A stretch of 30,120 nucleotides of DNA from a virus. Where the stretch lies: IMG/VR virus record IMGVR_UViG_3300030012_002987, positions 1 to 30,120 of that record; one strand, 5' to 3'. Positions 1 through 30,120 of this stretch are shown in pieces; position 1 is the first letter of the stretch; every line of letters begins with the position of its first letter. Both the position numbers and the translations under genes were made by a program. The notes under the pieces are model-generated. The model did no database searches. It saw only the letters and a list, made by a program, of their open reading frames with translations, and was not told the origin of the DNA.

Positions 1-102
1 TAATAAAAACAAAATAATATGTCAGCAAATATAATTGATTTAAAAGAAATACTTATTAAAATGCAAGATGTGTGGACAAGTTTTCAATGTAAAGCAATCG
101 AA
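1..102. repeat. Terminal overlap, left copy (matches 30019-30120)
   Basis: Bases 1-102 recur at 30019-30120 with one difference (C at 99, T at 30117). Both copies hold the stop codon of the previous gene (TAA at 1-3 and 30019-30021) and the start of the same tail gene. The simplest reading is that the window is a circular or circularly permuted genome of about 30,018 bp cut at an arbitrary point. The mismatch is a silent third-position change (ATC/ATT, Ile27), which fits variation in the sampled phage population better than an exact assembly k-mer overlap. Confidence 0.93.
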
Positions 103-516
103 GGAATGCCATTCAATCAATTTCATTTTGGCTATCCACAAGAAGTTGATGACATTCACAAAAAAAATCTTCCATTGATGGTTGTCAATCCACCAAGTTC
201 AATTGCATCAACAAATGAAATTCAGCTTGATCAAAATGTTTTGACAAACACATCTTTTGTTTTGCAAATTTATGATCATTTGCCATCATCAATGACTGGT
301 CAACCATCAATCAACAAAGCAGACAACTTTGACAATTTAGAAAAATGTTTTTATTATTGGCTTGAAAACACAATTGATGCACATGGAACAAAGGTTCAAT
401 TGTCTGCTGGATCATTAAGAATTGAAAGATCAACAACTTCATCAAATGACAAATTATATTCTTTGCAATGTAGTTTCACACTGAATTATTTTGTTCGATG
501 TTTTAAACTAAATTAA
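19..516 (+). CDS. Probable tail-completion or tail-terminator protein
   Basis: A 165-residue protein with no signal peptide, membrane segment or catalytic motif. The ATG at 19 follows an A-rich leader (aaaacaaaataat), as at most starts here. The fold cannot be read from sequence. The pattern (a helical N-terminus, then NPPSS, then alternating beta-rich stretches ending in a hydrophobic, aromatic C-terminus) resembles small tail-terminator or completion proteins of Bacteroidota siphophages. Its place supports this: it follows the chaperone-like pair (29114-30021 on the circle) and lies 3 bp before an HK97 gp10-like neck gene. Such proteins cap the tail tube and join it to the head. The product is certainly expressed as part of the tail operon; the exact role is inferred. 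Confidence 0.55.
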   Translation: MSANIIDLKEILIKMQDVWTSFQCKAIEGMPFNQFHFGYPQEVDDIHKKNLPLMVVNPPSSIASTNEIQLDQNVLTNTSFVLQIYDHLPSSMTGQPSINKADNFDNLEKCFYYWLENTIDAHGTKVQLSAGSLRIERSTTSSNDKLYSLQCSFTLNYFVRCFKLN

Positions 517-519
517 AAA

Positions 520-1056
520 ATGAATGCACCTCTTGACAAAAATATGATCGATCAAATACTTGTAAACATTGAAGCAATTCTTGGTGTCAAGTTGATTGAT
601 CTTGAAAGAAAAGCATCTGGTGCATTGATCAATTCATTTCAACACAAGATCAACATTGCAAATGAATTTGATCTACAATGTCAAATCATCGGTCTTGATT
701 ACTGGAAAATCGTTGAATATGGTGTCAATCCAGCAGCAATTCCATACGATCCAAGCATTCGAACAAATGCAGCATCTTCACTTTATATTCAAGGACTGAT
801 GAACTGGATCAAAACAAAGGGAATTGCAAGTGAAAACAAAGTTGTGAAACAAATTGCATTCATGATCGCAAGAAAACAAACTGCAAAAGGTGGTGGTGGT
901 GCAAGGGGAAATCCTATCAACAAAAACAAACTGGGTTTTATAAGAAAAACACAAAAAGATCGTGAAAAAGAAGTTCAGAAAATTGGTGAAGTTTATCAAA
1001 AATCTGTTTTCACAATGGTCAAATCATTAACTGGATCAGTCGAAATCGTAATTTAA
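520..1056 (+). CDS. HK97 gp10-like neck/tail-completion protein
   Basis: A 178-residue protein. The middle carries the signature I associate with the HK97 gp10 / tail-completion family: an aromatic 'DYWKIVEYGVNP' segment (about residues 66-77), then 'MNWIKTKGI' and 'AFMIARKQTAKGGGG' (about 112-127). Family members act at the head-tail joint or complete the tail during assembly. The C-terminus is lysine-rich and then hydrophobic. The gene starts 3 bp after the preceding gene and ends 12 bp before the next, so it is in the tail operon. Recognition rests on motif pattern and synteny, with no enzymatic residues to check. Confidence 0.65.
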   Translation: MNAPLDKNMIDQILVNIEAILGVKLIDLERKASGALINSFQHKINIANEFDLQCQIIGLDYWKIVEYGVNPAAIPYDPSIRTNAASSLYIQGLMNWIKTKGIASENKVVKQIAFMIARKQTAKGGGGARGNPINKNKLGFIRKTQKDREKEVQKIGEVYQKSVFTMVKSLTGSVEIVI

Positions 1057-1068
1057 AAAAATAATAAA

Positions 1069-2493
1069 ATGGCATCAGTCACAATTCAAATACAACCAAG
1101 AAACATCATTTCAACACTTGAACCATGTTTTTTTCAATTTAGTCAATCAGCAGTGGACACATTGAATGTTGTTGCACAATTGCAATATGACACAACTGGA
1201 TCTGGTAACTGGGTGAACTGGGGTGGTCGAATGCGATCTGCACCAGTGTTGAATGTTGCTGGTGTTTTCCAACTTGAAGCACAAGACATCTGGAATTCAC
1301 TTCCAAAAGGTTTTGCAAACGACATCAAAATGCTTGGATCTGGTTGTTGCTATGGTGGTGGACTTGGATCATCACTTCCACAAATGCAATGGTCACAAAT
1401 TTGCAACTGGCAAGTTCGACTGATTGTTCAAAGGGAATTTCTTGATGCATCAACTGGTTTCATTGAATTAGATCCACAAACAACAATTTCAAACACTTTT
1501 GTTGTTTATGAAGCATCACCACCAAGAAGGAATTCACTATGGGGAACAAGTTATATTCCAGATTCAGACACACTTGGTGAATATGTTATGCAAGGAAATG
1601 CAAGTGAAGCAAGAGATGGTTTTTTATGGTTGACTGATGCGATCACACAAAGAAAAGCAAGAACACCGATGATCACATGTCACATCAAACCGACTGAACA
1701 ATTTTATTTGCACACAATCAATGGTCGTTTGTTGTCTGGTGTGTCAAATCCAAATCGATTGGTGATTGAAACATTTAATGCACAAGACATGATGTTGAAT
1801 GGAAGGGTGATTTCATGGTTGAATGGATCTTCAAACAATTACATGCAAAGCATTGATGTCGGTTTTCGATCAATCAAATGTGCATTGTCCGAAGGTGGTG
1901 CAGAATCAGCTGACTTTGCAAATGTTGCATATTATCATGTTTACAATTCAGTTTCAAATGGTTCAAGTGGACTTTCAAAATCAGTCGTTTGGAAGTTCAT
2001 TGTTGATCGGTCATGTAATACAAAAGCATATCAAAGATTCTTGTGGAAAAACCAACTGGGTGGCTGGGACATGTTCACAATTGATGGCAAACTGACATCA
2101 AGAAGAAAATTCAAGCATTCAAAATATGAGAAAAGAATTGGTCGTGATACATCGGTTTATTCTTATGGTGAAAACAATTGGTTGAATACAGAAGAAACAA
2201 TTTTCAAAGTTGATTCACAAAAAATGACAACTGATCAAGCAATGTGGATTTCTAAAATTGCAGCATCATCTTTCACATATCTTCGTGTTGACATGCAATC
2301 TGACTACAATCCACAAACATGGCAAGATTTTTCTGCACTTGAAACATGGCGAGATGCTGGAAGATGCAACAAATTCATTCCGATCATTATTGATTCAACT
2401 TCAATTCGTTATCAAGACACAAACAAAAGAAACATTCAAAAAGTTTCGTTTGAATACAAACTTGCATTGTCAAACATATATCCAAGAAACTAA
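1069..2493 (+). CDS. Tail structural protein, 474 residues
   Basis: A large soluble protein without membrane segments or catalytic signatures, rich in Ser, Thr, Asn, Trp and aromatic residues, as in beta-sandwich virion proteins. The segment 'FLWKNQLGGWDMFTIDGK' (about residues 323-340), followed by a basic stretch and 'YEKRIG', matches a recurrent pattern in tail proteins of Bacteroidota phages (typically W-x-N-x-L-G-G-x-D-x-[FY]). It is followed after 12 bp by the 1171-residue tail protein and then the tape measure. A role in the distal tail or tail tip is inferred from position. It could instead be a receptor-binding or adaptor subunit. The ATG at 1069 lies 12 bp after the preceding stop in an A/T-rich gap. 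Confidence 0.55.
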   Translation: MASVTIQIQPRNIISTLEPCFFQFSQSAVDTLNVVAQLQYDTTGSGNWVNWGGRMRSAPVLNVAGVFQLEAQDIWNSLPKGFANDIKMLGSGCCYGGGLGSSLPQMQWSQICNWQVRLIVQREFLDASTGFIELDPQTTISNTFVVYEASPPRRNSLWGTSYIPDSDTLGEYVMQGNASEARDGFLWLTDAITQRKARTPMITCHIKPTEQFYLHTINGRLLSGVSNPNRLVIETFNAQDMMLNGRVISWLNGSSNNYMQSIDVGFRSIKCALSEGGAESADFANVAYYHVYNSVSNGSSGLSKSVVWKFIVDRSCNTKAYQRFLWKNQLGGWDMFTIDGKLTSRRKFKHSKYEKRIGRDTSVYSYGENNWLNTEETIFKVDSQKMTTDQAMWISKIAASSFTYLRVDMQSDYNPQTWQDFSALETWRDAGRCNKFIPIIIDSTSIRYQDTNKRNIQKVSFEYKLALSNIYPRN

Positions 2494-2505
2494 AAAAAAA
2501 CAAAC

Positions 2506-5500
2506 ATGGGACAAAGGGCAAACATTCAATTTCAAATTTTCGACAATACAGACAATTCAATTGTCGGTGAACTTGACATTCAATCAAGTGACACTTTTCC
2601 AGTTGCTTTGACATATACAATCAAAGATGTTCAAGACATTCAAAAATCAAAAGGTTCATTCTCAAAAAACTTCAAAATACCAGCAACCAGAAACAACAAT
2701 GATGTTTTAAAATCAATTTTTTCTGATTCATTTTATAATTCATTCGAATTTGTAGAAAACAAATCAGCAAAGATTTTTGTTGATGGATCATTGATCATGC
2801 AAGGTCAATTCAAAATCAAAGCAACAATTCAAGACAAAATTCCACAAGAATATGAATGTGTTGTTTTTGGTGAAAATTACGAATGGGTTAATTTGTTGGA
2901 TCAAGCAGATCTTTGTGAAATTGATCTTGATGCTGGTGGACTTTTTCCAAACACACCATCAGTGATTGGATATGATCGTGATGACATCATGGCAACATGG
3001 AATCACAATTTTTCTGGTCACATTGTTGGTGGTGTTGGAACACATGTCGTTTATCCTTTGGTCAATACTGGAAAATATCTTTATGGTGATTTTGCACATG
3101 CTGATGATTTGTTTCCAGCAATCTTTGTTCGTGACATCATTCTTGCTGCATTTGCTGGAATTGGTTATCAAGTTGAATCAGATTTTTTTGAAACCAACTG
3201 GTTCAAGAAACTGATCACATTGACACCAAGACAAATTTTTGAAATCGATGAAGATTCAGAAGTTGCAACACCTTTTTCATGGCAATATGCAACAAATCCA
3301 GATGTTGCTGGTGGCTGGAAGATTCCAACTAATTATAGAAATTTAAGTCAACCACCAAACAATTTTGATGGTGCAATCGGTTTTCTTCCGACACCATCAT
3401 GCACTGGTTGTGATCCAAACAATGTTGTTTCTGCAAACAACACTTTGAACGATGTCAAGTTTTATTCACTTGGTGGATATTTAGATGACAATGAACCAGA
3501 TCACATCATTTGTGGCTGGTGGTGGGGACAATTTGGAATCTATGCACCAGCACAAAACTATTTTGGAAATTATTTCAATGCACTTCTGACTTCATATTGT
3601 GATCCATCAACTGGAATGTGGATCTGGGGACATGAATGGGATTGTGTTTGGACAAATGCACAAACAAATGTTTATCTTAATGCTTCACAACCACCACCAA
3701 ATGGAACACATGAAGAACCGATCAACAATGTGTCAATCATTCAAACATCACAAACTGGAACATATTCTTTCAACTTGAATTGTTTGCTGGAAATGGACAA
3801 TCAATATGTCATTGACAATTTGCCAGAACAATTTGAACCATTTGGTGATGACACAAACATGCCACCATACTATCAGAATCAAGGTTTCATGTATGCAAAT
3901 GCAGTTGGAATGTCTTATGGTGGAACTGATCCACAAACTGGTCTTGATGAATATGAAGATTTTGGTGTCATTTATTGTGCATCTGCATTTCTTGTTCAAA
4001 TTGAAGGATCAACTGGAAGACACAAACCGATGTTTTGTGATCATACTTGTCGAACTTCTGATGATCTTGCATGGCACAATTTCTTTGCACAATGGCGAAG
4101 TTCTGCACAACTTCCAGAAACAAATTTGACATTTCAATTGAATGTCGAAAATTTTCTTTTTGATATTCTGGACACTGATGATCAATTTTATTGGTATGTT
4201 GAAGTTTATGAACAATTCATGAATGCAAGTGATTCTGGATATTCTGGTGGAATTTCACACATTGCAACATGTCAATGTAAATACAGAATCATTGAAGCAT
4301 CAACATGGGGTGGTCTTACTGATGCAATGACAGAAGATGGTCAAGTCAGTGTTTCACAACTTTTGCCATGTGATGTGTCACAATTAGAATGGATCAATGG
4401 TTTGACTGGTCTTTTCAATTTGTATTGGTATGCAGATGAAGGTGCGAAAAAAATATATTGTGAACCAAGAGATAATTTTTTCTTCAATCGATTTCTTGCA
4501 TTGGACTGGTCTGAAAAAATTGACATGTCACAAGATTCAAGATCCGAATTTGTTTATGATTCACTGAACAGAAATCTTTGTTTTTCTTATGAAGATGATG
4601 GATCAGATGGTTTTGTTGAAGAACGAAATAAAAGGGTGGGACAAATTTGTTCTTTGAATTCTTTTGCAATGGATCTTGGAAATCTATACAAAAACGATGA
4701 CACACAAATCGGTTCTGAATTTTATGCACCGACATACATGTTCAATGATGTTGTGATCGGAAACAATGCAGACAAATCACCATATATTCCAGTAATTCAT
4801 TCCGAATACACACCGATCTGGACTGCAACATTGAACAATCAGTATCCAGACAAAATTGAAGAATTTGCACCAAGAATTCTTTTGTGGGGTGGAAAAGTTC
4901 CAGTTTTTGAAGCTGATGGTTTGACACCAGACAATGTGTGGCGATGGGGACAAGAAAATCCATCAGATCCACCAGTGAATTTGCAATACTATCCATTCGC
5001 TGGAACACACTTCAATCAAAATGAAAATTTCTTTGGAAATCTGAACATCGGTGGAATCAATTATTTTCCGACATTACCATTCCAAGATGCAGAAGCAAAT
5101 GATCAACCACCAGCATCAACTGCACCATTGTATCCATTTTGTGATGGTTTGTTCAAAGTATTCTGGGAAAAAAATATCAATGGACTTCTTGCAAGACCAA
5201 GAATCAAAAAAGCATTTTTCAATTTGACACCAAAAGACATCATGGATTTTGATTTTAGAAAATTGATTTATCTTGATGCTGGTGTGACAGAAGGTGGAAC
5301 ATATTGGATTGTCAACAAAATAATTGACTACAAACCAGCAAAAAATGAATTGACAAGGGTTGAATTGTATCAATTTTTCATCAGCAAACCAGAAAAGAAA
5401 CCAAAACCAAACAAGAAAAACAACAACAAATTTCTTGTTTCAAATGCTGGAATCAGTCGTGATGTTCCAAATGGAAGGAATTATCAATACAACATCAGAT

Positions 5501-6021
5501 TGCGAAACAATGCAGACAAACTTGGTGTCACTGGAAAACAACTTGAATCATTGGCAAAAACACCGAATTTGTCATTGACATCACCAGTGTATCAAAGTGA
5601 TCAAAACTGGATTGAAATTCAAAGGGAATTTCCAAACAAAAAACCTATTGTTTCAACTGATGGATCAAGAAATCCAAGATCTAACAAAAGCAAAAAATCT
5701 TTTTCAATAGGATCTGGAAATCAAGTGATTCAAGACACTGGTTCAATTGTTATTGGAAACAACACAAGGGCAAATTCAAAAAACACAATTCAAATCGGAT
5801 CAAATGTGAATCAAGTCAGAAGAAATCCAGAACAAATCATTGTTCAAGGATCTAACTATGCACCAGCATTTGTGGTCAACAATCAAGGTGAATTCGTTGA
5901 AGGTGGTGGTGGTTGCATATATTATGAAGATGCTGCTGGAAGTTTTATGCAAGTTTACTATGAAGACAAGACATCACCATTGTTTGAAAAATCTATTAAA
6001 AAAGTATTAAAAGGAAAATAA
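2506..6021 (+). CDS. Large tail-tip/baseplate hub protein with beta-helical C-terminus
   Basis: A 1171-residue protein. The N-terminal 150 residues contain 'KSKGSFSKNFKIPATRNNN' (about 47-65) and 'AKIFVDGSLIMQGQ', a pattern I recognise from large tail proteins of Bacteroidota phages that act as distal-tail or hub components. The long middle is rich in Trp, Tyr, Asp and Asn, typical of extracellular virion parts. From about residue 1065 the text becomes glycine/isoleucine-periodic ('GSIVIGNNTRANSKNTIQIG'), which resembles YadA-head or beta-helix repeats. The gene ends 1 bp before the tape measure, which fits tail-tip assembly. No lytic-enzyme motif is visible. It is the largest candidate for host contact besides the fibre-like gene at 16081. 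Confidence 0.65.
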   Translation: MGQRANIQFQIFDNTDNSIVGELDIQSSDTFPVALTYTIKDVQDIQKSKGSFSKNFKIPATRNNNDVLKSIFSDSFYNSFEFVENKSAKIFVDGSLIMQGQFKIKATIQDKIPQEYECVVFGENYEWVNLLDQADLCEIDLDAGGLFPNTPSVIGYDRDDIMATWNHNFSGHIVGGVGTHVVYPLVNTGKYLYGDFAHADDLFPAIFVRDIILAAFAGIGYQVESDFFETNWFKKLITLTPRQIFEIDEDSEVATPFSWQYATNPDVAGGWKIPTNYRNLSQPPNNFDGAIGFLPTPSCTGCDPNNVVSANNTLNDVKFYSLGGYLDDNEPDHIICGWWWGQFGIYAPAQNYFGNYFNALLTSYCDPSTGMWIWGHEWDCVWTNAQTNVYLNASQPPPNGTHEEPINNVSIIQTSQTGTYSFNLNCLLEMDNQYVIDNLPEQFEPFGDDTNMPPYYQNQGFMYANAVGMSYGGTDPQTGLDEYEDFGVIYCASAFLVQIEGSTGRHKPMFCDHTCRTSDDLAWHNFFAQWRSSAQLPETNLTFQLNVENFLFDILDTDDQFYWYVEVYEQFMNASDSGYSGGISHIATCQCKYRIIEASTWGGLTDAMTEDGQVSVSQLLPCDVSQLEWINGLTGLFNLYWYADEGAKKIYCEPRDNFFFNRFLALDWSEKIDMSQDSRSEFVYDSLNRNLCFSYEDDGSDGFVEERNKRVGQICSLNSFAMDLGNLYKNDDTQIGSEFYAPTYMFNDVVIGNNADKSPYIPVIHSEYTPIWTATLNNQYPDKIEEFAPRILLWGGKVPVFEADGLTPDNVWRWGQENPSDPPVNLQYYPFAGTHFNQNENFFGNLNIGGINYFPTLPFQDAEANDQPPASTAPLYPFCDGLFKVFWEKNINGLLARPRIKKAFFNLTPKDIMDFDFRKLIYLDAGVTEGGTYWIVNKIIDYKPAKNELTRVELYQFFISKPEKKPKPNKKNNNKFLVSNAGISRDVPNGRNYQYNIRLRNNADKLGVTGKQLESLAKTPNLSLTSPVYQSDQNWIEIQREFPNKKPIVSTDGSRNPRSNKSKKSFSIGSGNQVIQDTGSIVIGNNTRANSKNTIQIGSNVNQVRRNPEQIIVQGSNYAPAFVVNNQGEFVEGGGGCIYYEDAAGSFMQVYYEDKTSPLFEKSIKKVLKGK

Positions 6022-6022
6022 A

Positions 6023-9000
6023 ATGGCAAATCTGGAAACAATTCTGAACATTCGTGTCGAAGGAACTTCGGACATGATAAAATTCAAAGATGAGATCAAC
6101 AAAACTGAACAAGAACTGAAAGATCTAAAAGCACAACAAAAAGCAGCTGGTGATGAAGGTGGAAAATTCACAAAACAGATTGTTGAACAAGAAACAAAAT
6201 TGAAAGGTCTTCGAAAAGGATACAATTCAAGCAAAACAGAATTGTTGAAGATGAATGATGCAGTCAAAAGCACTGGAAAATCATACAATGATTTGACAAA
6301 ACAAAATGCTGCACTTGTTGTTCAATTGAAAAAACTTCAAGATCCTCTTGGTAAAGATCAAAAGGAATTTCAAAAGCTATCTGCACAAATAAACAACAAC
6401 ACAAATTCTTTGAAGAAAATGGATTCTGCAATGGGTAGATCACAAAGAAATGTTGGAAACTATGGTCAAAGCATTCGAAACATGGGACTGCAAATCGGTG
6501 CAGCAGTCATGGCTTTCAAAACACTTGAAAGGGTGATCGGAACTTTTGTTGACTTTGAATTTCAAATCAAACAAGTTGGTGTGATTTCTGGTGCAACTGC
6601 CGAAGAAATGGCAATGCTTGAAAAGAATGCAAAAGATCTTGGATCATCAACTGCATTCACTGCTGGTGAAGTTGCTGGTCTGCAAAAAGAACTTGCAAAA
6701 CTTGGTTTCAATCCAGCAGAAATTGAAAACATGACAAGTTCAGTTCTGGATCTTGCATTTGCATTTGGTGAAGATCTTGGACAAACATCAACAATTGTCG
6801 GTGCAACACTTCGACAATTCAATCTTGATGCAGAAGAAGCAAGTCGTGTCACCGATGTCATGGCTGCATCATTTGCAAATTCTGCACTTGATCTTCAAAA
6901 GTTTGAAGTTTCAATGGCTAAAGTTGCACCAGTTGCGAATGCAATGGGTTTTTCACTTGAAGACACAACTGCAATTCTTGGAACTTTGACAAATGCTGGA
7001 ATTGATGCATCAACTGCTGGAACATCACTTCGAAACATATTTTTGAAACTTGCAGATCCGACTGGTGATCTTGCAAAAGCACTTGGAAGAAATGTCAATT
7101 CTGTCGATGAACTTATTCCAGCAATGCAAGAACTTGAAAAGAAAGGAATTGATGTGGCTGGAATGCTTGAAATCACTGACAAAAGATCGGTGACTGCATT
7201 TGCATCGATGTTGGCTGGATCAACTTCAATTGATGAACTTGCTAAAAAGATGCAAAATGCCGAAGGAACAACACAACGATTTGCTGATGTGATGAGAGAT
7301 ACATTGAAAGGACAAATTGATGCAGTAAAATCAGCAGCAGAAGGTTTTGCAATTGAATTGATTGACAATCTTTCACCAGCACTTGAAGTTGCAATGAACA
7401 TCTTGAATGCAATGTTTCAAGTTTTGAAATTTTTAGCACCAGTCATCGTGACTGCAACTGCTGCATTCGTATCATACAAAGCAATTGTGATCGCAACAAA
7501 TGCTGCGACAAAATTATATAATATAGCAACCACTGCAATGCGAATTGTGACAATTGCAACAACTGGTGGTGTCAAAGGATTGAATCGTGCATTGAAATTG
7601 TTGAACATATCAATCAAAGCAAATCCGATTGGTCTTCTGGTTGCTGGTCTGACAACTGGTGTTGCACTTTTATCTTCATTTTCATCAAAAGCAGAAGATT
7701 CAGCAGAAGACATGGATTCACTTGCATCTTCAACTGAAAAGTTCAGTGAAATTGAAAAAGAAGCAGTCAAAAATCAAGCATCACAACTTGCAAATGCAAA
7801 ACAATTGATTTCAACAATACAAGATGAAAATGCAAAAAGATCAGATCGATTGAAAGCAATCGAAGATTTGAACAAGATCACACCTTTAACAATTAAAAAC
7901 ATTGATGATGAAAAAGAAGTTGCAGAAAAACTTGCTGGTGCATACGAAGATGTTGTCAAAGCAATCAAATTGAAAATTGTCAATGATGTTGCAAACAAGA
8001 AACTGATTGCACTTGCAGAAAAAGAACTTGCAATTGAAGAAGAACTTGTCAATGTAAAAAACGACTACAACAAATCTTTGCAACAAAATCTTAATTTGAC
8101 ACAAGAAGAAATTGATGCTGGTGGAAAAATCATTGAAACTTTTGATGCACAAGGAAAAGCAATCAAAAAATTTGTTTCTATTGAAGAAATTGAAAAGAAA
8201 AAACAAAAAGAATTGAGAGATAAATTGATCGAAGCAACAAGATTTTCAAAAACTGGAATCGTTGAATTTGACAATGCAATGGGAAAACATCTTGAATTGA
8301 CAAGAAAAGTCAACAACTTGGAAGGGAAATTGAATGATGTCAAAACTGAAGGTGTGAAGATCCAAAAAGAAGCAAATGCAAAAGCAAAAGAATTCAACAT
8401 TGAATCAGAAAAAGAAGAAAAAGTTGTCACAAAAAAATTGACTGCTTATCAACAACTGCAAGAAAATGTCAAAATTGCAACCGAAGAATTGAAAAAAGCA
8501 ATCACAACAAATGGTGACACAACTGCTGCTGCTGAAAAACTTAAAAAAGCAAAACAAGAATTGATGGAAGTTGATGCAAAGGTTGCAAAAGTCAACAAAG
8601 AAGTTGCAGATTCTTTCAAAGAACCGACAAATGCATATCAAGACCAAGTTGATGCAATACAAGAAACAATCAATGCAGAACAAAAACAACTTGATCAAAT
8701 TGAAAAATTGAAAAAAGCTGGTGCAGATCTTGCAAAAGAACAAATTGAACAAGCACTGAAAGTTGCCAAAGCAAGATTGGATCTTGCACTTGTAACAATT
8801 CAAGCATCAAATGATGACACTTCAAAACAAGTTGAAAACATCAACAAATTAAAATCTGAAATCAAGTCACTTGAAACTGAACTTGGAAATTTTGGAAAAT
8901 CAGCAGACACCGATGGTGATTCTGGATCTTCTGGTTTTCTTGGAAAAGCACTTTTCGGAACAAAAGATGGTGAAGAACCTTTCACTGGTGAAGAATTTCT

Positions 9001-9805
9001 TCAAGCAGTTGGTGCAACAATGTCACAAGTCATGGACATCATGTCCGAAGTCAATGCAATGCAACAAGCAGAAACAGATGCACAAATTCAAGGAATCGAA
9101 GGTGAAAAACAAACCGAACTTGATGCACTTCGTGAAACAACTGCATTCAAAATTGCAAGTTCAGAAGAACAAGCAAAAATGGAAGAAGAAATCACAAAGA
9201 AACATGACAAAAAAATTCTTGATCTAAAAGTCAAACAATTTGAAAGGGACAAGAAAATGATGAAAGCACAAGCAATCATGTCTGGTGCAATGGCGATCAT
9301 GTCAATCTGGTCTGGAACAATTTCTGGAAATCCAGTTGCAGATGCGATCATCAAAGGAATTTTGACTGCTGCACAAGTTGCATTGACTGGTGTTCAGATT
9401 GCAACAATTGAAGCACAAGCACCACCAACTGCTGAACTTGGTGGAATCATGAATGATGACTTTTTTGCAAATGGTGGAATGGTGCATGGAAGATCACATG
9501 CAGAAGGTGGTGAAAAATTTGCAGTCGGTGGTCGTGTTGTTGAACTTGAAGGTGGTGAAGCAGTGATCAACAAAAGATCAACTGCAATGTTCAAACCATT
9601 ATTGTCACAATTGAATCAAGCTGGTGGTGGTCGAAAGTTTGCTGATGGTGGTTTGACAATGGCAACTGATGCACTGGAAACACAATCACTTTCACTTGCA
9701 AATTCAATGAATGAAACAAAAGATCAAAAAGTTTTTCTTGTTGAAGCAGATGTCACCGAATCACAAATTGCAGTCAAGAACATTGAAGCACAAGCAACAT
9801 TCTAA
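6023..9805 (+). CDS. Tail tape measure protein (TP901 family)
   Basis: 1260 residues, the longest gene. Residues about 20-140 are charged coiled coil. About 175-430 form the TP901-type tape-measure core, with 'SGATAEEMAMLEKNAKDLG', 'TAFTAGEVAGLQKELAKLGF' and 'ANAGIDASTAGTSLRNIF'-like text ('TNAGIDASTAGTSLRNIFL' is the local form). Hydrophobic segments follow near 465-515, then a long coiled coil to about 950, a second hydrophobic stretch near 1085-1125, and a Gly-rich tail ('FANGGMVHGRSHAEGGEKF') often seen at the end of tape measures. The protein sets tail length and is ejected with DNA. At the usual 0.15 nm per residue it predicts a tail near 190 nm (family rule, not measured). It starts 1 bp after the preceding stop. 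Confidence 0.93.
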   Translation: MANLETILNIRVEGTSDMIKFKDEINKTEQELKDLKAQQKAAGDEGGKFTKQIVEQETKLKGLRKGYNSSKTELLKMNDAVKSTGKSYNDLTKQNAALVVQLKKLQDPLGKDQKEFQKLSAQINNNTNSLKKMDSAMGRSQRNVGNYGQSIRNMGLQIGAAVMAFKTLERVIGTFVDFEFQIKQVGVISGATAEEMAMLEKNAKDLGSSTAFTAGEVAGLQKELAKLGFNPAEIENMTSSVLDLAFAFGEDLGQTSTIVGATLRQFNLDAEEASRVTDVMAASFANSALDLQKFEVSMAKVAPVANAMGFSLEDTTAILGTLTNAGIDASTAGTSLRNIFLKLADPTGDLAKALGRNVNSVDELIPAMQELEKKGIDVAGMLEITDKRSVTAFASMLAGSTSIDELAKKMQNAEGTTQRFADVMRDTLKGQIDAVKSAAEGFAIELIDNLSPALEVAMNILNAMFQVLKFLAPVIVTATAAFVSYKAIVIATNAATKLYNIATTAMRIVTIATTGGVKGLNRALKLLNISIKANPIGLLVAGLTTGVALLSSFSSKAEDSAEDMDSLASSTEKFSEIEKEAVKNQASQLANAKQLISTIQDENAKRSDRLKAIEDLNKITPLTIKNIDDEKEVAEKLAGAYEDVVKAIKLKIVNDVANKKLIALAEKELAIEEELVNVKNDYNKSLQQNLNLTQEEIDAGGKIIETFDAQGKAIKKFVSIEEIEKKKQKELRDKLIEATRFSKTGIVEFDNAMGKHLELTRKVNNLEGKLNDVKTEGVKIQKEANAKAKEFNIESEKEEKVVTKKLTAYQQLQENVKIATEELKKAITTNGDTTAAAEKLKKAKQELMEVDAKVAKVNKEVADSFKEPTNAYQDQVDAIQETINAEQKQLDQIEKLKKAGADLAKEQIEQALKVAKARLDLALVTIQASNDDTSKQVENINKLKSEIKSLETELGNFGKSADTDGDSGSSGFLGKALFGTKDGEEPFTGEEFLQAVGATMSQVMDIMSEVNAMQQAETDAQIQGIEGEKQTELDALRETTAFKIASSEEQAKMEEEITKKHDKKILDLKVKQFERDKKMMKAQAIMSGAMAIMSIWSGTISGNPVADAIIKGILTAAQVALTGVQIATIEAQAPPTAELGGIMNDDFFANGGMVHGRSHAEGGEKFAVGGRVVELEGGEAVINKRSTAMFKPLLSQLNQAGGGRKFADGGLTMATDALETQSLSLANSMNETKDQKVFLVEADVTESQIAVKNIEAQATF

Positions 9806-9815
9806 ATTTATATAT

Positions 9816-10004
9816 ATGAAAATAACTGAAACAAAAGAAGTTCAAAATGCAAGATTGAAAATTTGCAGATCTTGCGAATTTAGAAGAAACAAATTTTTAT
9901 GGATATTCAATGCAGATTCATGTTCAATTTGCAAATGTAATTTGAAAGCAAAAACATTGATGTCTGCTGAAATGGGTGGTCAATGTCCGATTGCAAAATG
10001 GTGA
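9816..10004 (+). CDS. Small zinc-ribbon protein
   Basis: A 62-residue protein that starts at the ATG at 9816, 10 bp after the tape-measure stop. Cysteines occur as CRSC (about 17-20), then CSICKC (about 36-41) and a final CPIAKW. This four-knuckle pattern should bind one zinc. The same layout (KICRSC ... CxxC.C ... KT ... CPxxKW) is one I have seen in small phage proteins of unknown role. A longer frame open upstream has no better ATG and would overlap the tape measure. It lies in a group of three small genes between the tail block and the capsid promoter. Function unknown; a DNA- or RNA-binding or assembly-factor role would be a guess. Confidence 0.75.
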   Translation: MKITETKEVQNARLKICRSCEFRRNKFLWIFNADSCSICKCNLKAKTLMSAEMGGQCPIAKW

Positions 10005-10040
10005 CAATCAACACACTATTGTGAAAAACAAAAACTGAAC

Positions 10041-10346
10041 ATGATTGCTGGAATTAAAAAACATCGTAAATTTGAAAAAACAAAACTTTCACCGATGGAA
10101 GAAATTGCTGAAAAAGTCACACTTGAAGATCAAATTGAATTGCAAACTTTAATGACTAAAATCAGAAAAGATGCAAGAGGTCGTTTCATGTATAGTCAAA
10201 AAGATGCACTTGCATTGTTGCCATTGTTCAACAAATACATTGATTCAAAAGTTGGAAAAAACATTTTCGGTTGTGGTGGTTGTGTCACAAAAGTTTTGCA
10301 AAAAATGCAACAATTGAACCAACTATGCCGAAACCAAACGAAATAG
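10041..10346 (+). CDS. Hypothetical protein with C-terminal GCGGC motif
   Basis: 101 residues, basic, no membrane segment. The N-terminal half is charged and helical; the C-terminal part holds 'FNKYID' and 'IFGCGGCVTKVLQKMQQL', whose two cysteines could bind metal or form a disulfide. I do not recognise a named family. The ATG at 10041 is preceded by an A-rich leader. It overlaps the next gene's ATG (10325) by 22 bp, which suggests translational coupling with that helix-turn-helix protein. Its position just ahead of the capsid operon promoter at 10711 leaves open an assembly or regulatory role. Confidence 0.65.
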   Translation: MIAGIKKHRKFEKTKLSPMEEIAEKVTLEDQIELQTLMTKIRKDARGRFMYSQKDALALLPLFNKYIDSKVGKNIFGCGGCVTKVLQKMQQLNQLCRNQTK

Positions 10347-10672
10347 ATCACATCAATGAATTTGTGGAAATTATCTGGTCAGAAGTTCAGACAAGATTTG
10401 GTGAATTTGCAACACCAAAAGATGTCATTTATCATCTTGTTGAAAGGGGAATTGCTGAACCAACAAGGTTGCGAAATTATTTGATCATCAAAGAATTTGA
10501 CAAACTATTGATCCAAAACAATGGTCATGTCACACACACATTCATGGATCTTTCAATCAAATATGAATTGTCAGATCGACAAGTTCAAGGTGTTGTCTAT
10601 AAATACAGAAAAAAGTTTGAAAAGAAGGCAAACATCAAAGCAAGAGAAAGAAAAAAACATTCAAAAAAATAA
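10325..10672 (+). CDS. Helix-turn-helix protein, possibly a late regulator
   Basis: The first good ATG is 10325, giving 115 residues, although the frame is open further upstream inside the preceding gene. The C-terminal third reads 'LSIKYELSDRQVQGVVYKYR' (about 77-96). This matches the recognition-helix pattern of Mor/C-type and other phage helix-turn-helix activators (hydrophobic-x3-Y-x-LS-x-RQV-x3). The tail is highly basic (KKFEKKANIKARERKKHSKK). The N-terminal half is helical, with 'GEFATPKDVIYHLVERGI'. It lies directly before the promoter box of the protease/capsid operon, which makes it a candidate activator of that promoter (inference). It could instead be a DNA-binding packaging or assembly accessory protein. 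Confidence 0.65.
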   Translation: MPKPNEIDHINEFVEIIWSEVQTRFGEFATPKDVIYHLVERGIAEPTRLRNYLIIKEFDKLLIQNNGHVTHTFMDLSIKYELSDRQVQGVVYKYRKKFEKKANIKARERKKHSKK

Positions 10673-10710
10673 ACTTCCTTAAATTTCGAAAACAAAAAAA
10701 TTTGACTTTG

Positions 10711-10718
10711 TATTTTTG
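10711..10718 (+). promoter_or_regulatory. Bacteroidota-type -7 box TATTTTTG before protease/capsid operon
   Basis: TATTTTTG matches the Bacteroidota -7 consensus TAnnTTTG exactly. It stands in the 51-bp gap before the head operon and ends 6 bp before the ATG at 10724. A transcript starting a few bases after the box would be nearly leaderless. A clear -33 TTTG is missing at 19-21 bp; TTTCG at 10684 is the nearest match. The box overlaps a GTG (10718), which argues against that GTG as the start codon. Confidence 0.6.
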
Positions 10719-10723
10719 TGACA

Positions 10724-11797
10724 ATGCAAAATTGGTTCGAAATAAGCAACAAAGCAAAAGAAACTGCTGATGTCTGGATTTATTCAGAAATTGGTGGATA
10801 TGACATCAATGCAAAATCTTTCATTGATGAAATCAAAGATCTAAAAGGAAAAAACTTGAATGTTCACATCAATTCACTTGGTGGTTCAGTTTTTGATGGT
10901 CTTGCAATTTACAATGCACTAAAATCACACAAAGGAAATGTCAACACAATAGTTGAAGGAATTGCAGCATCGATTGCATCGGTGATCGCAATGGCTGGTG
11001 ATACAATAGAAATGTCAAAGAATTCATTGTTCATGATCCACAATCCATTCACAATGGCTGGTGGTGATGCAGAAGAACTTCGAAAAACTGCAAATGTTCT
11101 TGACAAGATTCGTGATGAAATTGCAAACATATATGCTGAAAAAACTTCACAAGATCATGAAACACTTGTTGGTTTGATGGCTGCTGAAACATGGTTCAAT
11201 GCAAATGAAACACTTGAAATCGGTTTTGCAAACAAAGTTGGTGAAGCAGTTGAAATTGTTAACACATACGACATTTCAAATTTCAACAACATCACACATG
11301 ACAAAATAAATTCAATCTTAAACATAAAAAAAGAAAATATCATGGAAAATGTAAATTCAGAAAAAAATGTTGAAAAAGAAAATGGAATTCTTGATCAAAT
11401 AAAATCACTTATTGGAATGAAAAATGAAACAATTGAAATTTCAAATGATCATGAAGAAGGTCATGATGGTGACACACCAGCAGAAGATGTGGACTGGGCA
11501 AAAACTTATGAAGAAATGAAAGACAAGGTTGACAATCTTGAAGTTGCAGTTCACCGAATTGAAGAACAACTTGGAATGAAAGAAGAAGAAATTGCAGACA
11601 AAGCTGGACAATTGGAAACTGCAAATGATGCAATTGTGAATCTTGAAAATGAAATTTCAAAACTTAAAGCAACAAAAACAGATGTCATTGCATCTGCTGA
11701 TCCTAATGTGGGAACAAAAAAAGTTGAAGATGCAAATGCTGCATTTTTCAATGCAATGGTGAAAGGACTGCAAAGAAAAAGTGGTTCAAGAGAATAA
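10724..11797 (+). CDS. Prohead protease (ClpP/S14-like) fused to scaffold
   Basis: 357 residues from the ATG at 10724. Residues about 15-190 are a ClpP-like serine protease: 'INSLGGSVFDGLAIYNAL' forms the oxyanion region, 'EGIAASIASVIAMAGD' carries nucleophile Ser83, 'MIHNP' carries His106, and an acid is expected near Asp127 ('NVLDKIRDEIANIYAEKT'). Residues from about 207 to the end are acidic, Glu/Lys-rich and coiled coil (about 250-310), typical of a capsid scaffold. The enzyme matures the prohead by cutting scaffold and possibly capsid. It is 43 bp upstream of the major capsid gene. The GTG at 10718 lies inside the promoter box and is not preferred. An in-frame ATG at residue 207 may start a separate scaffold. 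Confidence 0.9.
   Translation: MQNWFEISNKAKETADVWIYSEIGGYDINAKSFIDEIKDLKGKNLNVHINSLGGSVFDGLAIYNALKSHKGNVNTIVEGIAASIASVIAMAGDTIEMSKNSLFMIHNPFTMAGGDAEELRKTANVLDKIRDEIANIYAEKTSQDHETLVGLMAAETWFNANETLEIGFANKVGEAVEIVNTYDISNFNNITHDKINSILNIKKENIMENVNSEKNVEKENGILDQIKSLIGMKNETIEISNDHEEGHDGDTPAEDVDWAKTYEEMKDKVDNLEVAVHRIEEQLGMKEEEIADKAGQLETANDAIVNLENEISKLKATKTDVIASADPNVGTKKVEDANAAFFNAMVKGLQRKSGSRE
11342..11797 (+). CDS. Nested scaffold protein from internal in-frame start
   Basis: An in-frame ATG at 11342 (Met207 of the protease) would give a 151-residue acidic coiled-coil protein, exactly the scaffold part without the protease. The bases before it (aaaaaaagaaaatatcatgg) are almost identical to those before the tail-tube start at 12859 (aaaaaaagataatatcatgg), and A-rich context is what marks starts in this genome. 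The junction lies in a low-complexity Asn/Lys linker. Lambda C/Nu3 is the known precedent for such nesting. I see the ATG and the context directly; separate translation is inferred. Confidence 0.5.
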   Translation: MENVNSEKNVEKENGILDQIKSLIGMKNETIEISNDHEEGHDGDTPAEDVDWAKTYEEMKDKVDNLEVAVHRIEEQLGMKEEEIADKAGQLETANDAIVNLENEISKLKATKTDVIASADPNVGTKKVEDANAAFFNAMVKGLQRKSGSRE

Positions 11798-11840
11798 ATA
11801 ATAAATAAATAAATTAAATAACAATTAAAAATCAATTATC

Positions 11841-12827
11841 ATGGCAAATGTAGCACTTGACAACATTTCGGCAACTTATAGTGGTGCGAATTTCAGCACA
11901 TTATTTCTTGAACCGATATTTAGAGATTCAGACATCATGCAATTTCGTGTGATTCCGAATGTAAAACACAAAATGAACTTATACACTGCTGATGCACTTT
12001 CGTGCATTGTGAAAAAATACACTGGTTGTGGTGATGCCGAATCTGGTGACTTTAATGTCAACGACAAGGTGATCACTGCTGGAAGAATGAGAGTTGCAGT
12101 TTCACAATGTCAAGATGCATTCTTCGGAACATATCTTGAAGAATCATTCAGAAATGGTGTCAATGTTTTCGATCTTCAAGGAACTGACTTGATGGACACA
12201 ATTCTTGCAAATGTTAGACAAGGAATTTCATCTGATGTTGTCAGAATAGCATGGTGGGGTGATACTGGTGCAACTGGTGATTCTGCATCTTGTTACAATT
12301 CAACAGATGGCTGGTGGAAATTATTCAAAGCAGACACTGGAACTGGTGGAATAGACACAAACAAAGTTTCAATTCCAAATGCATCTGCATTTGTTGATGG
12401 TGATGGAATCAAAGCACTTCGTGACTTATATGAAGCTGCACCAGCTGCACTTGCTGGTGTTCCAACAAATGAAAAAGCATTTTATGTTTCACCGAAAATT
12501 TACAATGATTATTTAAAAAGTATCGAAGGAACTTCATCTGATGCTGCTTATCAAGCACTGAAAAATGGTGGAAATGTGACATTCAGGGGAATTGAAGTTG
12601 TGCCGATGTATGGCTGGGAAGTTGCAGTGACACAATTGTCAGAAACTGATGATGTTCTTGCTTGTTATACTGCAAAACAAAATCTTGCAGTCGGAACAGA
12701 CACAACTGATCCAGAAGGGGAAATGAAAATTTTCTATGATGATTTAACTGAAAAAGTTTATGTGAGAGCATATTTCAAACTTGGTGTTCAGTTTTTACAT
12801 TCATCAATGACACAAATCGGATACTAA
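11841..12827 (+). CDS. Major capsid protein
   Basis: 328 residues directly downstream of the protease/scaffold gene, the standard place for the capsid protein. The sequence has the look of an HK97-fold capsid protein: a flexible N-terminus ('YSGANFSTLFLEPIFRDSD'), an alpha/beta core with 'AFYVSPKIYNDYLKSIEG' and 'FRGIEVVPMYGWE' (the 'G-x-x-V-x-P' strand common near the C-terminal third), and a beta-rich end with 'YVRAYFKLGVQFLHSSM'. It contains seven or more cysteines, unusual for capsids. The 43-bp leader is almost pure A/T, as expected of a highly translated gene in Bacteroidota. There is no obvious cleavable delta domain, in line with a separate scaffold. Identification by context and pattern is firm; the exact subfamily is not. 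Confidence 0.88.
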   Translation: MANVALDNISATYSGANFSTLFLEPIFRDSDIMQFRVIPNVKHKMNLYTADALSCIVKKYTGCGDAESGDFNVNDKVITAGRMRVAVSQCQDAFFGTYLEESFRNGVNVFDLQGTDLMDTILANVRQGISSDVVRIAWWGDTGATGDSASCYNSTDGWWKLFKADTGTGGIDTNKVSIPNASAFVDGDGIKALRDLYEAAPAALAGVPTNEKAFYVSPKIYNDYLKSIEGTSSDAAYQALKNGGNVTFRGIEVVPMYGWEVAVTQLSETDDVLACYTAKQNLAVGTDTTDPEGEMKIFYDDLTEKVYVRAYFKLGVQFLHSSMTQIGY

Positions 12828-12858
12828 TAAAATAATAATTTAAAAAAAAGATAATATC

Positions 12859-13407
12859 ATGGCAATAACAACTGGACACAATGTAGCATGTTGCGATAGA
12901 AACAGAAGGGGTGGAATCAAATGCATTTGGCTTGGAAATACAGACCAAATTGCATCAATCACTGCTGGTTCTGATCACAACTACACTGCAATCACAATGG
13001 TTGATCCAACAACCGATGTATTCTACAAATGGGAATTTGATCGTGGGACTGCTGGTTTCACTGCAAATGCAACAAGAGAAAATGGTTCAACTTTGATGGA
13101 AGTTTCACTTGAATTTTATATTCCAAAAATCACTGGTGTTGTAAACGAAAATTTAATGCAATTAGTGACTTCATGTGGTATCACTGCAATCATCGAAACT
13201 TATGCAGATGATTGTGGATCACCAGCAGAAACTTTCAAATTCATTCTTGGCTGGGACGAAATTTTTGAAGAAACTGCATACATGGAATTCACATCTGGTG
13301 AACAAGGAACTGGAACTGGTCTTCAAACTGCAAATGGAACACTGATCACTTTGACAACACAACAAGGTGAATATCCAAGACAAGTGGATTTCGTTATTCC
13401 AGTATAA
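12859..13407 (+). CDS. Probable major tail (tube) protein
   Basis: 182 residues, beta-rich and acidic, with no membrane segment or catalytic motif. It begins 31 bp after the capsid gene behind a strong A-rich start context and is followed by a hairpin terminator. Capsid plus this gene therefore form the head of a high-level transcript that stops here, which fits the second most abundant virion protein. The text 'EVSLEFYIPKITGVVNENLM' and 'GEQGTGTGLQTANGTLITL' is compatible with a tail-tube beta-barrel with a long loop. Alternatives are a capsid decoration protein or an N-terminal-Cys-rich accessory (CCDRNRRGGIKC near residues 11-22). Tail tube is my preference because no other tube candidate is present. 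Confidence 0.6.
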   Translation: MAITTGHNVACCDRNRRGGIKCIWLGNTDQIASITAGSDHNYTAITMVDPTTDVFYKWEFDRGTAGFTANATRENGSTLMEVSLEFYIPKITGVVNENLMQLVTSCGITAIIETYADDCGSPAETFKFILGWDEIFEETAYMEFTSGEQGTGTGLQTANGTLITLTTQQGEYPRQVDFVIPV

Positions 13408-13460
13408 TTTTTGAAACATTATTTTTTGCGAATGTCATTCGTGAAGATATGAACATTCAG

Positions 13461-13495
13461 ATGGTGACATTTCAACAAGGGGTGTCACCATTTTT
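13461..13495 (+). terminator. Hairpin terminator after capsid/tail-tube genes
   Basis: Perfect 9-bp arms atggtgaca (13461-13469) and tgtcaccat (13483-13491). The stem can continue inward through three T-G wobbles and one C-G pair to an AACAA loop. It is followed at once by a T5 run. A smaller hairpin (cgaat/attcg, 13429-13441) precedes it. It lies 54 bp after the tail-tube stop, and with the promoter at 13509 it splits the head genes into two transcription units. Confidence 0.85.
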
Positions 13496-13508
13496 GTTTG
13501 AAAAACTT

Positions 13509-13516
13509 TAAATTTG
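13509..13516 (+). promoter_or_regulatory. -7 box TAAATTTG before portal operon
   Basis: TAAATTTG fits TAnnTTTG exactly and sits 18 bp before the ATG at 13535, just behind the terminator. TTTG copies lie at 13493-13500, but the spacing (8-12 bp) is too short for a normal -33 element. It probably restarts transcription for the portal, connector, fibre and lysis genes. Confidence 0.55.
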
Positions 13517-13534
13517 TAATAAAAAAATAAAATC

Positions 13535-13738
13535 ATGGCAAAATATAAATTGACAAAAAGCATTGCGAATTCTCAATCATTTAGATTTGAAGGTGTTAAA
13601 TATGTGACAAGAATCATTTCTGACAAGCAATTGAAAGAATTGTATAAAAAAGAATGTCCATTCGTTATTGAAGAAAAACCAAAACCATCAAAGAAAAAAT
13701 CAAATGAAAAAGAAGAATCTGCAAAAGACACTGAATAA
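13535..13738 (+). CDS. Small basic protein upstream of portal
   Basis: 67 residues. The N-terminal 45 are folded-looking ('SFRFEGVKYVTRIISDKQLKELY'); the C-terminus is a run of Lys, Ser and Glu (KPKPSKKKSNEKEESAKD) that is probably disordered. It overlaps the portal ATG at 13704 by 35 bp, suggesting coupled translation. Small proteins with a short beta start and a Lys/Glu tail are frequent between tail-tube and portal genes in related phages, but I know no function. It could be a connector accessory. The ATG at 13535 follows an A-rich leader behind the promoter at 13509. Confidence 0.65.
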   Translation: MAKYKLTKSIANSQSFRFEGVKYVTRIISDKQLKELYKKECPFVIEEKPKPSKKKSNEKEESAKDTE

Positions 13739-14936
13739 AATTTCACAAGCTGCTGGTTTTGCGAAATTTGATGTGATCAATCTTGCAGTTCCAGAATCCA
13801 TTGAAGAAATCAGTGGTGTTTCAAATGTTGCAACACCATACATTCCTTTCGGTGCAAACAATTTATTTCCACAATTTCTTGCAGAAATAGCAAGACAATC
13901 ACCGACACATCGTGCAATTCTTGGACAAAAGAAAATTTTGTCAGTTGGAAAAGAATTTCAAAGTGAATCAGAACAATTGATGTCATTTGTTGATGCTATC
14001 AATCCACAAGAATCACTTCGTGATGTTTATGGAAAAATTATGTTTGATTATTATTGTTTTGGAAATGCATATCTTGAAGTTGTAAAACACAACAATGGTG
14101 TGAACTTGTATCACATTGATGCAACAAAAGTTCGAATTGCTAAAGATCAAAAACATGTTTATATTCATGCAGATTGGTCAAACTACAATCAAAGCAAAAA
14201 ACAACAAGTGATTCTTCCGATGTATCCAAATTTTGAAAACAACACATCGATCATTCATTTCAAAGATTATGAACCGACTTTCAACTATTATGGTTTGCCA
14301 GATTTTGTGGCTGCATTGTCATGGTTGTCAATTGATAATTTGTTGCAATCATACAACAAAAACAAATTTGAAAACAATTTCATGCCATCTGCAATTGTTG
14401 AAATCAATGGTGACATGGGTGAAGAAGAAGCTGAAAAATTAGTTCGTGATGCACAACAAAGATGGACTGGAAAAAACAACAATTCAAAAATTTTGTTTCT
14501 TGTCAAGAATGGTGACACAAAACCAGCAAACATCACAATGTTGTCAGACAATGCTGATGGATCATTCATGGAATTGCAAAAACTAACAAGTCAAAACATC
14601 ATCACTGCACATCGATTTCAACCAGCAATGTCTGGAATTGTTTCTTCTGGAAAAATGTCAAACACTGGGAATGAAATCAGAATTGCATGGGAAATGGTCA
14701 TGGGAACTTTGATCAAAGATGTTGAAGGTGTGGTCTTGAAAAAAATCAGATCAGTGATCAATGAAATGACACCATTGAATGCAGATGATCTTGAAATCAT
14801 TTATGAACCACCGATTTCATATCTTGCAGACATCAATCCAGCAGAAATTTTGACAATCAATGAACAAAGGGTGATGCTCGGTTTTGATCCGATTGACAAT
14901 GGTGATATATTTAAAAAATCAAATAAAACGAATTAA
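13704..14936 (+). CDS. Portal protein
   Basis: 410 residues from the first ATG of the frame (13704); the upstream extension would need a TTG and lies deep in the preceding gene. The pattern is that of the phage portal family (PBSX/HK97 type): 'YIPFGANNLFPQFLAEIA' near the N-terminus, 'FGNAYLEVV', 'IIHFKDYEPTFNYYGLPDF' (the 'yGlP' motif), 'NFMPSAIVEINGDMGEEEA', 'MELQKLTSQNIITAHRFQP' and a C-terminal 'NPAEILTINEQRVMLGFDP' (the 'lT.NE.R..lG..P' motif). Twelve copies form the DNA channel at one capsid vertex and bind the terminase. It is unusual that it follows capsid and tail-tube genes rather than the terminase. Confidence 0.92.
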   Translation: MKKKNLQKTLNKISQAAGFAKFDVINLAVPESIEEISGVSNVATPYIPFGANNLFPQFLAEIARQSPTHRAILGQKKILSVGKEFQSESEQLMSFVDAINPQESLRDVYGKIMFDYYCFGNAYLEVVKHNNGVNLYHIDATKVRIAKDQKHVYIHADWSNYNQSKKQQVILPMYPNFENNTSIIHFKDYEPTFNYYGLPDFVAALSWLSIDNLLQSYNKNKFENNFMPSAIVEINGDMGEEEAEKLVRDAQQRWTGKNNNSKILFLVKNGDTKPANITMLSDNADGSFMELQKLTSQNIITAHRFQPAMSGIVSSGKMSNTGNEIRIAWEMVMGTLIKDVEGVVLKKIRSVINEMTPLNADDLEIIYEPPISYLADINPAEILTINEQRVMLGFDPIDNGDIFKKSNKTN

Positions 14937-14938
14937 GA

Positions 14939-15472
14939 ATGGCACTGACAAACAACTACATGGCTGATGATGCATTTTTGACTGCACAAGAAGTGATCAA
15001 TCTTGCATTCACAAACAAAAACACTGATCCAGAATTGATCAACAAAGAAATTCTGGTTTTGACTGAAATTGCACACATAAAAGAAGAACTTGGTGAAGAA
15101 TTTTTCATTCATTTGAAAGATGCATTCACTGCTGGAACACAATCAACTGATGAAACTGCATTGATGAACAACTGGATCAAACCATGTCTTGCATGGTTCA
15201 CAAGATTTGAATTGATTCTTGAAATACAAAATCAATCAACTTCAAGTGGTATTGTTCACAACATGCCAGAATTTGCTGGTGTTGTCAATGCAACAGAATT
15301 GAATGTATATAAACAAGACACCTATCGAAAAGCAAAAGTGATGTTGTCTGCAATGATGAAGTTTTTGGAAGACAACACAAGTTCTTTTCCAGAATATGCA
15401 AATGCATCTTCATCATGTGTTGATGGAAAAACTGCTGGTGTCAACAAAAATCATGGTTTTATCATTTATTAA
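14939..15472 (+). CDS. Candidate head-tail connector protein
   Basis: 177 residues, starting 2 bp after the portal stop. It is mostly helical ('TAQEVINLAFTNKNTDPELI', 'IKEELGEEFFIHLKDAF', then 'WIKPCLAWFTRFELILEIQ' and a helix with 'DTYRKAKVMLSAMMKFLED'). The ending 'NKNHGFIIY' is short and hydrophobic. A small helical protein directly behind the portal is normally an adaptor or connector that extends the portal ring. I see no enzymatic motif. The assignment rests on position and overall helical character, and no named domain can be asserted with certainty. Confidence 0.5.
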   Translation: MALTNNYMADDAFLTAQEVINLAFTNKNTDPELINKEILVLTEIAHIKEELGEEFFIHLKDAFTAGTQSTDETALMNNWIKPCLAWFTRFELILEIQNQSTSSGIVHNMPEFAGVVNATELNVYKQDTYRKAKVMLSAMMKFLEDNTSSFPEYANASSSCVDGKTAGVNKNHGFIIY

Positions 15473-15483
15473 AATTTTCAAAT

Positions 15484-16068
15484 ATGCCATTGCCGATTCC
15501 AAAAAAAGAAGAAAAAAAATCAGAATTCATTGCAAGATGCATGTCTGATCAAGTGATGGTCGGTGAATTTCCAAATGTTGCACAAAGAGTTGCAGTTTGT
15601 CAAAAGCAATTTGAAGATCCATCAGTGAAATCTGAACCAAAAAATGATGAAAAAGTCAGAAGAAATCCAGATTGTCCAGATGGCTGGGAACATCAAATGC
15701 CAGATGGATCATACATGTGTGGAAAAAAACACAAAACAACAAAAAAGAAATCACCTTATGGAAATGAATCTTTTGATGACTATCCAAAAGCAGCAACAGA
15801 AAATGCAAAAAGGGTTTTGAAGTGGGTTGATGAAAATGGCTGGGGTGATTGTCTTGAAGCAACTGGAAAACAAAGATGTCATCAAATTGCAAATCGTGAA
15901 CCATTAAGTCGTGACACAATCGCAAGAATTGCAAGTTTCAAAAGACATCAACAACACAAAGATGTTCCATTTGATGAAGGGTGTGGTGGTCTTGCTTGGA
16001 ATGCATGGGGTGGAACAGAAATGATTGAATGGTCAATCAGAAAACTTGAACAAATAGATAATAATTAA
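15484..16068 (+). CDS. Head-associated protein with conserved C-terminal domain of unknown function
   Basis: 194 residues in three parts. The N-terminus carries 'SEFIARCMSDQVMVGEFP' and 'QRVAVCQKQFED', a short motif common in phage head-gene products. The middle is a charged linker with a Cys pair (CPDG...MCGKK). The C-terminal 100 residues ('YPKAATENAKRVLKWVDENG', 'QIANREPLSRDTIARIASFK', 'DEGCGGLAWNAWGGTEMIEW', ending 'IRKLEQID') match a domain often found near, or fused to, prohead proteases and portals in phages and prophages. Its function is unknown to me. The gene follows the connector candidate by 11 bp, so a head-assembly role is likely. The conserved Trp and His residues would suit a binding or minor enzymatic role. 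Confidence 0.65.
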   Translation: MPLPIPKKEEKKSEFIARCMSDQVMVGEFPNVAQRVAVCQKQFEDPSVKSEPKNDEKVRRNPDCPDGWEHQMPDGSYMCGKKHKTTKKKSPYGNESFDDYPKAATENAKRVLKWVDENGWGDCLEATGKQRCHQIANREPLSRDTIARIASFKRHQQHKDVPFDEGCGGLAWNAWGGTEMIEWSIRKLEQIDNN

Positions 16069-16080
16069 AAAAAAACAAAC

Positions 16081-16836
16081 ATGTCAAATCTTCATAAAAA
16101 TCTTGCAAACGATCAACTTCACAATCCAAAAGATTTCAGTGGTGCAGCAAACGACACTTTTTTGTCAAAGAATGCATCTGGAAATCTTGAATGGAAATCT
16201 GCTGGTGCAGTCAGTGGTGTTTCACAAATAACTGCTGGAACTGGAATCACTATTTCACCAACTTCTGGAATTGGAAATGTGACTATCAATTCAACTGCAA
16301 CTGGGGGTGGCGATCCACAAACAAGTCATTCTTGGCGACATTGTGTGACACCACCAGCATCAAAAAGTGAAGAACCAAGATTTTTTTTGATGGATTCACC
16401 TTGTGCAACTGAAAGAACAAATCCATTTCATTCACAAGTTCCAGTTCTGATTCCATCACTTGCATCAACAATTCTGGTTGATTATCGGCTTGTTCTTGGA
16501 TCTGCAATTCATTGTGTTGATTCAACAAATCCATTGATGATCAGATTCAATGGAATAGGTCAAAATTTAAGTGGTGGAAATGGATCAATTGCTTTATATG
16601 CAGCAGATTTCACTGGACATTGTGCAACAGATGGTGAACTTCCACCAAATGTTGATTGTGAAAAAATTTGTCAAATCAATTTCAATGCAGCAACAAAACC
16701 ATTGTTTTGCTGGAATTTAGAAACACCAAGTGATTTTGCAAATGTCTTGACACTTGGAAAACTTGTTTTTCCAGTGATTGCAGTTGACAAAGGTGTCACA
16801 ACTTATTCTGCAACAATGCGATTTGTGCAAACATAA
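16081..16836 (+). CDS. Fibre-like virion protein
   Basis: 251 residues. The N-terminus 'HNPKDFSGAANDTFLSKNA' followed by 'SGNLEWKSAG' and then 'ISPTSGIGNVTINST' is the pattern of tail-fibre or structural-fibre stems in many phages ('H.PK.F..A.N.t...k...G.l.W', 'GtGi.is...G.vtI'). The remainder (about 80-251) is a Cys-containing beta-rich domain, with cysteines spread so that disulfides are possible outside the cell. Position: after head genes and before lysis, where host-recognition proteins often sit. A T8 run occurs at 16381-16388. Receptor binding is inferred. It could instead be a capsid-surface fibre, because the nearby genes are head rather than tail genes. Confidence 0.65.
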   Translation: MSNLHKNLANDQLHNPKDFSGAANDTFLSKNASGNLEWKSAGAVSGVSQITAGTGITISPTSGIGNVTINSTATGGGDPQTSHSWRHCVTPPASKSEEPRFFLMDSPCATERTNPFHSQVPVLIPSLASTILVDYRLVLGSAIHCVDSTNPLMIRFNGIGQNLSGGNGSIALYAADFTGHCATDGELPPNVDCEKICQINFNAATKPLFCWNLETPSDFANVLTLGKLVFPVIAVDKGVTTYSATMRFVQT

Positions 16837-16874
16837 AAACAACAAAATTGATTGAACTAAAAAAATATAATAAA

Positions 16875-17057
16875 ATGAACGAAATGATCGAAAGAATTTG
16901 TCCGACAACAATTTTGTTGAATGTTTCTGCAATAGGTATTTCAATGACTGATCTTGAACTTGGTTTGAAAATGCTTTCTTATACTGCTGCAATTGTATGG
17001 ACAACCATCAAAATTGCAAAGGAAATTCAAATGTGGAATCAAAATTCTAAAAAATAA
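16875..17057 (+). CDS. Small membrane protein, holin candidate 1
   Basis: 60 residues from the ATG at 16875, preceded by aaaaaatataataaa. A TTG start at 16848 would add nine residues, but the ATG has the usual local context. Two hydrophobic segments (about 8-27 and 30-48, 'ICPTTILLNVSAIGISMTDL' and 'LKMLSYTAAIVWTTIKIAKE') with a short polar turn and a charged C-terminus suggest two membrane helices. Small two-helix proteins just upstream of the amidase are classic holins. A second such protein follows the amidase at 17709. Which of the two makes the lethal hole and which is an antiholin or other helper cannot be told from sequence. Confidence 0.65.
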   Translation: MNEMIERICPTTILLNVSAIGISMTDLELGLKMLSYTAAIVWTTIKIAKEIQMWNQNSKK

Positions 17058-17061
17058 AATC

Positions 17062-17196
17062 ATGGCAAAAAAGAACATGTTTGTTTTTCGTGAAGTTAAA
17101 CACAAAAAAAGAAAAGGTGTTCATGCCAAATCAAAAAGTTCCAAGAATAAAAATTCAAGGAACTATGTAAAACCATACAATGCACAAGGAAGATGA
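17062..17196 (+). CDS. Very small basic protein
   Basis: 44 residues from the ATG at 17062 (context aaaataaaatcatgg); too short for many gene callers. It is strongly positive: Lys, Arg, His, Ser and Asn make up most of it. The end 'VHAKSKSSKNKNSRNYVKPY' then 'NAQGR' follows a pattern I have seen in tiny proteins of other Bacteroidota phages (K-R-K-G-[VI]-H-[AS]-K..SKNKNS.NY.K.Y..QG[RK]). It overlaps the amidase start by ATGA (17193-17196), so the two are translationally coupled. Function unknown. It could bind nucleic acid, ribosome or anionic lipid. Confidence 0.75.
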   Translation: MAKKNMFVFREVKHKKRKGVHAKSKSSKNKNSRNYVKPYNAQGR

Positions 17197-17681
17197 AAAA
17201 ACAAAAATATCTGATCATTCATTGTTCTGCAACTTATGAAGGTGATGACATAAGACCAGAAACAATTCGAAATTGGCACATGGGAAAAAATCATCGTGGC
17301 TGGTCAAGGGTTGGATATTCAGACATCATCACAATTGATGGTGTTCTTCACAACATGCATTTTGCAAAAGGATCAAATCCATTTGATCAATACATTGAAA
17401 GTTCAGAAATGACATGGGGTGTTCGTGGACAAAATTCACATTCAAAACATGTTTGCTATATTGGTGGACTTTGTAAAAAAACAAAAGAACCAAAAAACAC
17501 TTTGAATGATCTTCAAAGATATACACTTGAAATTTATGTGAAACATGAGTTGTTGCGAAATCCAGACATCATGATTGCTGGACACAATCAATTTTCAAAC
17601 AAAGCATGTCCATCATTTGATGTTCCGAACTTTTGTTGTGAAATCGGACTACAAATGAAAAATGTGTATTTTAAAAAATAA
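17193..17681 (+). CDS. Endolysin, N-acetylmuramoyl-L-alanine amidase (zinc, T7-lysozyme type)
   Basis: 162 residues. 'KYLIIHCSAT' at the N-terminus supplies zinc ligand His10, 'RGWSRVGYSDIITIDG' (about 35-50) is the family's conserved core, and 'AGHNQFSNKACPSFDV' supplies His131 and Cys139, the other two ligands. These are the hallmarks of amidase_2/PGRP enzymes, which cut the bond between muramic acid and L-alanine of peptidoglycan. There is no signal peptide, so export depends on a holin. The start overlaps the preceding stop as ATGA. Length is typical of a single-domain endolysin with no separate wall-binding domain, as usual for Gram-negative hosts. The holin candidates flank it. Confidence 0.93.
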   Translation: MKKQKYLIIHCSATYEGDDIRPETIRNWHMGKNHRGWSRVGYSDIITIDGVLHNMHFAKGSNPFDQYIESSEMTWGVRGQNSHSKHVCYIGGLCKKTKEPKNTLNDLQRYTLEIYVKHELLRNPDIMIAGHNQFSNKACPSFDVPNFCCEIGLQMKNVYFKK

Positions 17682-17708
17682 ATAAATAATTTAAAAAAAT
17701 ATAAAAAG

Positions 17709-17930
17709 ATGAAATTTTTAAAAATGTTAAATTCAAAAAGATTTGTGATCACTATTTTCATGATGGTTGCATGGTTAGTTTTTGGATATTTAGGAATCAA
17801 AGAAGGAACAAACATGTCAGAATTTGCAGCATATTTTGCAGCACTTTCACCATTTGTGATCGGATACATTTATGGTGAAACAAAAAGATCTTCATGCAAT
17901 AAAAACGAAGATGAATGTTGCAAAAAATAG
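17709..17930 (+). CDS. Small membrane protein, holin candidate 2
   Basis: 73 residues. Two hydrophobic segments (about 12-30, 'FVITIFMMVAWLVFGYLGI', and about 38-56, 'EFAAYFAALSPFVIGYIYG') are joined by a short acidic turn. The C-terminus is charged and Cys-rich (KRSSCNKNEDECCKK). This layout, with both ends in the cytoplasm, fits a class II holin. It follows the amidase by 27 bp and overlaps the spanin candidate by 16 bp, completing a holin-endolysin-spanin cassette. The cysteine-rich tail is uncommon in holins. The other membrane protein at 16875 may be its partner or antagonist. Confidence 0.7.
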   Translation: MKFLKMLNSKRFVITIFMMVAWLVFGYLGIKEGTNMSEFAAYFAALSPFVIGYIYGETKRSSCNKNEDECCKK

Positions 17931-18424
17931 TTTTTTTCTGGATCACTGCACTTTTGATTTCAAGTTGTTGCACAACAAGAATTTGCAAAGTTGATCGTGC
18001 AAATAAAAAGATCCATGAACTGACTGAAAAATATCCAGAACTTACAAGACAAGACACAATTGTTGTCAAAGATACCATCAAGATTGAATCGGTTGTTGCA
18101 GACACATCTTTTGTTGATCCAGTGTTGATTGACACTATTGCTGGAAATGTTATCAATAAAACAGACACAATTGTTGTTGTCAAGGATAAAATAAAAATAA
18201 AATATGTCAGACAAGATTCAATTGTCTATTTGTCTGGTGAATGTGAAGGTGACACAATATATCTGGAAAAAGAAATTCCAGTTGAAAAAGTGATCATTCG
18301 TGAACCAACTTTTGCAGAAAAAACAAAGGGGTGGACATGGTTGTTGATTGCAATTGCAATTTGTGGTCTTGTTGCAAGAATGTATTTGAAAGACATCACA
18401 AAAATTTTCAAGTTCTTCAAATAG
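17915..18424 (+). CDS. Unimolecular spanin (u-spanin) candidate
   Basis: 169 residues. The N-terminus 'MLQKIVFFWITALLISSCC' is a lipoprotein signal with lipobox I15-S16-S17-C18, so the mature protein should be anchored in the outer membrane. Residues 20-135 are periplasmic, charged and repetitive ('DTIVVKDTIKIE', 'DTIVVVKDKIKIKYV', alternating beta-like pattern). The C-terminus has one membrane helix (about 139-158, 'GWTWLLIAIAICGLVARMYL') with a basic tail. Lipobox plus C-terminal membrane helix in one chain is the defining layout of u-spanins such as T1 gp11, which fuse inner and outer membranes at lysis. It is right behind the endolysin and holin candidate. The ATG at 17915 overlaps the previous gene by 16 bp. 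Confidence 0.8.
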   Translation: MLQKIVFFWITALLISSCCTTRICKVDRANKKIHELTEKYPELTRQDTIVVKDTIKIESVVADTSFVDPVLIDTIAGNVINKTDTIVVVKDKIKIKYVRQDSIVYLSGECEGDTIYLEKEIPVEKVIIREPTFAEKTKGWTWLLIAIAICGLVARMYLKDITKIFKFFK

Positions 18425-18479
18425 TTGGTTTTCAACATGATCGTGTTGATGGAAGTTTTGAAGAATTGTTTCACATATT

Positions 18480-18501
18480 AAAAAAAACTTTTACTTTGAA
18501 A
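18480..18501 (+). promoter_or_regulatory. Promoter of the A8-C/G-TTTT class before phosphoesterase
   Basis: Eight A's, C, TTTT, then ACTTTG: a member of the six-copy promoter-like motif of this region. TACTTTG (18492-18498) is a one-base-short version of the -7 box; a TTG at 18466 lies 23 bp upstream. The ATG at 18503 follows within 5 bp, so the mRNA would be leaderless or nearly so. A 7-bp hairpin (18432-18449) lies upstream. Confidence 0.5.
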
Positions 18502-18502
18502 C

Positions 18503-19744
18503 ATGGTTTTGAAAAATAAAAAACAAAATCGACCACATTGGAATGAAGATATGATTCCATTTATCAATGAACTTCGATCATTTCCGAAAGAAGTTCAAAA
18601 ACAATGCTTGTCTTCTGCAATAAAATATGCAAAAAATGGTGGTGAAATTGAAATCGATCACACCAAGAACAAACAAACTATCACTTCACCAAAATCATCA
18701 AGGATCAAAACACTTGAAGATCTGATCAAAGTTTGTAAAATAGACACAAAAATCTGGAATGTTGAAAGATATGTTGTCAACAAATGGGAAGTCGGATCAC
18801 AAGTTGATGGAAGAATCATTGTTGAACCATTGTTTCAAATCAAAGCATGGTTGAAAAGATCAACAGAAATTTTTGATCTGCACACAATAAGAAACGAAAT
18901 CATTGCAGAAGTCAAGTCATTTGCACCTAAATATCCAAAAATTGAATATCAAATACAAGATGAAGGTCAATTGATGGAAATCAACATTTTTGATCTGCAT
19001 TTTGGAAAATTATGCTGGGGAAAAGAAACTGGTGACAATTATGACACCAAAATTGCTCGAAAAAGGTTCAAAGATGCGATTTCAGCAATGATCGCAAGAT
19101 CCAAAGGGTTTGACATCAAACGAATTCTTTTTCCTATTGGAAACGATTTTTTCAATTCAGACAATTCAAAAAACACAACAACAAACTTGACACCACAAGA
19201 TGAAGATCTTCGATGGAAAAAAACCTACAAAGCTGGTCGTGAATTACTGATCGAAGGCATTGACATGCTTTCAACAATTGCACCAGTTGATGTTGTGGTT
19301 GTTCAAGGAAATCATGACTTTGAAAGATCATTTTATGTTGGTGATGCAATGGAATGCTGGTATCACAACAATGAAAATGTCAGTGTTGACAATTCTGCAA
19401 GTCATCGAAAATACTACAAATTCGGAAAATGTCTTGTTGCATATACACATGGAAACAATGAAAAAGTTGCAGATCTTCCATTGCTTGTTGCATCTGAACA
19501 ACCAGATTTGTGGTCAAAAACAAAATATCGTGAAATTCATGTTGGTCATTTACATCACAAAAAAGAAATCAAATTCATGTCAACACAAGAACACAAAGGA
19601 ATGGTCATTCGATTCATGCGATCATTGTCTGGAACTGATGCATGGCATGATCTGAAAGGATACAAAGGTGCAATTCAGTCGTGTGAAATGTTCATCTGGG
19701 ACAAAGAAAATGGTCTTGTTTGTCAATTTGCACACAATCTTTGA
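18503..19744 (+). CDS. Metallophosphoesterase (calcineurin-like) with N-terminal DNA-binding-like region
   Basis: 413 residues. The metal-binding motifs are complete and in order: D164-L-H166, G213-N-D215, G269-N-H-D272 ('VVVQGNHDFE'), H316 ('YTHGNNE') and G348-H-L-H351. This is the two-metal calcineurin-like phosphoesterase core, closest in layout to Mre11/SbcD-type and phage nucleases, so DNA or a phosphorylated nucleotide may be the substrate (inference). Residues about 65-120 ('TLEDLIKVCKIDTKIWNVER', 'NKWEVG', 'FQIKAWLKR') form a conserved helical/beta extension often found in phage members and may bind DNA. It is the first gene of the non-structural region behind its own promoter. It starts at the only well-placed ATG. 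Confidence 0.85.
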   Translation: MVLKNKKQNRPHWNEDMIPFINELRSFPKEVQKQCLSSAIKYAKNGGEIEIDHTKNKQTITSPKSSRIKTLEDLIKVCKIDTKIWNVERYVVNKWEVGSQVDGRIIVEPLFQIKAWLKRSTEIFDLHTIRNEIIAEVKSFAPKYPKIEYQIQDEGQLMEINIFDLHFGKLCWGKETGDNYDTKIARKRFKDAISAMIARSKGFDIKRILFPIGNDFFNSDNSKNTTTNLTPQDEDLRWKKTYKAGRELLIEGIDMLSTIAPVDVVVVQGNHDFERSFYVGDAMECWYHNNENVSVDNSASHRKYYKFGKCLVAYTHGNNEKVADLPLLVASEQPDLWSKTKYREIHVGHLHHKKEIKFMSTQEHKGMVIRFMRSLSGTDAWHDLKGYKGAIQSCEMFIWDKENGLVCQFAHNL

Positions 19745-19786
19745 TCTTTTTTTTTGGTCATTCTTATCTGGTAAATAAAAAAAAAT

Positions 19787-19840
19787 AAAAAAAAGTTTCA
19801 TTTTTCCATTGTGGAAATAAAAAAAAGTTTTACTTTTACA
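19787..19840 (+). promoter_or_regulatory. Tandem pair of A8-GTTT promoters
   Basis: Two copies, 19787-19807 (eight A's, then GTTTCATTTTTCC) and 19819-19840 (eight A's, then GTTTTACTTTTACA), start 32 bp apart in the 146-bp gap 19745-19890. The second has -7-like TACTTTTA (19831-19838) and a TTG at 19809-19811, giving a 19-bp spacer, as expected for Bacteroidota promoters. A small palindrome ttTCC-attgt-GGAaa lies between the copies and could be an operator. The rest of the gap holds only the leader motif AACCTAAAAA (19870). Confidence 0.6.
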
Positions 19841-19890
19841 AAAGAAATCAAGACACAAAGTTTTGATCTAACCTAAAAAACAAAATTAAA

Positions 19891-20235
19891 ATGGAAAATT
19901 CAAATTCACCTTCAAAATTCACAAGATTCGACAGACATGAAATTTATTGTGATGACATGCAATCTTTAAACATGGCACTGACATGGAAAACATCTGGATC
20001 AGTTCGAAACAAAATGTTCGGATTGTTTGATGGTTATCTTTATACAGATCTGAAAGATGAAAAATATCTTCAAGAAAATGGTTGTTCTTTTGAAACAATT
20101 CAAAAAATCAAGGTCTTGATCATGCACATCGAAAGAAAATTGAACATTGACAAAACAAAAGTTCTTTCAGAAATCAATGGTGATGGCTGGGGTTTGAAAG
20201 TTTTGGAAGAAACAATCAATGAAGTTTCAAAATAA
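19891..20235 (+). CDS. Hypothetical protein, 114 residues
   Basis: A soluble protein with no membrane segment or recognisable motif. The N-terminus is Ser/Asn-rich; the body is mixed alpha/beta with 'CDDMQSLNMALTWK', 'FGLFDGYLYTDLKDEKYL' and a C-terminal helix. It is the sole gene between a tandem promoter and a strong terminator, so it forms a one-gene transcription unit. That is unusual in this compact genome and suggests it is made early and in quantity, perhaps as a host-takeover protein (inference). The ATG at 19891 follows the AACCTAAAAA leader motif. No function can be assigned. Confidence 0.75.
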   Translation: MENSNSPSKFTRFDRHEIYCDDMQSLNMALTWKTSGSVRNKMFGLFDGYLYTDLKDEKYLQENGCSFETIQKIKVLIMHIERKLNIDKTKVLSEINGDGWGLKVLEETINEVSK

Positions 20236-20244
20236 TAAACAAAC

Positions 20245-20277
20245 AAGATCGGTCACTTCGGTGATCGGTCTTTTTTT
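20245..20277 (+). terminator. Strong rho-independent terminator with UUCG loop
   Basis: Arms 20245-20256 and 20261-20272 form a 12-bp stem with two G-U pairs, capped by a TTCG tetraloop closed by C-G, one of the most stable loops known, followed by T7 (20271-20277). It is the clearest terminator in the window. It ends the single-gene unit at 19891 and separates it from the gene at 20301. Confidence 0.97.
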
Positions 20278-20300
20278 ATTCACTTTAAAAAAAAACAATC

Positions 20301-20471
20301 ATGCAAAAAATTAAATTTTATCTTAAAAAATTGATCTATAAAATCATGAATCTGCAAAGATTTGAAGTTGTGGATCGTGTAATTTTAGACACTGGACTGA
20401 TCTGCATTCACATCAAGGATCATTGTTCTGGTGCAATCAATGTTGATGTGATCAAAAACGATGTCTTATGA
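20301..20471 (+). CDS. Hypothetical protein, 56 residues
   Basis: A short frame starting at the ATG at 20301 (leader aaaaaaaaacaatc) and ending TGA 20469-20471. Its stop overlaps the next start as ATGA (20468-20471), strong support for a real, coupled gene. The translation starts 'MQKIKFYLKKLIYKIMNLQ' (basic, amphipathic) and continues with a small beta-like domain 'FEVVDRVILDTGLICIHIKD'. No family recognised. It lies just behind the UUCG terminator with no clear promoter of its own, so it may depend on read-through or an unrecognised start. Confidence 0.7.
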   Translation: MQKIKFYLKKLIYKIMNLQRFEVVDRVILDTGLICIHIKDHCSGAINVDVIKNDVL

Positions 20472-20752
20472 ACCAGCTGAAACCAAGACAAATTTTTGTC
20501 TATAAAAACCAGAAAAAAGTTCCATCAAGATTTGGTGGTCAAATGTTTTATCTTTTTTTCAATGATGGTGAAAGATCATTCAGAACATGTGTGGACACTA
20601 CATTTCGAAACTTTCACAAATGGGAAAAGTTGATTCGCAATGCAAAAAAAGGTGACATCGTGAATGGTCTTGTTGTCAAATCAAATGGTTTGATCGATGC
20701 AGATTCAACACCATCGTATGGTGGCAACATATATGAAGAAACAAGACAATGA
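20468..20752 (+). CDS. Hypothetical protein, 94 residues
   Basis: A basic soluble protein. 'RQIFVYKNQKKVPSRFGGQM', 'FNDGERSFRTCVDTTFRNFH' and 'NGLVVKSNGLIDADSTPSY' suggest a small beta-barrel with exposed basic loops, which might be OB- or SH3-like nucleic-acid binding, but I cannot name a family. It is coupled to the preceding 56-residue gene by ATGA. It ends 56 bp before the next gene, behind which a promoter of the A8 class stands. Confidence 0.7.
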   Translation: MNQLKPRQIFVYKNQKKVPSRFGGQMFYLFFNDGERSFRTCVDTTFRNFHKWEKLIRNAKKGDIVNGLVVKSNGLIDADSTPSYGGNIYEETRQ

Positions 20753-20765
20753 ATTTTTATATATT

Positions 20766-20789
20766 AAAAAAAAGTTTTATTTTTACAAA
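20766..20789 (+). promoter_or_regulatory. A8-GTTTT class promoter before gene 20809
   Basis: Eight A's, GTTTTATTTTTAC, then AAA: the most consensus-like copy of the six-copy motif. The -7-like box is TATTTTTA (20778-20785), differing from TAnnTTTG only at the last base. No TTG is visible 19-21 bp upstream. The ATG follows at 20809. Confidence 0.55.
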
Positions 20790-20808
20790 TTACTAAAAAA
20801 CACAAAAA

Positions 20809-21258
20809 ATGGCAAAACAAACAATCATTGACACTTCTGGAAATGAAGTCGTTCCAGTAAAGTCAAAAACAAATCGTGATCGGTTGAAAGAATTATATGT
20901 TCATTATAATTTGAACGAAGAAGACATTTTCAAACACAAAAAATTCGGATACATTATGATCACAAGAACTGGCATTGAAAAGATCATGTCACATGACAAT
21001 GTTGTTGTGAAATATCAAACAGAAATGGTTTCGCTTGATGGTTGCATGGTCAAAGCAATTGCAACAAAGGGTGAAACCACAATTGAAACTTATGGATCAG
21101 CAACAAAAGCAAATTGTCAATCAACATATTTTCTTGAAATGGCACAAAAACGAGCAAAAGCAAGATGTGTTCTTGAAATTACTTCATTTTATTCACTTGG
21201 TGTTTATTCAGATGTTGAAGTTGATGAATGGAATGTCATGCACAAAACAAATCAATGA
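20809..21258 (+). CDS. Conserved phage protein, possibly single-strand annealing/recombination
   Basis: 149 residues. 'GYIMITRTGIEKIMSHDNVV', then a beta-hairpin ('KYQTEMVSLDGCMVKAIATK'), 'TYGSATKANCQSTYF' and 'LEMAQKRAKARCVLEITSFY' form a pattern I have seen in early-region phage proteins. The run M-A-x-K-R-A-x-x-R-x-[IVL] recalls the terminal helix of Rad52/ERF-like annealing proteins and related ssDNA-binding families. That resemblance is suggestive only. It overlaps the next gene as ATGA (21255-21258) and lies in the region that also encodes an SSB-like protein, a nuclease and a replication initiator, which fits a recombination role. No active-site motif is present. Confidence 0.55.
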   Translation: MAKQTIIDTSGNEVVPVKSKTNRDRLKELYVHYNLNEEDIFKHKKFGYIMITRTGIEKIMSHDNVVVKYQTEMVSLDGCMVKAIATKGETTIETYGSATKANCQSTYFLEMAQKRAKARCVLEITSFYSLGVYSDVEVDEWNVMHKTNQ

Positions 21259-21632
21259 TCATGAATGAAATTTTTCTGAATGGCAAATATCAAGTTGTTT
21301 CTGGTGATCCATATTTTTTCAAAAAGTATGGTGATCCAGTTCCAACATTCCAGCTTGATGACACTGCTGATGCAGTTTTTGGAAAAGATTGGAAGGAAAA
21401 ACAACAGATGCAACCATTTATGCAAAATTTTATGTCAAGGATCATGAAAATGGGTTTGTCTTTGTATGATATTGAAGAACCGATCTTGTTCGGAAAAATA
21501 TCTGCAAAAGGTCAAATCATGCGATTTCCAGAACTTGTTCTTCGATCTGAATTGAAATACAATCATTCAATCAAAGAATTCAATCTGCAAGTCAAAACAA
21601 AAAAAATCAAAATCAAATCTTTAACTAATTAA
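21255..21632 (+). CDS. Hypothetical protein, 125 residues
   Basis: Start chosen at ATG 21255 because it overlaps the preceding stop as ATGA; a second ATG at 21261 would remove two residues. The protein holds 'GDPYFFKKYGDPVPTFQL', 'QPFMQNFMSRIMKMGLSLYD', 'ILFGKISAKGQIMRFPELVL' and a Lys-rich end. It is soluble with no recognised domain. Translational coupling to the annealing-like protein suggests that they act together, for example as a recombination or replication pair (inference). Confidence 0.7.
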   Translation: MIMNEIFLNGKYQVVSGDPYFFKKYGDPVPTFQLDDTADAVFGKDWKEKQQMQPFMQNFMSRIMKMGLSLYDIEEPILFGKISAKGQIMRFPELVLRSELKYNHSIKEFNLQVKTKKIKIKSLTN

Positions 21633-21643
21633 AAAAAAATAAT

Positions 21644-21964
21644 ATGATACAATTTTTCATCATCATTCTTGCAATTCTTTTCTGGGGTGTCACCTTGTGG
21701 GTTGCTTATATTGCTGGAATGACAAGGGGTTTCAAAAACTTCACAACAAACAATCCAGATCACAAATTTGACAAACTTGATGCATCAGTGTATTCACAAG
21801 TCACTGGAAAAAAATTGTCAGACATCAATCCAGTTGCTGAAATGTTAGCTGATAAAAAAATTCAAGATTTTAAAGATGCACAAAAAATTGAATTGAGAAA
21901 AAAAGCTGCAAAAATTCAGAAGGCAAAACTGAAAAAAGCAAAAGCAAAAAAATTTAAAAAATAA
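21644..21964 (+). CDS. Single-pass membrane protein with basic cytoplasmic tail
   Basis: 106 residues. Residues 2-25 ('IQFFIIILAILFWGVTLWVA') form one membrane helix, followed by 'GMTRGFKN', a polar middle, and a Lys/Ala-rich coiled tail (about 75-106, e.g. 'KKAAKIQKAKLKKAKAKKF'). The uncleaved N-terminal anchor with a positive cytoplasmic tail suggests tethering of nucleic acid or a replication complex to the inner membrane (inference). It is immediately followed by the next gene with a 1-base TAATG overlap. No family recognised. Confidence 0.75.
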   Translation: MIQFFIIILAILFWGVTLWVAYIAGMTRGFKNFTTNNPDHKFDKLDASVYSQVTGKKLSDINPVAEMLADKKIQDFKDAQKIELRKKAAKIQKAKLKKAKAKKFKK

Positions 21965-22230
21965 TGTCAGAAAAAAAACACATCATTGATGAATGGTTTG
22001 ATGAAATTGAAGATCCTATTGTCACAAATTGGAATTTGATTTCATTGATGGAATCGTGGATCGATTATTCAGTTTTTGATGATCATGAAAAAGAAAATTT
22101 GCGAATCAAGATCACAAAACTTCGTGAATCAGAAGTTTCAAAATTTCTGGATTTTTTAAACGATCACCGAATCTGGCTTGATCCAAGAGATCAATTCAAG
22201 ATCATGGTCAAAAATGGTGTTTTTAAATAA
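21964..22230 (+). CDS. Hypothetical acidic protein, 88 residues
   Basis: Starts at the ATG at 21964, which shares one base with the preceding stop (TAATG). Trp-rich and acidic: 'IIDEWFDEIEDPIVTNWNLI' and 'ESWIDYSVFDDHEKENLRIK', with a predicted two- or three-helix fold. Small acidic phage proteins of this type sometimes mimic DNA or inhibit host proteins, but nothing here proves it. It lies in a run of small genes expressed from the promoter at 20766. Confidence 0.7.
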   Translation: MSEKKHIIDEWFDEIEDPIVTNWNLISLMESWIDYSVFDDHEKENLRIKITKLRESEVSKFLDFLNDHRIWLDPRDQFKIMVKNGVFK

Positions 22231-22249
22231 TAACCAAAAAAAAAGTAAT

Positions 22250-22468
22250 ATGTCAAAAAAACAAAAAGACAATGAATTTGCAAAAACATTGCGATTTCAT
22301 GGAATATCAAAAAGAATGCTTGGACAAGAAATGAATTTGTCACAACCAACAATCAAAACTTATTGTGAAAATCCACATAAATTTCGACTTGATCAACTTC
22401 GAAAAATTGGTCAACTGACTTCATTGGATTTGAATGATCTGGACAAGTTGATTGATGATGAAAAGTAA
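22250..22468 (+). CDS. Small helix-turn-helix protein
   Basis: 72 residues from the ATG at 22250, behind an A-rich leader; a longer frame upstream overlaps the previous gene and lacks a supported start. 'ISKRMLGQEMNLSQPTIKTY' (about 19-38) is a Cro/XRE-type helix-turn-helix: a polar first helix, a turn at N-L-S, and a recognition helix. The C-terminal part 'FRLDQLRKIGQLTSLDLNDL' adds helices four and five of the XRE fold. It probably binds DNA as a dimer and may regulate the nearby A8-class promoters (inference). Confidence 0.75.
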   Translation: MSKKQKDNEFAKTLRFHGISKRMLGQEMNLSQPTIKTYCENPHKFRLDQLRKIGQLTSLDLNDLDKLIDDEK

Positions 22469-22679
22469 AAAAAGACAAAATTTGATTTCATTCAAAAGTT
22501 TATCAGCAGAAGAAAAACAATCGGTTGTGTTTTATATTCAAAGAAATGGTGTTTCAATAAGACAAGCATCAATTGATTTGCACATGACAACAAACACAAT
22601 CAACAAAATTTATTCCGAAAAGTTCGGAAAAAAAGATCGTGAACATGATCAAAATAATACTAAACAATTAAAAAAATAA
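22455..22679 (+). CDS. Small helix-turn-helix protein, homeodomain-like
   Basis: ATGs at 22455 and 22458 are both possible; I take the first, giving 74 residues and a 14-bp overlap with the preceding gene. 'NGVSIRQASIDLHMTTNTIN' (about 33-52) is a resolvase/homeodomain-like helix-turn-helix: S-I-x-x-A-x-x-[IL]-x-[MV]-x-x-x-T-[IV]. Both ends are basic. Two small DNA-binding proteins in adjacent, overlapping genes suggest a regulator pair. It may regulate the phage promoters or recruit the replication proteins encoded next (inference). Confidence 0.7.
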   Translation: MMKSKKRQNLISFKSLSAEEKQSVVFYIQRNGVSIRQASIDLHMTTNTINKIYSEKFGKKDREHDQNNTKQLKK

Positions 22680-22683
22680 AATT

Positions 22684-22980
22684 ATGGAAGACAAAACATT
22701 CATCAATGGTTTATTCATTAGGGAAAAAGAATTTGACAATGGTGGTTCGATCATTAAGGTTGACATCAATGTGAACACACTTTTCGAGCAATTACAAGCA
22801 TTAAAAAACGACAAGGGGTTTGTCAGTATAGAATTGAAAAAAAGAAGGGAAAAATCAGAAAATGGTCTTTCACATTATGCTGAACTGAACACATTTGTTC
22901 CAAAAGAACAACATGGTTCACAAAATAAAAAAGACAACACATTTCACACATCAGATGATGATGAAGGTCTTCCATTTTAA
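22684..22980 (+). CDS. Candidate single-stranded-DNA-binding protein with SSB-type acidic tip
   Basis: 98 residues. The first 70 are beta-rich ('FIREKEFDNGGSIIKVDINV', then 'FVSIELKKRREKSENGLSHY' and 'AELNTFVPKE'). A polar, disordered linker follows, and the last eight residues are DDDEGLPF. Bacterial SSBs end in D-D-D-I-P-F, the tip that recruits replication and repair enzymes, so this C-terminus is the main evidence. The order (small beta domain, linker, acidic tip ending in P-F) and the location next to the replication initiator support an SSB role. It is shorter than E. coli SSB (178). The domain could be an OB-fold, but that needs structure prediction. Confidence 0.65.
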   Translation: MEDKTFINGLFIREKEFDNGGSIIKVDINVNTLFEQLQALKNDKGFVSIELKKRREKSENGLSHYAELNTFVPKEQHGSQNKKDNTFHTSDDDEGLPF

Positions 22981-22981
22981 T

Positions 22982-23063
22982 GTGAAGAAGATCTGCTGGT
23001 TCGGCATTTACTTGATTAAAATCTTGGAAAAATGGGATAAAATGTCCAGCAAATCTTTTTCAT
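22982..23063 (+). other. Long-range stem (18 positions) in front of the replication initiator
   Basis: The 134-bp gap 22981-23114 holds an inverted repeat. Left arm 22982-22999 (gtgaagaagatctgctgg) pairs with right arm 23046-23063 (ccagcaaatctttttcat) at 17 of 18 positions in RNA, two of them G-U, with a 46-base loop. It begins right after the stop of the SSB-like gene and ends 18 bp before the promoter-like box at 23081. The right arm ends in T-rich sequence, so it may be an unusual terminator. It could also be a regulatory RNA or an origin structure. Confidence 0.6.
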
Positions 23064-23080
23064 TATATAAAAATAATTTT

Positions 23081-23088
23081 TATTTTAG
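23081..23088 (+). promoter_or_regulatory. -7-like box TATTTTAG before the replication initiator
   Basis: TATTTTAG differs from TAnnTTTG at one base and sits in an A/T-only stretch 27 bp before the ATG at 23115, behind the long-range stem. The leader carries the AACCTAAAAA motif directly before the ATG. No clear -33 is present, so the call is tentative. Confidence 0.4.
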
Positions 23089-23114
23089 CATTTAAAATCT
23101 TCAAAAACCTAAAA

Positions 23115-24218
23115 ATGGAAAACAAAAACAAAGATCGGAATTTTCTGGGTGTCTGGATTCCGAAAGATGTATATCTGAACAAAGATCTTTCATGGTCTGA
23201 AAAAATTCTTCTTGTTGAAATCGAATCACTTGACAATCAAGATGGTTGCTTTGCTTCAAACGATTATTTTGCTGACTTTTTAGATGTCACAAAAACAACA
23301 ATTTCAACTGCAATTTCTAAATTGAAAAAACTTGGATATGTGGAACAAGTTTCTTTTGATGGTCGAAGAAGGGTTTTGAAAATTTGTGAATCTGCATACA
23401 AGAAAACCGAAATGCAGACAACAGAAAAACCAGAAACCAGCATCAATGAAAACTTAAAACATAATAATACAGATATAAAACCATCTAAAAATCAAAATAA
23501 AATTCAAAAAATAAATAAAAAAGAAAATTTTAATTTGAATAAAAATGATCTAAAAAAGATCAATGACATTGAAAGTGGTTCAATTTGTATTGAAGTTGAT
23601 GAATTGAAAACAAATCAAGTTTGGCTGGAACATGCATCAAGACATTTGAAGTTGTCAATGTATTGGATTGATCAACTTTTGAAAGAATTCATTTCAGAAC
23701 AAAAATTGAAAGATGATTCATTCAAATCAATTCGTGAACAAAAATCACATTTTTTGAACTGGTCAAAAATACAAGTTGCAAAAAACAGAAAATTCAATGA
23801 TCGATGGGGAAGGTTTGATCCACCACATGCAAAACCAAAAATCAAAAAAGTTGTTGAACAAAAAAATGAACCAACACCAGAAGAAAAAAAGCAAATGCAT
23901 CTTGAATTTTTGCAAACCAGTTTGATTGATCCATACAATAAATTTTTAAAAACTGGACAATTTGTGAAGATAAGAGATTTTGGAAATTTGGTTTCGAATG
24001 AATTGAAAAAAAATCAAATGTTGTTCAATGATATGTCAGTGATTTCAAAATACAAAGATTCAATTCCAGATCCAAAACCACAAAAAAACAATCAAAGATT
24101 GTCTGCTTTAATGAATACAAACAAAAAAGATCAAATGGTCAAAGATTTCATTTTTAGAAAAACATTTGAAAATTTGAAAGAAAAAAAAGTTGATCTTGAA
24201 AAAATACTATTGAAATGA
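23115..24218 (+). CDS. Replication initiator / replisome organiser
   Basis: 367 residues. The N-terminal 95 carry a winged helix-turn-helix of the phage replication-initiator type: 'FLGVWIPKDVYLNKDLSWSE', 'ILLVEIESLDNQDGCFASND' and 'VTKTTISTAISKLKKLGYV'. A Lys/Asn-rich linker follows (about 100-155). The C-terminal domain ('WLEHASRHLKLSMYWIDQLL', 'SHFLNWSKIQVAKNRKFN') resembles the part of such proteins that loads the host helicase. Family knowledge: they bind an origin, often within their own gene or just upstream, and recruit DnaB/DnaC-like host proteins. Its stop overlaps the nuclease start as ATGA. The AT-rich part 23450-23560 inside the gene is a plausible origin (inference). Confidence 0.85.
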   Translation: MENKNKDRNFLGVWIPKDVYLNKDLSWSEKILLVEIESLDNQDGCFASNDYFADFLDVTKTTISTAISKLKKLGYVEQVSFDGRRRVLKICESAYKKTEMQTTEKPETSINENLKHNNTDIKPSKNQNKIQKINKKENFNLNKNDLKKINDIESGSICIEVDELKTNQVWLEHASRHLKLSMYWIDQLLKEFISEQKLKDDSFKSIREQKSHFLNWSKIQVAKNRKFNDRWGRFDPPHAKPKIKKVVEQKNEPTPEEKKQMHLEFLQTSLIDPYNKFLKTGQFVKIRDFGNLVSNELKKNQMLFNDMSVISKYKDSIPDPKPQKNNQRLSALMNTNKKDQMVKDFIFRKTFENLKEKKVDLEKILLK

Positions 24219-24571
24219 AAAATCGACAAGATGAATTGCGAATACAAATTGCAGTTGTTAACTGGATCAAATTATCATTTCCAGAAATCAAGTTTTGTGC
24301 ATCAGCTGGTGGAATGCGAACATCATTGTCAGTTGCAAAAAAAATGAAAGCATCTGGATATGTCAAAGGATTTCCAGATCTTTTTTTGTATCAACCAACA
24401 TCAAAACACAATGGACTTGCAATTGAACTAAAAACAAAAACTGGAAGAATGTCTGCACACCAAAAACAATGGTTGCAAGATCTGAATGATCGTGGATATT
24501 TAGCAATTTGCACACATGGATTTGAAGAAACAATTGAAAAAATCACTGATTATTTGAACGAAAAGATCTGA
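24215..24571 (+). CDS. VRR-NUC family nuclease
   Basis: 118 residues. 'KGFPDLFLYQ' and 'GLAIELKTKTGRMSAHQKQW' give the PD-(D/E)xK active site: Asp55, Glu71 and Lys73, followed by the family's conserved Gln region (about 83-86). An N-terminal Glu near position 7 may complete the metal site. Phage VRR-NUC proteins are stand-alone, structure-specific or Holliday-junction nucleases used in replication and recombination. It is coupled to the replication initiator by an ATGA overlap, which supports use at replication intermediates. It is followed by a tandem promoter gap, so it ends its operon. Length is typical for the minimal domain. Confidence 0.92.
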   Translation: MKNRQDELRIQIAVVNWIKLSFPEIKFCASAGGMRTSLSVAKKMKASGYVKGFPDLFLYQPTSKHNGLAIELKTKTGRMSAHQKQWLQDLNDRGYLAICTHGFEETIEKITDYLNEKI

Positions 24572-24587
24572 AAAACAAAAAAAAACT

Positions 24588-24640
24588 AAAAAAAAGTTTT
24601 ATTTTTTGCATTTTTATAAAAAAAAGTTTTATATTTACAA
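24588..24640 (+). promoter_or_regulatory. Tandem pair of A8-GTTTT promoters
   Basis: Two copies, 24588-24610 (eight A's, GTTTT, then ATTTTTTGCA) and 24618-24640 (eight A's, GTTTT, then ATATTTACAA), start 30 bp apart in the gap 24572-24672. The first contains TTTTTTG (24602-24608). The second contains -7-like TATATTTA (24630-24637). The spacer between TTG and TATATTTA is 21 bp, as expected for a -33/-7 pair. The leader ends with AACCTAAAAA (24655). The pairing repeats the arrangement at 19787. Confidence 0.65.
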
Positions 24641-24672
24641 AGAATTTATTGTTCAACCTAAAAAAACTAAAA

Positions 24673-25050
24673 ATGGAAAATTCAAAAAAAATCAAATTAT
24701 CTTTCGAAGTATTCGGTGACTGGTTACTTGGTGACACAAAATGGTGTGTTGTTTGCAAAGAAACTTCAATGCTGATCGGTTGTGATACAAAAAAAATGGC
24801 AATGCATCTGAAAAGAAACTGGTGGGAATGGGAATTTGTTGATGCAAATTCAATCAGACCAAATCATGTCGTGACATTCTTCAACAAAAATGGTGAATGT
24901 GATGTTGAAGGATCAGATGACTTTCAAAATCAATTCAATCAAGATTGGAACAAAAATCTTCCAAAAAATAAAAATATCATCTTATCAATTGAAGATCAGC
25001 TTGATCATACAAATAAAAACGAAGAACTTTTCATTGATAGTCAAAAATAA
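24673..25050 (+). CDS. Hypothetical Trp-rich acidic protein, 125 residues
   Basis: The start at ATG 24673 follows the AACCTAAAAA leader; an upstream extension would need a TTG and run into the promoter. The N-terminal half is aromatic ('FEVFGDWLLGDTKWCVVCKE', 'MHLKRNWWEWEFVD'); the C-terminal half is Asn/Asp-rich and probably flexible. A Cys pair (CVVC) and a later Cys occur. No family recognised. It is the first gene after the strongest-looking tandem promoter, so it is likely made early and in quantity. That fits a host-interaction role (inference). Confidence 0.7.
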   Translation: MENSKKIKLSFEVFGDWLLGDTKWCVVCKETSMLIGCDTKKMAMHLKRNWWEWEFVDANSIRPNHVVTFFNKNGECDVEGSDDFQNQFNQDWNKNLPKNKNIILSIEDQLDHTNKNEELFIDSQK

Positions 25051-25070
25051 AAACCTAAAAAAAAACAAAC

Positions 25071-25505
25071 ATGGAACAAGAATTGAAAATCGTGATCAAA
25101 GATGAAAACATCATCTTGACACAAAAGCATGATGGCAAAAGACATGAAATTGCAAACAGATCATTCAAGCAAAACGAATGGAACAAAATGATCAATGCAT
25201 TTCAAACAACATTCATTCAACCAAAAACATTTGCATTCACTGAAATTGACTGGTGGGTTGCAGTTGATGGTTTTGGTCGTGGCAACTGGACAAGAAATTT
25301 CTACAAACTTGTGGTGACATACGAAAATGGATTTCAATACAAATTCAGAACATTTCAAGAATTCAATGCAATCTTCGGAATGAAGTTCAAAAAAGATACA
25401 ACATTTCATGATTTTAAAATCACAATGAAAAGAATTCATGCTGAACTAAAAAATGAAGAAGATCCAGCATTCAACATTGGTCAAACTGAATTTGATGTAT
25501 CATGA
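25071..25505 (+). CDS. Hypothetical protein, 144 residues
   Basis: A soluble basic/aromatic protein. 'ITEIDWWVAVDGFGRGNWTR'-like text (local form 'FTEIDWWVAVDGFGRGNW') is followed by 'FYKLVVTYENGFQYKFRTFQ' and 'TFHDFKITMKRIHAEL'. Alternating beta strands suggest a small beta-sheet domain. The leader contains AACCTAAAAA (25052). It overlaps the next gene as ATGA (25502-25505), so the two are coupled and their products may act as a complex. No enzymatic motif and no family recognised. Confidence 0.7.
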   Translation: MEQELKIVIKDENIILTQKHDGKRHEIANRSFKQNEWNKMINAFQTTFIQPKTFAFTEIDWWVAVDGFGRGNWTRNFYKLVVTYENGFQYKFRTFQEFNAIFGMKFKKDTTFHDFKITMKRIHAELKNEEDPAFNIGQTEFDVS

Positions 25506-25903
25506 CAACAGAAACTTTCACACAAATAAATTCAAACAGATCATTTGATGTTGATCTGTATGGTTTCAAAAAATGGTTTGTCAAGCAATACAATCTTGAT
25601 CCAGAAATTGACATTGACATGGAATCAACAACAATGTCAGTTCAGTGGGAATTCTACATTGAAATGCGATCATGGGGTGTCAAAACAATTGGTGCTTATG
25701 CAACAAAAGTTGAAATGTCAATTCTTGTTGAATACTATGATCAAGATGACACAAAACATGAATACGAAATTGAAGAAAAAGTCATGAAAACATTTCTTGA
25801 AGAATTTGAAATTGATTCGAATTCAGAACATGCAGATGGACAATTCACAATCAACAATGTTGAAGTTGACTTTGATGATAAAAAAATACAAGTGAACTTT
25901 TGA
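25502..25903 (+). CDS. Hypothetical acidic protein, 133 residues
   Basis: A strongly acidic protein (many Asp and Glu), coupled to its neighbour by ATGA and to the next gene by TGATG. 'VDLYGFKKWFVKQYNLDPEI', 'VQWEFYIEMRSWGVKTIGAY' and 'EVDFDDKKIQVNF' alternate strand-like and charged parts. Charge and size are compatible with DNA mimicry, as in several phage anti-restriction proteins, but no known motif is present, so this is a hypothesis only. An assembly or replication accessory is equally possible. Confidence 0.68.
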   Translation: MTTETFTQINSNRSFDVDLYGFKKWFVKQYNLDPEIDIDMESTTMSVQWEFYIEMRSWGVKTIGAYATKVEMSILVEYYDQDDTKHEYEIEEKVMKTFLEEFEIDSNSEHADGQFTINNVEVDFDDKKIQVNF

Positions 25904-26115
25904 TGAAAAAAGAAATGATCCAGTGTGAAGTTTGTCATGGTGAAGGACAATTCATCTGGTCTTGTTGTGGATACAACATCACATTTCAAGTTGAAGCATA
26001 CAATGACACAAGATGTCCAAGTTGTCATGAAAATTGTGGAACTGACAAAGAACCTTGCGAAGCATGTGATGGAACTGGACAAATAGAAATGCAAATAATT
26101 AAACCGAATTACTAA
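25903..26115 (+). CDS. Small DnaJ-type zinc-finger protein
   Basis: 70 residues from the ATG at 25903 (TGATG overlap with the previous stop). It has two CxxCxGxG repeats, 'CEVCHGEG' (about 8-15) and 'CEACDGTG' (about 52-59), and between them 'CPSCHENCG' and a Cys pair (SCCGY). This is the cysteine-rich zinc domain of DnaJ chaperones without the J domain. Stand-alone forms occur in phages and may act as co-chaperones, redox factors or simple zinc modules. The function here is not known. It is followed after 17 bp by the last gene before the terminators. Confidence 0.85.
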   Translation: MKKEMIQCEVCHGEGQFIWSCCGYNITFQVEAYNDTRCPSCHENCGTDKEPCEACDGTGQIEMQIIKPNY

Positions 26116-26132
26116 TTTATAAAAACAAAAAA

Positions 26133-26504
26133 ATGGCAAAAACTAAAATCACACCAGAAGAAGAATGTTTCAAGATCATTCAAACAATCTGGTCATGCAA
26201 AAACGATGAACAAAAAGAAGGTTGTGTCAACATGTTTGAAACATACAAGAAAAAACATGGTGAAGACAATCTTGGTGTCACATTCATAAAACTTGAAATG
26301 TTGCGACTTGAACAAATCATCAAACTTTCGAAACTACGAAATGAACAAATGAAAAAAGTTCAAGAAGAACTTGAAAGACAAAACAAAGAAAATGGAATCA
26401 AAGAACCATCACAAGAAGATCTGAAACAAGCAGCAAAAACTGCAAAGATCATGAACATTGATGAATTAAAAAATTCCAAGAATAAGGACAAAAAAAAGAA
26501 ATAA
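26133..26504 (+). CDS. Hypothetical charged coiled-coil protein, 123 residues
   Basis: A helical protein, very rich in Lys and Glu. 'PEEECFKIIQTIWSCKNDEQ' starts it, 'LEMLRLEQIIKLSKLRNEQM' and following residues form an amphipathic coiled coil (about 55-90), and the C-terminus is a run of Lys and Asp. No domain recognised. It is the last gene of the non-structural region: three hairpin terminators follow within 5-100 bp. A role as a scaffold, anti-host factor or DNA-packaging accessory cannot be decided. Confidence 0.7.
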   Translation: MAKTKITPEEECFKIIQTIWSCKNDEQKEGCVNMFETYKKKHGEDNLGVTFIKLEMLRLEQIIKLSKLRNEQMKKVQEELERQNKENGIKEPSQEDLKQAAKTAKIMNIDELKNSKNKDKKKK

Positions 26505-26508
26505 AAAT

Positions 26509-26528
26509 ACAATCTTTGTGATTGTTTT
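26509..26528 (+). terminator. Terminator 1 of a stacked triple
   Basis: Arms acaatc (26509-26514) and gattgt (26520-26525) pair with a TTTGT loop and run into T4. A 6-bp stem is weak alone; it begins 5 bp after the stop at 26504. Confidence 0.5.
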
Positions 26529-26556
26529 CCATCGATCAATCTGATCGTGGTTTTTT
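26529..26556 (+). terminator. Terminator 2 of a stacked triple
   Basis: The stem CGATCA/TGATCG (6 bp) is extended by CCA/TGG across one bulged T, with an ATC loop, followed by T6 (26551-26556). A normal, moderately strong rho-independent terminator that starts right after the first one ends. Confidence 0.8.
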
Positions 26557-26560
26557 AGGT

Positions 26561-26603
26561 GAAGAAGATTGCATCGATTCTTGGTGTGATCTTCTTCTTT
26601 TTT
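26561..26603 (+). terminator. Terminator 3 of a stacked triple
   Basis: Outer arms gaagaagat (26561-26569) and atcttcttc (26589-26597) are perfectly paired. The inner 19 bases can pair through eight further positions, half of them G-U, leaving a TTC loop. T6 follows (26598-26603). It is the longest stem of the three. Confidence 0.88.
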
Positions 26604-26624
26604 ATAACTAAATAAAACAATGAA

Positions 26625-26888
26625 ATGAAAGATCTTGACAAATATGGATCACTTGATGATCACTTGCATAAAACAAAAGAAAACAAAATCAAAGATGATC
26701 AGCTGAACGAAACATTCACAAAAGTCATCACAATCAAAGTATCCGAAGAAACATTTGAAGCATGGGAATTGCTTTGTGAAAACTGGGGTGATGTTCTTGG
26801 ATACGACAACAAATCAAAGGTTTTTGAATTTGCAATCATTGAAGCATTGAACATTCCGATTGCATCACTTGGTGGTTTCAACATTTAG
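26625..26888 (+). CDS. Ribbon-helix-helix-like DNA-binding protein
   Basis: 87 residues. The C-terminal half reads 'TKVITIKVSEETFEAWELLC' (about 32-51), a strand followed by helix A, then 'GYDNKSKVFEFAIIEALNI' (helix B). This is the order of CopG/Arc-type ribbon-helix-helix proteins, which bind operators as dimers through the strand. The N-terminus is charged and flexible. The gene stands alone between three stacked terminators and the terminase promoter. A two-codon frame ATGAAATGA (26620-26628) overlaps its start, so initiation may be damped. Candidate regulator of the late switch (inference). It is not followed by a terminator; the gap 26889-26961 holds an AT hairpin and the next promoter. 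Confidence 0.7.
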   Translation: MKDLDKYGSLDDHLHKTKENKIKDDQLNETFTKVITIKVSEETFEAWELLCENWGDVLGYDNKSKVFEFAIIEALNIPIASLGGFNI

Positions 26889-26937
26889 TTGTGAACTATT
26901 ATTTGAACAATAATAAAATCAAATTAAAATTATTTTT

Positions 26938-26945
26938 TATTTTTG
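26938..26945 (+). promoter_or_regulatory. -7 box TATTTTTG before terminase operon
   Basis: TATTTTTG matches TAnnTTTG exactly in the gap 26889-26961. The ATG of the small terminase follows 16 bp after the box. TTTG at 26902 is too far (32 bp) for a normal -33. A 7-bp AT palindrome (TATTATT/AATAATA, 26897-26915) upstream may be an operator. It is identical to the boxes at 10711 and 28672. Confidence 0.6.
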
Positions 26946-26961
26946 TATAAAACGAAACAAA

Positions 26962-27360
26962 ATGGGACATTCTAAAAAAAGGGAACAAACCAGAACAAAG
27001 GTCACAAAAGATGCATTGCTTGATGCATTAAGACAAAACATGGGAAATGTCACACTTGCATGTCACTTTGCGAAATGTTCAAGATCAACTTTTTATCGAT
27101 ACATTGAAAGTGATGATCACTTCAAAAGTGAAGTCGAAGAAATTTCAAACATTGCACTTGATATTTGTGAAGCAGAATTGTGGAAACAGATCAAAGATGG
27201 AAATGTTCCATGCATTCTTTTCTATTTGAAAACAAAAGGAAAAAAAAGGGGTTATGTCGAAAGACAAGAAGTGACTGGATCAGATGGTTCACCAGTATTG
27301 TTTCAAGAAACAAAAACATATCTGAATGCACCTATCACTGAAACAGACACAAGCAATTGA
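26962..27360 (+). CDS. terS: Terminase small subunit
   Basis: 132 residues with an N-terminal helix-turn-helix ('DALLDALRQNMGNVTLACHF', 'AKCSRSTFYRYIESDDHFKS'; about 18-58) and a helical middle ('ALDICEAELWKQIKDGNVPC'), the standard layout of phage small terminase: DNA recognition, oligomer helices, then a short tail ('KGKKRGYVERQEVTGSD') that contacts the large subunit. It overlaps the large-subunit gene by 35 bp (27326-27360), a common terS/terL arrangement. The ATG at 26962 follows the promoter at 26938. The pac or cos site is often inside or near terS; none can be picked by eye. Confidence 0.9.
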   Translation: MGHSKKREQTRTKVTKDALLDALRQNMGNVTLACHFAKCSRSTFYRYIESDDHFKSEVEEISNIALDICEAELWKQIKDGNVPCILFYLKTKGKKRGYVERQEVTGSDGSPVLFQETKTYLNAPITETDTSN

Positions 27361-28630
27361 TCTTCTTGAAAACGACACACACAATGTGATCTGCTATGGT
27401 GGTGGTGCTGGTGGTGGCAAATCAATGCTGGGTGTTTATTACATCATCAAGCAGTGTTTGAAATATCCAGAAACAAGATGGTGCATCGGAAGATCAAGAT
27501 TGAAAACTTTGAAAGAAACAACACTTGTTTCATTTTTTGAAGTTTGCAAAATGCAAGGTCTTCAAGCAACAAAAGATTTCACATTCAATCAAGCAACTTC
27601 AACAATCACATTTCATCGAACTGGATCAGTTGTTCTTTTGAAAGATCTTTTTGCAATGCCATCAGATCCAGAATTCAGTTCACTTGGATCACTTGAAATC
27701 AGTGGTTGTTTCATTGATGAAGCATCTGAAATCACACAAACTGCATTTGCTATTCTTCAAAGTCGAATTCGATACAAACTTGATGAAAACAATTTGATTC
27801 CAAAATGTTTGATCACATGCAATCCATCAAAGGGGTGGGTGTTCACTGAATTTTGGAAACCATTTTCAAATGGATCACTTGCAAAAAACAAAGCATTCAT
27901 TCAATCACTGGTCACTGACAATCCACACATTTCAAAACACTACATTCAACAACTTGAAGGTCTTGATCAGTTAAACAAAAAAAGATTGTTGTTCGGTGAC
28001 TGGAACTATTCTGATGAAGATTCAAATCTTTTTTCAATTGACAAGCTGAATGACATGTTCACAAATGAATTTGTCAAAGATGGTCAAAAATACATGTCAG
28101 TTGATGTTGCAAGGTTTGGAAGGGACAAATCAGTCATTTGCATTTTTAGTGGTTGGAAATTGATCAAGATAAAAACATGGAAAAGAAACACATTGTCAGA
28201 ACTTGCAGATCATGTCAAGAAATATGCTGATGAATACAACATTGCAAGATCAAACATCATCACTGATTCTGATGGTGTTGGTGGTGCAATTCCAGATTTC
28301 ATCAAAGGAACAAAAGCATTTGTCAACAATGCAAAAGCATTGAAAGATCAAAACTATAAAAATTTAAAAACACAATGTTTTTATCATTTAGCATCGATCA
28401 TTGAAAATGGTCAAATCTATATTGAAGAAAAAGATCCAGAAATCAGACACCAGATCATTTCAGAACTTGAAGTGATCAAACAACATGATGTTGACAAGGA
28501 CAACAAGATTTCAATGACACCAAAAGATCAGATCAAAAGCATTCTTGGAAGATCACCAGACATTGCAGATGCTATTGCAATGAGATCTTTTTTTGATCTT
28601 AACAAAACAAGAATCGTGTATTTTGGTTGA
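27326..28630 (+). CDS. terL: Terminase large subunit
   Basis: 434 residues. Walker A is GGGAGGGKS (25-33), Walker B ends in 'GCFIDEASE' (Asp131, Glu132), and the coupling motif is 'TCNPSKGW' (164-171). The nuclease domain has 'SVDVARFGRDKS' (Asp260, Asp267), 'ITDSDGVGG' near 315-323, and a last acid in 'SPDIADAIAMR' near 413, completing the RNase H-like three-acid site. The enzyme packages DNA into the prohead and cuts it. Start: ATG at 27326 inside the small-subunit gene, giving 'MHLSLKQTQAIDLLEND', typical of this family. It is followed by a promoter, not by the portal. Circular permutation of the genome is compatible with headful packaging. Confidence 0.96.
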   Translation: MHLSLKQTQAIDLLENDTHNVICYGGGAGGGKSMLGVYYIIKQCLKYPETRWCIGRSRLKTLKETTLVSFFEVCKMQGLQATKDFTFNQATSTITFHRTGSVVLLKDLFAMPSDPEFSSLGSLEISGCFIDEASEITQTAFAILQSRIRYKLDENNLIPKCLITCNPSKGWVFTEFWKPFSNGSLAKNKAFIQSLVTDNPHISKHYIQQLEGLDQLNKKRLLFGDWNYSDEDSNLFSIDKLNDMFTNEFVKDGQKYMSVDVARFGRDKSVICIFSGWKLIKIKTWKRNTLSELADHVKKYADEYNIARSNIITDSDGVGGAIPDFIKGTKAFVNNAKALKDQNYKNLKTQCFYHLASIIENGQIYIEEKDPEIRHQIISELEVIKQHDVDKDNKISMTPKDQIKSILGRSPDIADAIAMRSFFDLNKTRIVYFG

Positions 28631-28671
28631 TCTATTCACAAAATGTTCGATATTTAGAGAATATAAAAAAG

Positions 28672-28679
28672 TATTTTTG
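28672..28679 (+). promoter_or_regulatory. -7 box TATTTTTG before the tail operon
   Basis: An exact TAnnTTTG match, 7 bp before the ATG at 28686 in the 55-bp gap after the large terminase gene. It would yield a leader of only about 0-3 bases. No -33 TTTG at the usual distance is seen. It is the likely start of the tail operon that runs to 9805 on the circle. Confidence 0.58.
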
Positions 28680-28685
28680 CAACTT

Positions 28686-29117
28686 ATGGAAAAAATAAAA
28701 ACTTTAAACAAAAAGCATGAATTGATTCTGGAACAATTTGTCAACAATGTTGATCGTTTTATCTACGAAATAACAGATGAAGAAAAAATGGAAGTTTTTC
28801 AAAACTTTATTCCATTAAAACACAAAGCAAGAATGTTGCACAATACACTTGCAAAGAACATTGATGATGAAAAAATTTCAAAACAAGAATGGGTTTTCAT
28901 GTTGCCAAATTTTTTGATGTTTGGTGCATTTGGTTTTGCAATGGCTTTGAAGAAAACAAAGAACCAAGACATTCTGGATCTGAAAGTTCGTGAATTGTTT
29001 GAAGAAATGACTGAAACAATTTATGATCTTGATGAAATGTTGCAAAGTCATTTTCTTGATCTTGAAGCAATGGAAACACTTGAAAAAATAATAAACAAAA
29101 AAAAACAAACAAAATGA
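28686..29117 (+). CDS. Hypothetical protein, first gene of the tail operon
   Basis: 143 residues from the ATG at 28686, the first ATG in a frame that is open further upstream only through a TTG. Helical: 'LILEQFVNNVDRFIYEITDE', then a hydrophobic stretch 'WVFMLPNFLMFGAFGFAMAL' (about 79-98) that could be a membrane helix or a buried hairpin, then acidic helices ('VRELFEEMTETIYDLDEML'). No family recognised. It overlaps the next gene as ATGA (29114-29117), so it is coupled to the chaperone-like gene. If membrane-bound, its role in a tail operon would be odd; a helical bundle chaperone is an alternative. Confidence 0.6.
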   Translation: MEKIKTLNKKHELILEQFVNNVDRFIYEITDEEKMEVFQNFIPLKHKARMLHNTLAKNIDDEKISKQEWVFMLPNFLMFGAFGFAMALKKTKNQDILDLKVRELFEEMTETIYDLDEMLQSHFLDLEAMETLEKIINKKKQTK

Positions 29118-29809
29118 TCAACTTAAAAATCGGAAAACACAAATGTCAAATTCCAAATGAATGGCATGAAATGACAATTTCAAAATATGCAAAAGTTGTT
29201 GCAATACTTTTGCAACATGATGTCAAAGATCCAGATGAAATTGAAGATGAAAAAATCAAACAAGATCAAAAAGCAAAAAACATTGCTGCAAATCGTGACA
29301 TCTTTTCTTTGTTGACTGGTCTTGACAATAGTGTGATCATGAACACAAACTTGAAAGAAATGAATAATTGTCTGGAATTGATGAATCGGTTTTTGAACAC
29401 AAGAGTTGAAAAACAATTCAGTGAAAATGAAGATGAAAAACATCATTTTAGTTTCAAAGGAAAAACATATTTTTTTCCAAAAGCAAAGATGACTGAAACA
29501 ACTTTTGGTGATTACATTGAAAGTGAACAAATTGCTGCAAATGCAAAAGAAATTGAAGGTGGTCGTTTTGGTATTATTGCAAAACAAATGGCAATTCTTT
29601 GCAAAGAAGAAGGTGAAGAAGAAACAAATGACAAGCTGGTTGCTAAAAAAGCAAGAATTTTTGAAAATCTTCCGATGGATATTGTGTGGAACTTCGTTTT
29701 TTTTTTGATGAAACAAACAAACACATATCAGAAAAGTATTCAAATGTCTTCAAAGATGGTCAAAGAAGCATCACAAACAGACATGCAAACGAACACTGGG
29801 ACATCATGA
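29114..29809 (+). CDS. Probable tail assembly chaperone (gpG-like)
   Basis: 231 residues. The N-terminus 'INLKIGKHKCQIPNEWHEMT' is a small beta hairpin followed by a long helical body, with 'TFGDYIESEQIAANAKEIEG' and 'IARIFENLPMDIVWNFVFF'-like text (local form 'KKARIFENLPMDIVWNFVFF') near residues 175-197. This pattern is known from tail assembly chaperones of Bacteroidota phages, which bind the tape measure until tube assembly. A T10 run at 29697-29706 lies near the end and the overlapping frame continues in -1, as expected of a gpG/gpGT pair. It is coupled to the previous gene by ATGA. The usual neighbour, the tape measure, lies about 6 kb downstream, which is less typical. Confidence 0.6.
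   Translation: MINLKIGKHKCQIPNEWHEMTISKYAKVVAILLQHDVKDPDEIEDEKIKQDQKAKNIAANRDIFSLLTGLDNSVIMNTNLKEMNNCLELMNRFLNTRVEKQFSENEDEKHHFSFKGKTYFFPKAKMTETTFGDYIESEQIAANAKEIEGGRFGIIAKQMAILCKEEGEEETNDKLVAKKARIFENLPMDIVWNFVFFLMKQTNTYQKSIQMSSKMVKEASQTDMQTNTGTS
29697..29707 (+). other. Candidate -1 ribosomal frameshift site (T10 run)
   Basis: Zero-frame codons are GTT TTT TTT TTG. Heptamers T-TTT-TTT (29698-29704) and T-TTT-TTG (29701-29707) both satisfy the X-XXY-YYZ slippery rule. A -1 slip leaves the 29114 frame and continues 'FFDETNKHISEKYSNVFK' to the stop at 30019-30021, giving a fusion of about 302 residues. No stem-loop or pseudoknot downstream could be confirmed by eye. An independent ATG at 29806 could equally serve the second frame. 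Confidence 0.45.
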
Positions 29810-30021
29810 AGGGTTTTGGCTGGTTGAACACATTGTATGATCTTGCAAAAGATAATGTTTTCACATTTGGAAATCACAATGCAATCAATTCAGTGATGAA
29901 GACAAATTTGTATGAAGTTTTCACATTTTTGTCATGGAAATCTGCACAAAGGGAATATGAGAATGAAGTTCGTGCAGCTATGGAAAAAGAAGCAGAACAA
30001 AAACAAAGAAGCAAACGATAA
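29806..30021 (+). CDS. Second chaperone-like protein or frameshift extension (gpT-like)
   Basis: As a separate gene it starts at ATG 29806, which overlaps the previous stop as ATGA, and makes 71 residues: 'GFGWLNTLYDLAKDNVFTFG', 'VMKTNLYEVFTFLSWKSAQR', then a Glu/Lys coil. As a frameshift product it would be the C-terminal part of the protein at 29114. The frame is open in the -1 direction up to the T10 run, with acceptable codons. A GTG at 29686 is another formal start. The product fits the T part of lambda-type tail chaperones by position. The stop TAA at 30019 is the same as bases 1-3 of the window, so it directly precedes the gene at 19 on the circle. Confidence 0.65.
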   Translation: MKGFGWLNTLYDLAKDNVFTFGNHNAINSVMKTNLYEVFTFLSWKSAQREYENEVRAAMEKEAEQKQRSKR

Positions 30022-30120
30022 TAAAAACAAAATAATATGTCAGCAAATATAATTGATTTAAAAGAAATACTTATTAAAATGCAAGATGTGTGGACAAGTT
30101 TTCAATGTAAAGCAATTGAA
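30019..30120. repeat. Terminal overlap, right copy (matches 1-102)
   Basis: The second copy of the overlap described at 1-102. It begins with the stop codon TAA of the preceding gene and ends 84 bases into the following tail gene. The only difference from the left copy is T at 30117 against C at 99. Confidence 0.93.
30037..30120 (+). CDS. Start of the tail-completion gene, cut by the window end (duplicate of 19-102)
   Basis: The first 28 codons of the gene at 19-516 seen again in the right overlap. The translation is identical to the left copy because the single base change is silent. It should not be counted as a second gene. Confidence 0.9.
   Translation, partial: MSANIIDLKEILIKMQDVWTSFQCKAIE

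Follow-up and report, generated by a model that had tools for sequence, protein, structure and literature searches.

The window, by which we mean the whole stretch of DNA analysed, is the IMG/VR virus record IMGVR_UViG_3300030012_002987, 30,120 bases long and with its genes on the + strand. Its opening 60 bases are seen again at 30,019, and thus it is probably a complete genome of ~30.0 kb, either terminally redundant or circular. Identity of the terminase (gene 27326) is 44.5% with its Flavobacterium phage 11b counterpart and 43.6% with the one from Cellulophaga phi10:1, which makes a member of the Bacteroidota the likely host of this tailed phage of roughly 30 kb. A terminase profile run against genome contigs returned zero relatives, so that neither host nor prophage was found there, and the window gave no match in Rfam. 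Using five window proteins as scan queries, we collected around 20 related phages, in which genes were called with a simple ORF script. The core gene order is kept in the eight complete relatives, with variable (cargo) genes at three places: site 1 follows the exonuclease gene, site 2 follows the VRR-NUC gene, and site 3 lies between the orthologues of genes 10313 and 10724 in the structural region. The features of the window around sites 1 and 2 are collected in Table 1.

Table 1. Features of the window at and around cargo sites 1 and 2
Feature	Coordinates	Strand	Evidence or remark
Copy 1, A8-C-TTTTACTTTG	18480..18498	+	Doubtful promoter, from sequence; -7 box one base short (TAnnTTG), TACTTTGA
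Gene resembling a DNA repair exonuclease; borders cargo site 1 on the left	18503..19744	+	PHROG 704, E=1e-79
TTATCTGGTAAA, the window's form of the TTATCTAGTAAA element	19764..19775	+	Comparison with relatives
Copy 2 (19787), upstream A-tract box 1, no promoter alone	19785..19801	+	Aligned counterparts in relatives are ATGAAA-N5-TTTSAT boxes
-33 element TTG, at 19 bp from the -7 box	19809..19811	+	Close relatives conserve it as CATTGTGGAA
Copy 3 (19819), comprising A-tract box 2 and the -7 box TACTTTTAC	19817..19839	+	Predicted transcription start 19843
5' leader hairpin, 8-bp stem AUCAAGAC/GUUUUGAU, loop ACAAA	19847..19867	+	Covariation; -6.6 kcal/mol, z -3.0
Site 1 cargo gene, 114 aa, no known family	19891..20235	+	Sole relative found: site 2 of L065
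Intrinsic terminator with UUCG loop, ends the site 1 unit	20245..20277	+	-16.7 kcal/mol, z -6.4
Copy 4, A8-GTTT-TATTTTTAC, the single promoter ahead of gene 20809; predicted transcription start 20790	20766..20786	+	Promoters at the equivalent place in G001, G002, L065, L068
Cro/C1-type HTH protein, candidate regulator	22250..22468	+	Pfam HTH_26, E=7e-4, under the curated cut-off
Degenerate seventh promoter before replication-initiation-like gene 23115	23063..23089	+	GTGAAAAAAATGTTTAYTTTTG there in relatives
Copy 5, which is box 1 (the upstream A-tract) of the module at site 2	24588..24605	+	Box 1 of the same form in G004, L078, L079
TTG (24606-24608), copy 6 (24618) box 2 and -7 box TATATTTA	24606..24637	+	Predicted transcription start 24642
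Site 2 cargo gene, 125 aa, no known family	24673..25050	+	Homologues: site 2 of G010 and G015; site 3 of G004

A regular-expression search of the whole window places A8[GC]TTT only at 18480, 19787, 19819, 20766, 24588 and 24618, always on the + strand. The sequence-only reading had listed exactly these six copies and assigned them to gaps upstream of genes; we found that all six indeed lie outside the called genes, in non-coding DNA that makes up 4.5% of the window, and the occurrence of copies in coding regions, which it had named beforehand as a ground for refutation, amounts to zero. On both strands of the dinucleotide-shuffled whole window 0.65 copies are expected; shuffling the non-coding DNA gives 0.19 on average, with two copies at most in 200 shuffles. 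The proposed tandem pairs are also real, with spacings of 32 bp (19787/19819) and 30 bp (24588/24618), as is the TTG contributed by the first copy of each pair, which precedes the TA in the -7 box of the second copy by 19 bp (19819) and 21 bp (24618); no TTG occupies the -33 position at 20766. The AT box supposedly shared by all copies is present in its full TAnnTTTR form after 19819, 20766 and 24618 only; CATTTTTC after 19787 does not fit it, TATTTTTTG after 24588 is one base too long, and the box after 18480 has the wrong length as well. As a promoter, 18480 is doubtful. Its TA lies 11 nt ahead of the exonuclease ATG, with identical spacing in L014 and L067, and its TAnnTTG may be compared with the TAnnTTGY motif (SM5) of F. 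psychrophilum (PMC9723704).

Both tandem places are syntenic in the ~20 related phages, where they carry a longer module. It consists of TTATCTAGTAAA in either orientation, one or two boxes of the TGAAA/A-tract type, TTG-TGGAATGAAA-N-GTTTTA, a -7 box TATCTTTAC, a leader hairpin (often present, not always), AACC(T/A)AAAAAAAC and the start codon. The TTATCTAGTAAA element occurs about once per cassette and hardly anywhere else, and the TGAAA of the relatives corresponds to TAAAA in the window. In alignment, the upstream box of this module corresponds to the copies at 19787 and 24588, and its promoter box to those at 19819 and 24618; the idea of six independent promoters was therefore abandoned. 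Box spacings in the relatives are 10, 20, 22, 31 and 41-42 bp (outliers of 5 and 36 bp both belong to one module; the rows are related and the counts not independent), and the TGAAA boxes start at -33, -44 and -54 from the TA. With spacings at multiples of ~10.5 bp, the boxes are helically phased on one face of the helix. In E. coli, the A/T tracts of the UP element are centred near -42, -52 and -62. The upstream box sits where a UP element contacted by the alpha subunit would lie, and can be regarded as a putative UP element.

The -33 element of Bacteroidota promoters is TTG. In most of 38 modules, TTG is found 16-21 bp from the TA, and an A at the predicted +1 is invariant across 19 leaders. 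This resembles the Bacteroidota sigma-A promoters, in which the -7 box TAnnTTTG and the start position are described by motifs SM1-SM3 of F. psychrophilum (PMC9723704): the TTG distance and TA box agree, and the start is predicted 12 nt past the first base of the box. The surroundings of the A8 copies are thus well supported, by sequence, as promoter regions.

When AAAAAAAAGTTTTAYNTTTRCA was scanned against 84,980 bacterial and archaeal genomes, 84 stretches were obtained, 80 of them listed. Among the 80 matches listed, the 22-mer A8-GTTTTAYNTTTRCA belongs to Bacteroidota in 73 (judged by record title) and lies in non-coding DNA in 65 (vs. 18% expected), while a tRNA gene follows 8-38 nt downstream at 16 of the 60 loci scanned. 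The placement of the 22-mer before Bacteroidota tRNA genes and mostly in non-coding DNA indicates that the A-tract promoter is a host-type form and, apparently, a strong one. It follows that the A-tract class is not peculiar to the phage, as had been supposed; moreover, most relatives carry TGAAA-N-GTTTTA with no pure A run. Two differences from the host form were noted. The -7 box ends in TTTG in 70 of the 73 Bacteroidota matches listed, in contrast to TAnnTTTA in the window's promoters of this form and in most cargo modules, a difference that might reflect a weaker box or one recognised in another way. In addition, the form is far denser in the window (three in 30 kb, all TTTA) than in 199 host-family genomes, where a slightly shorter version of the 22-mer was found 23 times, 21 of these ending in TTTG. 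Both promoter patterns, TGAAA-spacer and A-tract, are missing from the cultured phages 11b, P12002L and phi10:1.

Structural genes of the window phage use another promoter form, TATTTTTG without an A-tract. We compared the cargo promoters of complete genomes with those preceding three structural-region genes, and found TGAAA or A7 in the spacer in 24/24 vs. 3/24 (nominal p 2e-10) and a -7 box ending in TTTA in 17/24 vs. 1/24 (nominal p 2e-6), both p-values ignoring the relatedness of the sequences; TTTG ends 7 of 24 cargo and 23 of 24 structural boxes. Two promoter classes are therefore distinguishable, in line with the sequence-only reading. Its further claim, that the family is confined to the non-structural region and absent before structural genes, is true in the window and fails in the relatives: in G004, G007 and G008 the module stands within the structural region wherever a cargo gene has been inserted there, so that the split follows the cargo rather than the region.

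In the complete relatives, 15 of 15 mapped covariance-model matches with E<0.05 precede variable genes at the three sites and none precedes a core gene (the site 2 match of G002 was assigned by inspection, because the ORF caller had extended the cargo gene upstream). The cargo families are exchanged between sites: one is common to G003 site 1, G005 site 2 and G011 site 2, another to G003 site 2 and G005 site 1, a third to G007/G008 site 3 and G011 site 1, a fourth to G004 site 3 and window site 2, and a fifth to window site 1 and L065 site 2. One cargo gene encodes a C5 DNA methylase (PF00145), and the other cargo examined is without an assigned function. Neither window cargo protein matched Pfam or PHROGs or had a relative among 50,697 phage records, and the AlphaFold prediction for 24673 (four sequences, mean pLDDT 54) was not used. 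The UUCG terminator of window site 1 also ends the site 2 cargo of G001, and no terminator directly follows the cargo at window site 2. The units are best read as moron-like under host-type promoters: like phage morons, i.e., independently transcribed accessory genes, they have a promoter of their own (as judged by sequence), a terminator at site 1, and are missing from the orthologous place in close relatives. Unlike morons, several units here use one common regulatory module and exchange places.

In the explanation that we favour, with somewhat better than even confidence, the A8 copies would be parts of host-type, Bacteroidota sigma-A-like promoter regions, which at two places are joined by an upstream box and a TTATCTAGTAAA-like element, and at site 1 also by a leader hairpin, into a module heading interchangeable accessory genes. 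Such a promoter would comprise TTG at -33, a spacer of 18-21 bp with an A-tract (TGAAA-N-GTTT in most relatives, A8-GTTT in the window) and a -7 box TAYnTTTA/G, with a second A-tract box about three helical turns upstream, in UP-element position, at two places. The host RNA polymerase would transcribe the cargo from phage DNA strongly and with no phage factor needed, most likely upon DNA entry, and early timing is plausible. Lying close to the 5' end and ahead of a leader that is A-rich and unstructured, the hairpin may protect the transcript and leave the start codon open; the A-rich leader would serve translation in a phylum whose messages are reported to have no Shine-Dalgarno sequences (PMC6847099). 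At site 1 the intrinsic terminator would separate the unit from its neighbours, and recombination through the common module sequence could carry cargo from one site to another.

The main rival, possible yet clearly less probable, holds that a DNA-binding protein of the phage (the Cro/C1-like 22250, or 22455) uses the TGAAA/A-tract boxes as operators, with boxes 1 and 2 binding dimers on one helix face and switching the cargo promoters off or on in an Aca-like manner. Box 1 comes close to a palindrome (ATGAAA-N3-6-TTTSAT), as is clearest in the relatives ahead of gene 20809, the reversed control pattern is nearly absent, and the box spacing is phased. The 22250 protein is retained in most relatives with a near-invariant recognition helix (SQPTIK), and Aca8 has been proposed to act in this way in archaeal viruses (PMC11065993). 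Boxes are also more alike within genomes than expected (0.71 vs. 0.63, permutation p 0.0006), which a trans-acting phage regulator would explain as well. Yet the helix is identical in genomes whose boxes differ in type (A8 or TGAAA), both types occur together in G011, and the boxes of the window are no longer palindromic; the A8 form in host tRNA promoters, in turn, makes a phage protein unnecessary as its explanation. A changed HTH specificity as the cause of A8 vs. TGAAA was rejected, the recognition helix being unchanged. The host-type promoter and operator readings could both hold. A broader scheme, which we rate as rather unlikely, is a phage-wide cargo regulon, where the TAnnTTTA promoter, phased operator boxes and 5' RNA hairpin would be read together by phage factors turning interchangeable anti-defence genes on at entry and then off, the hairpin representing a novel type of RNA element that controls counter-defence genes.

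As for the hairpin, in 19 leaders with the ACAAA loop the 8-bp stem is paired in 94.7% of cells and six of its eight pairs are altered on both sides; none of 500 shuffles pairs as well, slid-partner controls pair at 30-49%, and RNAalifold recovers the identical hairpin unprompted. Six more leaders have other short hairpins at the equivalent place. That the hairpin might be a DNA palindrome (an operator) is improbable, even though it lies just 3' of the predicted start site and its stems are short (5-8 bp): pair 23/33 is G-U in 12 of 19 sequences, which keeps the RNA pair and breaks a DNA palindrome, and the loop stays near ACAAA whatever the stem. This argues for an RNA element. The leader covariance model (R1) gave zero matches in 299 host-family genomes, a search run without a positive control. 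Against the explanation favoured here, besides the TTTA ending, window site 2, which also has no terminator right after its cargo, shows only a weak hairpin (z 0.64), and several modules of G003, G004 and G005 have none.

That the repeats are mere A-rich translation leaders or compositional noise, as the 80% A+T of the intergenic DNA and the A-rich leaders of the window phage might suggest, is very improbable given six copies found vs. 0.19 expected, the fixed -33/-7 geometry and the position conserved in relatives, which by position and geometry refute it for 19819, 20766 and 24618, while for 18480 it is possible.

Among known systems, the closest idea is the shared early promoter of archaeal virus anti-defence genes, whose form is common to highly expressed host genes and which a small HTH protein has been proposed to repress (PMC11065993). 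There, as here, one conserved strong promoter region of the host highly-expressed-gene form precedes numerous small accessory genes that are unrelated to one another, and conservation extends to a small HTH gene. In contrast, the present case, for which early timing and an anti-defence role are candidate properties, concerns a tailed Bacteroidota phage with another promoter type, a covarying 5' hairpin and three cargo sites. A looser parallel is offered by the SAS/ESAS of Cluster K mycobacteriophages (PMC3203893), regulatory sequences that contain imperfect inverted repeats and recur ahead of genes from various families; SAS adjoins the start codon, unlike the full promoter and leader hairpin described here. 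In the literature searched, not exhaustively, we found no report of a covarying 5' hairpin on such cargo promoters. If the module marks cargo genes across the phage group, its covariance model would allow unknown accessory genes, probably counter-defence ones, to be sought directly in Bacteroidota phages. The module also offers a compact test case for the way in which exchangeable genes take a promoter and a 5' leader hairpin along with them. One more promoter, the degenerate one before gene 23115, had been missed in the sequence-only reading; its orthologues in the relatives are good promoters.

We found that the TTATCTAGTAAA-like element occurs about once per cassette at the two sites of variable cargo genes that follow the exonuclease gene (site 1) and the VRR-NUC gene (site 2), in either orientation, and scarcely anywhere outside them. 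The copy in the window carries CTGG, and the window itself is CTAG-free. CTAG is likewise missing from the related phage genomes G004, G007, G008 and G011. Across the whole window, GTAC, ACGT, CCGG and GGCC are also absent (0 copies of each of the five palindromes; 1.9–12.6 expected by a Markov estimate) and GATC is in excess (281 observed vs. 192 expected), a composition which suggests restriction-site avoidance.

In relatives, GC-rich hairpins, e.g., GGGCGGG-N-CCCGCCC, are located 3' of the cargo genes (L101, L103, L104, L105 and L106, stretches from G007, G008 and G011), mostly with the T run missing. Within the structural region lies a third cargo site (site 3), which is closed by its own terminator-like ACACGGGC-N-CCCGTGTTTTTTT ahead of the orthologue of gene 10724. 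The non-coding gap at 26505–26624 of the window is conserved in relatives and comprises ACAATCTTTG-GATTGTTTTCC, two stem-loop-like stretches and T runs; it looks like a small RNA or a double terminator, and an Rfam search of the window gave no match.

Positions of the recurrent element and of the site 3 end
Feature	Sequence	Position	Orientation
TTATCTAGTAAA-like element	window	19764-19775	
TTATCTAGTAAA-like element	L097 (relative)	3702 and 8897	
TTATCTAGTAAA-like element	L100 (relative)	5143, 10416, 11123	
Site 3 end with terminator-like ACACGGGC-N-CCCGTGTTTTTTT	L102 (relative)	12516-12615	coding
Site 3 end with terminator-like ACACGGGC-N-CCCGTGTTTTTTT	L103 (relative)	5296-5394	coding

Because a TATTTTTGC box at 28672 falls within the ORF listed as 28593–29117, the true start of this gene is probably near 28681, the same place at which the orthologous gene of relatives begins.
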